Shown: piece by piece, positions 1-64,000 of the stretch
Numbering within the stretch: position 1 is the first letter of the stretch
Layout of the letters: the number at the start of each line of letters is the position of its first letter
NCBI GenBank assembly: GCA_016223165.1
Contig: JACRPO010000012.1
Location: 248,001-312,000 of the forward strand
DNA: 64,000 nt
Reading direction: 5' to 3'
Source of the DNA: Burkholderiales bacterium
GTDB lineage: Bacteria > Pseudomonadota > Gammaproteobacteria > Burkholderiales > Burkholderiaceae_C
Translations under genes and position numbers: made by a program
The notes under the pieces: generated by a model
Databases searched by the model: none
The model's input: only the letters and a program-made list of their open reading frames with translations
Told to the model about the DNA's origin: nothing

Positions 1-2
1 CC

Positions 3-809
3 CTGGCGGTGGCGGCATCGCACTTCACCCCGCCGCGCAAGACCGTGTTCGTCGTCGGGCCGACCTACTGCCAGGAGGTGAACGCCGCGATCACCTACAT
101 GGTCAAGAGCCGCAACCTGCAGGGCGGCAAGTTCGCGCTGGTGTACCAGGACGACGAGTTCGGCGCCGACGTGCGCTGCGGCTACCAGAAGGCGGTGAAG
201 GCGCTCAAGCTGGCGAGCGTGTCGGAGGTGATGTTCAAGCGCGGCACCAAGGACTTCTCGGCCGAGATGCTCGGCCTCAAGCAGGCCGGCGCCACCTTCC
301 TGTTGTCCGGCGGTGTGGTGGCCGAGCATTCGATGATGATGAAGGAGGCGGCCAAGCTGGAGATGCCGCTCACCATCCTCGCGGTCCACTCCGCGCACCT
401 GAGCCCGGTGCAAGCCCTGGCGGGACCGGCCGGCGACGGCTACTTCGCCGCCGACTACGTGCCGCCGCTCACCGACACCACGGTGCCGGGCATGGTGAAG
501 TTCATGGCGCTGGCGCGCAAGCATCTGAGCGACGACGAGCTGAAGTCGCTCAACCGCTATTCGATCACCGCCTACATCGGCGCGCTGCTGATGGAGGACG
601 CCATCCGCCGCTGCGGCAAGGCGCTGACGCGCACCTGCGTGGTCGATCAGCTCGAGCGCACCAAGGGCTTCGCCACCGACGGACTGGCCTCGCCGATCAC
701 ATTCTCGCCGACGTCGCGGCATTCGCCGAGCAGCGTGCTGGTGCTGCGCTCGGATGCCAAGGGCGGCAAGTTCGACCGCGTTTCCGACCCGATCCCGATC
801 GAGGACTGA
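3..809 (+). CDS. ABC transporter substrate-binding protein, Liv type (5' end missing)
   Basis: Periplasmic type-1 solute receptor of the Leu/Ile/Val-binding family, which delivers a ligand to an inner-membrane ABC permease. The reading frame is open from base 3, so the signal peptide and first lobe lie outside the window; 268 residues remain. Features seen are the VYQDDEFG-like segment typical of the domain interface and a middle segment (FKRGTKDFSAEML) that matches the family pattern of testing ligand-dependent displacement. No permease or ATPase follows; the gene ends at a hairpin and the next gene is on the other strand. Ligand unknown: members of this family also bind aromatic and aliphatic acids. 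A GTG at base 9 is only an internal codon in this reading. Confidence 0.8.
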   Translation: MAVAASHFTPPRKTVFVVGPTYCQEVNAAITYMVKSRNLQGGKFALVYQDDEFGADVRCGYQKAVKALKLASVSEVMFKRGTKDFSAEMLGLKQAGATFLLSGGVVAEHSMMMKEAAKLEMPLTILAVHSAHLSPVQALAGPAGDGYFAADYVPPLTDTTVPGMVKFMALARKHLSDDELKSLNRYSITAYIGALLMEDAIRRCGKALTRTCVVDQLERTKGFATDGLASPITFSPTSRHSPSSVLVLRSDAKGGKFDRVSDPIPIED

Positions 810-811
810 CG

Positions 812-829
812 GGGCATCCGGGGATGCCC
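812..829 (+). terminator. Hairpin after the ABC receptor gene
   Basis: GGGCATCC-GG-GGATGCCC is a perfect 8-bp inverted repeat two bases after the stop codon of the receptor gene. There is no T-tract after it, so it could be a Rho-independent terminator of weak form or a 3' end stabiliser. Confidence 0.45.
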
Positions 830-958
830 AGCGACACACCTTGCATCGCGGGCGGCACCGCGATGCGCGCGTGCCTGGACGCACTCGACGGCCCGCTGGT
901 CGTCCGCGGCGTCGCGACCTTTCGCATCTATCCCCGCCCGCTCGAGACGCCGGTGTAG
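824..958 (+). CDS. Possible 44-residue hypothetical protein
   Basis: A short open frame from ATG 824 to TAG 958 encodes 44 residues ending in DALDGPLVVRGVATFRIYPR and a few more. The composition looks protein-like (hydrophobic core, few Arg/Ser runs), unlike the Arg-rich shadows around it. The start codon lies inside the right arm of the hairpin after the receptor gene and no good ribosome binding site is visible. It could be a real small protein, or the tail of a decayed gene. I do not recognise a family. Confidence 0.25.
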   Translation: MPSDTPCIAGGTAMRACLDALDGPLVVRGVATFRIYPRPLETPV

Positions 959-1088
959 TGCGCGGGTGTCGTACGCCGGCGAAGGCTCGGCGAACGCGGT
1001 GGCGCCGTTCGTTGCCTCGGATGACGCGGGCCAACTCAGCGGCCAGGGCGTCAGCGTGAGCGGCCGCCTGTCGTTCGGAGGCTGGTGG

Positions 1089-2648
1089 TCACGCCAACTG
1101 CACCGCGTCGCCCAGGCGGAACAGCGCCACCGCCTCGTTGAGGCTCCGGGACTGCTCGCGCAGGCTTTGCGCGGCTGCGGCCGACTGCTCGACGAGCGCG
1201 GCGTTCTGCTGCACCGCCTGGTCGATGGTCGTCGCTGCGTGGCTTGCCTGTTGCACGCCGCCTGCCTGATGCTCCGACGCCGTGCTGATTTCACCGAGCA
1301 GCGCCGAGAGCCGACGGCTCGCTTCCAGAATGCCGTTCATCGCAGCATGCGTCTGCTCGGCCACCCGCGAGCCCGCGGTCACCGCCTCGACGTTGGCCGT
1401 GATGAGCCCCTTGATCTCCGCCGCCGCGGCGCCGGCACGCTGCGCGAGCGAGCGGACCTCGGAGGCCACGACGGAGAACCCGCGTCCCTGTTCGCCCGCG
1501 CGGGCGGCCTCGACGCTGGCGTTCAGCGCCAGGATGTTGGTCTGGAAAGCGATGCCGTCGATGACGCCGACGATTTCGGACATCCGGCGCGACGACGAAG
1601 TGATGCCACCCATCGTCACCACCATGTGCTCGAGGCGCTGGCCGCCTTCGGCGGCGGCGCCGGCCGCCGACTGGGCGACGGAGGCCGCCTCGCGCGACAT
1701 GGTGGCACTGCGCCCGACCGAAGCGGTGAGTTCCTGCAGCGTCGAGGCCGTGTTCTGCAGGGCGGCGGCCTGCTGCTCGGTGCGGTTCGAAAGATCCTGG
1801 TTGCCCGCAGCGATCTCGGTTGATGCCGTGAGGATCGATTCCGACGAGACGCGGATGGCGCCGATGCTGCCGCGCAAGCGCTCGGCCATTCGCTCGAGCG
1901 CGTCGAGCAGGCGGCCGATCTCGTCGGTCCGCGTGCCCCGATCGGCGTCCTGCGCGCTGCCGCCGAGGTCGCCGGCCGCCACGCGGTCGGCGATCAGCAC
2001 AGCCGTGGCCAGCGGCATCGTCACCGAGCGTGTGACAAGCCAGCCGCACAGGGCGGCGATGATCAGGCCCACGACGCCACTGACGGCGAGGAGCATGCGC
2101 GCCGTCGTCCCCGAGCGCTTGATGGCGGACGCAGCCTCGGCGGCACGCGTGCGCTGCCGCTCGGCGAACCGCGTCAGCGTCGCCGCGCGCTCCACCGACA
2201 GCGGCGCGACGTGCTTGCCCAGCACGGCCACCGCGTCCTCCGGCTGGAACGCCAGCGCCAGCGCGACCGCCTTCGCATAGTGCGGCGCCGCCTTCGACCC
2301 CAGCTCCTGCACCTTCTCGATGTCGCCGCGATCGTCGGCTTCGGTCGCTGACACCGAGAGGCCCTGCACCAGAGCAGCGATCTGCTCGTCGAGCCGCTTC
2401 AATTCGGCCGCCTCCCGCTGCATCGTCGCGGGATCGACGAACAGCCCGATGTTGCGGATCGCGACGTCCTGCTGCAGCGCACGGCTGAGCAGCGCGCCGG
2501 CCGCTTCCTGACGCGTCTGCGCAGGTGCAAGGGTGTGCTCGATGGCCTGCTCCGAATGCAGCGCGTTGCCGAAGCCGAGGGCACACACCCCGGCCAGCAA
2601 CGCAACGATCAGCCCGAAGGCTAGCGCAAGCCGCTTGGCGACGCTCAT
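1089..2648 (-). CDS. Methyl-accepting chemotaxis protein
   Basis: Transmembrane chemoreceptor of 519 residues that signals to CheA/CheW. Order: N-terminal membrane helix (about residues 8-28), periplasmic four-helix-bundle-type sensor (about 30-190), second membrane helix (about 186-208), HAMP (about 210-265) and cytoplasmic signalling domain. The highly conserved hairpin tip reads GIAFQTNILALNASVEAARA, the CheA/CheW contact site. Start ATG 2648 is chosen because AGGAG lies 7 bases upstream; a GTG two codons earlier would sit on the Shine-Dalgarno. It lacks a C-terminal CheR-tethering pentapeptide. The gene lies 59 bp behind the Cache protein gene on the same strand, so the two are probably co-transcribed. 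Confidence 0.93.
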   Translation of the reverse strand: MSVAKRLALAFGLIVALLAGVCALGFGNALHSEQAIEHTLAPAQTRQEAAGALLSRALQQDVAIRNIGLFVDPATMQREAAELKRLDEQIAALVQGLSVSATEADDRGDIEKVQELGSKAAPHYAKAVALALAFQPEDAVAVLGKHVAPLSVERAATLTRFAERQRTRAAEAASAIKRSGTTARMLLAVSGVVGLIIAALCGWLVTRSVTMPLATAVLIADRVAAGDLGGSAQDADRGTRTDEIGRLLDALERMAERLRGSIGAIRVSSESILTASTEIAAGNQDLSNRTEQQAAALQNTASTLQELTASVGRSATMSREAASVAQSAAGAAAEGGQRLEHMVVTMGGITSSSRRMSEIVGVIDGIAFQTNILALNASVEAARAGEQGRGFSVVASEVRSLAQRAGAAAAEIKGLITANVEAVTAGSRVAEQTHAAMNGILEASRRLSALLGEISTASEHQAGGVQQASHAATTIDQAVQQNAALVEQSAAAAQSLREQSRSLNEAVALFRLGDAVQLA

Positions 2649-2707
2649 CTGCACGCTCCTGCGTGGGTGCCATCTGCGGCGGCTCGGCCCCGCAGACGAC
2701 GACTGAC

Positions 2708-3172
2708 TTACTTGCCGTAGGCGCCGACCATGAAGCCGTAGCCGCCTTGGCTTATCACGTACGATGACTTGGCCTCGATTTCCTTGTTCACCGGGTTGAC
2801 CCAGCGGTAATCGACCCAGCCGGCCTTGTTGTCCTTGACCAAGCCCATCATCTCCTGCACGAAGAGTTTGCCGTCGGCGTCCTTCAGCTGTGCGAGCGAC
2901 TTGCCGACCAGCTTCTCGTTGGCGCCGTGGGCGAGCACGTTGCCCTGCACGTCGAGGACGGCGACATAGAGGTCGCGATCGACGAACGGACCCTTCTTGT
3001 CGTTGAGGACCGCGAAGGCGCCGGGGCCCTTCTCCTTGAACAGCGCGGCGGCCTTGACGGCCATGGCCTTGGCCTCATCCTTGGTGGCGCGGTCGGCGCC
3101 GACGGCGGACAGCGAAACGGACAGGCAAGCGGCTGCAGCGAGCAGCGCGAAGCGACGTTGGGCGTTCAGCAT
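2708..3172 (-). CDS. Secreted single-Cache-domain protein
   Basis: A 154-residue exported protein: signal peptide at about residues 1-25 (ends SAVGAD), then one small Cache-type ligand-binding domain. Conserved landmarks are GPFVDRDLYVAVLDVQGN, GANEKLVGKSL and the terminal GWVDYRWVNP ... YGFMVGAYGK. Cache domains usually sit in receptors, but stand-alone periplasmic forms are common in betaproteobacteria. It has no membrane anchor after the signal peptide and no enzyme domain. Start chosen at ATG 3172 with GGAG 7 bases upstream; longer readings add low-complexity sequence. Because it precedes a chemoreceptor gene with a different sensor type, it may present a ligand to that receptor (inference). 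Confidence 0.85.
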   Translation of the reverse strand: MLNAQRRFALLAAAACLSVSLSAVGADRATKDEAKAMAVKAAALFKEKGPGAFAVLNDKKGPFVDRDLYVAVLDVQGNVLAHGANEKLVGKSLAQLKDADGKLFVQEMMGLVKDNKAGWVDYRWVNPVNKEIEAKSSYVISQGGYGFMVGAYGK

Positions 3173-3298
3173 GGGTGTCTCCGTAGAAGGCTGAAGAATG
3201 GCGCGCGGGACCGCCCGACGCACAGCTACGCTATCGGACCGCGGCGCGTGCCACTGAAGCGATAAGTACCGGAGAACCCGTGCATCTTTTCCGGCCGC

Positions 3299-3327
3299 GG
3301 GGCTGCGGTGCGCCGCAGCGCAGCCCC
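3299..3327. repeat. Inverted repeat (stem-loop) downstream of the flavodoxin-like gene
   Basis: GGGGCTGCG and CGCAGCCCC form a 9-bp perfect stem with an 11-base loop in the 234-bp gap between the Cache and flavodoxin-like genes. It lies 80 bp past the stop of the leftward flavodoxin-like gene and could end its transcript, though no T-tract follows. The rest of this gap shows no gene. Confidence 0.4.
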
Positions 3328-3406
3328 CCGGGGGAAACACCCGGCCACGGCGACGCCGCATCGCGAGCGCCGGCGCGCGCCGCGTCGCGTCCGACGGCGC
3401 TCAGGG

Positions 3407-3904
3407 TCAGAACACGCCGATCGACAGCCCTGCGGCGAACGCCGCGCCGGCTTCCGAACAGCGCGCGAGGTCATCAGCGCCGATGACTTTCGCGCGCAGG
3501 ATGTCCTCCGCCGCCTGTGCATGCACGCACACGATCAGCGGCTCGGCGATCGCGCGCAGGCGCCATCCTGTGGCGATACGCTCGATCTGCCGAGCCGCGT
3601 TTCGGCCGTCGCTGCCGGCGCAGATCAAGCTGGCGTAGGGCCGTCCGTTCACGCGGTCGAGCACGCCGTAGTAGCTCCGGTCGAAGAAGTCCTTCATGAG
3701 CCCGGACATGGCCGCGAGGTTCTCGGGGGTCGCGAAGACGAATCCGTCGGCCGCCAGCACGTCGGCGGCGCCGGCATCCCGGGCATGCCGCAGCCGCACG
3801 TCGATGTTGCCGTCGAGCGCCGCCCCGCCAGCCGTTGCGCGCGCCATCTGCAGCGTGCCGCCCGTCATCGTGTGGTAGACGATGAGCAGGGAACGGCGCG
3901 CCAC
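3407..3904 (-). CDS. Flavodoxin / NADPH-dependent FMN reductase family protein
   Basis: A 165-residue protein with a flavodoxin-like fold that probably binds FMN. The N-terminal phosphate-binding loop after strand 1 reads YHTMTGGTLQMA and the second loop region is FATPENLAAMSGLMKDFFDR, a pattern seen in small NAD(P)H:quinone or FMN reductases. No signal peptide. Start is GTG 3904. The nitroreductase gene lies 36 bp upstream on the same strand, so the two flavin proteins probably form one transcript. The physiological electron acceptor cannot be told from sequence. Confidence 0.8.
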   Translation of the reverse strand: MARRSLLIVYHTMTGGTLQMARATAGGAALDGNIDVRLRHARDAGAADVLAADGFVFATPENLAAMSGLMKDFFDRSYYGVLDRVNGRPYASLICAGSDGRNAARQIERIATGWRLRAIAEPLIVCVHAQAAEDILRAKVIGADDLARCSEAGAAFAAGLSIGVF

Positions 3905-3940
3905 CTGATGCCCCGCGATGCGGCCGGCGCGCTCAGGCGC

Positions 3941-4633
3941 TCACGCGAACCCGTGGAACGACGTGAACTCTTCGGTCGCCGCGCGCTCGGTGATGAAGGC
4001 GTTCTCCGGCGCCGACGTGTCCTCGCGGCCGAGCGCGACGCCGCACAGCAGCATCTCGCTGTCGGACATCGGCAGGTGCCGGCGCGCAATGGCGTGGAAC
4101 CAGGCGAACGCCGCCTGGGCGCAGGTGTGCAGCCCCTGGGCGCGCGCGGCCACCAGGATGTTCTGCAGGAACATGCCCACGTCCATGAAGCTGCCGGTGT
4201 TCAGGCGCCGGTCGAGCGTCACGAGCAGCCCGACCGGCGCGTCGAAGAAGGTGTAGTTGCGCAGCATCTGCGCCTCGCGGGCGGACTTGTCGTCGCGTGC
4301 GATGCCCAGCGTGGCGTACAGGCCGAAGCCGCAGCGGCGCCGTCGTTCAAGGTACGGTTCGAACCACTGCGTCGGGTAGTACGCGTACTCGGGCTGGTGG
4401 CGGTCGGGATCTTCCTTCGCCGCGCGCACGATATCCTGGCACAGGCGCTCGCGCGCTTGGCCGGCCAGCGCGTACACGCGCCACGGCTGCACGTTGTTGC
4501 CGCTCGGCGCCCGGGCCGCGACGTCCAGGATGTGGCCGACCACCGAAGCCGCCACCGGGTCGGGCAGGAAACGGCGGACCGACTTGCGGCTGCGAATCGC
4601 TTCATCGACGTGCATCGGCGTGGCTTTCGACAT
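3941..4633 (-). CDS. Nitroreductase family FMN-dependent oxidoreductase
   Basis: Homodimeric FMN enzyme family reducing nitro groups, quinones or enones with NAD(P)H. The 230-residue product starts at ATG 4633 and opens with the FMN-phosphate-binding segment EAIRSRKSVRRF, followed by the family hallmark APSGNNVQPWRVYAL and, near the C-terminus, a GVALGRED-type segment. The middle (SFMDVGMFLQNILVAARAQG) is the typical dimer-interface helix. Length matches the family. It is transcribed away from the adjacent CoA ligase gene and is followed by the flavodoxin-like gene. Substrate not predictable. Confidence 0.88.
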   Translation of the reverse strand: MSKATPMHVDEAIRSRKSVRRFLPDPVAASVVGHILDVAARAPSGNNVQPWRVYALAGQARERLCQDIVRAAKEDPDRHQPEYAYYPTQWFEPYLERRRRCGFGLYATLGIARDDKSAREAQMLRNYTFFDAPVGLLVTLDRRLNTGSFMDVGMFLQNILVAARAQGLHTCAQAAFAWFHAIARRHLPMSDSEMLLCGVALGREDTSAPENAFITERAATEEFTSFHGFA

Positions 4634-4679
4634 CGGATGCCGCAGGCGCGGCGCGGTTGCGGCGCAACAGGCGCCGCGC

Positions 4680-4708
4680 TGGACGCCGCGACGCCCTTGG
4701 GCTAATCT
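4680..4708 (+). promoter_or_regulatory. Candidate promoter of the CoA ligase gene, possibly leaderless
   Basis: TGGACG (4680-4685), a 17-base spacer and TAATCT (4703-4708) resemble a sigma-70 promoter. The -10 box ends only 6 bases before ATG 4715, so transcription would begin at or next to the start codon. No Shine-Dalgarno-like sequence precedes that ATG, which fits a leaderless message. Confidence 0.4.
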
Positions 4709-4714
4709 CGGTCG

Positions 4715-6682
4715 ATGAATTCTACCAAACAACCGTTTGACTGGACGCCGTCGAGCGACATCGTTGCGGCCTCAAATCTCGGCGCATTCATGCGCCATTG
4801 TGGCGAGCACGAGCTTGCGGCGCTCGAGCGCCGGGCCAATGCCGATCCTGCGTGGCTCATGCAGCGGGTGTTCGAATTCTGCGACTTCCGCTTCTATGAG
4901 CCTTATGAGCAGATGCTCGACACGTCGCGAGGCATCGAATGGGCGCGCTGGTGCGTCGGCGGCACGACCAACATCGTCCGCAACTGCATCGACCGCCATC
5001 GCGACACACCGACCTGGCAACGCCCCTTCCTGGTCTGGGAAGGCGAGGACCGCAACGCCCGGCGCAGCCTGAGCTACGCCGACTTCGATGCCGAGGTCTG
5101 CCGCCTTGCCGGAGCGCTGGAAGTGCTCGGCGTGCAGAGGGGCGACCGCGTCGGCCTGTACATGCCCAACCTGCCCGAGACCTTCGTCGCCTTCTTCGCC
5201 GTGCTGAAGATCGGCGCGGTGGTGATGCCGCTGTTCTCGGGCTTCGGCCCGCAACCGCTGGTGGCGCGGCTGAACGACGGCGAGGCCAAGGTCGTGCTCA
5301 CCGCCGACGGCACCTGGCGCCGCGGGGCACCCGGCGCGATGAAGTCGGTGCTCGACCAGGCACTCGACTCGGTGCCCAGCGTGCAGCACGTGCTCGTGCT
5401 GCGCCACCTCGGCGCCGCGATCGACTGTCCGATGCGGACCGGCCGCGACCTCGACTGGGCGTCCACGGTCGCACGTCAGCCGGCCGAGAAGCCGACCGCC
5501 GAGATGGCCGCCGACGCTGCCGCCGTGCTGCTCTACACCTCGGGCACCACCGGTAAGCCCAAGGGCTGCGTGTGGACGCACGTCAGCTTCCTGGGCTCGA
5601 TGGTCACGCGCGACATGCACATCTGCGCCGACTTCCGCTCCACCGACCGCTTCTTCTTCATGAGCGACATGGGCTGGATGGTCGGCGCGATGTGCGCCTG
5701 CATTCCGAGCTACTTCGGCGGCAGCCTGCTGGTGGCCGAGGGCACGCCCGACTTCCCCGACACGGGCCGCTTCTGGCGGCTGCTGCAGGACCACAAGGTC
5801 ACGTACCTGGGCGTGGCACCGACGCTGATTCGTGGACTGATGCGCTACGGGGACACCGAGGTCGAGCAGTTCGACCTGTCGTCGCTGAGGATCACCGTAT
5901 CGGGCGGAGAGGCCTGGACGGAGGCGCCTTGGCGCTGGTTCTTCGACCATGTCTGCAAGCGCCGCCTGCCTTTCCTCAACATCGTCGGCGGCACGGAGGT
6001 CGGCGGCTGCAACTTCACCGGCACCGTGCACCACCCGCTGCGGCCGGGCTCGTTCGGCATGGGCGGGCTCGGCGTGGGGGCCGACATCGTCGACGACGCC
6101 GGTCAGCCGGTGCGCCCCGGCCAGGTCGGCGAGCTGGTGCTGCGCAACCCGAACATCGGCTTCACCAAGAGCCTGTGGCGCGACGATCAACGCTATCTGG
6201 ACAGCTACTGGCGCACCCTGCCCGGCCTGTGGGTGCACGGCGACTTCGCGATGCGCGACGAACACGGGTTGATCTACATCCTCGGCCGCAGCGATGACAC
6301 GATCAAGGTCTCGGGCAAGCGCACCGGACCGTCGGAGATCGAGACCCTGCTCACCGGTACCGGCAAGGTGTCGGAAGCGGCGGTGATCGGCGTGCCTGAC
6401 GACGTGAAGGGCTCGGCCATCGTCTGCGTCTGCGTGGCGATGCCGGGCGTGGCCGCCGACGCGGCGCTGGAGCAGGAGCTCTCGGCCGCGGTGGTCAAGG
6501 GCATGGGCAGCTCGTACCGGCCGCGCCAGGTGCTGCTGGTCAGCGACCTGCCGAAGACGCGCAACATGAAGATCATGCGCCGCGTCGTGCGCGCCGTATA
6601 CAAGGGCGACAGCCCGGGCGACCTGTCCTCGCTGGTCAATCCCGAGGCAGTGTCCGAACTGCAGGCGCGCCTCGTCGCCTGA
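4715..6682 (+). CDS. AMP-forming acyl-CoA synthetase, acetyl-CoA synthetase-like
   Basis: ATP + carboxylate + CoA to acyl-CoA + AMP + PPi. The 655-residue protein has the N-terminal cap of the acetyl/propionyl-CoA synthetase branch (GIEWARWCVGGTTNIV), the AMP-binding P-loop YTSGTTGKPKG at residues 274-284, the adenylate motif GGTEVGGCN, the hinge GRSDDTIKVSGKR and the C-terminal catalytic Lys in KTRNMKIMRR. The tryptophan that limits acetyl-CoA synthetase to short acids is not evident, so chain length is open. It is followed 28 bp later by an acyl-CoA dehydrogenase gene on the same strand, so the ligase product is probably the dehydrogenase substrate. Confidence 0.87.
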   Translation: MNSTKQPFDWTPSSDIVAASNLGAFMRHCGEHELAALERRANADPAWLMQRVFEFCDFRFYEPYEQMLDTSRGIEWARWCVGGTTNIVRNCIDRHRDTPTWQRPFLVWEGEDRNARRSLSYADFDAEVCRLAGALEVLGVQRGDRVGLYMPNLPETFVAFFAVLKIGAVVMPLFSGFGPQPLVARLNDGEAKVVLTADGTWRRGAPGAMKSVLDQALDSVPSVQHVLVLRHLGAAIDCPMRTGRDLDWASTVARQPAEKPTAEMAADAAAVLLYTSGTTGKPKGCVWTHVSFLGSMVTRDMHICADFRSTDRFFFMSDMGWMVGAMCACIPSYFGGSLLVAEGTPDFPDTGRFWRLLQDHKVTYLGVAPTLIRGLMRYGDTEVEQFDLSSLRITVSGGEAWTEAPWRWFFDHVCKRRLPFLNIVGGTEVGGCNFTGTVHHPLRPGSFGMGGLGVGADIVDDAGQPVRPGQVGELVLRNPNIGFTKSLWRDDQRYLDSYWRTLPGLWVHGDFAMRDEHGLIYILGRSDDTIKVSGKRTGPSEIETLLTGTGKVSEAAVIGVPDDVKGSAIVCVCVAMPGVAADAALEQELSAAVVKGMGSSYRPRQVLLVSDLPKTRNMKIMRRVVRAVYKGDSPGDLSSLVNPEAVSELQARLVA

Positions 6683-6710
6683 TCCACGAGGTGCCCAGCC
6701 GACCCCCGCG

Positions 6711-7877
6711 ATGAACTTCGGCCTCACCCCCGATCAGCAGGCGATCCGCGAGTCGGTCGTCAAGCTGTGCGAGAAGTTTCCCGATGCCTACTGGCTCGAG
6801 ATGGACGCTGGCGACGACTACCCGCTGGATTTCCACAAAACCTTCGCCGACGCCGGCTGGCTCGGCATCGCGATGCCCGAGCGCTACGGCGGCTCGGGCC
6901 TCGGCCTGACCGAAGCGTCGCTGCTGGTGCAGGCCGTCACCGAGAGCAGCCCGGGCGGCATCGGCGCCTCGGCGATCCACCTCAACATCTTCGGCCTGAA
7001 CCCGGTGCTGGTGTTCGGCAACGAGGAGCAGAAGCAGCGCATGATCCCGCCGATGATCGCCGGCCGCGAGCGCGCCTGCTTCGCGGTGACCGAGCCGAAC
7101 ACCGGGCTGAACACGCTCAAATTGAAGACGCGGGCTGTGCGCAAGGGCGACCGCTACGTGGTCCATGGCGAGAAGGTCTGGATCAGCTCGGCCCAGGTGG
7201 CCGACCGGATGCTGCTGATCGCGCGCACGCAGGACGCCTCGGAAGTCAAGAACCCGACGCACGGCCTGTCGCTGTTCTATACGAAGCTCGACCGCCGCCA
7301 CGTCACGCTGCGGCGCATCCCCAAGCTCGGCCGCAAGCCTATCGACGCCAACCAGGTGTTCATCGACGGCCTGGAGATTCCGGTCGAGGACCGCATCGGC
7401 GAGGAAGGCCGCGGCTTCGAGTACATCCTTCACGGCATGAACCCGGAGCGGATCCTCGTCGCTGCCGAGTCGGTGGGCCTGGGCCGCAACGCGCTGCAGC
7501 GGGCCTCGCGCTACGCGAAGGAGCGCATCGTCTTCGACCGCCCGATCGGCATGAACCAAGGTGTGCAGCATCCGCTCGCCGAGTGCTGGATGCATCTGGA
7601 GGCAGCGAACCTGATGGCGATGAAGGCGGCCACGCTGTACGACCAGCAGCAGCCCTGCGGCGCCGAGTCGAATGCCGCCAAGTACCTCGCCGCCGAGGCC
7701 GGCTACAAGGCCGCCGAGACCGCGATGCTGACCCTCGGCGGCTTCGGCTACGCCAAGGAGTTCCACATCGAGCGGCTGCTGCGCGAGGTGATGCTCTTCC
7801 GCATTGCCCCGGTCAGCGGCCAGCTCGTCAAGTGCTTCATCAGCGAGAAGGTGCTCGGGCTGCCGAAGTCGTACTGA
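6711..7877 (+). CDS. Acyl-CoA dehydrogenase
   Basis: FAD enzyme making trans-2-enoyl-CoA and passing electrons to ETF. The 388-residue length is that of a standard dehydrogenase. Seen are the substrate/FAD segment FAVTEPNTGLNTL, the W-I-S-S loop VWISSAQVA, and the R-FDRPIGMNQGVQHPLA region. The C-terminus ends LGLPKSY, the same ending as the partial gene at the right edge of the window and close to LLGMPRSY of the dehydrogenase at 13.0 kb; these three form one subfamily different from the other dehydrogenases here. Co-directional with the CoA ligase upstream and convergent with the carbonic anhydrase gene, with 19 bp between stops. Confidence 0.92.
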   Translation: MNFGLTPDQQAIRESVVKLCEKFPDAYWLEMDAGDDYPLDFHKTFADAGWLGIAMPERYGGSGLGLTEASLLVQAVTESSPGGIGASAIHLNIFGLNPVLVFGNEEQKQRMIPPMIAGRERACFAVTEPNTGLNTLKLKTRAVRKGDRYVVHGEKVWISSAQVADRMLLIARTQDASEVKNPTHGLSLFYTKLDRRHVTLRRIPKLGRKPIDANQVFIDGLEIPVEDRIGEEGRGFEYILHGMNPERILVAAESVGLGRNALQRASRYAKERIVFDRPIGMNQGVQHPLAECWMHLEAANLMAMKAATLYDQQQPCGAESNAAKYLAAEAGYKAAETAMLTLGGFGYAKEFHIERLLREVMLFRIAPVSGQLVKCFISEKVLGLPKSY

Positions 7878-7896
7878 AGCGGCGACGCCCAGGCCG

Positions 7897-8547
7897 TCAG
7901 GGGACGCCCAGGGCCGACAGCGCCTCCAGGTATCCCGAATCGCGCGCCTGCGGCCCGCGCACGCCCTCGCTCACGCGCCGGAGCAGTCCGTCGCGCAGGC
8001 CGTAGACAAGCCCGTGCACCTCGACCGGCTGGCCTCGTGCCCAGGCGCGGCGCAGCACCGTCGTACGGCACACATTGCTGACCTGCTCGATCACGTTCAG
8101 CTCGCACAGGCGGTCGGCTCGTTCGTCGGGTTCCCGCAGGGCCTCCAGCCGCGCCTCGTGCTTGCGTGCGACGTCCTCGATGTGGCGCAGCCAGTTGTCC
8201 GCCAGACCGGTGCGGCGCTCGTCGACCACCGCGCGCACGCCGCCGCAGCCATAGTGGCCGACCACCAGCACGTGCTCGACCTTCAGCACTTCGACCGCGT
8301 ACTGCAGCACCGTCAGGCAGTTCAGGTCCGAGTGCACCACGAGGTTGCCGACATTGCGGTGGACGAAGATCTCGCCCGGGCGCAGACCGACGATCTCGTT
8401 GGCCGGCACGCGGCTGTCGGAGCACCCGATCCACAGATAGCGCGGCGCTTGCTGGCCCGCGAGCCGCTCGAAGAACTTCGGATCCTCGGCACGGCAACGC
8501 GCCGACCAGTTGCGGTTGTTGCCGAGCAGGGGATCGATTCCGCACAT
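7897..8547 (-). CDS. Beta-class carbonic anhydrase
   Basis: Interconverts CO2 and bicarbonate with an active-site zinc. The 216-residue protein carries the complete beta-class set: Cys42-x-Asp44-x-Arg46 in GCSDSRVPANE and His98-x-x-Cys101 in GHYGCGGV, the numbering being the same as in the Escherichia coli housekeeping enzyme. Start is ATG 8547, with GAGGAG 6 bases upstream; longer readings run into the neighbouring crotonase. It is the last gene of the 12-gene leftward operon that also encodes a biotin-dependent acyl-CoA carboxylase, so it probably supplies bicarbonate to that enzyme (inference). A general housekeeping role is the alternative. Confidence 0.95.
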   Translation of the reverse strand: MCGIDPLLGNNRNWSARCRAEDPKFFERLAGQQAPRYLWIGCSDSRVPANEIVGLRPGEIFVHRNVGNLVVHSDLNCLTVLQYAVEVLKVEHVLVVGHYGCGGVRAVVDERRTGLADNWLRHIEDVARKHEARLEALREPDERADRLCELNVIEQVSNVCRTTVLRRAWARGQPVEVHGLVYGLRDGLLRRVSEGVRGPQARDSGYLEALSALGVP

Positions 8548-8563
8548 CAGGTTCTCCTCGGGG

Positions 8564-9352
8564 TCAGCGGCCTTTCCAGACCGGCTTGCGCTTCTCGGCG
8601 AAGGCGCGCGGGCCTTCCTGCGCGTCCTCGCTCGCGTAGGCGGCGCGGTAGATGTTGTGCGCCAGCGCGATGCCGGCATCGCAGCCCGCGCTCATCGCGG
8701 TGAGGATGGATTCCTTGCCGGCCATCACCGACAGCGGCGCGTTGTCGCGGATGCGCTCGGCCAGCGCCTGCGCGCGGGCGCGCACCGCATCGGGCGTGTC
8801 CTCGAGGTAGTTGATGAAGCGCAGCTCGCGGAAGATCTCGATGGGCTGCAACTCGCCGGTCAGCACCATCTCCATCAGCAGCGGCTGCGGCAGCATCCAC
8901 AGCAGCGGGATCGCCCACGGGCTGCCGCGCCCGGCGATGCGGGTCTCGGTGATGCCAACCTGAGTGCCCTTCAGCCCGACGCGCAGATCGGCGTTGAGCG
9001 ACAGCATCATGCCGCCGGCAATCAGGTGTCCGGTCATTGCCGCGATGATCGGTTTGGCCACGCGGCGCTGGCGGGCGTGGAACGGGTCCTTCATCTTGGT
9101 GAGGATGTCGACGCCCTCCTCCTTCTTCACGCGCGCCGCCTCACGCAGGTCGAGCCCGGCGCAGAAGGTGCCGCAGTCGGCCGAAGTGAGGATGGCCACG
9201 CGCACGTCCGGATCGGCGTCGACCCGGTCCCAACACTCGTACAGGCGGTTGGCGGCGGCCGGCGAGAGCGCGTTGCGGATTTCCGGGCGGTTGATCTTCA
9301 CGGTGGCGATGCCGTCGCGCACCTCGTAGAGCACGGTGTCGGCGTCGTTCAT
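8564..9352 (-). CDS. Enoyl-CoA hydratase/isomerase family protein (crotonase)
   Basis: Crotonase-fold protein of 262 residues acting on CoA thioesters. Opening segment INRPEIRNALSP and the oxyanion-hole region FCAGLDLREAARV are clear; the second oxyanion strand reads TGHLIAGGMMLSLNAD, where the usual first catalytic Glu is replaced, while GITETRIAGRGSPWAIP keeps an acid. The ending EKRKPVWKGR is family-typical. It is close to the crotonase at 45.7 kb, which shares the R-x-GRG-x-PWA pattern. Start ATG 9352 leaves an 8-bp gap to the upstream crotonase gene. Hydratase, isomerase or hydrolase activity cannot be decided; the lost Glu argues against a simple hydratase. Confidence 0.88.
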   Translation of the reverse strand: MNDADTVLYEVRDGIATVKINRPEIRNALSPAAANRLYECWDRVDADPDVRVAILTSADCGTFCAGLDLREAARVKKEEGVDILTKMKDPFHARQRRVAKPIIAAMTGHLIAGGMMLSLNADLRVGLKGTQVGITETRIAGRGSPWAIPLLWMLPQPLLMEMVLTGELQPIEIFRELRFINYLEDTPDAVRARAQALAERIRDNAPLSVMAGKESILTAMSAGCDAGIALAHNIYRAAYASEDAQEGPRAFAEKRKPVWKGR

Positions 9353-9360
9353 CGCGGCGC

Positions 9361-10152
9361 TCACCGGCTGACCCTCCAGTTCGCCGGCCGCTTGCCCAGG
9401 AAGGCGGCAATGCCTTCGGCGGCCTCGGGCGTCTCCCACACGTCGGCAAGCGCGTTGGCGGTGTAGTCCATGCACTCGCGCGGCGGTCGGCCGTGCACGT
9501 CGTTGAGCAGCTTCTTGGTCGCCGCGATCGAGCTGGCCGGCAGCGACAGCACCAGGTCGAGCTCCTCGTCCACCGCGCGGTCCAGTTCGTCGGGCGCGAC
9601 GACGCGGTCCACGAGGCCGATGCGCTCGGCCTGCACGGCGTCGATGAACTGCGTCGTGAGCCCGTAGCGGCGCGAGCGCGCGAGGCCGATCTTGCGTGCG
9701 ACATAGGGCCCGATGTTCGCCGGCACCAGGCCGAGCCGGGCTTCGGTGAGCGAGAAGCGCGCCGTACTGGCGGCGACGGCCACGTCGCAGATGCAGGTCA
9801 TGCCGAAGCCCCCGCCGGTGGCCGGCCCGTTGATGCGGCCGATGACGACCTTGGGCAGCTGGTCCAGTTCGTAGAAGAGGTCGGCGAGCGGGCGCGAATC
9901 GGCGATGCGCTGCGCGCGGCTCTGCGCCAGCACGGTCTGCATCCAGTTCAGGTCGCCACCGGCGCAGAAGGACTTGCCTTCGCCGGTCAGCACCACGGCG
10001 CGCAGCCTGGCGTCGTCGCCGATGGTGGCGATCGCGTGCCGCAGTTCATGCACGACGTCCAGACTGAGCGCGTTCTGGATCTCCGGGCGGGCGAGCGTGA
10101 GGCGGGCGACATACTCGCTGTCGCGGGTGAGGCGGATGGTCTTGTAGTCCAA
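9361..10152 (-). CDS. Enoyl-CoA hydratase of the methylglutaconyl-CoA hydratase (LiuC/AtuE) type
   Basis: The 263-residue crotonase resembles hydratases that act right after a 3-methylcrotonyl- or geranyl-CoA carboxylase. Key signs are FCAGGDLNWMQ, ATGGGFGMTC (no Glu at the first catalytic position, as in LiuC) and SLTEARLGLVPANIGPYV, the LiuC-like helix with the second Glu. The ending is GKRPANWRV. Start is taken at TTG 10152 because GGAG lies about 7 bases upstream; an ATG at 10206 would overlap the carboxylase gene by 29 bp. It lies 25 bp after the biotin carboxylase gene, which supports a role in hydrating the carboxylated enoyl-CoA. Confidence 0.85.
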   Translation of the reverse strand: MDYKTIRLTRDSEYVARLTLARPEIQNALSLDVVHELRHAIATIGDDARLRAVVLTGEGKSFCAGGDLNWMQTVLAQSRAQRIADSRPLADLFYELDQLPKVVIGRINGPATGGGFGMTCICDVAVAASTARFSLTEARLGLVPANIGPYVARKIGLARSRRYGLTTQFIDAVQAERIGLVDRVVAPDELDRAVDEELDLVLSLPASSIAATKKLLNDVHGRPPRECMDYTANALADVWETPEAAEGIAAFLGKRPANWRVSR

Positions 10153-10177
10153 GGTCGGGGCTCCGTGGGGAAAGGGG

Positions 10178-12211
10178 TCAGGTAGCCGACGCCGTGTCCG
10201 GCGCATCGGCGACGACGGCCACGACGCGGCCGCGCTCGACGGTCTGGCCGGCCTCGGCGCTCAGGCTTTCGAGCACGCCGTCGCGCTCGGTGCAGATCTT
10301 CATCTCCATCTTCATCGACTCCATCGTCACCACCACGTCGCCGGCGCGCAGGCGCTGGCCGACTTCGGCGTGGGTGGCGAGGATGGTGCCCATCATCGGC
10401 GTGCGCAGCTCGCCCGAGCTGCCGCGCGCGGCGCCGGCCTGCGCCAGGTAGGCCACCGCCTCGAAGCTGTGGGCCTGGCCGCGCGCGTGCACGAACAGCG
10501 TGTCGGCCTCGCGCGCGAACGAGACTGTCTCCACCGCATCGCCGAACGTCAGCTGGCAGCGCACGCCGGGGCCGTCAGGCCCGTCGGGCCCGAGCGGGCG
10601 CAGCGCCAGCCGCAGGCGTTCGTCGTCGACCTGGACCGTGAGCACGCCCTCCGCGTCGGCCGCGCCGAAGCGCACCGGGCGCAGCCGGGCGCCGTCGCGC
10701 AGCAGCACGGCCGGCACCGCGGTCAGCGGGTCGTTGCCGGCATGCATCTGCCAACCCGTCACGTCGGCGGCCGACCAGGCGCCGAAGCCGCCGCGGCGGT
10801 GGCGCTCGTCGCGCAGCCACCAGGCCGCGCTGGCCGCGGCGATCTCGGCGGGTGCCTGCGCGGCGGCGCCGCGCTGCGCGGCCAGCGCCTCGTCGACGCT
10901 GCGCGTATGGAAGCTCGCGTCGCGCGTGGCGGGCAGCTCGAGCAAGTGCTGCAGGAAGCCCTGGTTGGTGGTGACGCCGAGCACCTGCGTGCGCGCGAGC
11001 GCCGACGCGAGGCGGTCAAGCGCCGCCGCGCGGTCGGCCGCGTGCACGACGAGCTTGGCGAGCAGCGAGTCGTAATGCGGCGTGACCACCGAGCCGGCGC
11101 GCACACCGGTCTCGATGCGCACGCCGGCGGCCGGAAACACGAGCGCCGCGATCGCGCCGGTGGCGGGCAGGAAGTCGAGCGCCGGGTCCTCCGCACACAG
11201 CCGCGCCTCGACGGCATGGCCGCGCGGCGTGACCTCGTCCTGGCGCAACGGCATCGCTTCGCCTGCGGCCACGCGCAGCATCAGCTCGACGATGTCGATG
11301 CCGGTGATCTCCTCGGTGACCGGGTGTTCGACCTGCAGACGCGGGTTCACTTCGAGGAACCAGTGCCGCTCGCCGCTCACGAGGAACTCGACCGTGCCGA
11401 CGCCGCGGTAGTCGAGCCGGCGCGCCAGGCGCACGGCGTCGCCGAGCAGCCGCTCGCGCAACCCCGGCGGCAGCGGCGCGGCGGGCGCTTCCTCGATCAG
11501 CTTCTGGTGGCGCCGCTGCAGCGTGCATTCGCGCTCGAACAGGTGGATCACCGCGCCGCGGCCGTCGCCGGCGATCTGCACCTCGACGTGGCGGCCGCGT
11601 TCGACGTACGGTTCGACGATCAGCGCCGGGTCGCCGAAGGCGCTGCGCGCCTCACGCATCGCCGTGCCGATGGCGGCCTCGAGCGCCGCGGCCTCGCGCA
11701 CGACGTGCATGCCCTTGCCGCCGCCGCCGGCGGCGGGCTTGAGCAGCACGGGCCACGCGAGCGCACGCACCCAGCCGGCGATCGTGGCCGCGTCGGCGCT
11801 CGCCCGCTCGCCGCCGTCGAGCACCGGCACGTCGGCGGCACTGGCCTCGGCCTTGGCCTGCGCCTTGTTGCCGAGCCTGTCGATCGTCTCGGGCGTCGGG
11901 CCGATGAACACCAGCCCGGCCGCCTCGACCGCGCGGGCGAAGGCCGCGTTCTCGGCGAGGAAGCCATAACCTGGGTGGATGGCCTCGGCGCCGCTGCGCT
12001 TTGCGGCGTCGATCACCGCGTCGATGCGCAGGTAGCTGTCGGTCGCGCTCGCGCCGCCGATGGCAACCGAGAAGTCCATCTCGGTCGGATGCAGGGCCTC
12101 GCGGTCGGCGCTGGAGTGCACGCCGATGGGCGCGATGCCCAGCCGCCGGCAGGTACGCGCGATGCGGCAGGCGATCTCGCCCCGGTTGGCGATCAGCACC
12201 TTCCTGAACAT
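10178..12211 (-). CDS. Acyl-CoA carboxylase alpha subunit (biotin carboxylase + BCCP)
   Basis: Carboxylates its own biotin with bicarbonate and ATP. Of 677 residues, the first about 450 form the ATP-grasp biotin carboxylase (RGEIACRIART at the start, glycine-rich GGGGKGM loop, EVNPRLQVEHPVTEE active site), followed by a linker domain and a C-terminal biotinyl domain with MESMKME; Lys634 should carry biotin. Size and order match the alpha subunits of 3-methylcrotonyl-, geranyl- and propionyl-CoA carboxylases. The start ATG overlaps the stop of the upstream crotonase gene (TGATG), implying translational coupling. The partner carboxyltransferase is at 14.2-15.8 kb in the same operon. Confidence 0.94.
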   Translation of the reverse strand: MFRKVLIANRGEIACRIARTCRRLGIAPIGVHSSADREALHPTEMDFSVAIGGASATDSYLRIDAVIDAAKRSGAEAIHPGYGFLAENAAFARAVEAAGLVFIGPTPETIDRLGNKAQAKAEASAADVPVLDGGERASADAATIAGWVRALAWPVLLKPAAGGGGKGMHVVREAAALEAAIGTAMREARSAFGDPALIVEPYVERGRHVEVQIAGDGRGAVIHLFERECTLQRRHQKLIEEAPAAPLPPGLRERLLGDAVRLARRLDYRGVGTVEFLVSGERHWFLEVNPRLQVEHPVTEEITGIDIVELMLRVAAGEAMPLRQDEVTPRGHAVEARLCAEDPALDFLPATGAIAALVFPAAGVRIETGVRAGSVVTPHYDSLLAKLVVHAADRAAALDRLASALARTQVLGVTTNQGFLQHLLELPATRDASFHTRSVDEALAAQRGAAAQAPAEIAAASAAWWLRDERHRRGGFGAWSAADVTGWQMHAGNDPLTAVPAVLLRDGARLRPVRFGAADAEGVLTVQVDDERLRLALRPLGPDGPDGPGVRCQLTFGDAVETVSFAREADTLFVHARGQAHSFEAVAYLAQAGAARGSSGELRTPMMGTILATHAEVGQRLRAGDVVVTMESMKMEMKICTERDGVLESLSAEAGQTVERGRVVAVVADAPDTASAT

Positions 12212-13014
12212 CAACGCCCGCTCCAGCGCGGCGCGCGCTTCTCGTTGAAGGCGCGCACGCCTTCGCGCCGGTCTTCGGAGGAGACGAGCACGTTGTACGC
12301 CGCAATGTCCAGCGCGTAGCCGCTGTGGAAATCGACCTCGCCGCCGCGCGAGGCGGCCACCTTGGCGTAGTGCACCGCCATCGGCGCCGCCAACGCGACC
12401 TCGCGCGCCTCGGCCACCGCGGTGGCGAGGGCCCGGCCGGCATCGACCAGCGTGGTGACGATGTTCCACTGCGCCGCCTGCTCGGCGGAGAAGCGGCGCG
12501 CGCACATCAGCAGCTGCTTGGCGCGGCGCGCGCCGGCCGCGCGCACCAGGTTCTGGATGCCGCCGCCGCCGGGCATGATGCCGCGCCTCACCTCGGGCAG
12601 CGAGAACACCGCCGTGCGCCCGGCGACGATCCAGTCGCACATCAGCGCCAGCTCGCAGCCGCCGCCGTGCGCATGGCCTTCCACGGCGGCGATCACCGGG
12701 CAGGGGAAGTCCTTGACGACCAGCATCACCTCCTCGGCGAGCTGGTGCTGGCGGCGCCACTGGTGGTCGGTCATGCCGTCGCGCTGCTTCAAGTCGCCGC
12801 CGGTGCTGAAGGCGCGGTCTCCGGCGCCGGTGACGACGAGCACGCGCAACGCGTCGTCGAAGGCCAGGTCGTGCAGCGCGGCGCGCAGGTCGATGAACAT
12901 CTGCGTGTTCATCGCGTTCATAACCCCGGGTCGGTTCAGCACCAGGCCGGTGATGCCTTCCTCGGCCGTCGTGCCGGCGGCCGGCTCGATGCGCAGTGTT
13001 TCGTAGGTGCCCAT
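12211..13014 (-). CDS. Enoyl-CoA hydratase (both catalytic Glu present)
   Basis: A 267-residue crotonase with the two acids expected of a true hydratase: GGGCELALMCD (first Glu) and SLPEVRRGIMPGGGG (second Glu). The first oxyanion region is FSTGGDLKQRDG. Start ATG 13014 follows the acyl-CoA dehydrogenase stop by 11 bp. Its stop overlaps the start of the biotin carboxylase gene. Of the three crotonases in this operon it is the best candidate for the ordinary beta-oxidation hydration step, either before or after the carboxylation. Confidence 0.9.
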   Translation of the reverse strand: MGTYETLRIEPAAGTTAEEGITGLVLNRPGVMNAMNTQMFIDLRAALHDLAFDDALRVLVVTGAGDRAFSTGGDLKQRDGMTDHQWRRQHQLAEEVMLVVKDFPCPVIAAVEGHAHGGGCELALMCDWIVAGRTAVFSLPEVRRGIMPGGGGIQNLVRAAGARRAKQLLMCARRFSAEQAAQWNIVTTLVDAGRALATAVAEAREVALAAPMAVHYAKVAASRGGEVDFHSGYALDIAAYNVLVSSEDRREGVRAFNEKRAPRWSGR

Positions 13015-13025
13015 GTCGGACTCGC

Positions 13026-14186
13026 TCAGTACGAGCGCGGCATGCCGAGCAGGTGCTCGGCCACCTGCGCGAGCACCAGGTTGTTTGAGATCGGCGCGGT
13101 GCGGAAGAGCCGGCTCTCCTTCCACTTGCGCTCGATGTCGAAGTCGCACGCGACGCCGTAGCCGCCGAAGGTCGTCATCGCGGCCTCGGCGGCCTCCCAC
13201 GCGGCTTCACTGGCGAGGTACTTGACCATCGTCGCCTCGCGCCCGCACGGCAGGTTGGCGTCGAACAGCGTCGCGGCCTTGTTGCGCATCAGCTCGGCCG
13301 CCTCGACGTTCATGTGCGCGCGCGCGATCGGGAACTGCACGCCCTGGTTGGAGCCGATCGGGCGGTCGAACACCACGCGCTCGCGCCCGTAGGCCGCGGC
13401 CTTGCCGATGAACCAGTGGCCGTCGCCGATGGCCTCGCTGGACACCAGCAGGCGCTCGGAGTGCAGCGAATCGAGCAGGTAGTGGAAGCCCTTGCCTTCC
13501 TCGCCGATGCGGTCGTCGTCGCTCAGTTCGAGGTTGTCGATGAACACCTGGAAGGTGTGGTGGTTGATCATCGTGCGGATCGGCCGCGCCTGGAGCGCCT
13601 TGCCGGCCTTGGCGATGTCGATCAGGAACAGGCTCAGGCCGTCGGTCTTCCTCTTCACCTCGTCGAGCGGCGTGGTGCGCGCAATCAGCAGGTACATGTG
13701 CGAGTGGCTGTAGCGCGAGGTCCAGATCTTCTGGCCGTTGACGACGTAGCCGCCCGGCACGCGGCGGGCGAAGGTCTTGATCGCCAGGGTGTTGGAGCCG
13801 GCGTCGGGCTCGGTCACGCCGAAGGCCTGCAGGCGCAGGCTGCCGTCGGCGATGCGCGGCAGCGTGCGGCGCTTCTGCGCCTCGCTGCCGTGGCGCATGA
13901 TCGACGCCATCGTGTACATCTGGGCGTGGCAGTGCACCGCGCTGCCGCCGTTCTGGTTGACTTCCTGCAGGATCAGGCAGGCATCGAGCAGCGGCAGCCC
14001 GGCGCCGCCGTATTCCTCGGGGATCAGCGCGGCCAGCCAGCCGGCCTCGGCCATCGCGTCGACGAAGGCCTCGGGGTACTTGCCCTCCTGCGCGAGCTGC
14101 CGCCAGTACTCGGGGCCGAAGCGTGCGCACAGGTCCTTCACGGCGGCGCGGATCTGCGCCTGGGTGTCGGTGTAGTCGAAGTTCAT
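13026..14186 (-). CDS. Acyl-CoA dehydrogenase
   Basis: FAD-dependent dehydrogenase of 386 residues. Seen are FGVTEPDAGSNTLAIKT, the KIWTSRYSHSHM loop, the FDRPIGSNQGVQFPIAR segment and the C-terminal LLGMPRSY. It belongs with the dehydrogenase at 6.7 kb (61-residue C-terminal part very similar in layout) rather than with the short-chain or isovaleryl types. Placed between the carboxyltransferase (22 bp gap) and the crotonase genes, it probably makes the 2-enoyl-CoA that the biotin-dependent carboxylase then acts on, by analogy with the leucine and acyclic terpene pathways. Confidence 0.92.
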   Translation of the reverse strand: MNFDYTDTQAQIRAAVKDLCARFGPEYWRQLAQEGKYPEAFVDAMAEAGWLAALIPEEYGGAGLPLLDACLILQEVNQNGGSAVHCHAQMYTMASIMRHGSEAQKRRTLPRIADGSLRLQAFGVTEPDAGSNTLAIKTFARRVPGGYVVNGQKIWTSRYSHSHMYLLIARTTPLDEVKRKTDGLSLFLIDIAKAGKALQARPIRTMINHHTFQVFIDNLELSDDDRIGEEGKGFHYLLDSLHSERLLVSSEAIGDGHWFIGKAAAYGRERVVFDRPIGSNQGVQFPIARAHMNVEAAELMRNKAATLFDANLPCGREATMVKYLASEAAWEAAEAAMTTFGGYGVACDFDIERKWKESRLFRTAPISNNLVLAQVAEHLLGMPRSY

Positions 14187-14208
14187 GCCAGGGGTCCCGA
14201 AGAACTCA

Positions 14209-15816
14209 TCACATGCGGAAGACGCCGAAGCGCGTCTCGCGCGGCGGCTGGCGGCCGGCCAGCTCGAACAGCAGGGCCAGCGTGTCGCGTGTCTCCAGCG
14301 GGTCGATCACCATGTCGCACCAGAGGTTCGAGGCAAAGTTGTAGGGGCTCGCGAAGGCCTCGAACTGCGCGCGGATCGGCTGCTTGAAGCGCTCGCGCTC
14401 GTCGTCGGTCCACTGCGTGCCCTCGCGTTCGTGGATGCGGTCGCGCACCATCGTCAGCGTAGTGGCCGCCTGCTCCGGGCCCATCAGCGCGGCACGGCCG
14501 CTGGGCCACATCAGCATGGCGTGCGGCTTGAACGGTCGCCCGCACATCGCCAGGTACGCCGCGGCGTACGAGCCGCCGGTGATGAGCGTGTAGCGCGGCA
14601 CGTTGGCCGAGGCCATCGCGGTGATGAACTTGGCGCCGTGCTTGGCGATGCCCTCGCGCTCGACCGCCTGCCCGACCATGAAGCCGGACACGTCGGCCAC
14701 GAACAGCAGCGGAATGTCGCGCTGGCATGCCAGCTCGATGAAGTGCGCGCCCTTGACCGCCGCCTCGGAGAAGATGACGCCGTTGTTGGCCAGGATGCCG
14801 ACCTGGAAGCCCTTGATGCGCGCGAAGCCGCAGATCAGCGTGTCGCCGTACAGCGGCTTGAACTCCTGCAGCTCGCTGCCGTCGACCAGCCGGGCGATGA
14901 CCTCGCGGTTGTCGGTGGGGTGGCGCGTGTCGGCGCTGACGATGCCGTAGATCTCGCGCGGGTCGTACAGCGGCGCCCGGACAGCGGCCACGTCCCAGCG
15001 CTGCTTGGGCGGCGTGCCGAGGTGGGCGACGAGGTCGCGCACGATGGCGATCGCGTGGCCGTCGTTCTCGGCCAGGTGGTCGGTGACGCCGCTGACGCGG
15101 CTGTGCATCTCGCCGCCGCCGAGCGTCTCGGCGTCGACCTCTTCCTTGGTCGCCGCGTACACCAGCTCGGGGCCGCCGAGAAACATCGCGCCCTGCTTGC
15201 GAACGATGACCGCGATGTCGCACAGCGCCGGCAGGTAGGCGCCGCCCGCGGTGGACGGACCGTGCACCGTGGCGATCTGCGTGATGCCCTCGGCCGACAT
15301 GCGGATCTGGTTGTAGAAGATCGAGCCGAACTGGCCGTCGTCCGGAAAGATGTGCGCCTGCTCGGGCAGGTTGGCGCCGCCGGACTGGACCATCGTGATG
15401 CACGGCAGCCGGTGCTGCCAGGCGAACATCTGCGCCCGCACGTGCTTCTTGGCCGTGATGCCGTAGTAGGTGGCGCCCTTCACGGTGGCGTCGTGGATCA
15501 TCAGCATGCACGGGCGGCCGCTGACCAGGCCCACGCCGGTGATGATGCTGCCGCCCGGGGGGACACCGTCGTAGAGGCCTTCGCCGGCGAGCTGGCCAAA
15601 TTCCAGGAAAGGCGAGCCCGGGTCCAGCACTGCCGCCAGGCGCTCGCGCGGCAGCAGCTGGCCGCGCTCCTGGTGCAGGCGGCGCGCCTTCTCCGGCCCG
15701 CCGACCAGGGCGCGCGCCCGGCGGGCATGGAGATCGGCGATGCGTGCGAGGTAGGCATCGCGGTTGCGCGCGAAGCCCTCGTCCGCCGCCGAGATGGTGG
15801 AAGCCAGCGCCGTCAT
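14209..15816 (-). CDS. Acyl-CoA carboxylase beta subunit (carboxyltransferase)
   Basis: Transfers carboxyl from biotin to an enoyl- or acyl-CoA. The 535-residue length and the ends (EKARRLHQERGQLLPRERL near the start, FGVFRM at the very C-terminus) match 3-methylcrotonyl/geranyl-CoA carboxylase beta subunits. Landmarks are HDATVKGATYYG, VQSGGANLPEQ, STAGGAYLPALCD and SGFMVGQAVEREGIAKHGAK. Several normally invariant stretches differ (for instance GGSYAAAYLAMCGR), so substrate is unlikely to be plain 3-methylcrotonyl-CoA. ATG 15816 has no clear Shine-Dalgarno; GTG 15867, 17 codons upstream, follows GGAGGT by 4 bases and may be the true start. A 175-bp gap without a gene separates it from the SDR gene. 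Confidence 0.92.
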   Translation of the reverse strand: MTALASTISAADEGFARNRDAYLARIADLHARRARALVGGPEKARRLHQERGQLLPRERLAAVLDPGSPFLEFGQLAGEGLYDGVPPGGSIITGVGLVSGRPCMLMIHDATVKGATYYGITAKKHVRAQMFAWQHRLPCITMVQSGGANLPEQAHIFPDDGQFGSIFYNQIRMSAEGITQIATVHGPSTAGGAYLPALCDIAVIVRKQGAMFLGGPELVYAATKEEVDAETLGGGEMHSRVSGVTDHLAENDGHAIAIVRDLVAHLGTPPKQRWDVAAVRAPLYDPREIYGIVSADTRHPTDNREVIARLVDGSELQEFKPLYGDTLICGFARIKGFQVGILANNGVIFSEAAVKGAHFIELACQRDIPLLFVADVSGFMVGQAVEREGIAKHGAKFITAMASANVPRYTLITGGSYAAAYLAMCGRPFKPHAMLMWPSGRAALMGPEQAATTLTMVRDRIHEREGTQWTDDERERFKQPIRAQFEAFASPYNFASNLWCDMVIDPLETRDTLALLFELAGRQPPRETRFGVFRM

Positions 15817-15991
15817 GGCGATGTGCAGCTGAACGCCCGGCTGGGCGACGACGCGTGGCTGGCCCACGGCCACCTCCGCCGCCGAGGCGGCACGCGCGCG
15901 CTCGGCGATTGCCGCATCGGCAACGGCACGCCGAACTGCTGACGCGAGGCCAGGCAGGCGCTCCGCTCGCGCAGCGTGGCCGCGGCGAGGC

Positions 15992-16819
15992 TCAGATCGA
16001 GACCCCGCCGCCGCAGATCAGCACCTGCCCGCTGACGTAGTTGGACTCCGGCGTGCACAGCAGGTACACCGAACCGGCGGCCTCCTCGGGCGTGCCGCCA
16101 CGGCCCAACGGGATGCTGCGCTCCATCATCGCCATCAGGTCCGGGTTGACGCCCACCTTGATCTTGCGGCCCTCGACGTCGATCGACGCGCTGCCGTCGG
16201 CGGTGGCCTCGGTCAGCCGCGTCTTGATGAAGCCGAAGGCCACCGCGTTGACGTTGACCTTGTAGCGGCCCCATTCCTTCGACAGAGCCTTGGTCAGGCC
16301 GATGATGCCGGCCTTGCCGGCCGAGTAGTTGGCCTGGCCGGCGTTGCCGCCGGTGCCTGCGATCGACGAGATGTTGACCACCTTGCGGAACACCTCCTGG
16401 CCGGCATCGGCCTCCACCTTCGCTTGATGTCGGATGAAGTCCGCCGCGGCGCGCAGGATCTTGAACGGCGCCGTCAGGTGCACGTCGAGGATGGCATGCC
16501 ACTGTTCGTCGGTCATCTTCTGGACCACGTTGTCCCAGGTGTAGCCGGCGTTGTTGACGATGATGTCCAGGCCGCCGAAGCCGTCGATGGCGGTCTTGAC
16601 GAACTTGTCGGCGAAGCCGTCGGCGGTGACGCTGCCGGCGCAGGCCAGCGCCTGGCCGCCGGCGGCCTTGATCGCGGCCACCGTCTCCTCTGCGGGCGCA
16701 GCATCGAGGTCGTTGACGACGACCCTGGCGCCCTCGCCGGCCAGCTTCGTCGCGATGGCGCGGCCGATGCCCCGGCCGGAGCCGGAAACGATCGCCACCT
16801 TGCCTTCGAGCTTCTTCAT
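15992..16819 (-). CDS. SDR-family 3-hydroxyacyl-CoA / 3-oxoacyl dehydrogenase
   Basis: Short-chain dehydrogenase of 275 residues, NAD(P)-dependent. The coenzyme loop SGSGRGIGRAIA is at residues 12-23, NNAG follows, and the catalytic Ser-Tyr-Lys set is NISSIAG ... ANYSAGKAG. Asp in NDLDA after strand 2 favours NAD(H). It has an insertion (KVEADAGQEVFRKV) between helix and catalytic strand that is also seen in MaoC-linked SDRs such as FabG4-type enzymes. Start ATG 16819 has CGGAGAG 7 bases upstream. Next to two MaoC genes, it probably oxidises or reduces the beta-hydroxyacyl-CoA they make or use. Confidence 0.9.
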   Translation of the reverse strand: MKKLEGKVAIVSGSGRGIGRAIATKLAGEGARVVVNDLDAAPAEETVAAIKAAGGQALACAGSVTADGFADKFVKTAIDGFGGLDIIVNNAGYTWDNVVQKMTDEQWHAILDVHLTAPFKILRAAADFIRHQAKVEADAGQEVFRKVVNISSIAGTGGNAGQANYSAGKAGIIGLTKALSKEWGRYKVNVNAVAFGFIKTRLTEATADGSASIDVEGRKIKVGVNPDLMAMMERSIPLGRGGTPEEAAGSVYLLCTPESNYVSGQVLICGGGVSI

Positions 16820-16854
16820 GGGTCTCTCCGAATGCGATTCGTTGTGAATGAGGA

Positions 16855-17271
16855 TCAGTCCAGCGCCACGACCGCGTCGCCGCTGAGCGTGACCTGCTCG
16901 CCGTTGCGCGAGGCCGTCAGCTCGATGCGCGCGCATGGGCGGCCACGGTACTCGAGCTTCTCGACCACCTTGCCGCTGCACTGCACGCGGTCGGCAACCT
17001 GCGTGATGGCGGCGAAGCGCACGCCGTAGCTCAGCAGGCGGCTCTGCGGCACCCACTGGGTGAGTGCGCGTGCGAGGTAGGCCATCGACAGCATGCCGTG
17101 CGCGAACACGTCCTTCATGCCCGCCTTGCGGGCGAAGTCAAGGTCGATGTGGATCGGGTTGTGGTCACCCGACGCGCCAGCGAACAGCGCCAGCGTGGTG
17201 CGCGTGATCGGCGGCAGTTCCAGCGTGGGCATCGCGTCGCCCACGTTCACGTTCTTGGGATCGAAACTCAT
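16855..17271 (-). CDS. MaoC-like (R)-enoyl-CoA hydratase subunit, C-terminal half type
   Basis: Hot-dog-fold protein of 138 residues. It contains the hydratase-2 motif: GASGDHNPIHIDLDFARKAG with the Asp and His expected in the active site, then DVFAHGMLSMAYLARAL. Start ATG 17271 has AAGGAG 7 bases upstream. The gene is 19 bp after another MaoC-like gene whose product resembles the N-terminal (FAS1-like) half, so the two probably form a heterodimeric enoyl-CoA hydratase, as HadAB-type enzymes do. Confidence 0.87.
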   Translation of the reverse strand: MSFDPKNVNVGDAMPTLELPPITRTTLALFAGASGDHNPIHIDLDFARKAGMKDVFAHGMLSMAYLARALTQWVPQSRLLSYGVRFAAITQVADRVQCSGKVVEKLEYRGRPCARIELTASRNGEQVTLSGDAVVALD

Positions 17272-17290
17272 CTGCGTCTCCTTTCGCGCC

Positions 17291-17734
17291 TCAGCCGTGG
17301 CGCACGACGATGACGCCGCGCATGTCGGCCACGTGCTCGCCGAGCTGGTTGGTGACCTTGGACTCGCGCACCACGAACTCGAGCAGGCCGCCCTTCTTGT
17401 CGTAGATGTCGGTGACCTTGGTCTCGATGCGCAGCGTGTCGCCGGCGCACACGGGAGCGTGGTACTCGAAGCGCTGCTCGCCGTGCAGCACCTTGCCCAG
17501 GTCGATGTCGAAGGCCTGGATCATCTTCATCGACACGCCCGCGTCGCTCTCGGCGCCGAAGTAGAAGGTGGGCGGCGCGACGATGCCGCGATAGCCCGCG
17601 GCCTTGGCCGCCGCCTCGTCGGTGTGGATGGGGTCGGTCAGGCCGATCACCTTGGCGAAGAAGGCGATGCGCCCCTTCTCCACCGTCCACAGCGTGGGCG
17701 GCGGCGCATAGCCGATGTGCTTCTTGTCGATCAT
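17291..17734 (-). CDS. MaoC-like N-terminal (FAS1-type dehydratase) subunit
   Basis: A 147-residue hot-dog protein of the N-terminal MaoC dehydratase class: the start IGYAPPPTLWTVEKGRIAFF is characteristic, followed by GIVAPPTFYFG and the FEYHAPVCAGDTL strand. It lacks a full D-x-N-P-x-H catalytic motif (DPIHTDEAAAKAAGY is the nearest), so it is probably the structural or acyl-binding partner of the downstream MaoC protein. It lies between the thiolase gene (16 bp) and the catalytic MaoC gene. Confidence 0.85.
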   Translation of the reverse strand: MIDKKHIGYAPPPTLWTVEKGRIAFFAKVIGLTDPIHTDEAAAKAAGYRGIVAPPTFYFGAESDAGVSMKMIQAFDIDLGKVLHGEQRFEYHAPVCAGDTLRIETKVTDIYDKKGGLLEFVVRESKVTNQLGEHVADMRGVIVVRHG

Positions 17735-17750
17735 GGTTGAGGGCCCTTTC

Positions 17751-18941
17751 TCAAGCCGCTTGGTACAGGGTCACGACGCAGGCGCCGCCGAGGCCCAGGT
17801 TGTGCTGCAGCGCGGTGCGCGCGCCCTTGACCTGCCGCTGCTCGGCCGTGCCGCGCAGCTGGTGGGTCAGCTCGTAGCACTGGGCCAGGCCCGTGGCGCC
17901 CAGCGGGTGGCCCTTGGAGAGCAGGCCGCCCGACGGATTGGTGACGACCTTGCCGCCGTAGGTGTTGTCGCCGTCGCGCACGAACTTCTCGGCGCCGCCT
18001 TCCGGGCACAGCCCCAGGCTCTCATAGGTGATGAGCTCGTTCTGCGCGAAGCAGTCGTGCAGTTCGACGACGTCGACGTCCTTCGGCCCGATGCCCGCGG
18101 CCTCGTAAACCTTCGCGCTGGCCTGCTTGGCCATGTCGAAGCCGACCACGCGCATCATGTCCTTGGCGTCGAAGGTGCTCGGGTAGTCGGTGGTCATCGC
18201 CTGCGCGGCGATGCGCACCTTGGTGGAGATGCCGTGCTTCTTGGCGTAGGTCTCGGAGCAGATCACCGCGGCGGCGGCGCCGCAGGTGGGCGGGCAGGCC
18301 ATCAGGCGCGTCATCACGCCCTCCCACATCACCGGCGAGGCCATCACGTCGTCGACCGACACTTCCTTGCGGAACAGCGCCAGCGGGTTGTTCACGGCAT
18401 GGCGGCTGGCCTTGGCGCGGATCGCGGCGAAGGTCTCGAGCTTGGTGCCGTACTTGTCCATGTGGGCCTTGCCGGCGCCGCCGAAGTAGCGCAGCGCCAG
18501 CGGAATCTCGGGGTGCCCGACCAGCTCGTCGGTGACGTGGTCGAACTGCTCGAACGGCGTCGGCCGGTCGGGGAACGCGGCCTTGATCGCGCCCGGCTGC
18601 ATCTGCTCGAAGCCCAGCGCCAGCACGCACTCGGCGGCACCCGACTGCACGGCCTGCCGGGCGAGGTACAAGGCCGACGAGCCGGTCGAGCAGTTGTTGT
18701 TGACGTTGAGGATCGGGATCCCGGTCATGCCCACCGGGTACAGCGCGCGCTGGCCGCAGGTGGAGTCGCCGTACACGTAGCCGACGAAGGCCTGCTCGAT
18801 GGCGCGGTAGTCGACCCCAGCGTCCTGCAGCGCCTGGCGCGTGGCCTTCTCGCCCATCACGTGGTAGGGCTCGCTGGCGCCGGGCTTGGCGAAGGGGATC
18901 ATGCCGACGCCGGCGACGACGACTTTCTGGCTCTGGCTCAT
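17751..18941 (-). CDS. SCP2-type thiolase (acetyl-CoA acyltransferase)
   Basis: Thiolase-fold enzyme of 396 residues of the sterol-carrier-protein-x branch, which cleaves 3-oxoacyl-CoA esters, often with methyl branches. The nucleophilic Cys is in NVNNNCSTGSSALYLARQ and the His in SGGLLSKGHPLGATG; VVELHDCFAQNEL is the branch-specific loop. There is no SCP2 lipid-binding tail. Start ATG 18941 has AGGAG 7 bases upstream. It sits second in the leftward operon, after the acyl-CoA ligase gene. A second thiolase of the same branch opens the rightward operon, so the two may act at different steps. Confidence 0.92.
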   Translation of the reverse strand: MSQSQKVVVAGVGMIPFAKPGASEPYHVMGEKATRQALQDAGVDYRAIEQAFVGYVYGDSTCGQRALYPVGMTGIPILNVNNNCSTGSSALYLARQAVQSGAAECVLALGFEQMQPGAIKAAFPDRPTPFEQFDHVTDELVGHPEIPLALRYFGGAGKAHMDKYGTKLETFAAIRAKASRHAVNNPLALFRKEVSVDDVMASPVMWEGVMTRLMACPPTCGAAAAVICSETYAKKHGISTKVRIAAQAMTTDYPSTFDAKDMMRVVGFDMAKQASAKVYEAAGIGPKDVDVVELHDCFAQNELITYESLGLCPEGGAEKFVRDGDNTYGGKVVTNPSGGLLSKGHPLGATGLAQCYELTHQLRGTAEQRQVKGARTALQHNLGLGGACVVTLYQAA

Positions 18942-18994
18942 CTGGGTCTCCTGTGAATGGACGATGGGTGAACGGGACGGGCGCGCGCTCGGGC

Positions 18995-20506
18995 TCACAG
19001 CCACTGGCGCTCGATCTCGTGGCGCTGGATCTTCCCCGTGCTGCTGCGCGGGAACGATCCGACGTCGACGATGCGAAATTCCTTGGGAACCTTGTAGCCG
19101 GCCAGCGCGGCGCGGCAGGCGGAGGCAAGGGCTTCGCCGTCGAGGCCGGCACCGGGCCGCAACGCGACGAAGGCCACCGGCACCTCGCCCCAGCGCGCAT
19201 CGCGCCGGCGCACCACGGCGGCGTCGGCGACCTCGGGCTGCGCCAGCAGCACGCGCTCGATCTCGGCCGGGTAGATGTTTTCGCCGCCCGACTTGATCAG
19301 GTACTTGGCGCGGTCGACGAAGTCGAGCGTGCCATCGGCGTGGCGCACGAAGAGGTCACCCATGTGGAACCAGCCGCCGCGGAAATCCTTCTCGTTGGCC
19401 TCGGGGGCGTTCCAGTAACCGGAGAACAGCGTGGGCCCGCGCAGCGCCGCTTCGCCCGGGGTGCCGGCGGGCACGTCGCGGTCGTCGGTGTCGACGAGGC
19501 GCACGCGGCAGAAGGCCGACTCGCGCTTGGCCAGGCTCGTCGGCACCACGCCGGGTGCGAGCAGCGCGGCGGAGGCCGGCGCCAGGCCGGTCTCGGTGGC
19601 GCCGAAGCTGTTGATATAGGGCGCGTCGAGCAGCCCGGTGAGCTCGGCGATCTGCTGGGCCGGCACCAGGTCGGCCATCGCGCCGACCAGCCGCACGCCG
19701 CGCGGCCGCGTGCGGTTGCGCTGCAGCCCCTCGATGAGCACGTCGATCATCCCCGGCATCGCGACCAGCCAGCCGATCGTCTCGCGCTCGAGCGTGGCGC
19801 ACAGGCGGTCGACATCGAGTCCGTCCTGCACGATGACCTTGCCGCCGATCATCAGCGTGGCCAGGCTGAAGTCGGTCGCAGCCATGTGGAACAGCGGGCT
19901 CCAGGCGACGTAGGCGTGTTCCGCGGTGATGCCGTACTCGGCGGCGAAGCACATCGCCCGCGCCACCATCGCGCGCTGGCTGATCACGGCCCCCTTGGGC
20001 AGGCCGGTGGTGCCGCTGGTATAGAGGATCACCAGGCCCTGCTCGGCGTCGACCTCGAGCAAAGGGTCCGCGTCGATGCCGGGGGCCACGAAGCCGTCGA
20101 ACTCGGCTTCGAGCCCGATCACCGGGCAGTCAGACCAGCCGATGCGCACGAGCACGTCGGCATGCCGCCTCGACACGAAGACCAGGCGCGGCGAAACGAG
20201 GCGAAGGCAGTGCGCAGCCTCGGCATCGGCCAGCCGCCAGTTCAGGCAGGCGACGATCGCACCGATCTTCGCAGCGGCCAACTGCAGCCCGATGTATTCG
20301 CGCCGGTTCTCCGCCAGCACGGCGAAGCGCTCGCCGGCGTGCACGCCGCTCGCCAGCAACGCCTGCGCGATGCGGCTGGCCCAGCGGTCCAGCTCGGCGA
20401 AGCTCAGCACCCCCTGCGCATCCTGCAGCGCGGGCGCGTCGGACCGCATGGTCGCCTGCTTGCGCAACAGGTCGGCCACGGTCATGGGCTGGGCTTCGCT
20501 TCGCAT
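18995..20506 (-). CDS. AMP-forming acyl-CoA ligase (first gene of leftward operon)
   Basis: ANL-superfamily ligase of about 503 residues. The P-loop is ILYTSGTTGLPKGAVIS, the adenylate-binding segment NSFGATETG, the hinge region FVDRAKYLIKSGGENIYPAEIE and the catalytic Lys is in SSTGKIQRHEIE. Length and the GGENIYP motif match medium-chain or aromatic acid:CoA ligases. Start is uncertain: ATG 20506 is used, with GTG 20527 and ATG 20485 as in-frame alternatives and no convincing Shine-Dalgarno at any. As first gene it probably activates the carboxylate degraded by the operon. Confidence 0.9.
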   Translation of the reverse strand: MRSEAQPMTVADLLRKQATMRSDAPALQDAQGVLSFAELDRWASRIAQALLASGVHAGERFAVLAENRREYIGLQLAAAKIGAIVACLNWRLADAEAAHCLRLVSPRLVFVSRRHADVLVRIGWSDCPVIGLEAEFDGFVAPGIDADPLLEVDAEQGLVILYTSGTTGLPKGAVISQRAMVARAMCFAAEYGITAEHAYVAWSPLFHMAATDFSLATLMIGGKVIVQDGLDVDRLCATLERETIGWLVAMPGMIDVLIEGLQRNRTRPRGVRLVGAMADLVPAQQIAELTGLLDAPYINSFGATETGLAPASAALLAPGVVPTSLAKRESAFCRVRLVDTDDRDVPAGTPGEAALRGPTLFSGYWNAPEANEKDFRGGWFHMGDLFVRHADGTLDFVDRAKYLIKSGGENIYPAEIERVLLAQPEVADAAVVRRRDARWGEVPVAFVALRPGAGLDGEALASACRAALAGYKVPKEFRIVDVGSFPRSSTGKIQRHEIERQWL

Positions 20507-20553
20507 CGGGTCTTGATTCGCACACACCCACTTGCGCGGGCAACGCCTGAGTT

Positions 20554-20568
20554 GGATCGTGTCGATCC
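20554..20568. promoter_or_regulatory. Palindrome at the presumed leftward start site (operator candidate)
   Basis: GGATCG-TGT-CGATCC is a perfect 6-bp inverted repeat just downstream of the leftward -10 box, where a repressor would block transcription of the 12-gene operon. No regulator gene lies in the island itself. Confidence 0.4.
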
Positions 20569-20569
20569 G

Positions 20570-20598
20570 AGTCTACCGAACGCTTGACAGGTTTACAA
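20570..20598 (-). promoter_or_regulatory. Candidate promoter of the leftward acyl-CoA carboxylase operon
   Basis: On the minus strand TTGTAA (20598-20593), exactly 17 bases, then TAGACT (20575-20570). Spacing is ideal for sigma-70 and the site lies about 65 bases before the first start codon. It overlaps the rightward promoter back to back. Confidence 0.5.
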
Positions 20599-20610
20599 CG
20601 TGACTATACG
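20584..20610 (+). promoter_or_regulatory. Candidate promoter of the rightward transport/beta-oxidation operon
   Basis: Perfect -35 TTGACA (20584-20589), 15-base spacer, then TATACG (20605-20610). The spacing is short for sigma-70, so an activator may be needed. The stretch CGTGACTATAC (20599-20609) occurs again at 55460-55470 in front of an IclR gene. Confidence 0.45.
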
Positions 20611-20677
20611 CTTCCCGACAGATTCGTGGCCCTCCTCAGGCGCCACTCATAACGCCGCCGTACGGCAGGAGACAGTC

Positions 20678-21478
20678 TTGGATTCGAGTTCCGCACTCCG
20701 CTATGAGCGGCGGGCTGAGACGGTTTGGCTCACGCTGAACCGGCCCGAGGCGATGAACGCGCTGTCGGAAGCGCTGTGCGACGAACTGGCCGACGCCATC
20801 GACCGCATCGCGCGCGACCGCGATGTGCGCGTCGTCGTGCTCACCGGCGCCGGAAAGGCCTTCTGCGCGGGCGCCGACTTGAAGGGCGTGTTCGAGGGCG
20901 GCACCGCCGCGCCGGACGCCGAGGATCCGCTGAATGCCTTCCTCGATCGCGTGGCCGGCATGATCGACCGGCTGCGCGCCTTGCCCAAGCCGACGATTGC
21001 CGCGCTCAACGGGTTGACGATGGCCGGTGGCCTGGAACTGGCGATGGCCTGCGACCTGATCGTCGCTGCCGAGGGCGCACGCATCGGCGACGCGCACGCC
21101 AACTTCGGCGTCTTCCCCGGAGCGGGCGGCGCCGCCGTGCTGCCGCGGCGCATCGGGCCGACGGCGGCCAAGTACCTGCTGTTCACGGGCGACACCTTGC
21201 CGGCGGCCGAGTTGGTGCCGCTCGGGCTGGTCAACCGGGTCGTGCCCGACGCCGAACTCGCCGCCGAGGCCGAGAAGCTGGCCGTCCGCATTGCCGCCAA
21301 GAGCCCGCTCGTGCTGCGCCGCATGAAGCAGGCCGTGGCCGACGGCTTGGAACAACCGCAAGCCACCGCCCTGCGCTTGGAGCGACTGGTGCTGGACGCC
21401 CACCGCCACTCGCACGACATCCGCGAGGGCCTGGCGGCCTTCGTCGGCAAGCGCAAGCCCGAGTTCAAGGGTTACTGA
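20678..21478 (+). CDS. Enoyl-CoA hydratase/isomerase family protein with Glu-to-His change
   Basis: Crotonase of 266 residues opening the rightward operon. FCAGADLKGVF gives the first oxyanion site; GGLELAMACD keeps the first catalytic Glu, but the second is replaced in IGDAHANFGVFPGAGG, where His stands at the Glu position. Such D-x-H variants occur in uncharacterised hydratases. Start is taken at TTG 20678, which follows AGGAG by 6 bases and gives the normal N-terminus; a GTG at 20600 would lie in the promoter. The thiolase gene follows after 8 bp. Confidence 0.87.
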   Translation: MDSSSALRYERRAETVWLTLNRPEAMNALSEALCDELADAIDRIARDRDVRVVVLTGAGKAFCAGADLKGVFEGGTAAPDAEDPLNAFLDRVAGMIDRLRALPKPTIAALNGLTMAGGLELAMACDLIVAAEGARIGDAHANFGVFPGAGGAAVLPRRIGPTAAKYLLFTGDTLPAAELVPLGLVNRVVPDAELAAEAEKLAVRIAAKSPLVLRRMKQAVADGLEQPQATALRLERLVLDAHRHSHDIREGLAAFVGKRKPEFKGY

Positions 21479-21486
21479 AACCCGCG

Positions 21487-22749
21487 ATGGAGCGCCCCTT
21501 GACCACGACCGCACTTCCACCCGCTTACGTGGCCGGTGTCGGCATGACGCCGACCGGCAAGTTCCTCGACCGCAGCATCAAGCAGCTCACGGCCGATGCG
21601 GTGAACGCCGCGCTCGCCGACGCCGGCCTCGCGACCGCCGACATCCAGGCCGCCTACTTCTCCAATGCCACGCAGGGCGTGCTGGAGGGGCAGACCATGG
21701 TGCGCGGGCAGATCGCGCTGCGCCCGCTGGGCATCGAGGGCATCCCCGTCTACAACCTCGAGAACGCCTGTGCCAGCGCCAGTTCGGCGTTCAACCTGGC
21801 GGTGCAGGCGGTGCGCTCGGGCGAGGTGGACGTGGCGCTTGCGGTCGGCGCCGAGAAGATGTTCTGCACCGACAAGGCCAGGATGTTCAGCGTCTTCGAC
21901 GGCGCCTGGGACCTGCAGGACGTCGAGGGCAACAAGACCACGCTGCTGGCGATGGGCCGCGGCATCGCGCCGCCCGAGGGCAGCACCTCGAAGGCGCCGT
22001 ACAGCCTGTTCATGGACATCTATGCCGCGTTCGGACGCTTCCACATGCGCGAGTTCGGCACCACGCAGCGGCAATTTGCCGCCGTTGCGGCCAAGAACCA
22101 CGGCCACTCGGCGCACAACCCGCTGGCGCAGTACCGCAACACCTACACCGTCGAGCAGGTGCTCGCCGCGCCGCCGATCACCTACCCGCTGACGCTGCCG
22201 ATGTGCGCCCCGATCAGCGACGGCGCCGCCGCCGCCATCGTCTGCTCCGAGGCGGTGCTGGCACGGCTGGCCGGCCGGCGCCGCGCGATCCGCGTGCTCG
22301 CCTCGGTGGTAGCCACTGGCACCACGCGCAAGCCCGAGGATGTCGGCCAGCACATCACCGCCAAGGCGGCCAAGCTCGCCTACGAGCGCGCCGGCGTGGC
22401 GCCGCAGGACATCTCGGTGGCCGAGGTGCACGACGCCACCGCCATCGGCGAAATCGTGCAGTCGGAGAACCTGGGTTTCTGCGAGTTCGGCGCCGGCGGC
22501 GCACTGGCCGAAAGCGGTGCCACCACGATCGGCGGGCGCATCCCGATCAACACCTCCGGCGGGCTGGAATCCAAAGGCCATCCCATCGGTGCCACCGGCA
22601 TCGGCCAGCTGCACGAACTCGTCACGCAGCTGCGCGGCGAGGCCGGCGCGCGCCAGGTGCAAGGCGCCCGGCTGGCCATGGCCGAGAACGGCGGTGGCCT
22701 GTATGGCATCGAGGAAGCCGTCTGCGCCATCACCATCCTCGGCCGCTGA
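21487..22749 (+). CDS. SCP2-type thiolase family protein
   Basis: A 420-residue thiolase of the sterol-carrier-x branch. Nucleophilic Cys in NLENACASASSAFNLA, branch-specific VAEVHDATAIGEI loop (the usual HDCF is replaced by HDAT) and NTSGGLESKGHPIGATG with the catalytic His. The end region MAENGGGLYG has no Cys in the C-terminal glycine loop. These departures from the thiolase at 17.8 kb suggest a different substrate or a non-thiolytic role such as retro-Claisen chemistry in complex with another protein. Start ATG 21487. Second gene of the rightward operon. Confidence 0.87.
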   Translation: MERPLTTTALPPAYVAGVGMTPTGKFLDRSIKQLTADAVNAALADAGLATADIQAAYFSNATQGVLEGQTMVRGQIALRPLGIEGIPVYNLENACASASSAFNLAVQAVRSGEVDVALAVGAEKMFCTDKARMFSVFDGAWDLQDVEGNKTTLLAMGRGIAPPEGSTSKAPYSLFMDIYAAFGRFHMREFGTTQRQFAAVAAKNHGHSAHNPLAQYRNTYTVEQVLAAPPITYPLTLPMCAPISDGAAAAIVCSEAVLARLAGRRRAIRVLASVVATGTTRKPEDVGQHITAKAAKLAYERAGVAPQDISVAEVHDATAIGEIVQSENLGFCEFGAGGALAESGATTIGGRIPINTSGGLESKGHPIGATGIGQLHELVTQLRGEAGARQVQGARLAMAENGGGLYGIEEAVCAITILGR

Positions 22750-22762
22750 TGGAGTGCGCGGC

Positions 22763-23530
22763 ATGAATCCTTCAGGCAAGGTCGCGATCGTCACCGGAGC
22801 GGCGTCCGGACTGGGGCGCGCCGTCGCAGAGGCGCTGCTGGCCGCTGGCGCCCGCGTGGTGCTGTTCGACCACGATGCCGATCGCGGCACCGCCGTGGCC
22901 GCAGAGCTGGGCGACGCGGCGCTGTTCGTGCCGGTGGACGTGACCAGCGAGGCTCAGGTCCAGGCGGGCGTCGACCGCGCGCTCAGTCACTTCGGTGCCG
23001 TGCACATCTGCGTGAACTGCGCCGGCGTGCCCGACGCCGCCAAGACCGTGGCCGATGGCAAGCCCTTCCCGCTGGCCATCTGGGACAAGGTCATCGCGGT
23101 CAACCTGACCGGCACCTTCAACGTGCTGCGCCTGGCCGCGGTGGCGATGACACGCAACGAACCCGAAGACGGCGAGCGCGGCGTGATCGTCAACCTCTCC
23201 TCGGGTGCGGCGCAGGACGGGCAGATGGGGCAGGCGGCGTATGCCGCCAGCAAGGCCGGCGTCATTGGCCTGACCTTGCCCGTGGCACGCGACCTGGCCG
23301 ACCACGGCATCCGCTGCGTGGCGGTGGCTCCGGGGCTGTTCGACACGCCCATGGTGGCCGGCCTGCCCACGAAGGTGGCCCAGGCGATCGTCGACCGGAT
23401 GATCCTGTTCCCCCGACGCATGGGGTCTCCCGCGGAGCTGGCGCAGTTGGTGCGCAGCGTGGTCGAGAACGCCTACATCAACGCCACCTGCCTGCACATC
23501 GATGCCGGCGCGCGCATGAGCGCGCGCTGA
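22763..23530 (+). CDS. SDR-family 3-hydroxyacyl-CoA dehydrogenase type II
   Basis: NAD-dependent short-chain dehydrogenase of 255 residues similar to type II 3-hydroxyacyl-CoA dehydrogenase (HSD17B10 group), which oxidises branched-chain and steroid hydroxyl groups. TGAASGLGRA at residues 11-20 binds NAD; FDHDAD gives an Asp for NAD preference; the catalytic set is NLSSGAAQDG ... AAYAASKAG. VAVAPGLFDTPMVAGLP and the EP-x-x-GERGVIVN segment are typical of this group. Start ATG 22763, 13 bp after the thiolase stop. It gives the operon the third beta-oxidation step. Confidence 0.9.
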   Translation: MNPSGKVAIVTGAASGLGRAVAEALLAAGARVVLFDHDADRGTAVAAELGDAALFVPVDVTSEAQVQAGVDRALSHFGAVHICVNCAGVPDAAKTVADGKPFPLAIWDKVIAVNLTGTFNVLRLAAVAMTRNEPEDGERGVIVNLSSGAAQDGQMGQAAYAASKAGVIGLTLPVARDLADHGIRCVAVAPGLFDTPMVAGLPTKVAQAIVDRMILFPRRMGSPAELAQLVRSVVENAYINATCLHIDAGARMSAR

Positions 23531-23569
23531 GCCCCGCACCGCCGACCGCACAGAAGGACCGAGCTGCCG

Positions 23570-24730
23570 ATGAACTTCCTGCCGACCGACGAACAGCGCC
23601 TCGCCGTCGAGGGCTTCAACCGCTTTCTCGAGACCAAGCTCGAACCCATCGTGCGCCGCTACCAGCCCGACAAGCTGATCGAGAAGGAGCGCATGCTGGA
23701 GATCTTCCAGATGATGCTGCCCTACGGCATGGGCGGCAACGGCCTGATCTCAGAAGCGAACGGCGGCATGGGCATGCCGTGGCTGACCTACGCGATGATG
23801 TACGACCAGCTCGCCCGCGTCTCGGGCGACGTGGCGATCTCGCTGTTGATCCAGCAGCTCGGTGCCTACTCGCTCGAGGTCTGCAGCAACGATGCGATGC
23901 GGCAGAAGTACCTGCCGCGCATGGTGCGCGCCGAGATCATCGCCTGCAGCGGCATCAGCGAGCCGGGCGTGGGCTCCAACGTCGCCGAGGTCACCTGCCG
24001 CGCCAAGGCCGATGGCGACCACTTCATCGTCAACGGCGAGAAGACCTGGATCTCCAACGGCCACTACTCCGACTTCTGCATGGTCATCGTGCGCACCTCG
24101 GACGACGGCGCCCGCGGCCTGTCGATGATCCTGGTCGACCGGCAGGAGCACGGCTACGAGAGCCGCAACATCGACAAGCTTGGGCTCAACAGCACCTCCA
24201 CCGCGCAGCTGTTCTTCGACAACGTGCGCGTGCCGGCCGGCAACATGATGATCCAGGCCGGCACCGGGCTGAAAAACACGCTGGTGCTGTTCGAGAAGGC
24301 ACGGCCGATGGTCGGCCTCACGTCGGTGGGCATCGCGCAGGCGGCGCTGAACAAGGCCGTCGCCTACGCCAAGGAGCGCCGCCAGCACGGCAAGCCGATC
24401 GGCCAGCACCAACTCATCCAGGGCATGCTTGCCGACGCGGCGATCCAGCTCGACGCCGCGCGGCTGCTGGTCTATCGCGCCTTCAACCTCATCGACCACG
24501 GCGTGCGCAGCGAGGTCGAGAGCGCGATGGCCAAGTGCTACGCCACCGAGATCGCGGTGGACGTGGCCTCCAAGGCGGTGCAGATCCACGGCGGCAACGG
24601 CATCACCAAGGACTTCGGCGTCGAGCTGCTGTTCCGCAACGCCCGCATGATGACCATCCCCGACGGCACCACCGAGATCCAGAAGCTGATCATCGGCCGG
24701 GCGCTGACCGGCCTCAACGCGTTTTCCTGA
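23570..24730 (+). CDS. Acyl-CoA dehydrogenase
   Basis: FAD-dependent dehydrogenase of 386 residues. Landmarks are CSGISEPGVGSNVAEV, the EKTWISNGHYSD loop, RRQHGKPIGQHQLIQGMLAD and the C-terminal IPDGTTEIQKLIIGRALTG, where the E in GTTEIQ region is typical. It has VQIHGGNGITKDFGVE, as in broad-range acyl-CoA dehydrogenases, unlike the LG-x-P-x-SY group of the leftward operon. Start ATG 23570 with AAGGA about 11 bases upstream. The ABC ATPase gene begins 2 bp after its stop. Confidence 0.92.
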   Translation: MNFLPTDEQRLAVEGFNRFLETKLEPIVRRYQPDKLIEKERMLEIFQMMLPYGMGGNGLISEANGGMGMPWLTYAMMYDQLARVSGDVAISLLIQQLGAYSLEVCSNDAMRQKYLPRMVRAEIIACSGISEPGVGSNVAEVTCRAKADGDHFIVNGEKTWISNGHYSDFCMVIVRTSDDGARGLSMILVDRQEHGYESRNIDKLGLNSTSTAQLFFDNVRVPAGNMMIQAGTGLKNTLVLFEKARPMVGLTSVGIAQAALNKAVAYAKERRQHGKPIGQHQLIQGMLADAAIQLDAARLLVYRAFNLIDHGVRSEVESAMAKCYATEIAVDVASKAVQIHGGNGITKDFGVELLFRNARMMTIPDGTTEIQKLIIGRALTGLNAFS

Positions 24731-24732
24731 CC

Positions 24733-25533
24733 GTGGCGCAGCCATCGAGTAGGTCCCCTGGCGCCGCCCCACCGGTGCTGCGGGCCGAAGCCGTGACCTT
24801 GCGCTTCGGCGGCGTGACGGCGCTTTCCGACGTCGACATCGAGGTGCGCGCACACGAGATGCTCGCCGTGATCGGCCCCAACGGCGCCGGCAAGAGCTCG
24901 CTGCTGAACGTGCTCAGCGGCTTCTACCGGCCGCAGCAGGGGCGGCTCGCCTACGAGGGCCGCGACCTGCTCGGGCGGCCGGTGCACGAGATCGCCCGCG
25001 ACGGCATCGTGCGCACGTTCCAAGGCACGCACCTGTTCCCGCACATGACCGTGCTCGACAACATCCTGATCGGCCGCCACGCGCGCATGCGCGGCGGTCT
25101 CGCCCAGGCCTTCGTCTACTTCCCCTGGACCCAGCGCGAGGAAGCGCGCCACCGCGCAGTGGCTGAGGACATCGTCGAGTTTCTGGAGATCGAGAACATC
25201 CGCCACCAGCCGGTCGGCTCGCTGGGCTACGGCCTGCGCAAGCGCGTGGACCTGGGCCGGGCGCTGGCGATGGAGCCCAAGGTGCTGCTGATGGACGAGC
25301 CAATGGCCGGCATGAACACCGAGGAGAAGGAAGACCTCGCCCGCTTCGTCATCGACGTGCGCGAGGCCCGCCACATTCCCGTGGTGCTGGTCGAGCACGA
25401 CATGGGCGTGGTGATGGATCTGGCCGACCGCGTCGCCGTGCTCGACTTCGGGCGCAAGATCGCCGACGGCACGCCTGCCCAGGTGCAGGCCGACCCGGCG
25501 GTAATCCAGGCCTATCTCGGGGCAGCGGTGTGA
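24733..25533 (+). CDS. livG: Liv-type ABC transporter ATP-binding protein (LivG)
   Basis: One of two cytoplasmic ATPases of a Liv-type importer. In 266 residues: Walker A GPNGAGKSS at 48-56, FQGTHLFPHMTVLDN Q-loop, a degenerate signature (GYGLRKRVDLGRAL rather than LSYGQQR), Walker B VLLMDEP and the switch His in VVLVEHDMG. A long insertion about residues 115-130 is typical of LivG. Start is GTG 24733, 2 bp after the dehydrogenase stop. The stop overlaps the start of the next ligase gene (GTGTGA). The substrate is probably an organic acid rather than an amino acid, given the neighbours. Confidence 0.92.
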   Translation: MAQPSSRSPGAAPPVLRAEAVTLRFGGVTALSDVDIEVRAHEMLAVIGPNGAGKSSLLNVLSGFYRPQQGRLAYEGRDLLGRPVHEIARDGIVRTFQGTHLFPHMTVLDNILIGRHARMRGGLAQAFVYFPWTQREEARHRAVAEDIVEFLEIENIRHQPVGSLGYGLRKRVDLGRALAMEPKVLLMDEPMAGMNTEEKEDLARFVIDVREARHIPVVLVEHDMGVVMDLADRVAVLDFGRKIADGTPAQVQADPAVIQAYLGAAV

Positions 25534-27548
25534 ACCATCCGGAAGCCACCCTGAAGCAGGCCCCGGGCACCGCGGCGGCGCCGGCCGCACCGCGGTCCGC
25601 CCACCGCGCGGCGGCCGTCTCCCAGCCACAGACGCTGCCTCAGATGCTGCTGGCCCATGCCCGCACTCGCCCGCAGCAACTCGCCCAACGCGTCAAGCGC
25701 AAGGGCATCTGGCGTTGCCACACGTGGGCGGACGTGCTCGAAGCCGTGCGTGCACTCGCGCTCGGCGCAGCGGCGCTCGGCCTGCAGCGCGGCGACACCG
25801 CTGTGGTCATCGGCGAGAACGAGCCCGAGCATTTCTGGTCGCTGTTCGCGGCCCAGTCGCTGGGTGCGAAGACCGTGTCGGTCTATCCCGACGCCACGGC
25901 CGACGAACTGCTCTATCTGTGCGAGGACTCGCAGGCGCGGTTCATCTTCGCGCAGGATCAGGAGCAGGTCGACAAGGCCCTGGCCCTCGCGGACAAACTC
26001 CCCGGGCTGTGCGGCATCGCCTACTGGGACGACTCGGGCATGTGGTCGTACCGCCACGACCTGCTGCAGGCCTTCGGGCCCCTGTGCGCCAATGGCCGCA
26101 AGGAACACGAGCGTCACCCCGAGCGGTTTGCAGAGATCGTCCAGTCCGGCAGCGTCGACGACCTGGCGCTGCTGACCTACACGTCGGGCACCACCAGCAA
26201 GCCCAAGGGGGTGATGGTCAGCCACCGCTGGCTGCTGGACAACGCCAGCCGCATGCTCAGCGCCCTGCCGCTCGAACCCGGCATGGAGTACCTGTCGTAC
26301 ACGCCGCTGGCCTGGATCACCGAGCAGCTGCTCGGCGTCACGCTCGGGCTGATGCTGCCGCTGGTGGTGAACTTCCCCGAGGGCCCGGACCAGGTGCTGC
26401 CCAACATCCGCGAGCTGTCGCCGCACATGGTGCTGTTCGGGCCGCGGCAGTGGGAGAGCATCGCCGCCACGATCGAGGCGCGCATGCTGCACGCTGGCCG
26501 GCTGCCGCGTGCGCTGTACCGCTGGAGCGTGCGCATCGGCCACGCGGTGCGCGTGGCGCGGCTCGAAGGCCGCGAGGCGCCGCTGGCGGCACGGCTGCTG
26601 CTGCCGCTGGCCGAGCTGCTGACCTTGCACGCGGTGCGCGACCAGTTCGGCTTCCTGCGCTCGCGCATCGCGGTTTCCGGCGGCACCGCGATGGCGCCCG
26701 ACGTCTTCCGCCTGTTCCATGCTCTGGGCGTGCCACTGCGCAACATCTACGGCTGCTCGGAGTTCGGCCTCATTGCCGGCCACCGAGGCGAGCGCTACGA
26801 CCTGGAAACCGTCGGGCCGCTGTTGACGGTGGCGCCGGGCTTCGGCGCGGCGCTGGAATCCAGGGTCGACGCCAGCGGCGAACTGCTGCTGCGCGGCGGC
26901 ACCGGCTTCCTCGGCTACTGGAACAAGCCGGAGAAGACGGCCGCGCTCGACCGCGACGGCTGGTTCGCCAGCGGCGACGCGGTGCGCACCACCGAACGCG
27001 GCGAGATCGTCTTCCTCGACCGCGTCGAACACCTGGTCAAGCTGTCGAGCGGACACGCCTATCCGCCGCAGTTCATCGAGACGCGGCTGCGCTTCTCGCC
27101 CTTCATCAAGGACGTGATGGTGCTGGGCGACGCGTCTCGCCCGTGGGTCGGCGCGCTGGTCAACATCGACATGGGCGTGGCCTCGCGCTGGGCCGAGGAA
27201 CGGCGCATCGCGTTCTCGACCTTCACCGACCTGTCGCAGCGGCCGGAGATCCGCGCCGTGGTGCGAGACGAGATCGCCCGCATCAACACCTTCCTGCCCG
27301 AAGGCTCGCGCGTGGTGCGCTTCGCCAACTTCCCGAAGGAACTGGACGCCGACGAAGGCGAGCTCACCCGCACGCGCAAGCTGCGCCGCGAGTTCCTCGA
27401 GCAGCGCTACCGCGTCCTGATCGACGGCCTCTACGCGGGCGAGACCGACATCGACTGCCAGATCGCCGTCACTTACCAGGACGGCCGGCAGGGTGTGCTG
27501 CGGGCCAAGGTCGTCGGCACCGACGTGAGCAACGCGGGCAAGACATGA
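25530..27548 (+). CDS. Long-chain-type AMP-forming acyl-CoA synthetase inside the Liv operon
   Basis: ANL ligase of 672 residues, the length and layout of long-chain fatty acid:CoA ligases of the FadD15 type. P-loop YTSGTTSKPKG starts at Tyr217; YTPLAWITEQLLG is the fatty-acid gate region; YGCSEFG and DRVEHLVKLSSGHAYPPQFIE are the adenylate and hinge motifs. The C-terminal Lys lies in LTRTRKLRRE. It overlaps livG and livH by 4 bp each (GTGA, ATGA), so synthesis is coupled to the transporter; import and CoA activation may be linked. Similar ligases inside Liv clusters are known in bacteria that use aromatic and branched acids. Confidence 0.92.
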   Translation: MNHPEATLKQAPGTAAAPAAPRSAHRAAAVSQPQTLPQMLLAHARTRPQQLAQRVKRKGIWRCHTWADVLEAVRALALGAAALGLQRGDTAVVIGENEPEHFWSLFAAQSLGAKTVSVYPDATADELLYLCEDSQARFIFAQDQEQVDKALALADKLPGLCGIAYWDDSGMWSYRHDLLQAFGPLCANGRKEHERHPERFAEIVQSGSVDDLALLTYTSGTTSKPKGVMVSHRWLLDNASRMLSALPLEPGMEYLSYTPLAWITEQLLGVTLGLMLPLVVNFPEGPDQVLPNIRELSPHMVLFGPRQWESIAATIEARMLHAGRLPRALYRWSVRIGHAVRVARLEGREAPLAARLLLPLAELLTLHAVRDQFGFLRSRIAVSGGTAMAPDVFRLFHALGVPLRNIYGCSEFGLIAGHRGERYDLETVGPLLTVAPGFGAALESRVDASGELLLRGGTGFLGYWNKPEKTAALDRDGWFASGDAVRTTERGEIVFLDRVEHLVKLSSGHAYPPQFIETRLRFSPFIKDVMVLGDASRPWVGALVNIDMGVASRWAEERRIAFSTFTDLSQRPEIRAVVRDEIARINTFLPEGSRVVRFANFPKELDADEGELTRTRKLRREFLEQRYRVLIDGLYAGETDIDCQIAVTYQDGRQGVLRAKVVGTDVSNAGKT

Positions 27549-28432
27549 TCATCGAGTTCCTCAACTACGCGCTCAACGGCGCCCTGCTCGGCCTGCTCTA
27601 TGCGCTGGTGGCCATGGGCTTCGTCGTCATCTACCGCGCCAGCAAGGTGTTCAACATGGCCACCGGCGAGATGCTGGTGCTGGGTGCCTTTCTCGTCTGG
27701 TGGGCGGCGGCCTCGCGCGGCCTGCATCCCGCGGTGGGCATCGCCGCGGCGCTGGCCATCGCGGTGCTCATCGGCCTGGCGATCGAGCGGTTGTTCTTCC
27801 GCCGCCTGATCGGCGAATCGGTGTTCTCGATGATCATGGTCACGATCGGCCTGCTCATCCTCACACGCGGTCTGGTGCTGGTGATCTGGGGGCCGCAAGA
27901 GCGCGCCTTCCCGGCGCTCATCCCGCTCGAGCCGCTGATCATCGGCGAGATGATCGTGCCGCGTTCGCTGGCCGCGGCCGGCGTGGTGGCGGTGGTCTTC
28001 GCGCTCGGGCTGCACTGGTTCTTCAACCGCAGCCGCACCGGGCTGGCGATGTCGGCCGTGGCCGAGGACCACCAGATCGCGCTGGCCATGGGCATCAGCG
28101 TGCGCCGCTCGATCGCCTTCGCCTGGGCGCTGGGCGGCGTGCTGTCGGTGATCTCGTCGATCGTCTACCTGAGCGGCAAGTCGCTGACCTTCCTGTCGTC
28201 GGAGATCGGCTTTGCCGCGCTGCCGGTCGCCCTGCTCGCCGGTCTGGAATCGATCCGCGGGCTGCTGCTGGCCGGCGTGATCGTCGGCGTTGTGCAGGGG
28301 CTGACCTCGGCCTACATCGACCCGCTGATCGGCGGCAACGCCGCCTCGGTGGTGCCCTACATCTTCATGCTCGTCGTGCTGGCCGTGCGTCCCAACGGGA
28401 TGTTCGGCTGGAAGCGCATCGAGCGGGTCTGA
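27545..28432 (+). CDS. livH: Liv-type ABC transporter permease (LivH)
   Basis: Inner-membrane permease of 295 residues with about eight membrane helices. It starts with the typical MIIEFLNYALNGALLGLLYAL and carries the coupling-helix region RTGLAMSAVAEDHQIALAMGI that contacts the ATPases. The end VRPNGMFGWKRIERV is family-typical. Starts within the stop of the ligase gene (ATGA). Confidence 0.93.
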   Translation: MIIEFLNYALNGALLGLLYALVAMGFVVIYRASKVFNMATGEMLVLGAFLVWWAAASRGLHPAVGIAAALAIAVLIGLAIERLFFRRLIGESVFSMIMVTIGLLILTRGLVLVIWGPQERAFPALIPLEPLIIGEMIVPRSLAAAGVVAVVFALGLHWFFNRSRTGLAMSAVAEDHQIALAMGISVRRSIAFAWALGGVLSVISSIVYLSGKSLTFLSSEIGFAALPVALLAGLESIRGLLLAGVIVGVVQGLTSAYIDPLIGGNAASVVPYIFMLVVLAVRPNGMFGWKRIERV

Positions 28433-28451
28433 GACAGAGAGTTCGATTGCG

Positions 28452-29504
28452 ATGGATCCGTCCGGCATCTTCTTCACGCGCTACGAGCAGGACAGCGCAC
28501 TCTTGCGCACACGGGCGCAATGGGCCGCGCTGGCCGTGTTCGCCGCGGCGCTGCTGGTCTTTCCCTGGTTCGCTTCGCCCCGCCTGGTGGCGGTGGCCAA
28601 CCTGATGTTCGTCACCGCCATCGTCGTCGTTGGGCTGCAGATCACCACTGGGTACGCCGGGCAGATCAACCTCGGCCAGGCGGCCTTCATGGGCGTGGGC
28701 GCCTACGGCGCCAGCGCGATGGAGGTCAAGCTCGGCCTGCCATTCTGGGTGGCAGTGCCCGTGGGCGGGCTGCTCGCGGCGTCCGCTGGTTGGGCCTTCG
28801 GGTTGACGGCGTCGCGGATCAAGGGCTTCTACCTCGCGCTCACCACCATCGCGGCCCAGTTCCTGTTCGTGTTCGTGGTGCTCAACCTGCCCTCTTCCTG
28901 GCTCGGCGGCGTCAACGGCTTCAGCCTGCAGCCGGCCAGGCTGGGCGGCCTCGTGTTCGACAGCGACCGCTCGCTGTACTTCCTGTTCCTCGTCGTCGCC
29001 GCGGTGATGGTGGCCGGTGCCTTCGGCATCGTGCGCAGCCGGCACGGCCGGGCCTTCGAGGCCGTGCGCGACGACGACGTGGCCGCCGGCATGATGGGCA
29101 TCGACGTCGCCGGCACCAAGGCGCGAGCCTTCGTCATCGGCGCGTTTTATGCCGGCATCGGCGGCGCGCTGTGGGCCTACCAGATCCGCTTCGTCTCGGT
29201 GGACCAGTTCACGCTGTTCAATTCGATCTGGTTCATCGCGATGATGATCGTCGGCGGGCTCGGCTCGATCGTCGGTGCGCTCGTCGGAACGGTCGTGATC
29301 CGCGCCGTGCAGGAGTCGATCACCAGCCTCGGACCCGGTCTGATCGAGCGCTTCCCGGTACTCGGCACCGACCTGGTGTTCGCGAGCATGAACGTGTTCC
29401 TGGGCCTGGTGATCACCGGCTTCCTGCTGCTGGAACCCAAAGGCCTGATGCACCGCTGGAACATCTTCAAGGCCACCTACCGGCTGTGGCCCTTCCCGCA
29501 CTGA
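28452..29504 (+). CDS. livM: Liv-type ABC transporter permease (LivM)
   Basis: Second permease subunit, 350 residues, with about ten membrane helices. Landmarks are the helix region QITTGYAGQINLGQAAFMGVGAYG-like segment near residues 68-90 and the coupling region SRHGRAFEAVRDDDVAAGMMGI. The C-terminal GLMHRWNIFKATYRLWPFPH is usual for LivM. Nineteen bp after livH; the receptor gene follows after 52 bp. Confidence 0.93.
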   Translation: MDPSGIFFTRYEQDSALLRTRAQWAALAVFAAALLVFPWFASPRLVAVANLMFVTAIVVVGLQITTGYAGQINLGQAAFMGVGAYGASAMEVKLGLPFWVAVPVGGLLAASAGWAFGLTASRIKGFYLALTTIAAQFLFVFVVLNLPSSWLGGVNGFSLQPARLGGLVFDSDRSLYFLFLVVAAVMVAGAFGIVRSRHGRAFEAVRDDDVAAGMMGIDVAGTKARAFVIGAFYAGIGGALWAYQIRFVSVDQFTLFNSIWFIAMMIVGGLGSIVGALVGTVVIRAVQESITSLGPGLIERFPVLGTDLVFASMNVFLGLVITGFLLLEPKGLMHRWNIFKATYRLWPFPH

Positions 29505-29556
29505 TCGTGTCAACAACCCGCGCCGGTCGCGGCGCGCTTCCCACAAGGAGATTTTC

Positions 29557-30783
29557 ATGAATCGACGCCATCTCATCGCACGCGGCCTCGTGCTCGCCGC
29601 CGGTCTGGCACTCGGCTCGGTGGCCTCGGCACAGACGACGGTCAACATCGCTGCCTTCGCCGATTTCGCCGGGCCCTACGCCAACGTGATGAACGACATG
29701 CAGGGCGGCCGGCTGGCCGTCGTCGACTGGTGGAACAAGGAGGTCGGCGAGAAGCTCAATGTGCGCATCGCCGTCAAGACCTACGACACGCGCTACGACG
29801 TGGCGCAGACGGCGAGCCTGTGGCCCGGCATCAAGGCCGAACTGAGGCCCGCGCTGGTGCTCGGCCTGGGTGGCCCCGACGCCGCGGCGCTGCAGCAGCG
29901 CCTGCCCGAGGACAAGGTACCGATGCTGTTCGGCACCGCCGCCTACGGCTTCGGCTGGAAGCCCGGCCAGTGGGCGCTGAACGTGCGGCCGACCTATCCT
30001 CACGAAGCCGCCGGCTTCATCGAGTGGTTCCGCACCGCCAAGCTCGATGGCAAGCGTGCGGTCAAGGTCGGCATCATCACGTCGGAGGCCACGCCCGCCT
30101 ATGCCGACATGGCCAAGGGCCTGCAGGCCTACGCCAAGGCCAACCCGGACAAGGCGACCTTCGTCGAGGCCATCTGGACCGAGGTGCAGCCCACTGACCT
30201 GACGCTGCAGGTGCGCCGCCTCGCCAACGCCGGCACCGACGTGATCGTGATCCAGACCAACACCGCGCAGGCCGTCGCCACCAAGCGCGCGCTGCAGGCA
30301 TTGGGCAAGAACATCCCGATCATGCTCTCGCTGCACAACGGCTTGCTCGGCTCGTCGAAGGCGCTCGGCAACCCGAACGGCTTCGCCGGCGACTACGAGG
30401 TCGGAGCGATCGCCGACGCCAGCGAGGACGACACGCCGGCGCGCAAGTTCTACACGATGCTGCAGGCCAGGTACGGCCTCAAGTCGAACTGGAACTCGAT
30501 GACGATGCTCGGCCTGGGGCAGGCCATCGTCGCGGTCCGCGCGGTCGAGACGGCCGTCAAGGCCAAGGGCGCCGGCGGCGTGACCGGCGAATCGGTGTAC
30601 GCGGCGCTGACGGCGACCAATTTCACCGGCGCGGATCTGATGGGCGTCCTGCCCGGGGTGGACTTCAAGCCCGAGAACCCCTTCCCCACCGGGACGGCCA
30701 AGGTCAACGTGGCCACGCTCAAAGACGGCAAGGTCACCCGCGTGGCCGCGGATGCGCCGGTGCCGGCGATCCCGAAGTGGTGA
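29557..30783 (+). CDS. ABC transporter substrate-binding protein of the Liv operon
   Basis: Periplasmic receptor of 408 residues with signal peptide about 1-26 (cleavage near SVASAQ). The type-1 fold is seen from VNIAAFADFAGPYANVMNDM, the region GLGGPDAAALQQ and the receptor-typical PTDLTLQVRRLANAGTDVIV. Strong ribosome binding site AAGGAG 9 bases before ATG 29557, fitting the high demand for receptors. It has little resemblance to amino-acid receptors in the ligand pocket that I can see, so the ligand is taken from context as an organic acid. LivF follows after 4 bp. Confidence 0.92.
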   Translation: MNRRHLIARGLVLAAGLALGSVASAQTTVNIAAFADFAGPYANVMNDMQGGRLAVVDWWNKEVGEKLNVRIAVKTYDTRYDVAQTASLWPGIKAELRPALVLGLGGPDAAALQQRLPEDKVPMLFGTAAYGFGWKPGQWALNVRPTYPHEAAGFIEWFRTAKLDGKRAVKVGIITSEATPAYADMAKGLQAYAKANPDKATFVEAIWTEVQPTDLTLQVRRLANAGTDVIVIQTNTAQAVATKRALQALGKNIPIMLSLHNGLLGSSKALGNPNGFAGDYEVGAIADASEDDTPARKFYTMLQARYGLKSNWNSMTMLGLGQAIVAVRAVETAVKAKGAGGVTGESVYAALTATNFTGADLMGVLPGVDFKPENPFPTGTAKVNVATLKDGKVTRVAADAPVPAIPKW

Positions 30784-30787
30784 CCCG

Positions 30788-31672
30788 GTGGCCGAGGTGA
30801 GCGAATCGGCGGCGGTCGAGGCGGCACGACTGCAGCACCAGCGTGCTGCCGCAGGGCCGGCCGCGGCCGTCGGCGCGCCGATGCTGGAACTGCTCAACGT
30901 CGAGGTGCTGTACGCGGATGTGATCCTCGCGCTCAAGGGTGTTTCGCTGACGGTCGCGCCGGGCGGCTGCGTCGCGCTGCTCGGTGCCAACGGCGCCGGC
31001 AAGAGCACCACGCTCAAGGCCATCTCCGGCGTCATCGACTCCGACGACGGGCGCGTCTCTGGCGGCAGCATTGCCTTCGAAGGCCGGGCCATCCGCGGGC
31101 ACGACACGGCCAACATCGTGCGCGGCGGCCTCGTGCATGTGATGGAAGGCCGGCGCGTGTTGCCCCACATGACGGTAGAGCAGAACCTGATCATCGGGGG
31201 CCACATGTTCCCGAGCGCCGCGGCGATGCGCCGCGCGCTCGACGGCGTGTACCAGGCCATCCCGCGCCTGGCCGACCTGCGCACGCGCACGGCGGGCTAC
31301 CTCTCCGGCGGCGAACAGCAGATGCTGGTGATCGGCCGCGCCATCATGGCCGAGCCCAAGCTGATGCTCATCGACGAGCCCTCGCTAGGCCTGGCGCCGC
31401 GCATGATCGAGGAGGTGTTCGCCGTGCTGCACCGGCTGCGCGCTCAGGGGCTGGCACTGTTGATCGTGGAGCAGAACACCCGCGTGGCGCTCGAGATCGC
31501 CGACTACGGCTACGTGATGGAAGGCGGGCGCATCGTGCTCGAGGGCCGGGCCGACGAACTGAGCGCCAACGAGGACGTGCGCGAGTTCTATCTCGGCCTG
31601 GACCGCGAAGGCGGGCGCAAGAGCTTCCGCGAGGTCAAGCACTACCGGCGGCGCAAGCGCTGGCTGGGCTGA
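30788..31672 (+). CDS. livF: Liv-type ABC transporter ATP-binding protein (LivF)
   Basis: Second ATPase of the importer, 294 residues from GTG 30788. Walker A GANGAGKST at about 66-74, signature LSGGEQQMLVIGRA, Walker B LMLIDEPSLGLAP and the switch His replaced by Gln in LLIVEQNT, all as usual for LivF. An N-terminal Ala-rich stretch of about 31 residues precedes the normal start MLELLNVEV, so ATG 30881 is an alternative start. The C-terminal tail RKSFREVKHYRRRKRWLG is basic and longer than normal. Confidence 0.91.
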   Translation: MAEVSESAAVEAARLQHQRAAAGPAAAVGAPMLELLNVEVLYADVILALKGVSLTVAPGGCVALLGANGAGKSTTLKAISGVIDSDDGRVSGGSIAFEGRAIRGHDTANIVRGGLVHVMEGRRVLPHMTVEQNLIIGGHMFPSAAAMRRALDGVYQAIPRLADLRTRTAGYLSGGEQQMLVIGRAIMAEPKLMLIDEPSLGLAPRMIEEVFAVLHRLRAQGLALLIVEQNTRVALEIADYGYVMEGGRIVLEGRADELSANEDVREFYLGLDREGGRKSFREVKHYRRRKRWLG

Positions 31673-31697
31673 TTCCAACAAGGAGGGAAAGGGAACC

Positions 31698-32813
31698 ATG
31701 GCAGGTCCGCTGCAGGGTCTGAAGGTCATCGAGTTCGGCGGCATCGGGCCCGGGCCGTTCTGCGCCATGATGCTGGCGGACATGGGCGCCGAAGTCATCC
31801 GGCTGGACCGCAAGGCCGACAAGGGCAAGGACCGGGGCTCGCCCGGTTTCCTGGCCTCCGGCCGGCGCAGCGTGCTGCACCGCGGGCGGCGCTCGGTGGC
31901 GGTGGACCTGAAGGATCCCGGGCACCGCGACCAGGTGCTGGCGATGATCGACGGCGCCGATGCGGTGATCGAAGGCTATCGGCCGGGGGTGCTGGAGCGC
32001 CTGGGGTTCGGCCCCGACGTGCTGCTGGCGCGCAACCCGCGGCTGGTGATCGGGCGCATGACGGGGTGGGGACAGGACGGCCCGCTCGCGCAGTCCGCAG
32101 GCCACGACATCAACTACATCGCGCTGTCGGGCGCGCTGGCGACCATCGGTCGCAAGGAGGGCGGGCCGGTCGCACCGGCGGCGATGGTCGGCGACCTGGG
32201 CGGCGGCGGCATGATGCTCGCCTTCGGCATCGTCTGCGCGGTGCTCGAGGCGCGCGCCTCGGGCAAGGGCCAAGTGGTCGACGCCGCCGTGCTCGATGGC
32301 GCCGCACTGCTCACCTCCATCGTCTGCGAACTGCGTGCGCTGGGCCTGTGGCGCGACCAGCGGCAAGGCAACCTGCTCGACGGCGGCTCGCACTTCTACG
32401 ACACCTATGAGTGCGCCGACGGCCGGTGGATCTCGATCGGCTCGCTCGAGCCGCAGTTCTACACCTTGCTGCTTGACAAATTGGGCCTGGCCGGCGACCC
32501 CGAGTTCCGCCGCCAGCGCGACCCCGCCGCCTGGCCCGCACTGAAGGCCCGGCTGGCGGCGCTGTTCCGCAGCCAGCCCGCGGCGCACTGGTGCGCGCTG
32601 ATGGAGAACACCGATGTCTGCTTCGCGCCGGTGCTCACCACCGCCGAGGCAGCGCTGCATCCCCACAACGTGGCGCGCGCCACCTTCTTCGAGTCGGATG
32701 GTGTCTGGCAGCCGTCGCCTGCGCCACGTTTCAGCCGCACCCCGGCAGCGCGGCCTGCACCGGCACCGTACATCGGGGAACAGGATGAGGAACTGCTCCA
32801 TGGCAACGGGTGA
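31698..32813 (+). CDS. Alpha-methylacyl-CoA racemase (CaiB/BaiF family)
   Basis: Family III CoA-transferase fold enzyme of 371 residues that epimerises 2-methylacyl-CoA esters. The racemase signature is complete: AGHDINYIALSG with the catalytic His, MVGDLGGGGMMLAFG with the catalytic Asp, and GGSHFYDTYECADG. These distinguish it from true CoA-transferases, which use a single Asp. Strong AAGGAGG before ATG 31698. Its presence implies a substrate with an alpha-methyl branch, as in pristanic acid, steroid side chains or isoprenoids; beta-oxidation dehydrogenases accept only the S form. Ends 14 bp inside the next gene. Confidence 0.93.
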   Translation: MAGPLQGLKVIEFGGIGPGPFCAMMLADMGAEVIRLDRKADKGKDRGSPGFLASGRRSVLHRGRRSVAVDLKDPGHRDQVLAMIDGADAVIEGYRPGVLERLGFGPDVLLARNPRLVIGRMTGWGQDGPLAQSAGHDINYIALSGALATIGRKEGGPVAPAAMVGDLGGGGMMLAFGIVCAVLEARASGKGQVVDAAVLDGAALLTSIVCELRALGLWRDQRQGNLLDGGSHFYDTYECADGRWISIGSLEPQFYTLLLDKLGLAGDPEFRRQRDPAAWPALKARLAALFRSQPAAHWCALMENTDVCFAPVLTTAEAALHPHNVARATFFESDGVWQPSPAPRFSRTPAARPAPAPYIGEQDEELLHGNG

Positions 32814-34554
32814 GCAGGTTGACTGCGACGTTCTGGTGATCGGCAGCGGCGTCGCCGGCATGGCGGCCGCGATCACGGCAGCGCGGCGCGGCCTGAAGGT
32901 CGTGGTGACGGAGAAGGCCGCCTGCTACGGCGGAACGACCGCACGGTCAGGCGGATGGCTCTGGGTGCCCGGCACGCACTTGGCCAAGGCACTGGGGCAT
33001 GAAGAGCGCCCTGATCAGGCGCTGGAGTACATCCGCGACCAGGCCGGCACCGGCTTCGATGAGCCCCGCGTCCGGGCGTTTCTCGAACAGGGTCCGAAGG
33101 CGATCGAGTTCTTCATGGCGAACACCGCGGTCCAGTTCGACATGCCGCTCACCTTTCCGGACTACCACGCCGAAGCCCCGGGCGGCGCGCAGGGCGGCCG
33201 CTCGATGGTGACCCGGCCGTACGACGCGCGCGAACTCGGCCCGCTGCTGAAGACGCTGGGGCCCGTGCTGCCCGAGCTGACCGTGTTCGGCGTGACGATC
33301 GGCTCCGGTAAAGACATCGTCCATTTCATGCGGGCCACGCGCTCGCTGGAATCTGCCTGGTACGTGACCCAGCGGCTGACCAGGCACTTCCTGGAGGTGC
33401 TCATGCACGGCCGCGGCATGCTGCTGACCAACGGCAACGCGCTGGCCGCGCGGCTCGCCAGGTCGGCCAGCGACTCGCGGATCCCGGTGTGGCTGTCTTC
33501 GCCTGCGGTGCAGTTGCTGCGCGATGGAGTTCGGGTGACGGGCGCCGTCGTCGAGCGCAAGGGCCAGCGGGTGAGCGTGCGTGCGCGCGATGGCGTCGTG
33601 CTGGCCAGCGGCGGCTTTCCGCACGACACCACGCGGCTCGAGCGCACGTATGCGCACGTGGCCCGGGGCCATGGCCACTGGTCGCCGACGCCGCAAGGCA
33701 ACACCGGCGACGGGGCGCGCATGGCCGAAGCGGCGGGCGGAGCCTTCGACGACACGCTGAGCAACGCCGCGGCCTGGACACCGGTGTCGCTGGTGCCGCG
33801 CAGCGACGGCAAGCATGGGTTCATGCCGCACTTCATCGACCGGGCGAAGCCCGGCGTGATCGCCGTGGACCTCGATGGCCGCCGTTTCACGAACGAAGCG
33901 AATTCGTACCACGACGTCGTGCAAGCGATGGTCAAGGCCTGCGCAGGCAAGAGCGAAACCGCCTGCTGGCTGGTCGCCGACCACCGCGCAGTCCGCCGCT
34001 ACGGGCTCGGCTTCGTCAAGCCTTTCCCGCTGCCGCTGGGCAAACACCTGCGCAGCGGCTATCTCAGGCGGGGCCGAAGCGCGGCTGAGTTGGCGGAGAA
34101 GATCGGTGTCAGCCCAGCCGCACTGGAGAACACCATTCGCCGCTACAACGAGCACGCACAGCACGGGCGTGACCCCGAGTTCGGCCGCGGCAGCAAGGCC
34201 TACAACCGCTACCAGGGCGACGCCCTGCACGGCCCGAACCCGTGCGTCGAGCCGCTGCGCAACGCGCCCTTGTACGCCATCAAGCTGGTTGCCGGCGACC
34301 TGGGCTCGTTCATGGGCATCAAGACCAACGCCCACGCGCAGGTCGTCGACACCTCGGGCCGAGCCATCGACGGCCTCTACGCCGCCGGCAACGACGCCGC
34401 CAGCGTGATGGGCGGCGAGTACACCGGCGCCGGCATCACGCTCGGTCCCGGCTTGACCTTCGGCTACATCGCCGGCAACCACGTTGCGGACCAGGCGAGC
34501 AAGCCGGACGCGCACGCAGCCTCCGCGTCCAACGCGGCGGTCGCCACCGTCTGA
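32800..34554 (+). CDS. FAD-dependent oxidoreductase, 3-ketosteroid-dehydrogenase/fumarate-reductase-like
   Basis: Flavoprotein of 584 residues. N-terminal dinucleotide motif VLVIGSGVAGMAAAITAARRG followed by EKAACYGGTTARSGGWLW; the C-terminal FAD segment is GLYAAGNDAASVMGGEYTGAG. These are seen in 3-ketosteroid delta-1-dehydrogenases and related 3-oxo/enone dehydrogenases. It has no signal peptide or heme motifs, so it is a cytosolic or membrane-peripheral enzyme. Start ATG 32800 lies inside the racemase gene; ATG 32785 is an in-frame alternative. It probably introduces or reduces a C=C bond next to a ring or chain ketone; exact reaction unknown. Confidence 0.85.
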   Translation: MATGEQVDCDVLVIGSGVAGMAAAITAARRGLKVVVTEKAACYGGTTARSGGWLWVPGTHLAKALGHEERPDQALEYIRDQAGTGFDEPRVRAFLEQGPKAIEFFMANTAVQFDMPLTFPDYHAEAPGGAQGGRSMVTRPYDARELGPLLKTLGPVLPELTVFGVTIGSGKDIVHFMRATRSLESAWYVTQRLTRHFLEVLMHGRGMLLTNGNALAARLARSASDSRIPVWLSSPAVQLLRDGVRVTGAVVERKGQRVSVRARDGVVLASGGFPHDTTRLERTYAHVARGHGHWSPTPQGNTGDGARMAEAAGGAFDDTLSNAAAWTPVSLVPRSDGKHGFMPHFIDRAKPGVIAVDLDGRRFTNEANSYHDVVQAMVKACAGKSETACWLVADHRAVRRYGLGFVKPFPLPLGKHLRSGYLRRGRSAAELAEKIGVSPAALENTIRRYNEHAQHGRDPEFGRGSKAYNRYQGDALHGPNPCVEPLRNAPLYAIKLVAGDLGSFMGIKTNAHAQVVDTSGRAIDGLYAAGNDAASVMGGEYTGAGITLGPGLTFGYIAGNHVADQASKPDAHAASASNAAVATV

Positions 34555-34573
34555 ACGCAAGAGATTCACTCCC

Positions 34574-35335
<762 letters not shown>

Positions 35336-35344
35336 ATCCTCGCT

Positions 35345-35367
35345 CGGCCGAAGGCGTTCAACGGCCG
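35345..35367. terminator. Stem-loop between convergent genes
   Basis: CGGCCG, 11 bases, CGGCCG. It spans the stop codon of the leftward efflux gene and lies 10 bp after the rightward SDR stop, where a bidirectional terminator is expected. There is no T-tract. Confidence 0.3.
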
Positions 35368-36941
35368 CGGCCCGGGCGAGCCATGAGCAGCGCCGGCAGC
35401 AGGCCGACAACGAAGATGATGCCGACGATGAAGAAGCTGTCCCGGTAGCCGAGCATGTTGGCCTGCGCATGGATCACCTGGCCGAGATAGCTGGTCGCGT
35501 TGGCGGCGGCCTGGGCCTCCGGCAGACCCGCCTGCGCCAGCAGCCCGCCGACGCCGCCGAGGAGCTCGGTCGTCGTGCCGTTGGCGGCGTCCTGCGCAGC
35601 CGTGAATCCGGACACGTGGAGCTGGGTGCGCCGCTCGAGGTGGACCGACAGCAGGTTGACGCCGATTGCTCCGCCCAGCTGACGGGCGAAGTTCAGCGCA
35701 CCCGAGCCCTGGCCGATCAGGTGCGGGGGAAGCGCCGTCAGCGCCCCGGCGCTCAGGCCGGGCATGATGAAGCTCAGTCCGATGCGGCCCAGCACCACCC
35801 ACCAGGCGAACTGCCAGAACGAAGTCTGGGTGTCGGCCGCCGCCATCAGGAACGACGAGACGGCGAAGATGCCGAGCCCGGCCATGATCGTCGTCGCATA
35901 GGCGGGCACGCGGTCCGTGAGCCGGCCGGCCAGCGGGAACATGATGCCCATGACGAGCCCGCCCGGCATCAACAGCAGGCCCGAGCGCGTGGCCGTGTAG
36001 CCCTGGACGATCTGCACGAACAGCGGGATCAGGTAGGTGGTGCCGAAGATGCCGGCGCCGAAGATGAACGAGACGATCGCCGCGCCGGCGAAGGATCGGT
36101 TCGCGAACATCGCCAGGTTCAGCATCGGGGCCGGCGTGCGCAGTTCCCAGGCCAGGAAAGCGGCACCGGAGGCGAGCGCGGCGGCGAACGCGATGACGAC
36201 ACGGTCCGAACCCCAACCGTCGCGCTGGCCATGCGTCAGGCCGTCGAGCAGGGTCAGCAGGAAGAACGCCAGCAGGCCCAGGCCGATCCAGTCGAAGGGC
36301 CGCATCGGCCCGGCTTGTTCGCGCTCGGGGAGGAACACCGTCCCCAGCAGGATGCCCAGCACGCAGAACGGCAACGGCATGAAGAACACATAGCGCCAGC
36401 TGAAGGTGTCGACGAACAGGCCGCCGAGCACCGGGCCCAGGGCCGGCGCCAGCACAACCCCGATGCCGTACACGCCCATCGCCGCGCCGCGCTTGTCGCT
36501 CGGGAACACCCGGAAGATCACCTGCATGGCCAGGGGCTGCAGCAAGCCCGCCGTAGCACCCTGCAAGATGCGCGCGAGGACCAGCACCCCTTCGGAGGGC
36601 GCCAGCCCGCCTATCACCGAGCCGCCGAGGAACGCCAGCAGCGTCGCCACGTAGGTGAACCGCTGCCCGAGAGCGTCGACCATCCAGGCGCTCAGTAGCA
36701 TGGTGGCCGTCATTGCCGCCAGGAAGCCGGTCGACAGCAGCTGCGCCTTGTCCTGCCCCATCCCGAAGGCGCCCATCATGTCGGGCAGCGCGACGTTGAC
36801 GATGGTGGAGGACAGCACGGTGGCGATCGTTCCGACCATCACAGTCAATGTGGCCAGCCAGCGGTACGACGCACCGTAGCGCGCGACCAGGTGCTCGGTA
36901 CTTGCGGCCGGCGGCGCGTTCCGGGCGGCCTCGCTAGTCAT
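35358..36941 (-). CDS. DHA2-family (EmrB/QacA-type) multidrug efflux MFS transporter
   Basis: Drug:proton antiporter of 527 residues with the 14-helix layout of the DHA2 family. The helix-1 motif STIVNVALPDMMGAFGM and the motif GPVLGGLFVDTFSWRYVFFM (motif C and following) are clear. The C-terminal helix ends with MARPGRGR. Start ATG 36941 overlaps the last 8 bp of the membrane-fusion-protein gene, as in emrAB-type operons. With the HlyD protein it would form a tripartite pump with an outer-membrane channel encoded elsewhere. Drug range unknown; aromatic acids or hydrophobic organics are likely. Confidence 0.93.
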   Translation of the reverse strand: MTSEAARNAPPAASTEHLVARYGASYRWLATLTVMVGTIATVLSSTIVNVALPDMMGAFGMGQDKAQLLSTGFLAAMTATMLLSAWMVDALGQRFTYVATLLAFLGGSVIGGLAPSEGVLVLARILQGATAGLLQPLAMQVIFRVFPSDKRGAAMGVYGIGVVLAPALGPVLGGLFVDTFSWRYVFFMPLPFCVLGILLGTVFLPEREQAGPMRPFDWIGLGLLAFFLLTLLDGLTHGQRDGWGSDRVVIAFAAALASGAAFLAWELRTPAPMLNLAMFANRSFAGAAIVSFIFGAGIFGTTYLIPLFVQIVQGYTATRSGLLLMPGGLVMGIMFPLAGRLTDRVPAYATTIMAGLGIFAVSSFLMAAADTQTSFWQFAWWVVLGRIGLSFIMPGLSAGALTALPPHLIGQGSGALNFARQLGGAIGVNLLSVHLERRTQLHVSGFTAAQDAANGTTTELLGGVGGLLAQAGLPEAQAAANATSYLGQVIHAQANMLGYRDSFFIVGIIFVVGLLPALLMARPGRGR

Positions 36942-38034
36942 CGGCAACGGCCTCCACTTCGACCATCATGCCGGGTTTCAGCAGACCGTCGATCTGCCGC
37001 ACCGCCACGCGTATCGGCAGCCGCTGCGTGATCTTCGTGAAGTTGCCGCTCGGATTCGGATTGGGCAGCAGCGCGAATTCGCTGGTGGCGGCCTGCCCGA
37101 CGCGCTCGACCGTGCCCTGGAAGGTCCGGCCGGGCAACGCATCGACCGTCACCGCGACCGGCTTGCCGGGCCTGAAGAAGCGGATGTCGGTCTCCTTCAC
37201 GTTCGCATCGACGCGCACGCGCGCCGGGTCGTGCGCCATCAGCAGCCGCTGGCCGGGGACGACGTACTCGCCGCGGTCGACGAACAGGCGGTTGACCACA
37301 CCGTCGAACGGCATCGTGACCACCCGGTCCTCCAGATCGAACTGCGCACGTGCCCGCACGGCACGCAGCCGCTCCTCCTCGGGGCCGAGCTCGGCCCGCT
37401 GGCGGCTCAGCACCTGGAGGTTCTCGCGCGCCGCCTGCGCCTGCGCGACGGAGGCATGGGCCCTTTGCAGGTTGGCTTCGGCGATGGACACCTGCTGGCG
37501 CGCCGTCTCCAGTGCGGCGAGCGTCTGGTCCTGGCGCAGTGGCGTGACCATGCCCAGGCGGACGAGGTCGACGATGCGTTCATGCTCCGCCGCGGCCAGC
37601 ACACGTTGCGCCTTCGCCGCGGCCAGCGCGGCCTTGGTTGCTTCGACGTTCGCCCGCTGTACCGCGACCTCGCTTCTCGTCTGCCGGTCGGCCAGCGCGA
37701 TGCGGGCATCGATTTCCGCCCGCCGCAGCGGCACGCCGGCAAGCTGCGCCTCGAGTTCGCGCGCCTGCGCCCGGCTTTCGCGGTCGTCGACCCGTACCAG
37801 AACGGCGCCCTTGCGCACCGCGTCGCCTTCGGCCACTTCGACCGCCGTGACCCAGCCGGGCAAACGACTGCTGACCACGACCATGTCGGCGGCAATGCGC
37901 GCATCCGTCACGACGATGTGTGTGAACTGGCGGTGCAGCCACCGGCCGCCCAGACCCAGCATCGCCAGCCCGACCAGCAGCGCGAGGTAGATGCGCGCCG
38001 AGCGCCCCCTCGCGCGGGTCGTGCCGGCGTTCAC
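36934..38034 (-). CDS. HlyD-family membrane fusion protein (EmrA-type)
   Basis: Periplasmic adaptor of 366 residues with one N-terminal membrane helix (about 16-34), a short lipoyl half (SSRLPGWVTAVEVAEGDAVRKG), a long coiled-coil hairpin (about 80-220, rich in Ala/Gln/Glu), the second lipoyl half (VVTMPFDGVVNRLFVDRGEYV) and a beta-barrel. Start is GTG 38034, which overlaps the MarR stop (GTGA). The order marR-hlyD-mfs is that of the emrRAB operon. Confidence 0.92.
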   Translation of the reverse strand: MNAGTTRARGRSARIYLALLVGLAMLGLGGRWLHRQFTHIVVTDARIAADMVVVSSRLPGWVTAVEVAEGDAVRKGAVLVRVDDRESRAQARELEAQLAGVPLRRAEIDARIALADRQTRSEVAVQRANVEATKAALAAAKAQRVLAAAEHERIVDLVRLGMVTPLRQDQTLAALETARQQVSIAEANLQRAHASVAQAQAARENLQVLSRQRAELGPEEERLRAVRARAQFDLEDRVVTMPFDGVVNRLFVDRGEYVVPGQRLLMAHDPARVRVDANVKETDIRFFRPGKPVAVTVDALPGRTFQGTVERVGQAATSEFALLPNPNPSGNFTKITQRLPIRVAVRQIDGLLKPGMMVEVEAVADD

Positions 38035-38516
38035 CGCGCGCTCCGCTGCTCGCCCACGAGCCGCGCCAGGCGAGCCGTGCCGCCCAGGCGCCCGACGATC
38101 TGCCCGAACACGTCGAGGCACGTCTGCAGATCGGACTGCGGGACGCCGGCGAAGATCTCGGAACGCACGGCCGCCGCGGTCGCCTCGATGCGCACGAGCA
38201 CCGGGCGCGCCTTGCGGCTCAAATGCACGGACTTGCTGCGCCGGTCGTTGTTTGCCGTGCGTCGCTCCACCAAACCGTCGGCCTCCAGGCCGTCGAGGAT
38301 GTGGACCAGCGTCGTTGCCTGCACCCCCATCCACTCCGACAGCTCGCGCTGGCTCGCCGAGCCGCCGGTGCGCGAGAGATGCAGCAGGGCCAGCCAGCGC
38401 GACTCGGTCAGTCCGAAGGCCGCCAGCCTACGGTCGACCTCGCTGCGCCAAAGCCGTGCCACCTGCCCGAGGAGCGTGCCGAACGACTCCTGCGTGGCGG
38501 CCGAAGACTGCGCCAT
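38031..38516 (-). CDS. MarR-family transcriptional regulator
   Basis: Dimeric winged-helix regulator of 161 residues. The wHTH runs about residues 35-105: LTESRWLALLHLSR, the recognition helix QATTLVHILDGLEADGLV, and the wing RRTANNDRRSKSVHLS. It is the first gene of the efflux operon and so probably represses its own transcription until a hydrophobic ligand binds. A universal stress gene starts on the opposite strand 77 bp away, with an AT-rich region holding inverted repeats in between. Confidence 0.93.
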   Translation of the reverse strand: MAQSSAATQESFGTLLGQVARLWRSEVDRRLAAFGLTESRWLALLHLSRTGGSASQRELSEWMGVQATTLVHILDGLEADGLVERRTANNDRRSKSVHLSRKARPVLVRIEATAAAVRSEIFAGVPQSDLQTCLDVFGQIVGRLGGTARLARLVGEQRSAR

Positions 38517-38542
38517 CGCTTCCCTGCTGAATTGGATAATGC

Positions 38543-38563
38543 GATGATAATTGAACTTTCATC
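38543..38563. promoter_or_regulatory. Candidate MarR operator in AT-rich divergent gap
   Basis: GATGA, 11 bases, TCATC forms a perfect 5-bp inverted repeat in the 77-bp divergent gap. The gap also has a direct repeat GATAAT-N5-GATAAT overlapping on the left (38535-38551). The region is strikingly AT-rich in a GC-rich genome, as MarR sites and promoters often are. Confidence 0.4.
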
Positions 38564-38593
38564 TAATTGGCGATCCCGAATCGAGGGTGCAAG

Positions 38594-39052
38594 GTGTACC
38601 GGACGATCCTGTTGGCCTATGACGGCAGCCGCGAGGCGCGCGCAGCATTGCGCCAGGGCGCCGACCTGGCCGTGCTCGCCAGCGCGACCGTGCACCTGCT
38701 GGCCGTCGTCGATCCCGGCATCGGCGAATCGCTTGCCGAGGACGCCTCGTTCTCCAACCGGCCCGAGCTGGAGTTGAACGAAGTCCGTGCCGTCCTCGAC
38801 GAGGGCGCTCGGAAGTTGGCCGGACTGGGCCTGCAGGCGCGGACACATCTGGCGGCCGGCCGTGCGGTCGAGGAGATCTGGCGGGTGGCGCGCGAGGTGG
38901 GGGCCGACCTCATCGTCGTAGGCCATCGCGAGCAGAGTTCATTCGCGCGCTGGTGGCGCGGCTCGGTGGGCGCCTCGCTGCTGTCGCGCGCGCCGTGCAG
39001 CGTGCTGGTGTCCGTCTCGAACGATGCCGCGCCGCCCCAGCGCGCGGCTTGA
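38594..39052 (+). CDS. Universal stress protein (UspA family)
   Basis: Single-domain UspA-type protein of 152 residues from GTG 38594 (GAGGG 6 bases upstream). It starts YRTILLAYDGSREARAAL, has the ATP-binding glycine region VVGHREQSSFARWWRGSVGASLLSRAPCSVLV-like segment, where the usual GxxGxxS form is recognisable. ATP binding is plausible. It is divergent from marR and so may be under the same control, linking the pump and stress response (inference). Confidence 0.9.
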   Translation: MYRTILLAYDGSREARAALRQGADLAVLASATVHLLAVVDPGIGESLAEDASFSNRPELELNEVRAVLDEGARKLAGLGLQARTHLAAGRAVEEIWRVAREVGADLIVVGHREQSSFARWWRGSVGASLLSRAPCSVLVSVSNDAAPPQRAA

Positions 39053-39061
39053 TCGCGGCGC

Positions 39062-39076
39062 GCCGGCTATGCCGGC
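39062..39076. terminator. Short hairpin between convergent genes
   Basis: GCCGGC-TAT-GCCGGC, a perfect 6-bp stem, lies between the ends of the universal stress gene and the leftward hydrolase gene. It may terminate both; no T-tract. Confidence 0.3.
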
Positions 39077-39123
39077 CTGAAGCGCAGCAGCGGCTGGCAG
39101 TCGCGCAACGCAGGCGATGGCAC

Positions 39124-39858
39124 TCAGCGCCAGGCCAGCGCCGCGAGGATGTCGGCCGCAGCGGCGGGCGTGGCAAAGAACGGCGAGTGTCCGCTCGGCA
39201 GCGTCGCCACCGCCGGCCGCGGCAAGCGGCCGAGCAGCCCCTGCTGCGCCGCGTAGGAGATCGCCCGGTCGCGACTGCAGCAGACGTAGGTACAGGGCAA
39301 GTCGCGCCAGGCGGCGCGCGTGACCGGCTGCTCGAGGCTCGCGCTGCGCTGCCGGCACAGGCGCGCCACCGCGGCTGCGGCGACCTTGGGCGGGCAGTCG
39401 TCGTAGAAGACGGCGGCGGCTGCGGCCGGGTCGGCGCTGAGCGTGCCATCGTCGTGGCGCCGGAACAGGCGCGGCGGCGCGGTGCCGCCGAAGTCCGCCG
39501 GCGGCAGGCCTGCGGCGACGCCGTTGGCGCTCTCGCCGACGTCGGCGACGAGCGCGCTGATGAACACCAGATGATCGACCTGGCCGCGCTGCGCCGCCTG
39601 GCCGATCACCACCCCGCCGTAGGAATGGCCGACAAGCACGACCGGGCCGCCGCTGCGCGCGACGACATGCTCAACGGCCGCGGTAACCGCGGCCGCGTTG
39701 CCGAGCGTGTCGCCGAGCGACTGCGCCGACGCGCCGTGACCGGGCAGATCGACCGCCTCGCTGGGGACGCCACGGCGGTCGAGCTCGGCCTGTACGGCGG
39801 CCCAGCACCACGCACCGTGCAGAGCGCCGTGGACGAACACGACCGTCCGAGCGTTCAT
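39124..39858 (-). CDS. Alpha/beta hydrolase
   Basis: Esterase/thioesterase-like enzyme of 244 residues. Oxyanion HG at residues 10-11, nucleophile Ser79 in GHSYGG and catalytic His about 224 in LPSGHSPFFATP; the acid is likely Asp in the CCSRDRAIS loop. The family with VVFVHGALHGAWCWAAVQAEL includes plant MES-like methyl esterases and bacterial hydrolases. Last gene of the leftward operon after the BadI/MenB-like crotonase (33 bp). It could hydrolyse an ester or ring-opening product; substrate unknown. Confidence 0.87.
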   Translation of the reverse strand: MNARTVVFVHGALHGAWCWAAVQAELDRRGVPSEAVDLPGHGASAQSLGDTLGNAAAVTAAVEHVVARSGGPVVLVGHSYGGVVIGQAAQRGQVDHLVFISALVADVGESANGVAAGLPPADFGGTAPPRLFRRHDDGTLSADPAAAAAVFYDDCPPKVAAAAVARLCRQRSASLEQPVTRAAWRDLPCTYVCCSRDRAISYAAQQGLLGRLPRPAVATLPSGHSPFFATPAAAADILAALAWR

Positions 39859-39891
39859 CGCGGCGCCGCGTACGTGCCGGCCCGGGGCGCT

Positions 39892-40674
39892 TCAGCGGAA
39901 GCGCGAGAAGTCCGGCTCGCGCTTCTCGAGGAAGGCGTTGGCGCCCTCCTGCTGCTCGCCGGTCTCGAAGTACTTCGGCGCCACTTCCTCGATCAGCTCC
40001 TTCATGTCGCGCGCCATGATCGGCGCCATGTGGTGATAGAACGAGCGCTTGAGGATGCGCAGGCAGGTCGGGCTCAGCGCCAGCAGCTCGTCGGCGAACT
40101 TGCGCACCTCCTCGTCGAGCTTCTCCTTCGGGACGACCGAGTTCGCCAGGCCCCAGTCGAGCGCCTGCTGCGCGGTGTAGCGCCGGCACATCATCCACAG
40201 CTCGCGCGCGCGCTTGTGGCCAAGCACGTTGGCCGAATGCGAGACGATGTAGCCACCCGCCGGCGAGCCGACGCGCGGGCCGTTCTGGCCGAAGATGGAG
40301 TGGTCGGCCGCGACCGTGAAATCGCAGAAGTAGGCGATGTGGTGGCCGCCGCCGATGGCGTAGCCGCTGACGCGTGCGATCACCGGCTTCGGGCATTCGA
40401 CGATCTGGCGGTTGAAGGTGAAGTTCAGGTCCTCGAGGCCGCTCTTGCCGCCACTGCCTTTCTCCCAGTTCACGTCGCCGCCGACGCAGAACGCACGGTC
40501 GCCGGTGCCCGTGAGCACGATGACGCCGACCTTCTTGTCGTTGGCGGCCACGTCGAGCAGCCGCTGCATCTCGACGATGTTGTCGCCGGTGAAGGCGTTG
40601 AGCTGCTTGGGCCGGTTGATGGTGAGGGTGGCGACGTAGTCCTTGACCTCGAGATAGACCTCTTTGTCCGACAT
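39892..40674 (-). CDS. BadI/MenB-like crotonase (ring-cleaving or ring-forming CoA enzyme)
   Basis: Crotonase of 260 residues that resembles 2-ketocyclohexanecarboxyl-CoA hydrolase (BadI) and naphthoate synthase (MenB). Signs are KPVIARVSGYAIGGGHHIAYF, then FGQNGPRVGSPAGGYIV, the segment that in MenB/BadI supplies an Asp/Ser, then HKRARELWMMCRRY and the end EKREPDFSRFR. There is no Glu in the GGGHHI stretch, as in BadI and MenB. No other menaquinone genes lie nearby, which argues for a ring-cleaving hydrolase. Start ATG 40674 with CGGAGA 9 bases upstream. It follows the fused ligase gene by 39 bp. Confidence 0.88.
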   Translation of the reverse strand: MSDKEVYLEVKDYVATLTINRPKQLNAFTGDNIVEMQRLLDVAANDKKVGVIVLTGTGDRAFCVGGDVNWEKGSGGKSGLEDLNFTFNRQIVECPKPVIARVSGYAIGGGHHIAYFCDFTVAADHSIFGQNGPRVGSPAGGYIVSHSANVLGHKRARELWMMCRRYTAQQALDWGLANSVVPKEKLDEEVRKFADELLALSPTCLRILKRSFYHHMAPIMARDMKELIEEVAPKYFETGEQQEGANAFLEKREPDFSRFR

Positions 40675-40713
40675 GCTCGGTTCTCCGATCGGTGGTGGTG
40701 GGGGTTGGGTGAC

Positions 40714-43700
40714 TCAGTTGGGGTCGGTGGCGTTGACGGGTTGCCTCGCGCGGCGCTGCGCGAGCTCGACGAACCAGTCCAGGCTCGCCGGGTTGGCCAT
40801 CGCATCGCGGTTGGCCACCTTGTCGGCCGGCTGGCCGAGCAGCAGCTTCTTCACCGGCACCTCGAGCTTCTTGCCGGTGAGCGTGCGCGGAATCTCGGGC
40901 ACGGCGATCACGTCGTTGGGCACATGGCGCGCCGACAGCGACTCGCGGATGGCCGCGGTGATACGGCCGACGAGCGTGGTGTCAAGCGCACTGCCCGGGC
41001 GCAGCACCACGAACAGTGGCATCCAGCTCTCGCGGCCGAGGAACTCGAGGTCGACGACCAGGCTGTCCATCACCTCGGGCAGCGCCTCGACAACGCTGTA
41101 CAGCTCGCTGGTGCCCATGCGCACGCCGTGGCGGTTGATGGTGGCGTCGCTGCGCCCGTAGATGACCGCACCGCCGCGCGGCGTGATGCGCAGCCAGTCA
41201 CCGTGCCGCCACACCCCGGGATAAACATCGAAGTAGCTGTCGTGCAGGCGCTGGCCACCGGAGTCGTTCCACAGGTACAGCGGCATCGACGGAATGGGCT
41301 GTGTGCACACCAGTTCGCCCACCTCGTCGAAGAGCGGCTTGCCCGCGTCGTCCCAGGCCTGCACGTCGGCACCCAAGCAGCGCACCTGCATCTCGCCCAC
41401 GTACACCGGCAGCGTCGGCACGCCGCCGACGAAGGCACCTGCGAAATCGGTGCCGCCGGACATCGGCGTGAGCCAGATGTCGCGGCGCACCTTGTCGTAG
41501 ACCCAGCGGTAGCTCTCTGGCGACAGCGGCGAGCCGGTCGAGCCGACGGTGCGCAGCTTGCCCATCGCCGCCACGCTGCGTGGCTCGATGCCGTGCTTCT
41601 CGCACAGGGTGAAGAACGCGGCCCCGGCGCCGAAGAAGTCGAGGCCCTCGCGGCCGCAGAAGCGCCACAGCGTCGAGTAGTCGGGCCACGCCGGGTTGCC
41701 GTCGTAAGTGCACATCACCGCGCCCACCAGCAGCGCCGCGACGTTGAGGTTCCACATCACCCAGCCGGTGGTCGTGTACCAGTGGAAGCGGTCGCCCGCG
41801 ACGACGTCGTTGTGCAGCGCCATCGTCTTGACGTGCTCGACCAGGATGCCGCCGTGCCCGTGCACGATGGGTTTAGGCAGCCCGGTGGTGCCCGACGAGT
41901 ACACCACCCACAGCGGATGGTCGAACGGCAGCAGCTCGATCTGCAAGGGCGCACTGTCGCGCAGCGCGTCGCGCCAGTTCACACCGTTGCGCACGGCCGC
42001 GGCATCGGCAGCCGGGTCGAGGTAGGGCACGAGCACGACGCGCTCGAGCGTGGGCAGTTGCGCGAGCATCTCGTCCAGCACGGCGCGGCGGTCGTGCGCC
42101 TTGCCGCTCCAGCGGTAGCCGTCCACGGCGAAGAGCACCTTCGGCTCGATCTGCCGGAAGCGGTCGACGACCGCGGCCACGCCCATCTCCGGCGAGCACA
42201 GCGACCACACCGCACCGACGCTGGCCACTGCGAGGAAGGCCGACACCGCCTGCGGGATGTTGGGCAGCCAGGCGACGACACGGTCGCCCGGCTTCACGCC
42301 TTGCCGGCGCAGCCACGCGGCCAGCGCTCCGACCTCGGCTTGCAGCCGCGCCCACGACACCTCGTCGCGCGCATCGGCCTCGTTGCGGAACACGATGGCC
42401 GGCCGCTCGGTGCTCGCGTTGCGGAAGATCTGGCTGACGTAGTTGGTGCGGGCGCCGGGGAACCAGCGCGCACCGGGCATGCGGCGCTCCGCAATGACGG
42501 GCGTGCGCTCGCCCTGCAGCGGCAGGTCGAAGTACTCCACGAGCGCGGCCCAGAAGCCTTCGAGATCGTCGACCGACCACTGCCACAGCGCGTGGTAGTC
42601 AGCGAAGTCGCGGCCGTGCCGCTGCTTCAGCCAGCCGATGAAGTTCGTCAGGCGCGCGCGCTCGACGCGCTCGCGACTCGGGCGCCAGATCGCTTCGGGG
42701 GCAGCTGCGGCGTTCATGGGCTCGTCTCCTCGTAAGGCGGCCACGCTGGCCGGGCCATCGGCGGCCAGGCGGACGACGCGCTCACGCACCAGCTGCGCGA
42801 CGGCGTCGCCGCCGAAGCCGAGTTCCTTCAGCACCGCCGCGCTGTGCTGGCCCAGCCGCGGCGGCGGCGCGATGGCGTCCGGCCTCGCACCGCCCTCGCC
42901 CAGATGCGCGGGGAACGGGATCAGCGGCAGGCCGGGCAACTCCGGGTGTTCGACGAAGCGCGCCGCGAGCACCGGATCGGCCATCGCCTCGGCAACGGTG
43001 TTGACCGGCCCGCACGGCAGGTCGGCCGCGGCGAAGGCATCGACCCAAGCCGCCGCCGGGCGCGTGGCAAAGATCGCCGCGAGCGCCTCGGCCATCTCGG
43101 GCCGGTGCGTGACGCGGCCTGCGTTGGTGGCATAGCGCGCATCGCCCACCCATTCGGGCCTGCCGATGACCGCGCAGAAGCGTGCGAAGGCCGGATCGTT
43201 GACCACCGAGACGTTGAACCAGCGCCGGTCGGCGGCCCGGAAGTGGCGGCTGGGCGCGGCCAGCGGCAGGTTGATGGCACGCGCCGGCTCTCGGCCTTCG
43301 AGCGCGTACTCGGCCACGCGCGTGGCCATCAGGTTGAACATGGCATCGGCCAGCACGGTCTCCACCCGCTGGCCGCGGCCGGTCTGGCGCCAGTGCATGA
43401 TCGCCGCGAGGATGCCGAAGGCACCGCACATGCCGCACGTCACGTCGACGATCGGCAGGCCGATGCGGATCGGGTCGTCGCCGGCTTCGCCGCTGGCATA
43501 GAAGCCGCCGGCCGCGCCCTGCACGACGCTGTCCACCGCCGGTCGCAGGCGGTAGGCACCCTCCTCGCCGAAGGCGCTCACCGCGGCGTAGATGAGGTCG
43601 GGCTTCAGCGCGCGCAGTGCGTCGTAGGTCAGCCCATGCTCTTCGGCGAAGTCGGCGCGGAAGTTGTGCACCACCACCTGCGCCCGCTCGATCAGCCGAT

Positions 43701-43947
43701 GCAGGATCTCGCGTCCCGCCGGCTTGCGGATGTCCAACGCCAGCGACTCCTTGCCGCGGTTGCTCGCCATGAACAACATGCTCGAACCCTGCAGGAAGGG
43801 TGGGCCGAGGTGACGGCCGTCGTCGCCCGACAGGGACTCGACCTTGATGACGCGCGCGCCGAGGTCGGCGAGCGCCATCGACGCGTAGGGTCCAGCAATC
43901 AGCCTGGACAGGTCGACCACCGTGATGCCGTCCAGCACGCCTGCCAT
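40714..43947 (-). CDS. Fusion of CaiB-type CoA-transferase with acetoacetyl-CoA-synthetase-like ligase
   Basis: One open frame of 1077 residues joins two complete enzymes. Residues 1-410 are a family III CoA-transferase (LSRLIAGPYASMALADLGARV, the catalytic Asp in GLPIVDVTCGMCGAFG, GRGQRVETVLADAM). Residues 411-1077 are an acetoacetyl-CoA synthetase (NFIGWLKQRHGRDFADY cap, VVYSSGTTGLPKPIVHGHGG P-loop, FHWYTTTGWVMWN, and catalytic Lys in TLTGKKLEVPVKK). Each part has the usual length of a stand-alone protein. Met411 is preceded by GAGGAG and 8 bases, so the ligase could also be made separately. The codon CGA406 is one transition from TGA. Either a true bifunctional protein or two cistrons with a lost stop. 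Confidence 0.85.
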   Translation of the reverse strand: MAGVLDGITVVDLSRLIAGPYASMALADLGARVIKVESLSGDDGRHLGPPFLQGSSMLFMASNRGKESLALDIRKPAGREILHRLIERAQVVVHNFRADFAEEHGLTYDALRALKPDLIYAAVSAFGEEGAYRLRPAVDSVVQGAAGGFYASGEAGDDPIRIGLPIVDVTCGMCGAFGILAAIMHWRQTGRGQRVETVLADAMFNLMATRVAEYALEGREPARAINLPLAAPSRHFRAADRRWFNVSVVNDPAFARFCAVIGRPEWVGDARYATNAGRVTHRPEMAEALAAIFATRPAAAWVDAFAAADLPCGPVNTVAEAMADPVLAARFVEHPELPGLPLIPFPAHLGEGGARPDAIAPPPRLGQHSAAVLKELGFGGDAVAQLVRERVVRLAADGPASVAALRGDEPMNAAAAPEAIWRPSRERVERARLTNFIGWLKQRHGRDFADYHALWQWSVDDLEGFWAALVEYFDLPLQGERTPVIAERRMPGARWFPGARTNYVSQIFRNASTERPAIVFRNEADARDEVSWARLQAEVGALAAWLRRQGVKPGDRVVAWLPNIPQAVSAFLAVASVGAVWSLCSPEMGVAAVVDRFRQIEPKVLFAVDGYRWSGKAHDRRAVLDEMLAQLPTLERVVLVPYLDPAADAAAVRNGVNWRDALRDSAPLQIELLPFDHPLWVVYSSGTTGLPKPIVHGHGGILVEHVKTMALHNDVVAGDRFHWYTTTGWVMWNLNVAALLVGAVMCTYDGNPAWPDYSTLWRFCGREGLDFFGAGAAFFTLCEKHGIEPRSVAAMGKLRTVGSTGSPLSPESYRWVYDKVRRDIWLTPMSGGTDFAGAFVGGVPTLPVYVGEMQVRCLGADVQAWDDAGKPLFDEVGELVCTQPIPSMPLYLWNDSGGQRLHDSYFDVYPGVWRHGDWLRITPRGGAVIYGRSDATINRHGVRMGTSELYSVVEALPEVMDSLVVDLEFLGRESWMPLFVVLRPGSALDTTLVGRITAAIRESLSARHVPNDVIAVPEIPRTLTGKKLEVPVKKLLLGQPADKVANRDAMANPASLDWFVELAQRRARQPVNATDPN
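42715..42732 (-). promoter_or_regulatory. Internal ribosome binding site and start inside the fusion gene
   Basis: On the minus strand GAGGAG (42731-42726), 8 bases, ATG (42717-42715). This is a normal initiation signal exactly at the boundary of the two domains and overlaps the CGA codon that would be TGA after a C-to-T change. Confidence 0.55.
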
Positions 43948-44204
43948 GGTTGCCTTCGCCGGAGACCGGACAGTTGCCGTCAGGGCGCGGCGCCCGGGCT
44001 CTGGCGTCTCGCCGAGATCCGGGTGCGCCGGCCTGGCAGGTCCTCCAGGGTCGACGAGTGGCCGCCGGTGATTGCGTCCGCGTTCTCCTGGTTGTCGGTG
44101 CCGGCCGCGGCGCGCGCACTACCCGCATTGGCGTTCGATCGGGATCGACTGGCGTCGGCCATCAAGGAAGGAGTCGTTGCATGCCAGGTATTGACTGGCC
44201 GAGG

Positions 44205-44223
44205 CTAACATAACTACTGTTAG
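44205..44223. promoter_or_regulatory. 19-bp palindrome, operator candidate
   Basis: CTAACA-TAACTAC-TGTTAG: 6-bp perfect arms with a 7-base AT-rich spacer. The form suits a TetR-family dimer. It lies 258 bp upstream of the fusion gene start, with no TetR gene in the window. Confidence 0.4.
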
Positions 44224-44226
44224 TTT

Positions 44227-44394
44227 GTGTCTCCCCTATACCAGTTGTCGGAGCGGTATCCGCGGGCGTCGGCGGTCAAGGACCTGCTCCCGGTGGAGGT
44301 CCATGACGAGCACGACGCGACCTACGAGGCTGCGCTGGCGCGCAGCGCCGACATGACTTTCGCCTTGCTCACGGTGCGTATCCACCGCGCGTGA
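44227..44394 (+). CDS. Possible 55-residue protein or gene fragment
   Basis: GTG 44227 to TGA 44394 encodes 55 residues with a protein-like composition (LSERYPRASAVKDLLPVEVH, then EAALARSADMTFALLTVRIH). It ends inside the first copy of the 57-bp-period repeat. No ribosome binding site is seen. It may be a remnant of a gene cut by the repeat element. Family not recognised. Confidence 0.2.
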   Translation: MSPLYQLSERYPRASAVKDLLPVEVHDEHDATYEAALARSADMTFALLTVRIHRA

Positions 44395-44459
44395 AGGTGA
44401 TCGCGTTCCCAATGTTCGCCGTCGTCTCGGCCGCGTATCCACCGCGCGCGAAGGTGATC
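44376..44459. repeat. Two 27-bp direct repeats, 57-bp period
   Basis: Copies at 44376-44402 and 44433-44459 begin GCGTATCCACCGCGCG and end GAAGGTGATC, differing at one base of 27. Fifty-seven is a multiple of 3, so one frame encodes a 19-residue repeat. On the minus strand each copy begins GATCACCTTC. Spaced internal repeats of this type are known at the ends of IS21-family elements, so this may be an old element terminus (inference). No transposase is seen. Confidence 0.6.
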
Positions 44460-44751
44460 ACCAAGGAAGGGCTCCTCCGCTGAGACCACGGCTGAACGTC
44501 GGCCACACCAGCTCCGGCAGGGGCGCGCGGTCGGCGTGGCTTGCGTGAGCAATCCGCGCGACCTTTCTGCTTGCGGCGGCTCCTGTCGAGCGATCGGCTG
44601 CCCGATCGCGCCGCGCTGTCCGATCCGTCCGCCGACCTGCGCAAGCTCATCCCGCACCCCGCGTGAGGCCGCGCGGCCCGGCATCGGGGCGCCGTGCCGG
44701 GCGCCGTGCCGGGCGTCGCTTCGGGCATAGGGAAAGGGCGGCTAAACCCCC

Positions 44752-44780
44752 TTGACGGGATGCTCTTGCCCTCGTAGGCT
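44752..44780 (+). promoter_or_regulatory. Promoter of the IclR-led operon
   Basis: TTGACG (44752-44757), 17 bases, TAGGCT (44775-44780), a good sigma-70 promoter about 54 bp before the IclR start codon. The operator lies immediately downstream. Confidence 0.6.
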
Positions 44781-44792
44781 GATCTGACATCA

Positions 44793-44816
44793 GAACATGT
44801 GTTCCGATATCGGAAC
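44793..44816. promoter_or_regulatory. IclR operator with three half-sites
   Basis: A perfect 16-bp palindrome GTTCCGATATCGGAAC (44801-44816) overlaps a second, GAACATGTGTTC (44793-44804), giving half-sites GAAC-N4-GTTC-N8-GAAC. The form matches operators of PcaU/PobR-type IclR regulators. Its place just after the promoter suggests autorepression. Confidence 0.7.
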
Positions 44817-44833
44817 GATACGGAGACAGGCTC

Positions 44834-45670
44834 TTGCAACTGGCGCAGGCCATCGCCTACGACTCGGCGCATCGACGCAGCGATGCCGCGCCGATGGCGC
44901 TGGCGCGGGTGCTGCGCGTGCTGCGGCTGCTCGCCGAGGAGCCCGACGGCATGACGCTGGCACAGCTCCAAGCCCAGCTCGGCGTGCCCAAGACCAGCCT
45001 GCATGCACTGCTGCGCGGCCTGGTCGCCGACGCCTACCTGCAGCGCAGCGACGCCACCTACCGGCTCGGCACCGAGTCGTTCGCGCTCGGCGCGGCGCTG
45101 GTGACCGCCCGGTCGCTCGGCATCGTGGCGACGCCGTTCCTGCACGATGCGCGCGCGAAGTCGGGCGAGACGGTGCTCATCGCAACGATCGACCGCGCGG
45201 CGGCACGGTTGACGTACACGCAGATCGTCGAAAGCCACAAGCCGGTGCGCTACACCGTCCCGGCAGGCACCACCCGGCCGTTGTTCGCCACGTCGGCGGG
45301 TCGCGTGCTGCTGGCCCATCAACCGGACGGCTGGACGCGCGACTATTTGCGCACCGCCGAGCTGCGCGCGCTGACGGAATCCACGGTCACCGACCGACGC
45401 CAGCTCGTCCGCATACTCGACCGTATCCGCGCCGATGGCCATGCCACCACGATCGGCGAAGTCACGCCCGACGTCGCGGGCTTCGCGGCGCCCATCTTCG
45501 AAGCCGACGGCCGCGTCAACGCGGCCTTGATCATCGCGGCCCCCATCGAGCGCGGGCGCGCCGCCGCCGAGCGACTGACGGCTGTCGCCGTCGACACCGC
45601 GCAGGGGCTTTCGCTCGCGCTCGGCCATCGGCCCTGCGGCGCCGGCACTTCCCCCCAACTCACGAACTGA
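44834..45670 (+). CDS. IclR-family transcriptional regulator
   Basis: A 278-residue regulator with an N-terminal winged helix (about 20-85; recognition region LAQLQAQLGVPKTSLHALLRGLV) and a C-terminal effector domain (about 95-265) with the typical YTVPAGTTRPLFATSAGRVLLAH and GEVTPDVAGFAAPIFEADGR segments. Effectors of this family are often carboxylic acids. Start is TTG 44834 with GGAG 8 bases upstream. It leads the operon of crotonase, MmgE/PrpD and dehydrogenase genes, the first only 6 bp away, and has a clear operator in front. Confidence 0.92.
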   Translation: MQLAQAIAYDSAHRRSDAAPMALARVLRVLRLLAEEPDGMTLAQLQAQLGVPKTSLHALLRGLVADAYLQRSDATYRLGTESFALGAALVTARSLGIVATPFLHDARAKSGETVLIATIDRAAARLTYTQIVESHKPVRYTVPAGTTRPLFATSAGRVLLAHQPDGWTRDYLRTAELRALTESTVTDRRQLVRILDRIRADGHATTIGEVTPDVAGFAAPIFEADGRVNAALIIAAPIERGRAAAERLTAVAVDTAQGLSLALGHRPCGAGTSPQLTN

Positions 45671-45676
45671 GCGACC

Positions 45677-46438
45677 ATGAGCGACGAACTGCTTTACGAG
45701 GTAAACGACGGGGTGGCCGTCATCACGATCAATCGCCCCGAGCGCAAGAACGCCCTGAACCGGGCGGTACGGCAGGCGATGTTCGAGGTCTGGCCGCGGT
45801 TCGAGGCGGACGAGTCCGCGCAGGTCGCCATCCTCACCGGCAAGGGCGACACCTTCTGCGCCGGCATGGACCTCGTGGAAGCCGCGGACACCGTGCTGCG
45901 CATCCCGCCGAAGAACTTCATGGCCGTGCTCGGCGACAACGTCGAGGTCACCAAGCCGGTGATCGCGGCCGTGCAGGGTTATGCCTACGCGGGGGGCTGG
46001 CTGCTCGCCCAGATGTGCGACCTGTGCGTGGCCGACGAGACGGCCAAGTTCGCCATCACCGAAGGCCGCGTCGGTCGCGGCATGCCGTGGGCTTCGCCGG
46101 TGATCCACATGCTGCCGCAGCGCATCCTCATGGAAGTGGCGATGACCTGCGATCCGCTGTCGGCGCAACGCGCCTACGAACTGGGCTACGTGAACCGTGT
46201 CATGCCGGCGGGACAGGCCCTGCAGGGCGCCCGGGAGCTGGCGGCGCGCATCACCGTGAACGCCCCGCTCACCGTGCGCGGGGCCAAGGAGATGGTGCGC
46301 ATGGCCACCGAGATGGGGCGCACGGCCGCGCTGCGTGCATCGCAGCGCGCGTTCGACGCCGTCTACCTGAGCGAGGACGCGCTCGAAGGACCGCGTTCTT
46401 TCCGCGAGAAGCGCAAACCGCAATGGAAGGGTCGATGA
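45677..46438 (+). CDS. Enoyl-CoA hydratase/isomerase family protein
   Basis: Crotonase of 253 residues. TFCAGMDLVEAAD forms the first oxyanion part; GYAYAGGWLLAQMCD lacks the first Glu; ITEGRVGRGMPWASPV has the second acid. The end REKRKPQWKGR is typical. It pairs with the crotonase at 8.6-9.4 kb, which has the same R-x-GRG-PWA layout, so the two islands share a paralogue. Starts 6 bp after the IclR gene; the next gene starts at the following base pair but one. Confidence 0.88.
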   Translation: MSDELLYEVNDGVAVITINRPERKNALNRAVRQAMFEVWPRFEADESAQVAILTGKGDTFCAGMDLVEAADTVLRIPPKNFMAVLGDNVEVTKPVIAAVQGYAYAGGWLLAQMCDLCVADETAKFAITEGRVGRGMPWASPVIHMLPQRILMEVAMTCDPLSAQRAYELGYVNRVMPAGQALQGARELAARITVNAPLTVRGAKEMVRMATEMGRTAALRASQRAFDAVYLSEDALEGPRSFREKRKPQWKGR

Positions 46439-46439
46439 G

Positions 46440-47855
46440 ATGAACGCTCGGATCGCAACCGCAGCGCCGCCCAAGGCCGCGCCGCAGACCCTGAACCTGA
46501 CCGGCGCGCTGGCCGAGCGCAATGCCGCGTGGCACTTCCTGGCGCTGCCCGGCGATGCCCGCGAGCTCGCGCGCCAATGCCTGCTCGACTGGATCGCGGT
46601 CGCGCTAGCGGGTGCCCACGAGCCGCTCGCCTGCATGCTGGCGGAAGAGGCGCGCGAGCAGGGCGGCCACCCGCAGTCCACCGTCGTCGGGCAGGGCTTC
46701 GCCACGAGCTGCCGCCAGGCTGCACTGGTCAACGGGGCGGCCTCGCACGCGCTCGACGACGACGACGTCAACATGTGCTTCACGGGGCATCCGAGTGCGG
46801 TGCTCGTGCCGCCGCTGCTCGCGCTCGCCGAGGCGCGCGGCGAAAGCGGCGCGGCGTTCATGACGGCGTTCGTCGCCGGCTACGAGACCCTGTGCCGCAT
46901 CGGCGCGGCGGTGTCGCCCGGGCACCACGTATCCGGCTTCCACGCCACCGGGACGATCGGCACCTTCGGCGCGGCCGCCGCCTGTGCGCGCCTGCTGCGG
47001 CTCGACCCGGACGACACCGCGGTGGCGCTGGGCATCGCGGCGACGGAGGCCACGGGCCTGAAGTCGATGTTCGGCACGATGTACAAGCCGCTGCACGCCG
47101 GACGCGCCGGCGCCGACGGCATGATGGCCGCCCACCTCGCCGCGCGCGGATTCGCCGGCCGCGGCGACGCGCTCGAGGCCGCGCAGGGCTTCGCCGCCAC
47201 CTACGGGCCCGACTTCGACCCCGCTGCCGCGTTGCGCGAGCCGGCACGCGGCCTGCACCTGCGCGACAACCTCTTCAAGTACCACGCCGCCTGCTACGGC
47301 ACCCATGCCGCCATCGAGGCGGCCCGGCACCTGCGGCAACGGCACGGCCTGGCGGACAGCGATGTGCGGCGCATCGTCGTGCACGCGTCGGCGCTCAGCG
47401 AGGGCGTGTGCAACATCGCCGAACCGTGCACGGGGCTGGAGGCGAAGTTCAGCCTGCGCCATGCGGTGGCAATGGCCCTCGCGGGGATCGACACGGCCTC
47501 GATGTCGAGCTTCACCGACGAAGTCACGAACGACCGCGACCTGCGCCGCCTGCGCGAGCGCGTGCACGTAGAGCTTCATCGCGAGTGCCAGGAGATGAGT
47601 CGCGCGGAAGTCGTGATCGAGACCACCGATGGGGTGCTGCTGCGCCGCCACCACGACGTCGGCTTGCCCGTGACCGACCTGGCGGAGCAGCGTCTGCGGC
47701 TCGAGCAGAAATTCCGCTCGATGGCCGGATCGAGGCTCACCGCCGAGGCTTGCGACGAACTGATCGACCTCGTCGATCGCCTGGAAGACCTGCCCGACCT
47801 GTCGCCACTGGCCGGTCTGCTCGGCGCCGCCGGCGCGCCACGTCGCATTCATTGA
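46440..47855 (+). CDS. MmgE/PrpD family protein
   Basis: A 471-residue protein of the 2-methylcitrate dehydratase / cis-aconitate decarboxylase family. The N-terminal helical domain has ARQCLLDWIAVALAGA and NGAASHALDDDDVNMCFTGHPSA (the His and Asp of the active site pocket), then the GFHATGTIGTFGAAAACARLL hallmark and KYHAACYGTHAAIEAA. Many members outside prp operons have unknown hydro-lyase or isomerase function. There is no methylcitrate synthase nearby, so a role in propionate use is unlikely. ATG 46440 is 1 bp after the crotonase stop. Confidence 0.9.
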   Translation: MNARIATAAPPKAAPQTLNLTGALAERNAAWHFLALPGDARELARQCLLDWIAVALAGAHEPLACMLAEEAREQGGHPQSTVVGQGFATSCRQAALVNGAASHALDDDDVNMCFTGHPSAVLVPPLLALAEARGESGAAFMTAFVAGYETLCRIGAAVSPGHHVSGFHATGTIGTFGAAAACARLLRLDPDDTAVALGIAATEATGLKSMFGTMYKPLHAGRAGADGMMAAHLAARGFAGRGDALEAAQGFAATYGPDFDPAAALREPARGLHLRDNLFKYHAACYGTHAAIEAARHLRQRHGLADSDVRRIVVHASALSEGVCNIAEPCTGLEAKFSLRHAVAMALAGIDTASMSSFTDEVTNDRDLRRLRERVHVELHRECQEMSRAEVVIETTDGVLLRRHHDVGLPVTDLAEQRLRLEQKFRSMAGSRLTAEACDELIDLVDRLEDLPDLSPLAGLLGAAGAPRRIH

Positions 47856-47879
47856 ACCTGTGCAGCAAGGACCCCGGAG

Positions 47880-49022
47880 ATGAACTTTCTTGACGAGGAA
47901 CGGCAAGCCTGGAAGGACTCGGTGCGCCGCTGGGTCGATCGGGACGTCGGTCGCGAGTACATCCGCAAGTGCGACATGACCCGCACCTTCCCCTTCGAGG
48001 CGTACGAAAAGGCCGCCAAGCTGGGCTACCACAGCCTGCTGGTCCCGGAGGCTGACGGCGGAGACGGCGGCGACATCTGGGCCTATGCGTTGATGTGCGA
48101 AGCGATGGCCTGCTACGGCGTGGACTTCGCCGTCGCGATCTGCGGCGGCATCTTCACCGCGATGAATCTGTCGCTGCACGGCACGGAGTACCAGAAGAAG
48201 CAGTTCCTGCAGCCGTTCATGCGCGGCGAGATCCGCTTCCCGATCTCCATGTCCGAGCCGAACGCCGGCTCCGACGTCGCCAACGTTCAGACGCGCGCGG
48301 TACGCGACGGGGACGACTACGTCCTCAACGGACAGAAGCTGTGGTGCAGCGGCGCGGGCAACCGGGGCGCCGTCATCCTGATGCTGGTTCGCACCGCGCA
48401 GACGCCCGACAAGCGCAACGGCCTGACGGTGCTGATCGTTCCCAACGACCTGCCGGGCATGACGATCCGGCCGCTGAACACGCTCGCGCGCCGCTCCATC
48501 ACCACCACCGAAATCTTCCTCGACAACGTCCGCGTGCCGGCGGTCAACCGGCTGGGCGAAGAAGGCCAGGGCTTCCACATCATTGCCGGCGAGCACCTCG
48601 CCCTGGAGCGCATCGCGGTGGCCGCCAGCAATGTCGGCAATGCCCAAGGGGCGGTCGACGATGCCCTCGCCTATGCCAAGCAGCGCATCCAGTTCGGCAA
48701 GCCGATCTACGAGTTCCAGGTCATCCGGCACATGCTGGCCGACATGCAGACCAACACCGACGCGGCGCGGCTGCTGATGTACCGCGCCGCGGAGGTCGCG
48801 TCGAGCGGCCAGAGCTACCGCAAGGAAGTGGCGATGGCGAAGCTGTTCGCGTCGGAGAACCTGCAGACTGTGACACGGCAGGGCATGCAGATCATGGGCG
48901 GGCACGGCATGCTGCCGGAGTCCGACATGGAGCGCTATTTTCGCGAGGGCATGCAGTCGACCATCGGCGGCGGCACGTCGCAGATCCAGCGCACGATCAT
49001 CGCCCAGGAAATGCGGGTCTGA
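47880..49022 (+). CDS. Acyl-CoA dehydrogenase
   Basis: FAD enzyme of 380 residues. SMSEPNAGSDVANVQTRA, KLWCSGAGNRG and QFGKPIYEFQVIRHMLADM are the family segments; the C-terminal GGGTSQIQRTIIAQEM corresponds to the FAD/CoA-binding end. It has IMGGHGMLPESDMER, as in medium-chain type proteins. 24 bp after the MmgE/PrpD gene. Together with a second dehydrogenase in this operon (50.3 kb) it points to two oxidation steps. Confidence 0.92.
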   Translation: MNFLDEERQAWKDSVRRWVDRDVGREYIRKCDMTRTFPFEAYEKAAKLGYHSLLVPEADGGDGGDIWAYALMCEAMACYGVDFAVAICGGIFTAMNLSLHGTEYQKKQFLQPFMRGEIRFPISMSEPNAGSDVANVQTRAVRDGDDYVLNGQKLWCSGAGNRGAVILMLVRTAQTPDKRNGLTVLIVPNDLPGMTIRPLNTLARRSITTTEIFLDNVRVPAVNRLGEEGQGFHIIAGEHLALERIAVAASNVGNAQGAVDDALAYAKQRIQFGKPIYEFQVIRHMLADMQTNTDAARLLMYRAAEVASSGQSYRKEVAMAKLFASENLQTVTRQGMQIMGGHGMLPESDMERYFREGMQSTIGGGTSQIQRTIIAQEMRV

Positions 49023-49024
49023 CG

Positions 49025-49828
49025 GTGCCCTCGCCTGCACCGCCGATCGCCGTCCCCGCGGCGGCCGCGACCATCGTGCTCGTGCGCGATGGTCCACGGG
49101 GTCTCGAGACGCTGATGGTGGTGCGCCACCACGAGATCGACTTCGCACGGGGCGCTGCGGTCTTCCCCGGCGGCAAGGTGGCCGCCGCGGACCGCGACCC
49201 GCGGCTGCGTGAACGCAGCCCGGTGAGCGGCGGCGACGACCTGGAGCTGTCGCTGCGTGTGGCCGCGGTGCGGGAGACCTTCGAGGAAAGCGGTCTGCTG
49301 CTGGTGCGACGAGGAAACCGGCTGCTCGGCGGCGAAGATCGCGCCGAGATGCACCGGCGCTGGCGCGAGCGCGTGGCCGCCTCGGCCGAGGTGTTCGTCG
49401 AGATGGTCGTCGCCGAGCAGCTGGAGCTGGCGCTCGACCTGCTGCACCCCTACGCCCACTGGGTGACGCCGGAGGTCTCGCCCAAGCGCTTCGACACGCA
49501 CTTCTACATTGCGCTCGCTCCCGAAGGGCAGGTCGCCGAGCACGACGGCTGGGAGGCGGTCGACTCGTTCTGGGTGCGGCCACTGGACGCCCTGGACGAC
49601 TGCGAACAGCGGCGCCGCACCATCATCTTCCCCACCCTGTGCAATCTGGCGCTGCTGGCGCAGAGCGCAGATGCGAACGCGGCCGTCGACGCGGCGCGTG
49701 CTCGTCCGGTCCGGCGCCTGCAACCCACGCTGGGCGAACGCGGCGACGGCAAGAGAGTGCCGGTGCTGCCGCCCGGTTGCGGCTATCCCGACCTGTCGCC
49801 GGCCCTGATGGACCTGGTGGCGCGTTGA
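49025..49828 (+). CDS. Nudix hydrolase, NUDT19-like (CoA/acyl-CoA diphosphatase candidate)
   Basis: Nudix-fold protein of 267 residues from GTG 49025. The catalytic box is split: FPGGK at about 47-51 and RETFEESG at 83-90 are separated by about 20 residues more than in the normal box, as in NUDT19-like CoA diphosphatases, which also have an interrupted motif. PYAHWVTPEVSPKRFDTHFYIA is shared with that group. It would hydrolyse CoA or acyl-CoA to 3',5'-ADP and (acyl-)4'-phosphopantetheine. The gene is 2 bp after the dehydrogenase gene in the same operon, which fits control of an acyl-CoA pool. Confidence 0.87.
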   Translation: MPSPAPPIAVPAAAATIVLVRDGPRGLETLMVVRHHEIDFARGAAVFPGGKVAAADRDPRLRERSPVSGGDDLELSLRVAAVRETFEESGLLLVRRGNRLLGGEDRAEMHRRWRERVAASAEVFVEMVVAEQLELALDLLHPYAHWVTPEVSPKRFDTHFYIALAPEGQVAEHDGWEAVDSFWVRPLDALDDCEQRRRTIIFPTLCNLALLAQSADANAAVDAARARPVRRLQPTLGERGDGKRVPVLPPGCGYPDLSPALMDLVAR

Positions 49829-49851
49829 TCCACCCTCGAGAAAGGCAACCC

Positions 49852-50322
49852 ATGGAAACGCTCGGCCTCGGCCTGCATTTCGAAGACCTGCCCGTCGGCA
49901 GACAGTTCCGGACCATCGGGCGCACGGTGACCGAGGCCGACATCGTTGCCTTCTGCAGCACCACCGGCATGACCGAAGTGCTGTTCACCAACCTCGAGTT
50001 CCTGCGCAACGAATCCGACATCAAGGGGCGGCTCGCGCCGGGCGCGCTCGCCTACACGTTTGCCGAGGGACTGCTCGTGCACTCGACCATGCAGCACACC
50101 GGCTACGCCTTCCTCGAGATGGACTTCAAGGTGCACAACCCGGTGTTCGCCGGCGACACGATTCACGTCGAGTGCGAGGTCCTCGAGGCACGGCGCAGCG
50201 CGAGCCGGCCGGGTCGCGGCCTGGTACGCACGCGCAATCGCATCGTCAAGCACGACGGCACCCTGGCCATCACCTACACGCCGCTGCGCATGATCAAGTG
50301 CCGCGACGCGACGGCGAAGTAA
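49852..50322 (+). CDS. MaoC-like dehydratase/hydratase domain protein
   Basis: Hot-dog protein of 156 residues. The start FEDLPVGRQFRTIGRTVTEADIVAFCSTTG is typical of the MaoC class, but the usual D/N-P-x-H catalytic motif is changed (TEVLFTNLEF), so activity is uncertain. Later GRLAPGALAYTFAEGLL and NPVFAGDTIHVECEV are conserved. Start ATG 49852 with AAAGG 7 bases upstream. It may be an inactive binding subunit or a hydratase for an unusual substrate. Confidence 0.82.
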   Translation: METLGLGLHFEDLPVGRQFRTIGRTVTEADIVAFCSTTGMTEVLFTNLEFLRNESDIKGRLAPGALAYTFAEGLLVHSTMQHTGYAFLEMDFKVHNPVFAGDTIHVECEVLEARRSASRPGRGLVRTRNRIVKHDGTLAITYTPLRMIKCRDATAK

Positions 50323-50341
50323 CGCCGCGGCACCAGGCAGC

Positions 50342-51508
50342 ATGACCATGACCCAAGCCTACGCACTGAACGACGAGCAGCGGCAGATCCGCGAGATGGT
50401 GCGCCGCCTGGCGCGCGAGCGCGTCGCGCCGCGTGCCGCCGAGATCGACCGCAGCGCCGAGTATCCACAGGACATGTTCGATCTGCTGCGCGATGCCGGC
50501 CTGTTCTGCATTCCCTTTCCCAAGGATTACGGCGGCACCGACAGCATGCTGTCCGCGGCGGTGGCCATCGAGGAGTTGGGACGGGTTTGCTACAACACGG
50601 CCTACCTTCTGGTCGTGCAGTGGGTGCCGTTCGGCGCCATCCTCGCCGCGGGCAGCGACGAGCAGAAGCAGCGGCTGCTCGGCCCGCTCGCCGCCGGCCA
50701 GATGCGCGGCGCGTTCTCGACCACCGAACCCCAGAGCGGCTCCGACGTGGCGGGCATCCGCACGCGGGCCAAGCGCTGCGAGGGCGGATACCGCATCAAC
50801 GGAGCCAAGATCTGGTGCACCAATTCGCCGGTCGCCGACTTCGTGCTGGTGGCCGCGAAAACCGGCGACGGCGACGGCGCCGGCGCGGTCAACCTGTTCA
50901 TCGTCGAGCGCGGCAGCAAGGGCTTCACGATCGGTCGCAAGGAAGACAAGATGGGCGCGCGCGGCGTGCCGTCGTGCCCGCTGTTCCTCGACGACGTCTT
51001 TGTGCCTGAAGCCAACCGCCTCGGCGAGGACGGTCGCGGATTCAAGGACGTGATGGAAGCGTTCAATAAGAGCCGTCCGCTGATCGGCGCACGCGGCGTT
51101 GGCCTGGCGCAGGGCGCGATCGACCACAGCATCGAGTTCGTCACCAATCGCGTCACCTGGGGCCGGCCGGTGAGCGAGAACCAAGGCATCCGCTGGATGC
51201 TCGCCGACATGGCGATCCAGACCGAGGCGGCGCGGCAGATCGTCTACCACGCCGCGGCCGCCGTCGATGGCGGACTCTCCGGCATCGGCCTGGCGCCGGT
51301 GGCCGCGATGGCCAAGTGCTTCGCCACCGACACCGCGATGAAGGTCGCCACCGACGCGGTGCAACTGTTCGGCGCCGCCGGCATCTCGTCCGACACGCCG
51401 ATCAACCGCTACTTCCGCGACGCCAAGGTCTTGCAGATCATCGAAGGGACGAATCAGATCCAGCGCAACATCATCGGCGACAGCCTGCTGGGCAAGCTTC
51501 GCCGCTGA
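50342..51508 (+). CDS. Acyl-CoA dehydrogenase
   Basis: FAD enzyme of 388 residues. FSTTEPQSGSDVAGIRTRA, KIWCTNSPVADFVLV, VTWGRPVSENQGIRWMLADMAI and the end IIEGTNQIQRNIIGDSLLG, where the Glu of EGTNQIQ is the common catalytic base of short/medium-chain enzymes. Start ATG 50342, or ATG 50348 two codons later. Its main difference from the other dehydrogenase of the operon is this C-terminal Glu. The TRAP receptor gene follows after 31 bp. Confidence 0.93.
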   Translation: MTMTQAYALNDEQRQIREMVRRLARERVAPRAAEIDRSAEYPQDMFDLLRDAGLFCIPFPKDYGGTDSMLSAAVAIEELGRVCYNTAYLLVVQWVPFGAILAAGSDEQKQRLLGPLAAGQMRGAFSTTEPQSGSDVAGIRTRAKRCEGGYRINGAKIWCTNSPVADFVLVAAKTGDGDGAGAVNLFIVERGSKGFTIGRKEDKMGARGVPSCPLFLDDVFVPEANRLGEDGRGFKDVMEAFNKSRPLIGARGVGLAQGAIDHSIEFVTNRVTWGRPVSENQGIRWMLADMAIQTEAARQIVYHAAAAVDGGLSGIGLAPVAAMAKCFATDTAMKVATDAVQLFGAAGISSDTPINRYFRDAKVLQIIEGTNQIQRNIIGDSLLGKLRR

Positions 51509-51539
51509 GGCCGACACACCACCGCCACGAGCAGACCCT

Positions 51540-52592
51540 ATGAACCGCCTGTTCCGCCTGTTCCGGACTTCCAACCGCGCTTGCGCGATCGCCGCCCTTG
51601 CGACGGTCGCGCTGATGCCGACGCTTTCCCTTGCGCAGGCGTCCGGCAAGATGGTGCTGCGTGTCGCCGACCAGTTTCCACAGGGCCATTTCGTGCCCCG
51701 CTACGGCATCAAGCCCTGGATGGAAGCCGTGACGAGGGCCACCAATGGCGAGGTGCAGTTCGAGCACTATCCCGCCGAGCAGTTGGGCAAGGCCAAGGAT
51801 CTGCTCACGGTGGTGCAGAACGGCGTGGCCGACATCGTGCTGTTCGCGCCTTCGTATGCCTCGGACAAGATGCCGCTGACGGCCGCGCTGGAACTGCCTG
51901 GCCTGTTCGACACCTCATGCAAGGGCTCGCAGGTCTTTGCCAAGCTGGCTGCGCCGGAGGGCATCCTCGGCCGCCAGGAGTACGCGCCGAACGGCGTGCG
52001 CGTGCTGTTCGCGGCGGTGTATCCGCCCTATCAGATGGTTTCCGCCAAGCGCAGCATCGCCACGCTCAAGGACGTCGACGGCATGAAGCTGCGCGTGCTC
52101 GGCGGCGCCATGGACTTGACGGTGCGCCGCATGGGCGGCGTGCCGGTGCGCATGGCCTCGACCGAGGCATTCGAGGCCATCAGCCGCGGCACGCTCGACG
52201 GCGCGATCTTCTCTTACGGGGTCACCACCAACTACAACATCCCGACGAAGTTCGCCACGGCCGGAAAGGGCTTCGGCTCGGCCGCGGCGGTATTCATCGT
52301 CAGCGAAAGCCGCTGGAAGCAGTGGCCCGAACACGTCCGCAAGGCCATGACCGATGCCGGCGTCGAGGCCGGGGCGAGCCTGTGCGCCGGCATGGACAAG
52401 GAAGAGACCGTGGACCAGGAGAAGTTGCGCGCGAAGGGCGTGTCGATCGTGCGCTGGTCGGAAGCCGACGTCGCAGCGCTGTCGCAACTGCTCGGCCAGG
52501 TGGCGAACGACTGGGCGGCCGAGCTCGACAAACGCGGCAAGCCCGGCAGCGAGGTGCTCAAGGCAACGCTGGCGGCACGCGGCAGCCGCTGA
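51540..52592 (+). CDS. TRAP transporter substrate-binding protein (DctP family), orphan
   Basis: Periplasmic receptor of 350 residues: signal peptide about 1-33 (ends SLAQA), then the DctP fold with LRVADQFPQGHFVP, the GEVQFEHYPAEQLGKAKDLL segment and the Arg-containing MKLRVLGGAMDLTVRRMGG helix that in this family binds the ligand carboxylate. No DctQ or DctM membrane subunits lie nearby. It ends the IclR-led operon, and a terminator hairpin follows. The ligand is probably a monocarboxylate fed to the enzymes upstream. Confidence 0.92.
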   Translation: MNRLFRLFRTSNRACAIAALATVALMPTLSLAQASGKMVLRVADQFPQGHFVPRYGIKPWMEAVTRATNGEVQFEHYPAEQLGKAKDLLTVVQNGVADIVLFAPSYASDKMPLTAALELPGLFDTSCKGSQVFAKLAAPEGILGRQEYAPNGVRVLFAAVYPPYQMVSAKRSIATLKDVDGMKLRVLGGAMDLTVRRMGGVPVRMASTEAFEAISRGTLDGAIFSYGVTTNYNIPTKFATAGKGFGSAAAVFIVSESRWKQWPEHVRKAMTDAGVEAGASLCAGMDKEETVDQEKLRAKGVSIVRWSEADVAALSQLLGQVANDWAAELDKRGKPGSEVLKATLAARGSR

Positions 52593-52602
52593 GTTCGGTG
52601 CG

Positions 52603-52637
52603 GCGCTCCGCCCCTCGGCGCGCGACGGGCGGAACGC
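52603..52637. terminator. Bidirectional terminator candidate
   Basis: GCG-C-TCCGCCC, 13 bases, GGGCGGA-A-CGC: a 7-bp stem extended by 3 more pairs after a mismatch, between the convergent stops of the TRAP receptor and dioxygenase genes. Confidence 0.5.
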
Positions 52638-52647
52638 CTGCGGTTCG

Positions 52648-53529
52648 TCAGCGCTCCTGAGGCTCAAGCAAGCGGCCGCTCGGCGTTCCGAGCACCGTCA
52701 ACCGGTGCATGTGGCGCGTGGTCTGGTGGCTGTAGTCGGGCACGGCGAGGTGGTTGGTGCAGCGGTTGTCCCACATCAACATGTCGTTCACCTTCCACGC
52801 GTGGCGGTAGGTGAACTCCGGCTTCACCGAATGTTCGAACAGATATTGCAGCAGCCCGGCGCTCTCGGCCTGGCTCATGCCGACGAAGCGCTGGGTCTGA
52901 CCTTCGCTGATGTAGAGCGCCTTGCGTCCCGTTTCCGGATGCACGCGCACCACCGGCTGCGCAACCGGCGGCGACAACTCGTTCATCTTGCGGATCTGCT
53001 CGGGGTCGCGGCTGGTGAAGTACGGGTTGTGCGCGCTGTAATGCTCGAGGCTGTGCACCGCGTCGAGCTTGTCCAGCACCGCACGCAGCGCCGGTGACAG
53101 GGTCTCGTAGGCGCGGTACATGTTGCACACCATCGTCGTGCCGCCCACCGGGGGAATCTCCAGGCAGTAGAGCATCGTCGCCATCGTCGGGTGCGTGGTG
53201 AACGAGTGGTCCGAGTGCCACAGCCGGCCGGTGTCCTTGGTCTGAGATTCCTTGCCGCCGATCTTCTTGTTCGTGATCAGGTAGATCTCCGGATGTTCGG
53301 GGTGGCGGTAGAACGGCACCGACTTGTGATCGTCGAGTTCGCCGAACATGCGCCCGAACGCGATCTGGCGGGGTGGCGGCAAGTCCTGGCCGCGGAAGAC
53401 GATGACCAGATGATCGAGCCACGCCTGACGGATGGCCGCACGCGTGGCGTCATCGACCGGGCGGCCGAGGTCGACGCCGGATATCTCCGCGCCGATGCCG
53501 TACGACAGCGGCCGAACTTGGATGGGCAT
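52648..53529 (-). CDS. TauD/TfdA-family Fe(II)/2-oxoglutarate dioxygenase
   Basis: Non-heme iron dioxygenase of 293 residues that hydroxylates a substrate with 2-oxoglutarate and O2. The iron ligands are His105 and Asp107 (WHSDHSF) and a distal His near 273 (TRHMHRLTV), with the Arg that binds 2-oxoglutarate next to it. WDNRCTNHLAVPDY is conserved. Start ATG 53529 with AAGGAG 8 bases upstream. Last gene of a leftward operon. It is clearly related to the dioxygenase at 59.6 kb. Confidence 0.92.
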   Translation of the reverse strand: MPIQVRPLSYGIGAEISGVDLGRPVDDATRAAIRQAWLDHLVIVFRGQDLPPPRQIAFGRMFGELDDHKSVPFYRHPEHPEIYLITNKKIGGKESQTKDTGRLWHSDHSFTTHPTMATMLYCLEIPPVGGTTMVCNMYRAYETLSPALRAVLDKLDAVHSLEHYSAHNPYFTSRDPEQIRKMNELSPPVAQPVVRVHPETGRKALYISEGQTQRFVGMSQAESAGLLQYLFEHSVKPEFTYRHAWKVNDMLMWDNRCTNHLAVPDYSHQTTRHMHRLTVLGTPSGRLLEPQER

Positions 53530-53574
53530 GAACTCGCTCCTTCTGGGTTGGCGATCGCGATGCAATCGGAAAGG

Positions 53575-54612
53575 TCAGGACGGCTCGACGGCCGCATCGA
53601 TGCGGCCGTCCAGACGGACGTTGCGCTCGCGCAGCACGGTGTCGAGCAGTCGGGCACAGGCGTAGACCGCCCGGATCGACGGCACCGGCGTCGAGGTGAG
53701 GTCGGCCAGCTCGACCAGCGCGCCAAGCAGCGCCTCGATCTCGATCGGGCGGCCGGCCTGAACGTCCTGGAGCATCGACGGCCGCGCCGCGCCGACTTCG
53801 AGCGCACGCGACAGGCGCTGCTCGGGCGTGCCCGGAATCTCGACGCCGAGGCGGCGTGCGAGATCGCGCATCTCGAGCATCAGCGTCACGCCGAGCTGGC
53901 GCGCCACGGGCAGGTGGTAGAGGTCGGTGACCGTCGCCTGCGTCAGCGCGCACACCGGGTTCCAGACCACGTTGCCCCAGAGCTTGAACCACTTCTCGGT
54001 GCGGATGTCCGGCGTCACCGGAGCGGCGACGCCGGCGCGCGCGAAGACGTCGGAGAGGGCGAGTACGCGCTCGCCGCTGCTGCCGTCGGGCTCGCCGAGC
54101 GGGAAGCGGTCGGCCGCCGTGACGATGTGCCGCACGACGCCCGGAGCGGCCAGTTCCGCCCCCTTGTGCGCCACCGAGCCGATGACGCGCTGCGGGTCGA
54201 TGTGCCCGGCGATGCGCCCGCCGGGGTCGACCGACTCGAGCCGGCGCCCGGCCAGCGGCCCGCCGTGCGCATGGAAGTACCACCACGGAATGCCGTTCTG
54301 CAGCGTGATGACCGGCGTGCGTACAGCGTAGAGCGCCTCGAGGTGCGGCGCGACGTCGGCGATCTGGTGCGACTTGAGCGCGAGCACGACGAGATCCTGC
54401 GCGCCGAGCGCGTCGCAGCGCACGGCGCTTTCGGCGCGCACGCGCAGCGCGGGCGTCGCCTCGCCGTGCTGGTCGACGAGCTTCAGGCCGTCGCGGCGGA
54501 TCGCCTCGAGGTGCGCGCCGCGCGCCACCACCGACACGTCGTGCCCGGCGAGCGCCAGTCGCCCGGCCAGGAAACCGCCGATCGCTCCGGCACCGACGAC
54601 GCAGATCTTCAC
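53575..54612 (-). CDS. Ketopantoate reductase-like (PanE/ApbA family) dehydrogenase
   Basis: NADPH-dependent 2-oxoacid reductase family, 345 residues. The coenzyme loop is GAGAIGG at 7-13; the catalytic region KWFKLWGNVVWNPVCAL has the Lys and Asn residues of the family. The length is about 40 residues more than PanE, as in the longer group of unknown substrate. GTG 54612 overlaps the stop of the aldolase-like gene (GTGA). Not likely the housekeeping PanE, since it sits in a catabolic operon between aldolase and dioxygenase genes. Confidence 0.9.
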   Translation of the reverse strand: MKICVVGAGAIGGFLAGRLALAGHDVSVVARGAHLEAIRRDGLKLVDQHGEATPALRVRAESAVRCDALGAQDLVVLALKSHQIADVAPHLEALYAVRTPVITLQNGIPWWYFHAHGGPLAGRRLESVDPGGRIAGHIDPQRVIGSVAHKGAELAAPGVVRHIVTAADRFPLGEPDGSSGERVLALSDVFARAGVAAPVTPDIRTEKWFKLWGNVVWNPVCALTQATVTDLYHLPVARQLGVTLMLEMRDLARRLGVEIPGTPEQRLSRALEVGAARPSMLQDVQAGRPIEIEALLGALVELADLTSTPVPSIRAVYACARLLDTVLRERNVRLDGRIDAAVEPS

Positions 54613-55415
54613 CGCGCGTGGTCCGAGCCTTCCCGCTGCAGCTTGCGCAGCATCGCGGCCCATTCGCGGTGCCCTTCACCCCCGAAGCCGCTCTTTGAGA
54701 AGATGCTGCGTCCGCACTCGACGCTCTTGTCGATCACCGACTGCGGCAGCGGGTGCAGCGGCTGCCCGCCCGACTGCGCGGCAATCTGCATGCGGCAGGC
54801 GCGCTCGATGCGGTACATGAGGACGAAGGCCTCGCCGACCGTGCGCCCGGCCGTCAGCGTGCCGTGGTTGCGCAGGATCATGATGCGCTTGTCGCCGAGG
54901 TCGGCAACGAGCCGCGTCTGCTCATCGGGATCCAGCGCCGGCCCCTCGAACTCGTGGTACGTGACCTGGTCGTAGATGACGAGCGCGTGCTGCGTCGCCG
55001 GCAGCAGACCGCCGGCCTGCGTTGCCACCGCGGTTCCGTCGCGCGTGTGCAGGTGCATCACGCAGTCGACGTCCTGGCGCGCCACGTGGATGCAGCTGTG
55101 GATCACGAAGCCGGCCGGGTTGATGATGTAGTCGGTTTCGCTCAGCACCTTGCCGTGCTCGTCGACCTTCACCAGGCTCGAAGCGGTGATCTCCTCGAAC
55201 AGCATGCCGTAGGGGTTGATGAGGAACTGGTCGCGCGCGTCGGGAACGCGCGCCGAGATGTGCGTGGCGAGCAGGTCGCCCCAGCCATGGATCGCGGCCA
55301 GGCGGTACAGCGCCGCGAGATCGCAGCGCATCTTCCACTCGGCTTCGGACATGTCGCGCCGGCGCGCGCCCTCGGAGACGGGACGGGTCGGCAGGGCGCT
55401 CGTTGCAGTGTTCAT
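54609..55415 (-). CDS. Class II aldolase/adducin family protein
   Basis: Zinc-dependent class II aldolase-type fold, 268 residues. Zinc ligands His121 and His123 (MHLHTRDG) and His184 (LRNHGTL) are all present; Glu in FEEITASSLVK is the likely catalytic acid. The HEFEGPAL segment is typical of the branch without known sugar-phosphate substrate. First gene of a leftward operon; divergent from the IclR gene, with an operator in the 188-bp gap. Its paralogue lies at 57.7 kb. Confidence 0.9.
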   Translation of the reverse strand: MNTATSALPTRPVSEGARRRDMSEAEWKMRCDLAALYRLAAIHGWGDLLATHISARVPDARDQFLINPYGMLFEEITASSLVKVDEHGKVLSETDYIINPAGFVIHSCIHVARQDVDCVMHLHTRDGTAVATQAGGLLPATQHALVIYDQVTYHEFEGPALDPDEQTRLVADLGDKRIMILRNHGTLTAGRTVGEAFVLMYRIERACRMQIAAQSGGQPLHPLPQSVIDKSVECGRSIFSKSGFGGEGHREWAAMLRKLQREGSDHAR

Positions 55416-55423
55416 GGTGGCGT

Positions 55424-55447
55424 GTTCGGATTTACGAACGGCGTTCG
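55424..55447. promoter_or_regulatory. IclR operator with three half-sites in divergent gap
   Basis: GTTCG-GATTTA-CGAAC (55424-55439) continues into GGC-GTTCG (to 55447), giving half-sites GTTC-N8-GAAC-N3-GTTC. The order is the mirror image of the operator at 44793-44816. It overlaps the -35 of the rightward promoter and lies 9 bp from the leftward start codon, so it can control both directions. Confidence 0.65.
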
Positions 55448-55471
55448 GGGATCCAGCGTCGTGACTATACT
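55443..55471 (+). promoter_or_regulatory. Candidate promoter of the second IclR gene
   Basis: TATACT (55466-55471) is a near-consensus -10; 17 bases upstream stands GTTCGG, a poor -35 that belongs to the operator. The site lies inside CGTGACTATAC, which recurs at 20599-20609. Confidence 0.45.
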
Positions 55472-55603
55472 GGTTCATCCTGGAAAGAGTCGAGACAAGC
55501 GAAACGTGCGAGCCCGTGCCCTCCGTCCCCGGCGTCCCGAGATCGGGCTGAAGCCGGCCCGACCGTGAAGAGCCGTGCCCGCCCGGCGGCCTCGGCAACG
55601 CCC

Positions 55604-56518
55604 ATGCACCCTCGCCGCCACATCGCGACCGCCTCCTCGCAGGCCGTTGCCGATGCGAGCGGCGACGCGGCGGCCGGCCCGCGCTCGCTGCACCGCACGT
55701 TGCGCCTCATCGAGCATCTGGCGCACGCGCGCGCCGGCCTGTCGCTGAGCGCGCTCAGCGGCGACCTGGCATTGCCCAAGAGCAGCCTGCTCGGACTGCT
55801 GCGTCCGCTGTGCCGCTACGGCTACCTCGCGCACACCGACGGCAGCTACACGCTCGGACCATCGGCCTTTCGCCTGGGCGTGGCGATCATGCCGACGATG
55901 TCGCTGTCGCGCACCGCCGCGCCGGCGATGCGCCGCCTCGTCGACCGCAGCGGCGAGACCGCACTCATCGCCGTGCTCGACCGGGCGTCGGCGGCCGCCG
56001 TGTACGTCGAGAAGGTGGAGAGCGCGCAGTCGATCCGCTACAGCGTCTCGCTCGGCACGATGCGGCCGCTGTACTGCTCGGCGGCCGGGCGGGTGCTGCT
56101 CGCCTTCGCCGACGACGAGTTCATCGAAGCGTTCCTGCGCCGTGCGCCTTTTCCGGCGCTGACCCCGCAGACGTTGACCCGCGGCGCCGAGTTGCGCGAC
56201 ATGCTGCCGCGCATCCGGGAGCAGCGGCTCGCCGTGACGGTCGGCGAAGTGTCGAGCGACGTCGCCGGCTTCGCCGCCCCGATCTTCGATCACCACGACC
56301 GTGTCATCGCCGCACTGGCCATGGCTGCGCCGGTGAGCCGAACGCGCGCCGATCCGGGGGAGTACGCGGGCCTCGTGCGCCAGGCCGCGAACGACATCTC
56401 GCTGGCGCTCGGGCACCTGCCGCCGCCCGTCGCGCCGGACGGGGCGTCCGAGCGCCGCGAGCAGACGCCGCGGGCGAGCCGGCGCAGCGAGCGCGCTGCC
56501 ACGCGCCTGCCGCGCTGA
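55604..56518 (+). CDS. IclR-family transcriptional regulator
   Basis: Regulator of 304 residues. HTH at about 30-90 (LSALSGDLALPKSSLLGLLRPL) and effector domain with YSVSLGTMRPLYCSAAGRVLLAF and GEVSSDVAGFAAPIFDHHDR. Start ATG 55604; GTG 55565 is an in-frame alternative 13 codons upstream. The Arg-rich C-terminal tail is longer than usual. It is close in sequence to the IclR protein at 44.8 kb and has a similar operator. It probably controls both the leftward aldolase operon and the rightward Bug-aldolase-Bug-dioxygenase genes. Confidence 0.92.
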   Translation: MHPRRHIATASSQAVADASGDAAAGPRSLHRTLRLIEHLAHARAGLSLSALSGDLALPKSSLLGLLRPLCRYGYLAHTDGSYTLGPSAFRLGVAIMPTMSLSRTAAPAMRRLVDRSGETALIAVLDRASAAAVYVEKVESAQSIRYSVSLGTMRPLYCSAAGRVLLAFADDEFIEAFLRRAPFPALTPQTLTRGAELRDMLPRIREQRLAVTVGEVSSDVAGFAAPIFDHHDRVIAALAMAAPVSRTRADPGEYAGLVRQAANDISLALGHLPPPVAPDGASERREQTPRASRRSERAATRLPR

Positions 56519-56582
56519 CCAAGGCACCGCATCCGAGAACAAGCCGACCGATCACAGCGACGAAGACAAAAGGAGACAAACC

Positions 56583-57551
56583 ATGTCATTGGGCCGACTG
56601 CTCGCCGCCTGCGCCCTCACCCTCGCCCTCGCCTGGGTGCCACAGCTTCAAGCTGCCGAAGCCTTTCCGGCACGGCCGGTGCGTTGGATCGTCCCGTTCC
56701 AGCCCGGCGGAACGACCGACATCGTCGCCCGCCTGGTCGCGCAGAAGCTCGCCGAACGCTGGCCGCAGCCGGTGGTCATCGAAAACCGCCCCGGCGCCAA
56801 CGGCGCCATCGGCACGCAGGCCGGCGCGCGCTCGGCGCCCGACGGCTACACGTGGACGTTCGGCTACAACGGCAACATGACGATGAACCCGGTGCTCATC
56901 GCCAAGCTGCCCTACGACCCGAACGCCGACTTCGTCCACGTGGCCAAGATCGTCGGCTCGGCGTTCGTGCTGGTCGTCAATCCGTCCGTCCCGGCGCGCT
57001 CGCTGAAGGAGTTCGTCGACCTGGCCAAGGCGTCGCCCGGCAAGCTCAACGCGGCCATCGGCGGAGGTGCCGGCCAGCTTTCGATGGCGCTGTTCAAATC
57101 GAAGGTCGGCATCGACGTGCTCGACGTCTCCTACAAGGGCAACGCGCCGTCGCTCAACGCCGTGCTCTCCGGCGAAGCGCAGGTGATGTTCGAGACCGTC
57201 GCCGCGGCGCTGCCGCACGTGCGCGCCGGCAAGCTGCGGGCGCTCGCGGTGACCACCCCCAACCGCTCTGCGCTGCTGCCCGACGCGCCACCGATCGCCG
57301 AGATGGTGCCCGGCTTCGATGTCACGCTGTGGTTCGGCGTCGCCGTCCCCGCGGGCACGCCGCCGGCGCTGGTCGATCGCATCAATGCCGACCTGGCCGA
57401 CATCGCGCGCGACCGCGAGGTCAAGGAGAAGTTCGCCGCCCTCGGCCTCGAGCCGCTGGGCGGCTCGGCGGCGCAGACCGGCACGGCGATCCGCGCCGAG
57501 GCCGAGACCTGGCAGCGCGTCGCGCGCGAGGCGAACATCCAGCAGCAGTGA
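56583..57551 (+). CDS. Bug-family (tripartite tricarboxylate transporter) substrate-binding protein
   Basis: Periplasmic receptor of 322 residues with signal peptide about 1-24. Bug signs are PVRWIVPFQPGGTTDIVARL, ENRPGANGAIGTQAGARSAPDG and VSYKGNAPSLNAVLSGE. Strong AGGAG before ATG 56583. No TctA or TctB membrane subunits nearby. Bug proteins bind carboxylates such as citrate, nicotinate or glutarate and are numerous in Burkholderiales. Follows the IclR gene by 64 bp. Confidence 0.93.
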   Translation: MSLGRLLAACALTLALAWVPQLQAAEAFPARPVRWIVPFQPGGTTDIVARLVAQKLAERWPQPVVIENRPGANGAIGTQAGARSAPDGYTWTFGYNGNMTMNPVLIAKLPYDPNADFVHVAKIVGSAFVLVVNPSVPARSLKEFVDLAKASPGKLNAAIGGGAGQLSMALFKSKVGIDVLDVSYKGNAPSLNAVLSGEAQVMFETVAAALPHVRAGKLRALAVTTPNRSALLPDAPPIAEMVPGFDVTLWFGVAVPAGTPPALVDRINADLADIARDREVKEKFAALGLEPLGGSAAQTGTAIRAEAETWQRVAREANIQQQ

Positions 57552-57578
57552 GCACGAGCCTGCGCATGAAGTCGAGCA

Positions 57579-57592
57579 CCGCCGTCCGGCGG
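57579..57592 (+). other. Short hairpin between receptor and aldolase genes
   Basis: CCGCCG-TC-CGGCGG in the 129-bp gap after the receptor gene. It may stop or slow transcription or protect the receptor message, a usual arrangement where the receptor is made in excess. Confidence 0.3.
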
Positions 57593-57680
57593 ACATCCCC
57601 ATCGACGAGCAGCGCGGACCGCGACAGCCGCGATTGCCGAGAACGTGAGCCCGAGCGGCTCCGCAACCTGGAGTGCCTGC

Positions 57681-58454
57681 ATGAACGCCGTTTCGCAAGT
57701 CGAACGCCCTTCCGCCGCCGAGGAGCAGGCGCGCCGCGACCTCGCGGCGTGCTATCGCCTTGCCGACCGCATGGGCTGGTCGGACATCATCTCGGCGCAC
57801 ATCTCGCACCGGGTGCCGGGCGAGCCGGACCGCTTCCTCATCAACCCGTACGGCATGCTGTTCGACGAGATCACCGCCTCGTCGCTCATCAAGACCGACT
57901 CTCGTGGAACGATCTACAGCGCCAGCCCGTTCGGCATCAACCCGGCCGTACTGGTCATCCATGCCGCGGTGCACGATGCGCGCCCCGACCTCAACTGCGT
58001 CATGCACCTGCACACGCGCGACGGCACGGCGGTGTCGATGCAGCGCCACGGGCTGCTGCCGGCCTCGCAGCACGCCCTGGTGGTGTGGGACAAGCTCGCC
58101 TATCACGAGTTCGAGGGGCTGGCGCTCGACGACGACGAGAAGCGCAGCCTGATTCGCGACCTCGGGGCCGAGAAGAAGCTGCTGCTGCTGCGCAACCACG
58201 GCACCCTGAGCTGCGGCGCGACGATGGGCGAGACCTTCATGCTCATGTACCAGCTCGAGCGCGCCTGCCGCATGCAGGTGGCCGCGCTCGGCGGCGAGCA
58301 GCCGCTGTACCCGATCGCGCCCGAGGTCGTCGCACGCTGCGCGGCGCAGGGCACACAGGTCTTCGGCAAGGACGGCTTCGTGCCTCAGGGCCGGCTAGAG
58401 TGGGCTGCGCTGCTGCGCAAGCTCGACCGCGAGGAGCCGGGCTACCGCGACTGA
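57681..58454 (+). CDS. Class II aldolase/adducin family protein
   Basis: Paralogue of the protein at 54.6-55.4 kb; 257 residues. Zinc ligands His109, His111 (MHLHTRDG) and His173 (LRNHGTL); the FDEITASSLIK acid region and YHEFEGLAL are preserved. Start ATG 57681. Lies between two Bug receptor genes. The reaction may be an aldol cleavage, decarboxylation or epimerisation; the sequence does not decide. Confidence 0.9.
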   Translation: MNAVSQVERPSAAEEQARRDLAACYRLADRMGWSDIISAHISHRVPGEPDRFLINPYGMLFDEITASSLIKTDSRGTIYSASPFGINPAVLVIHAAVHDARPDLNCVMHLHTRDGTAVSMQRHGLLPASQHALVVWDKLAYHEFEGLALDDDEKRSLIRDLGAEKKLLLLRNHGTLSCGATMGETFMLMYQLERACRMQVAALGGEQPLYPIAPEVVARCAAQGTQVFGKDGFVPQGRLEWAALLRKLDREEPGYRD

Positions 58455-58461
58455 CCCATTC

Positions 58462-58488
58462 GCACGCCGCCCGGGCGGGCGACCGTGC
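58462..58488 (+). other. Stem-loop between aldolase and receptor genes
   Basis: GCACG and CGTGC enclose the GC palindrome CGCCCGGGCG. The 103-bp gap holds no gene. Possible processing site or weak terminator. Confidence 0.3.
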
Positions 58489-58557
58489 GGCAACACGCGC
58501 GCCGCTTCGCCCGCACCGGCGCGCCTTCCTTTCAAACCCTTCGAGAGAAACGAATCC

Positions 58558-59532
58558 ATGCCCCGGATGAAATCGCTGATCGCCCTGACGATGGCCCTGC
58601 TGTGCGCCGCTGCCGGTGGCGCCCATGCCCAGCCCTATCCCTCGCGCCCGGTGCAGCTCATCGTGCCGTACCCCGCCGGCGGCGCGAGCGACATCATGGC
58701 GCGCGCATTCGCCGAGAAGCTCGCTGCAGGGCTCGGCGCGCAGGTCATCGTCGACAACCGCGCCGGCGCCGGCGGCAACCTGGCAGGCAGCGCGGCGGCC
58801 AAGGCGGCGCCCGACGGCTACACGCTGTTCTTCGGCGCCGCCGGGCCGCTGGCGGTCAACCCGGCGCTGTACGCGAAGATGCCCTTCGATCCGGCGAAGG
58901 ACTTCGCGCCGATCGGGCTTGTCGGCAGCATGGCGCTGTTCCTCACCGTGCCGGCCGATCTGCCTGTGAAGTCGCTGCCCGATCTCATCGCGCTGTCGAA
59001 GGCCCGTCCGGGCGCGCTCAACTACGCCTCGTCGGGAGTCGGCGGCACCACGCACCTGGCGATGGAGTGGCTCAAGAGCCAGGCGGGCGCCGACATCACG
59101 CACGTCCCGTACAAGGGCACCGCCGCCGGCGTGGCCGACATGGTCGGCGGGCGCATCCAGGTCATCTTCGACGCCTGGCCGACGACGAGCCCGCACGTCC
59201 GCGCCGGCAAACTCAGGTACCTGGCCGTCAGCACGGCGCGGCGTTCGGCGCTCGAGCCCGAGGTGCCGACGATGACCGAACTCGGCCTGAGCGGCTTCGA
59301 CCTCTACGTCTGGTACGGCCTCATGGCGCCGGCGGGCACGCCGGCGGAGATCGTGCAGAAGCTCGCTCGGTTGACCGCCGAGATCACCACCAAAGCGGAC
59401 CTGCGCGAGCGCTTCGCCTCGCTCGGCATGGAGCCGCTGACGGGCACCCCCGATCGCTTTGCCGAGCACCTGCGCGTCGAGACCGACAAGTGGGCGCGCA
59501 TCGTCAAGCTCTCGGGCGCAAAGGCCGAGTGA
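58558..59532 (+). CDS. Bug-family substrate-binding protein
   Basis: Second Bug receptor of this region, 324 residues, signal peptide about 1-23 (ends GAHAQ). PVQLIVPYPAGGASDIMARAFA, DNRAGAGGNLAGSAAAKAAPDG and VPYKGTAAGVADMVGGRIQ are the family landmarks. It is more like the majority of Bug proteins than its neighbour at 56.6 kb, so the pair probably binds different acids. Permease genes absent. Confidence 0.93.
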   Translation: MPRMKSLIALTMALLCAAAGGAHAQPYPSRPVQLIVPYPAGGASDIMARAFAEKLAAGLGAQVIVDNRAGAGGNLAGSAAAKAAPDGYTLFFGAAGPLAVNPALYAKMPFDPAKDFAPIGLVGSMALFLTVPADLPVKSLPDLIALSKARPGALNYASSGVGGTTHLAMEWLKSQAGADITHVPYKGTAAGVADMVGGRIQVIFDAWPTTSPHVRAGKLRYLAVSTARRSALEPEVPTMTELGLSGFDLYVWYGLMAPAGTPAEIVQKLARLTAEITTKADLRERFASLGMEPLTGTPDRFAEHLRVETDKWARIVKLSGAKAE

Positions 59533-59567
59533 GGCACGGCCGAAGATCCCTTCATCGGAGATATCTC

Positions 59568-60443
59568 ATGTCCCTGACCATCAAACGACTGTCCTACGGC
59601 ATCGGCGCCGAGGTTCAAGGCGTCGACCTGCGGCGCCCGCTCGCACAGGAGGCGATCGACCAGATCCGCAAGGCCTGGGTCGAGAACTGCATCATGCTCA
59701 TCCGCGACCAGGACATCACGCCACAGCAGCACATCGACTTCAGCAGCCGCTTCGGCGCGCTCGACGACCACGCGGCGCTCTTCAAGTACCGCCACCCCGA
59801 GTTCGCGCAGATCTTCATCGTCACCACCCGGCCCAACGCCGACGGTACGCCGTCCAGCACGCGCGAGACCGGGGTCAACTGGCATTCCGACCTGTCGTAC
59901 ACGACGCGACCGGCCACCGGGTCGCTGCTGTACTGCGTGGAGATCCCGGAGATCGGCGGCGACACCCGCTTCACCAACATGTTCCTCGCTTACGAGACCC
60001 TGTCCGAGGGCATGAAGAAGCTGATCGCCCCGCTGCAGGCGGTGCACAGCTACGCCTGGGCGATCCACGACACCACCTCGACACGCGACCCCGCGGTCAT
60101 GAAGGCGCTGATCGACGTCAACCCGCCGGTGACGCAACCGATGGTGCGGCGCCACCCCGAAACCGGGCGGCTGGCGCTGTATGTCAGCGAAGGCATCACC
60201 ACCCACATCGCCGGCATGACCCGCGAGGAGAGCCAGGGCATCCTGCAGTACCTGTTCGCGCACTCGGTGCGCCCCGAGTTCACCTACCGCCACCACTGGC
60301 GGCCGGGCGACATGATCATGTGGGACAACCGCAGCACGATGCACCAGGCGCTGCGCGACCGCGTGCCCGGCACGCACCGCCACATGCACCGCACCACGGT
60401 GCTCGGCGAGCCGAGCGGCGCGCTGTACGACGCGGCGGCCTGA
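59568..60443 (+). CDS. TauD/TfdA-family Fe(II)/2-oxoglutarate dioxygenase
   Basis: Paralogue of the dioxygenase at 52.6-53.5 kb, 291 residues. Iron ligands His106 and Asp108 (NWHSDLSY) and a distal His in GTHRHMHRTTV with the adjoining Arg. WDNRSTMHQALRD is conserved. Start ATG 59568 with CGGAGA 8 bases upstream. Stop codon lies in the stem of a terminator shared with the opposite IclR gene. Substrates of this family range from taurine to aryloxyacetates; a carboxylate or sulfonate is likely. Confidence 0.92.
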   Translation: MSLTIKRLSYGIGAEVQGVDLRRPLAQEAIDQIRKAWVENCIMLIRDQDITPQQHIDFSSRFGALDDHAALFKYRHPEFAQIFIVTTRPNADGTPSSTRETGVNWHSDLSYTTRPATGSLLYCVEIPEIGGDTRFTNMFLAYETLSEGMKKLIAPLQAVHSYAWAIHDTTSTRDPAVMKALIDVNPPVTQPMVRRHPETGRLALYVSEGITTHIAGMTREESQGILQYLFAHSVRPEFTYRHHWRPGDMIMWDNRSTMHQALRDRVPGTHRHMHRTTVLGEPSGALYDAAA

Positions 60444-60501
60444 GAGCCAGAGGGTCGCCGCGCGCGCATGGGCGCGCCCCTTGTCGTTCGGTGGCTCTCA
60501 G
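60440..60501. terminator. Long bidirectional terminator containing both stop codons
   Basis: CTGAGAGCCA (60440-60449) pairs with TGGCTCTCAG (60492-60501): a perfect 10-bp stem. Inside, GCGCGC-CATG-containing sequence can extend the hairpin. The stop codons of the rightward dioxygenase and leftward IclR genes are both inside the stem. Confidence 0.6.
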
Positions 60502-61331
60502 CGCACCGCCGGCCGTGCGCTGCGCCGCGCGGGAACGCCGCCGGCCAGCCGCGTGCACTCGACCGCCGCCGCGCGCACCAGGCGCTCGTTGCGCCGCGCG
60601 TGCGAGCGCATGCGCTCCGACGGCCCGGCGACGAGCACGGTCGCGACCACCGCGCCGTCGCGTCCGTGGACCGGCGCGGCAACGGCGCTGGCGCCCGCGA
60701 TGCGCTCGCCGTCGGTGCGCGCCAGCCCGGCGCGGCGCACTTCGTCGAGCTCGTCGCGCAGCGCATCGGCCTCGACGATCGTCGTCGCCGTGAAGCGCTG
60801 GCGGCGCACAGATTTCAGATAGCGCGCGAGCCGGCCGGCGTCGAAATGCGCCAGCAGCACCTTGCCTGAGGCCGTGCAGTGCAGTTCGCGACGCTCGCCG
60901 ACCGTCACCGCATAGCGGATCGGGCGCGCGCTCTCGACGCGGTCGAGGTAGACGACCCGATCCGCATCCGGCGCCAGCGCGGCCAGCACGGCGGTCTCGC
61001 CGCTCGCCTCGACGAGCGCTTGCAGCACAGGCCGGGCGAGCGCGACCAGTTCCCTGCCGGCCAGTGCCTGGATGGCCAGCGCGTGCAGACGCGGCCCGGG
61101 GCCGTAGCGCCCGCCTGCGTCACGCACGACGCAGCCCTCGGCGGCGAGCCCCGCCAACAGGCCCACGAGGCTGGTCTTCGGCGCCCCCGCGATCGCCGCC
61201 AGCTCCGAGAGCGTCGCGCCGCGACGCTGTGCGGCGACGGTATCGAGGATCGCGACGATGCGCCCGACCGACTGCGGGCCGGCGCGCACCGCCTTGGCGG
61301 CGGGCGGCGCGTCGGGCCTTGGCCGCGCCAT
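60498..61331 (-). CDS. IclR-family transcriptional regulator
   Basis: Third IclR regulator, 277 residues from ATG 61331 (GTG 61367 is an alternative start 12 codons upstream). HTH LSELAAIAGAPKTSLVGLLAGL; effector part with YAVTVGERRELHCTASGKVLLAH; the usual G-E-V-x-x-D-V-x-G-F-A segment is changed to ASAVAAPVHGRDG, as in a different sub-branch. It is transcribed after the CitE-type gene (43 bp), so it is probably the last gene of the operon it controls. Confidence 0.9.
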   Translation of the reverse strand: MARPRPDAPPAAKAVRAGPQSVGRIVAILDTVAAQRRGATLSELAAIAGAPKTSLVGLLAGLAAEGCVVRDAGGRYGPGPRLHALAIQALAGRELVALARPVLQALVEASGETAVLAALAPDADRVVYLDRVESARPIRYAVTVGERRELHCTASGKVLLAHFDAGRLARYLKSVRRQRFTATTIVEADALRDELDEVRRAGLARTDGERIAGASAVAAPVHGRDGAVVATVLVAGPSERMRSHARRNERLVRAAAVECTRLAGGVPARRSARPAVR

Positions 61332-61374
61332 GCGCGGAGCGCCGGGTGCCTGTCGCTGGGTGCGCACGCCTGGC

Positions 61375-62298
61375 TCACGAACGCCGGTTCACCTGCTCGG
61401 CGAGGGCCACGACGTTGCGCGCCTGCTTGAGGTGCGGCATGTCGAGCATCTTGCCGTCGAGGCCGACGGTGCCCAGGCCCGGGTTGCGCTCGAAGATGTC
61501 GATCACGCGGCGCGCGTGGGCGATCTCGGCCTCGGACGGCGTGAACGCGGCGTTGATGACCGCCGACTGTCCGGGGTGGATCGCGATCTTGCCGACGAAG
61601 CCGGCGCGCCGGTCGCGCAGGCAGTCAGCCTCCAGGCCGGCCAGGTCGCGGAAGTCGACGTGCACCGCGCCGACCGGCTGCGCGCCGATGGCGCGCGCCG
61701 CCGCCAGACACAGCGACTTGGCGAGCCGGTACGGATCGTCGTAGTCGCCGCTGCGCGCGTCGCGGTTGTCGCTGGCGCCGAGCGCCGCCGCCAGATCCTC
61801 GCCGCCCCAGGTCAACGCCGCCAGCCGCGGCGTGGCGCGTTCGAGGTAGGTGTGGAAGCCGAGCAGCGAGGCCGCGGTCTCGGTGGCCACCGCCAGGATG
61901 CGCGTCGCGCCGGCGGACAGGCCTTCCCGCGCCTCGAGAGCGTCGAGGTAGTGCGCCAGCCGGTTCACGTCGGCCACCGAAGACACCTTCGGCACGCAGA
62001 TGCCGTCGGGCGCGCCGGCCATCACCGCCGCCAGGTCGGCGAGCGCCAGCGGCGTGTCGAGCGGGTTGACGCGCACCCACAGCTGCTGCCGCGAGCGCTC
62101 GGTGCGCGCCTGCAGGCAGGCGCGCACGGTCTCGCGCGCGAGCGGCAGCCGGTCCTTCGCCACCGAGTCCTCGAGGTCGAGGATCAGCGCATCGGCCGCG
62201 TTGTCGCGCGACTTGTCCAGCTTGCGCTCGCTGTCGCCGGGCACGAACAGCCACGAGCGCAGCATCGGCGCGACCGCTTCCGCCTCTGGCGCCTTCAT
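61375..62298 (-). CDS. HpcH/HpaI-family CoA ester lyase (CitE-like)
   Basis: Mg-dependent lyase of 307 residues with a TIM barrel. RSWLFVPGDSERKLDKS, the metal site DALILDLEDSV and the segment LTWGGEDLAAALGA are typical of malyl/citramalyl-CoA lyases rather than of citrate lyase beta subunits of fermenters. ATG 62298 overlaps the MaoC stop (ATGA). With the MaoC and CaiB genes it could split citramalyl-CoA or a related beta-hydroxyacyl-CoA to acetyl-CoA and a 2-oxoacid. Confidence 0.91.
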   Translation of the reverse strand: MKAPEAEAVAPMLRSWLFVPGDSERKLDKSRDNAADALILDLEDSVAKDRLPLARETVRACLQARTERSRQQLWVRVNPLDTPLALADLAAVMAGAPDGICVPKVSSVADVNRLAHYLDALEAREGLSAGATRILAVATETAASLLGFHTYLERATPRLAALTWGGEDLAAALGASDNRDARSGDYDDPYRLAKSLCLAAARAIGAQPVGAVHVDFRDLAGLEADCLRDRRAGFVGKIAIHPGQSAVINAAFTPSEAEIAHARRVIDIFERNPGLGTVGLDGKMLDMPHLKQARNVVALAEQVNRRS

Positions 62299-62747
62299 GC
62301 CGGCCTCTTGCGCATCAGGCCGGTGCGCACGACGTAGCAGACCTCCTCGTCGCGCTGGTTGTAGCCGATGTGCTCGAAGGTGACGATGCCTTCGTTCGGG
62401 CGCGACCTGCTCTCGCGCAGTTCCTTGATGCGCGTGACCACGCGCACCGTGTCGCCGTGGAACACCGGGTGCTTGAAACGGATGTCGGTCATGCCGAGAT
62501 TGCCGAGCGTGGTGCCGAGCGTCGTCTCGGCGACCGACACGCCGATCACCAGGCCGAGCGTGAACAGGCTGTTGACGAGGCGCTGCCCGTACATCGTCTG
62601 GCGCGCGAATTCCTCGTCGAGGTGCAGCGGCTGCGGGTTGTGCGTCATCGCGCAGAACAGGATGTTGTCCATCTCCGTCACCGTGCGTGTCAGCGCATGG
62701 CGGAACTCCATGCCGACCTTGAATTCCTCGTAGTACAGACCTGCCAT
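62295..62747 (-). CDS. MaoC-family hydratase
   Basis: Hot-dog hydratase of 150 residues. THNPQPLHLDEEFARQT carries the catalytic Asn/His arrangement of mesaconyl-CoA-hydratase-like proteins, then GQRLVNSLFTLGLVIGVSV and FKHPVFHGDTVRV. Start ATG 62747 with AAAGG 9 bases upstream. Between CitE and CaiB genes; a hydratase of itaconyl-, mesaconyl- or methylmalyl-type CoA esters is the best guess from family and context. Confidence 0.9.
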   Translation of the reverse strand: MAGLYYEEFKVGMEFRHALTRTVTEMDNILFCAMTHNPQPLHLDEEFARQTMYGQRLVNSLFTLGLVIGVSVAETTLGTTLGNLGMTDIRFKHPVFHGDTVRVVTRIKELRESRSRPNEGIVTFEHIGYNQRDEEVCYVVRTGLMRKRPA

Positions 62748-62762
62748 GGGAGGCGCCTTTCG

Positions 62763-63977
62763 TCAGGTTGCGGGGTCCGGCGCGCACGCCGTCACCCCGC
62801 GGGCGACGAGCGAGCGGATGCGCTCGTCGCCGTAGCCGATCTCGCGCAGCACTTCGGCGCTGTGTTCGCCCAGGCGCGGCGCCGGCCGCCCCGGCTGCGG
62901 CTGCGTCGCCGACCACGCGCTCGGGTAGGCCATCTCGCGGATGCGGCCTTCGCTCGGATGGTCGACGACCGTGAAGAAGCCGGTGGCACGCAGGTGCTCG
63001 TCGTCGAGCAGCGTCGCGGGCGTGTGCAGCGGCATGGCGGGCACGTCGGCGCTTTCGAACAGCGCGAGCCACTGCGCGGTAGTGCGCGTGCGCATCAGCG
63101 CCGACAGCTCGGCGTAGATGTCGCGGATGTGCTCGCCGCGCGTCGTCATGCTGCACAGGCGCGGGTCGCGCTCGAAGTCGTCCTCGCGCCCGAGCGCGCG
63201 GTAGAAGGCGCGCCAGTGCCGGTCGGTGTAGATCATCGCGCACACGTAGCCGTCGAGCGTGCGGTACGGGCGCCGCTCGGGGTTGAGCATGCGCGCATAG
63301 CCGGCCGGGCCGAGCGGCGGGTCGAAGGTCTCGCCGGCGAGGTGGTCGCCCAGCACGAACGAGGCCATCATCTCGAACATCGGGATGTCGATCTTCTGGC
63401 CCTGGCCGCTGCGGCTGCGGTGGAACAGCGCCGCGTTGATCTGCCCCACGGCCCACAGCGCGACGCCGCGGTCGACGATCGCCGTCGGCGCGTAGGCCGG
63501 CTCGCGCCCGTCGGCCATGTGCGCCAGCCACGGCACGGCGACGGCGCCCTGGATCAGGTCGTCGAATGCCGGCTTGGCCCCGTAAGGGCCCGATTCGGCA
63601 AAGCCGTAGAGCGCCGCGTAGATCAGCGCCGGGTTGTTCGCTGCGGCGCGCTCGTAGCCCATGCCCAGCCGCGCCATCGTGTGCGGGCGCAGGTTGCAGA
63701 CAAACACGTCGGCGCGCGCGACGAGCGCGTCGAGCGCGGACAGCCCTTCGGCCTGCTTGAGGTCGAGCACGACGCTGCGCTTGCCACGGTTGGCGTTCAG
63801 GAAGATCGCCCCCATGCCCGCGTGGCGCAGCGGGCCGACGCCGCGCACGGCGTCGCCTGCGGGCGATTCGACCTTCACGACGTCGGCGCCCATGTCGCCG
63901 AGGATCTGCGTGACGTAGGGCGCCATCAGCATCGTCGAGACATCGACGACGCGGATGCCGGCGAGCGGCCCGGCCAT
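62763..63977 (-). CDS. CaiB/BaiF-family CoA-transferase
   Basis: Family III CoA-transferase of 404 residues. VVDVSTMLMAPYVTQILGDMGADVVKVE opens it (position 9 onward); the catalytic Asp is in TAIVDRGVALWAVGQIN; GQGQKIDIPMFEMMASFV follows. The AGHD-N-Y racemase signature is absent. It would move CoA from succinyl-CoA or another donor to the pathway acid. ATG 63977 overlaps the stop of the upstream dehydrogenase gene. Confidence 0.91.
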   Translation of the reverse strand: MAGPLAGIRVVDVSTMLMAPYVTQILGDMGADVVKVESPAGDAVRGVGPLRHAGMGAIFLNANRGKRSVVLDLKQAEGLSALDALVARADVFVCNLRPHTMARLGMGYERAAANNPALIYAALYGFAESGPYGAKPAFDDLIQGAVAVPWLAHMADGREPAYAPTAIVDRGVALWAVGQINAALFHRSRSGQGQKIDIPMFEMMASFVLGDHLAGETFDPPLGPAGYARMLNPERRPYRTLDGYVCAMIYTDRHWRAFYRALGREDDFERDPRLCSMTTRGEHIRDIYAELSALMRTRTTAQWLALFESADVPAMPLHTPATLLDDEHLRATGFFTVVDHPSEGRIREMAYPSAWSATQPQPGRPAPRLGEHSAEVLREIGYGDERIRSLVARGVTACAPDPAT

Positions 63978-64000
63978 CAGTACGACTTCGGCAGGCCGAG
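63977..64000 (-). CDS. Acyl-CoA dehydrogenase, C-terminal end only
   Basis: Seven codons (LGLPKSY) and a TGA stop at the right edge, minus strand. The ending equals that of the dehydrogenase at 6.7-7.9 kb. The TGA overlaps the CoA-transferase start (ATGA), showing a coupled operon. Confidence 0.7.
   Translation of the reverse strand, partial: LGLPKSY

Follow-up and report, generated by a model that had tools for sequence, protein, structure and literature searches.

A 1077-codon reading frame that holds both a class III CoA-transferase and an acetoacetate--CoA ligase probably arose by recent loss of a stop codon

Does the long reading frame on the minus strand of the window (the whole 64,000-nucleotide stretch of DNA analysed here) encode an established two-domain enzyme, or a gene pair whose stop codon was lost? 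Both readings had been offered in an earlier note, the first as a bifunctional enzyme with two activation routes for one acid, and the second as a pair that makes both fused and free ligase. That note had also described one frame of 1077 codons holding two full-length enzymes. In this study, we confirmed this by direct reading of the ORF and by matches to Pfam and NCBIfam: the frame joins a full-length class III CoA-transferase and a full-length acetoacetate--CoA ligase. Its parts are as follows.

40714..43947, minus strand: fused ORF of 1077 aa, with an ATG start and without an internal stop
42748..43947, minus strand: class III (CaiB/BaiF) CoA-transferase part, residues 1-400, assigned by Pfam PF02515, alignment with solved chains and a motif
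42718..42771, minus strand: linker, codons 393-410 (RLAADGPASVAALRGDEP), which corresponds to the former transferase tail plus intergenic DNA by comparison with unfused relatives
40714..42717, minus strand: acetoacetate--CoA ligase part from Met411, 667 aa, assigned by TIGR01217 and PRK03584, by 4wd1 and by motifs

Class III CoA-transferases form an interlocked dimer and transfer CoA. Residues 5-369 of the frame matched Pfam CoA_transf_3 (PF02515) with 374.6 bits against a cut-off of 23.3, and the match covered profile positions 1-366 of 366. Asp139 sits in AVDSVVQG, and all 10 transferase rows of alignment A3 have Asp at this position, which we take to be that of the catalytic aspartate of the family. 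None of the NCBIfam transferase models among the matches listed (25 of 79 families) reached its cut-off, the best being NF052585 with 248.2 of 750. Among the families listed, no known donor/acceptor subfamily (succinate--glutarate, oxalate, formyl-CoA, mesaconate or carnitine) was matched above cut-off. The ligase part matched NCBIfam PRK03584 over residues 417-1066 (981.5 bits, cut-off 639) and TIGR01217, the acetoacetate--CoA ligase equivalog (826.9 bits, cut-off 520.9), and AMP-binding-type Pfam domains were found from residue 451 onward. It contains YSSGTTGLPKP, YGRSD and RTLTGKK, mostly kept across the ligase rows; these are presumably the adenylation motifs and the C-terminal lysine region. 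Since the same genome encodes at least two more ligase copies, with 58% and 48% identity, the fused ligase may have another substrate. In unfused relatives, the linker region holds divergent transferase tails and TGA. A structure of the fused protein was predicted from alignment A3 and used for the linker only, where residues 379-416 had pLDDT <50. The ligase was mostly well modelled and the transferase half was poor, in part owing to misplacement of segments of the transferase-only rows by MAFFT.

The same 1077-codon fused frame, with an identical seam, is present in a second assembly, the MAG Rubrivivax sp. TGS_PRO34 (L057, which equals G462 by contig coordinates). The two frames differ at 43 positions over 3234 nt, with 26 synonymous and 12 non-synonymous codon differences. 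Over the 15 kb compared, 42 differences fell in the ligase part, and a single block of 250 bases in the downstream crotonase held 13 more; about 10 were found in the other ~13 kb, with the ligase and crotonase patches excluded. As differences outside these patches are few, the two assemblies very probably represent one species, and the shared fusion is thus no evidence of long-term selection or conservation.

Besides the second assembly, orthologous pairs were two genes in nine of the nine cases examined (L107, L059-L062 and L146-L149). In all of them TGA closes the transferase, and the two genes are in different frames. Identity to the fused parts was 83% for the transferase and 85% for the ligase in L107, 75% and 82-84% in L059, L060, L061 and L062, and 64-68% for both enzymes in L146-L149. 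The gap between the genes is 14 nt in L107 (with GTG taken as the ligase start), 10 nt in L059-L062 and 4 nt in L146, L147 and L149; in L148 they share a 4-nt ATGA overlap. Trees with L146-L149 as the outgroup placed the fused pair beside L107, nested among unfused pairs, with support of 1.00 for the transferase, 0.86 for the ligase and 1.00 for both together. When ligase-only loci were added to the ligase tree, L058 grouped with L107 and the fused pair was sister to both. As read from these sequences, the fused state is derived and recent under either ligase tree. The nine separate pairs and the nested position of the fused pair indicate that a conserved tandem pair was fused recently, by stop loss, in one lineage. 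The earlier note had held that separate genes in all close homologues would speak against the fusion; the genes are separate in the nine pairs and joined in the second assembly, which argues against a long-standing fusion and not against a fusion in this species.

In genome searches of 61, 399, 81, 399 and 398 genomes (overlapping sets with a sum of 1338; strict E-value limits in three, and 2 to 12 candidates at most scored per genome), no full-span match beyond G000 and G462 was present among the matches listed. A scan of named genomes (80 of 124 loci) gave six matches starting at residue 1, of which L057 is fused and L059, L060, L061, L062 and L107 are separate. One place covering at least 80% was found in 13 of 1672 plasmid records, and the genes were separate in all four of the 13 that were inspected. 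A conserved family of bifunctional fusions was therefore rejected, because the fused state was seen, among the matches listed, only in the window genome and the near-identical assembly and the nine pairs are separate.

We also examined how often the frame is open upstream of the ligase. At least 100 stop-free in-frame codons preceded the ligase in 44 of 175 loci, a set in which some genomes appear twice, the open stretch reaches the locus end in 9, and extensions of at least 40 aa were compared. The transferase of the fused frame was encoded in the upstream open stretch in only 3 of the 175, namely L001 (the window genome) and L057 and L137 (one second genome, twice). Stop-free upstream stretches are cheap in DNA of 70% GC. 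A random 18-codon stretch of this composition is stop-free with a probability of 0.71, so that fusion is easy after loss of the real stop if the two genes share a frame. A mere chance open frame was rejected, as open upstream stretches are common and a transferase lies there only in the three loci of this species. Longer apparent matches elsewhere, for example L049, were open-frame extensions without a transferase and were also rejected.

The earlier note had placed the lost stop at codon 406, and two neighbouring codons of the linker come into question.

42733..42735, minus strand: codon 405, TTA, the likeliest lost-stop site by pairwise alignment with L107 and by the rarity of TTA
42730..42732, minus strand: codon 406, CGA, the candidate of the earlier note, one change from TGA and less likely

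The TGA of L107 was in register with codon 405 in all optimal pairwise alignments under four scoring schemes. Among the 8097 codons of 21 reading frames that we chose from the window, codon 405 is the sole TTA, as expected for DNA that was non-coding until recently. A six-sequence alignment gave other positions: codon 406 for the TGA of L059-L062 and codon 404 for that of L107. On these comparisons codon 405 is the likelier lost stop and codon 406 the less likely one, with the exact codon depending on the alignment. As claimed, codon 406 reads CGA at 42732-42730, a single change from TGA; as the lost stop it is probably one codon off according to the pairwise alignment with L107, to which the six-sequence alignment is contrary. 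A TGA in the +1 frame overlaps the ATG of the ligase in the same layout as in L148, and a fusion from an ATGA overlap through a shift of one base is formally possible.

The ligase start at the seam was also analysed, together with the ribosome-binding sequence before it.

42726..42731, minus strand: Shine-Dalgarno (SD) sequence GAGGAG of the ligase, retained within the fused frame, assigned by direct reading and 16S-tail energy

Met411 occupies 42717-42715 and GAGGAG ends 8 nt upstream; direct reading bore out the earlier statement that this sequence lies 8 bases before Met411. For the segment between -20 and -3, the pairing energy with the 16S tail was -8.9 kcal/mol. Pairing was weaker at all 10 neighbouring starts tested, which were those of a mechanical ORF list and included the transferase's own start. 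None of the 82 other in-frame ATG/GTG codons has an SD as strong (0/82), and an energy of -8.9 or better precedes 0.75% of all codon positions in the frame. The sequence resembles a functional ribosome-binding site, now buried in a coding frame. Given this strong SD at the internal ligase start, the cell probably still produces free ligase in addition to the fusion. According to Huber et al. (PMC10666635), termination-reinitiation coupling depends on genes that overlap or lie very close together. Spacing in the unfused pairs runs from 4 nt of overlap to a gap of 14 nt, which implies an ancestral pair that was closely packed and not necessarily coupled.

We consider it probable that the frame is a young stop-loss fusion of a tandem pair, with a fused protein of ~115 kDa and, probably, a free ligase of ~72 kDa. 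The ancestral pair would have consisted of a class III CoA-transferase gene and, a few bases behind it, the gene of an acetoacetate--CoA-ligase-type enzyme. Loss of the transferase stop, most likely by a change from TGA to TTA at codon 405, would have let ribosomes read on into the ligase, which is in the same frame, and would yield a protein of ~115 kDa whose two domains are joined by a flexible linker. With the ribosome site and ATG of the ligase surviving inside the frame, the ~72-kDa ligase would probably be made too. The transferase would keep its usual reaction, in which an acid receives CoA from an acyl-CoA, and the ligase would keep the ATP-driven activation of a 3-oxo acid, both serving one catabolic cluster for a carboxylic acid. 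As to the lost-stop reading of the earlier note, its account of the origin is well supported by the nine separate pairs, the trees and the shared seam, and its two products are plausible from the strong internal SD. The stop loss may be nearly neutral, and the fusion may then matter little.

The genes around the fused frame include the following.

39892..40674, minus strand: MenB/BadI-like crotonase, directly downstream, a conserved partner by profile matches and related loci
44834..45670, plus strand: IclR-type regulator of the conserved cluster, divergent, by profile match and related loci
45677..49022, plus strand: crotonase, MmgE/PrpD protein and acyl-CoA dehydrogenase of the conserved cluster, divergent, by related loci

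The fused frame is followed by the MenB/BadI-like crotonase and then by an alpha/beta hydrolase, and such a crotonase also sits downstream of the ligase in most of the related loci whose flank is long enough. The downstream crotonase scored below the equivalog cut-offs (badI, 247.6 of 467.6; menB, 245.9 of 342.7; PRK07396, 265.2 of 380). The acyl-CoA dehydrogenase was nearest to cyclohexane-1-carbonyl-CoA dehydrogenase, also below cut-off (336.6 of 650 bits). Together, the BadI-like crotonase and the dehydrogenase give a hint, from matches below cut-offs, of an alicyclic acid as the substrate of the cluster. The layout is retained in L107 and largely in L060. In seven further clusters (L058 and L063-L068), the stretch fetched has the ligase, crotonases, IclR regulator, MmgE/PrpD protein and dehydrogenase and lacks a transferase. 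The activating enzyme common to these loci is thus the ligase, which does not require the transferase as a neighbour. As judged from these loci, the transferase, which is also present in the outgroup pairs, is dispensable or was lost in some lineages. All four plasmids inspected, those of Rhodococcus sp. 008 and WAY2, of Pseudonocardia and of Cupriavidus, carry related transferase and ligase genes within one cluster; three of the four are from Actinomycetota, and a crotonase is present in three of the four. The pair has a 4-nt overlap in one Rhodococcus plasmid and a 25-nt gap in the other. On the Pseudonocardia plasmid an HMG-CoA lyase precedes the ligase, which suggests that this ligase recovers acetoacetate released by the lyase and that the transferase activates an earlier acid.

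The strongest alternative is a true bifunctional enzyme under selection, which would reach the same acyl-CoA by two routes, one ATP-dependent and one from a CoA donor, or pass a product between sites. The bifunctional reading of the earlier note survives in this form, as a proposal for the present species, and not as a conserved type, since each of the nine pairs is two genes. Both domains are intact, and the two genes recur together in the nine unfused orthologous pairs and in the Rhodococcus, Pseudonocardia and Cupriavidus plasmid clusters. However, the fusion was seen in one species only, the ligase occurs without a neighbouring transferase in L058 and L063-L068 as fetched, and the internal SD would yield free ligase anyway. 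We consider this alternative unlikely, though it is the most serious competitor of a simple stop-loss fusion. More speculatively, one frame with two starts might supply both the fused transferase-ligase and free ligase, and the tethered transferase might use ligase-made acyl-CoA as its donor. This would be an ATP-driven, donor-regenerating activation enzyme at its birth, an idea to which we give a small probability; such an enzyme was not met in our searches of the open PMC literature.

It is also improbable, to a slightly greater degree, that the fused frame is rarely translated, with a decaying transferase and with free ligase from its own start as the sole product that matters. Absence of the transferase from the seven related clusters as fetched would fit such decay, as would the weak SD at the transferase's own start (-3.4 kcal/mol). 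However, the transferase keeps its motif and a full-length open frame, and its differences between the two assemblies amount to 1 synonymous and 0 non-synonymous.

Least probable is an assembly or base-calling error, with a stop or frame change at the seam of the real genome: the fused state was found in a single species, one base change would create a stop at codon 405, 406, 407 or 409, the +1-frame TGA overlaps the ligase ATG as in L148, and a run of five C lies just past that ATG, but the seam is identical in two assemblies that differ at 43 frame positions, homopolymers between codon 393 and the ATG are at most three bases long, and the nine codons from the ATG to the conserved Ile-Trp-Arg-Pro are the same number as in L059-L062, which makes an indel in the five-C run unlikely. 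The identical seam speaks against random sequencing error, and the agreement of the two assemblies is only partly independent if the samples are related.

A stop-loss fusion would make this locus a snapshot of how a two-domain enzyme originates: one stop lost in a tight pair, the old ribosome site kept, and nine unfused relatives for comparison. It also marks the class III CoA-transferase and the acetoacetate--CoA-ligase-type enzyme as likely partners whose link recurs in distant bacteria, and this link can guide assays of the putative acid-degradation cluster. No paper on a transferase-ligase fusion was found in the open PMC literature.

The transferase part matches class III CoA-transferases (CaiB/BaiF, PF02515; PDB 10uh, 4ed9 and 9br6) over the whole domain, and Asp139 aligns with the Asp in GYDFVVQ / GYDFMIQ of 10uh and 4ed9. 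Unlike the known enzymes of this class, its C-terminus continues into a second enzyme. For the ligase, the nearest solved chain is PDB 4wd1, which matches ligase residues 6-656 of 667; in contrast to known acetoacetate--CoA ligases, its N-terminus is fused to another enzyme. The tandem pairs of L107, L059-L062 and L146-L149 and of the Rhodococcus sp. 008 and WAY2 plasmids have the same enzymes, order and tight spacing, whereas the genes are separate there. Fusions between neighbouring prokaryotic genes are discussed as a general phenomenon in PMC3711429, and our case shares with them genes that are adjacent and separate in relatives and joined in one lineage. It differs in that the fused pairing was met, among the matches listed, in this one species as far as seen, and in that the start of the downstream enzyme is still in place.

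The window was compared over 15 kb with the metagenome-assembled genome of Rubrivivax sp. TGS_PRO34 (L057), the second assembly with the same fused frame. The two assemblies were nearly identical, and most of their differences clustered in bounded patches:

Window 42450-40750: divergent patch 1, ligase part of the fused frame
Window about 40200-39950: divergent patch 2, crotonase

The fused frame carried 43 differences, 42 of them within the ligase part. Thirteen further differences were found in the crotonase, all inside one 250-base block, and the remainder of the compared 15 kb held about 10. Such a pattern resembles what recombination with a different strain, or a metagenome assembly that mixed strains, would leave.

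The ligase was also kept in orthologous clusters of Ramlibacter, Schlegelella, Xenophilus and relatives (L058, L063-L068), with no transferase within the sequence retrieved. The ligase and crotonase of L063-L068 were separated by about 1 kb of unrelated-position sequence.

Related genes were observed at other loci:

Window 31698-32813, +: additional class III CoA-transferase-like gene
L174 6026-10762 (G000:C7, about 324-329 kb), all on one strand: second cluster
L172 5997-10835: single gene run on Pseudonocardia plasmid pBCI1-2

The first adjoins a gene resembling the ATPase of a branched-chain amino acid ABC transporter. The second cluster, about 32 kb from the fusion in the same genome, comprises a CoA-transferase, an MFS-transporter-like and an acetoacetate--CoA-ligase-like sequence. 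The plasmid run, which contains HMG-CoA lyase, acetoacetate--CoA ligase, crotonase and a CaiB-type transferase, is a candidate pathway for acetoacetate release followed by re-activation.
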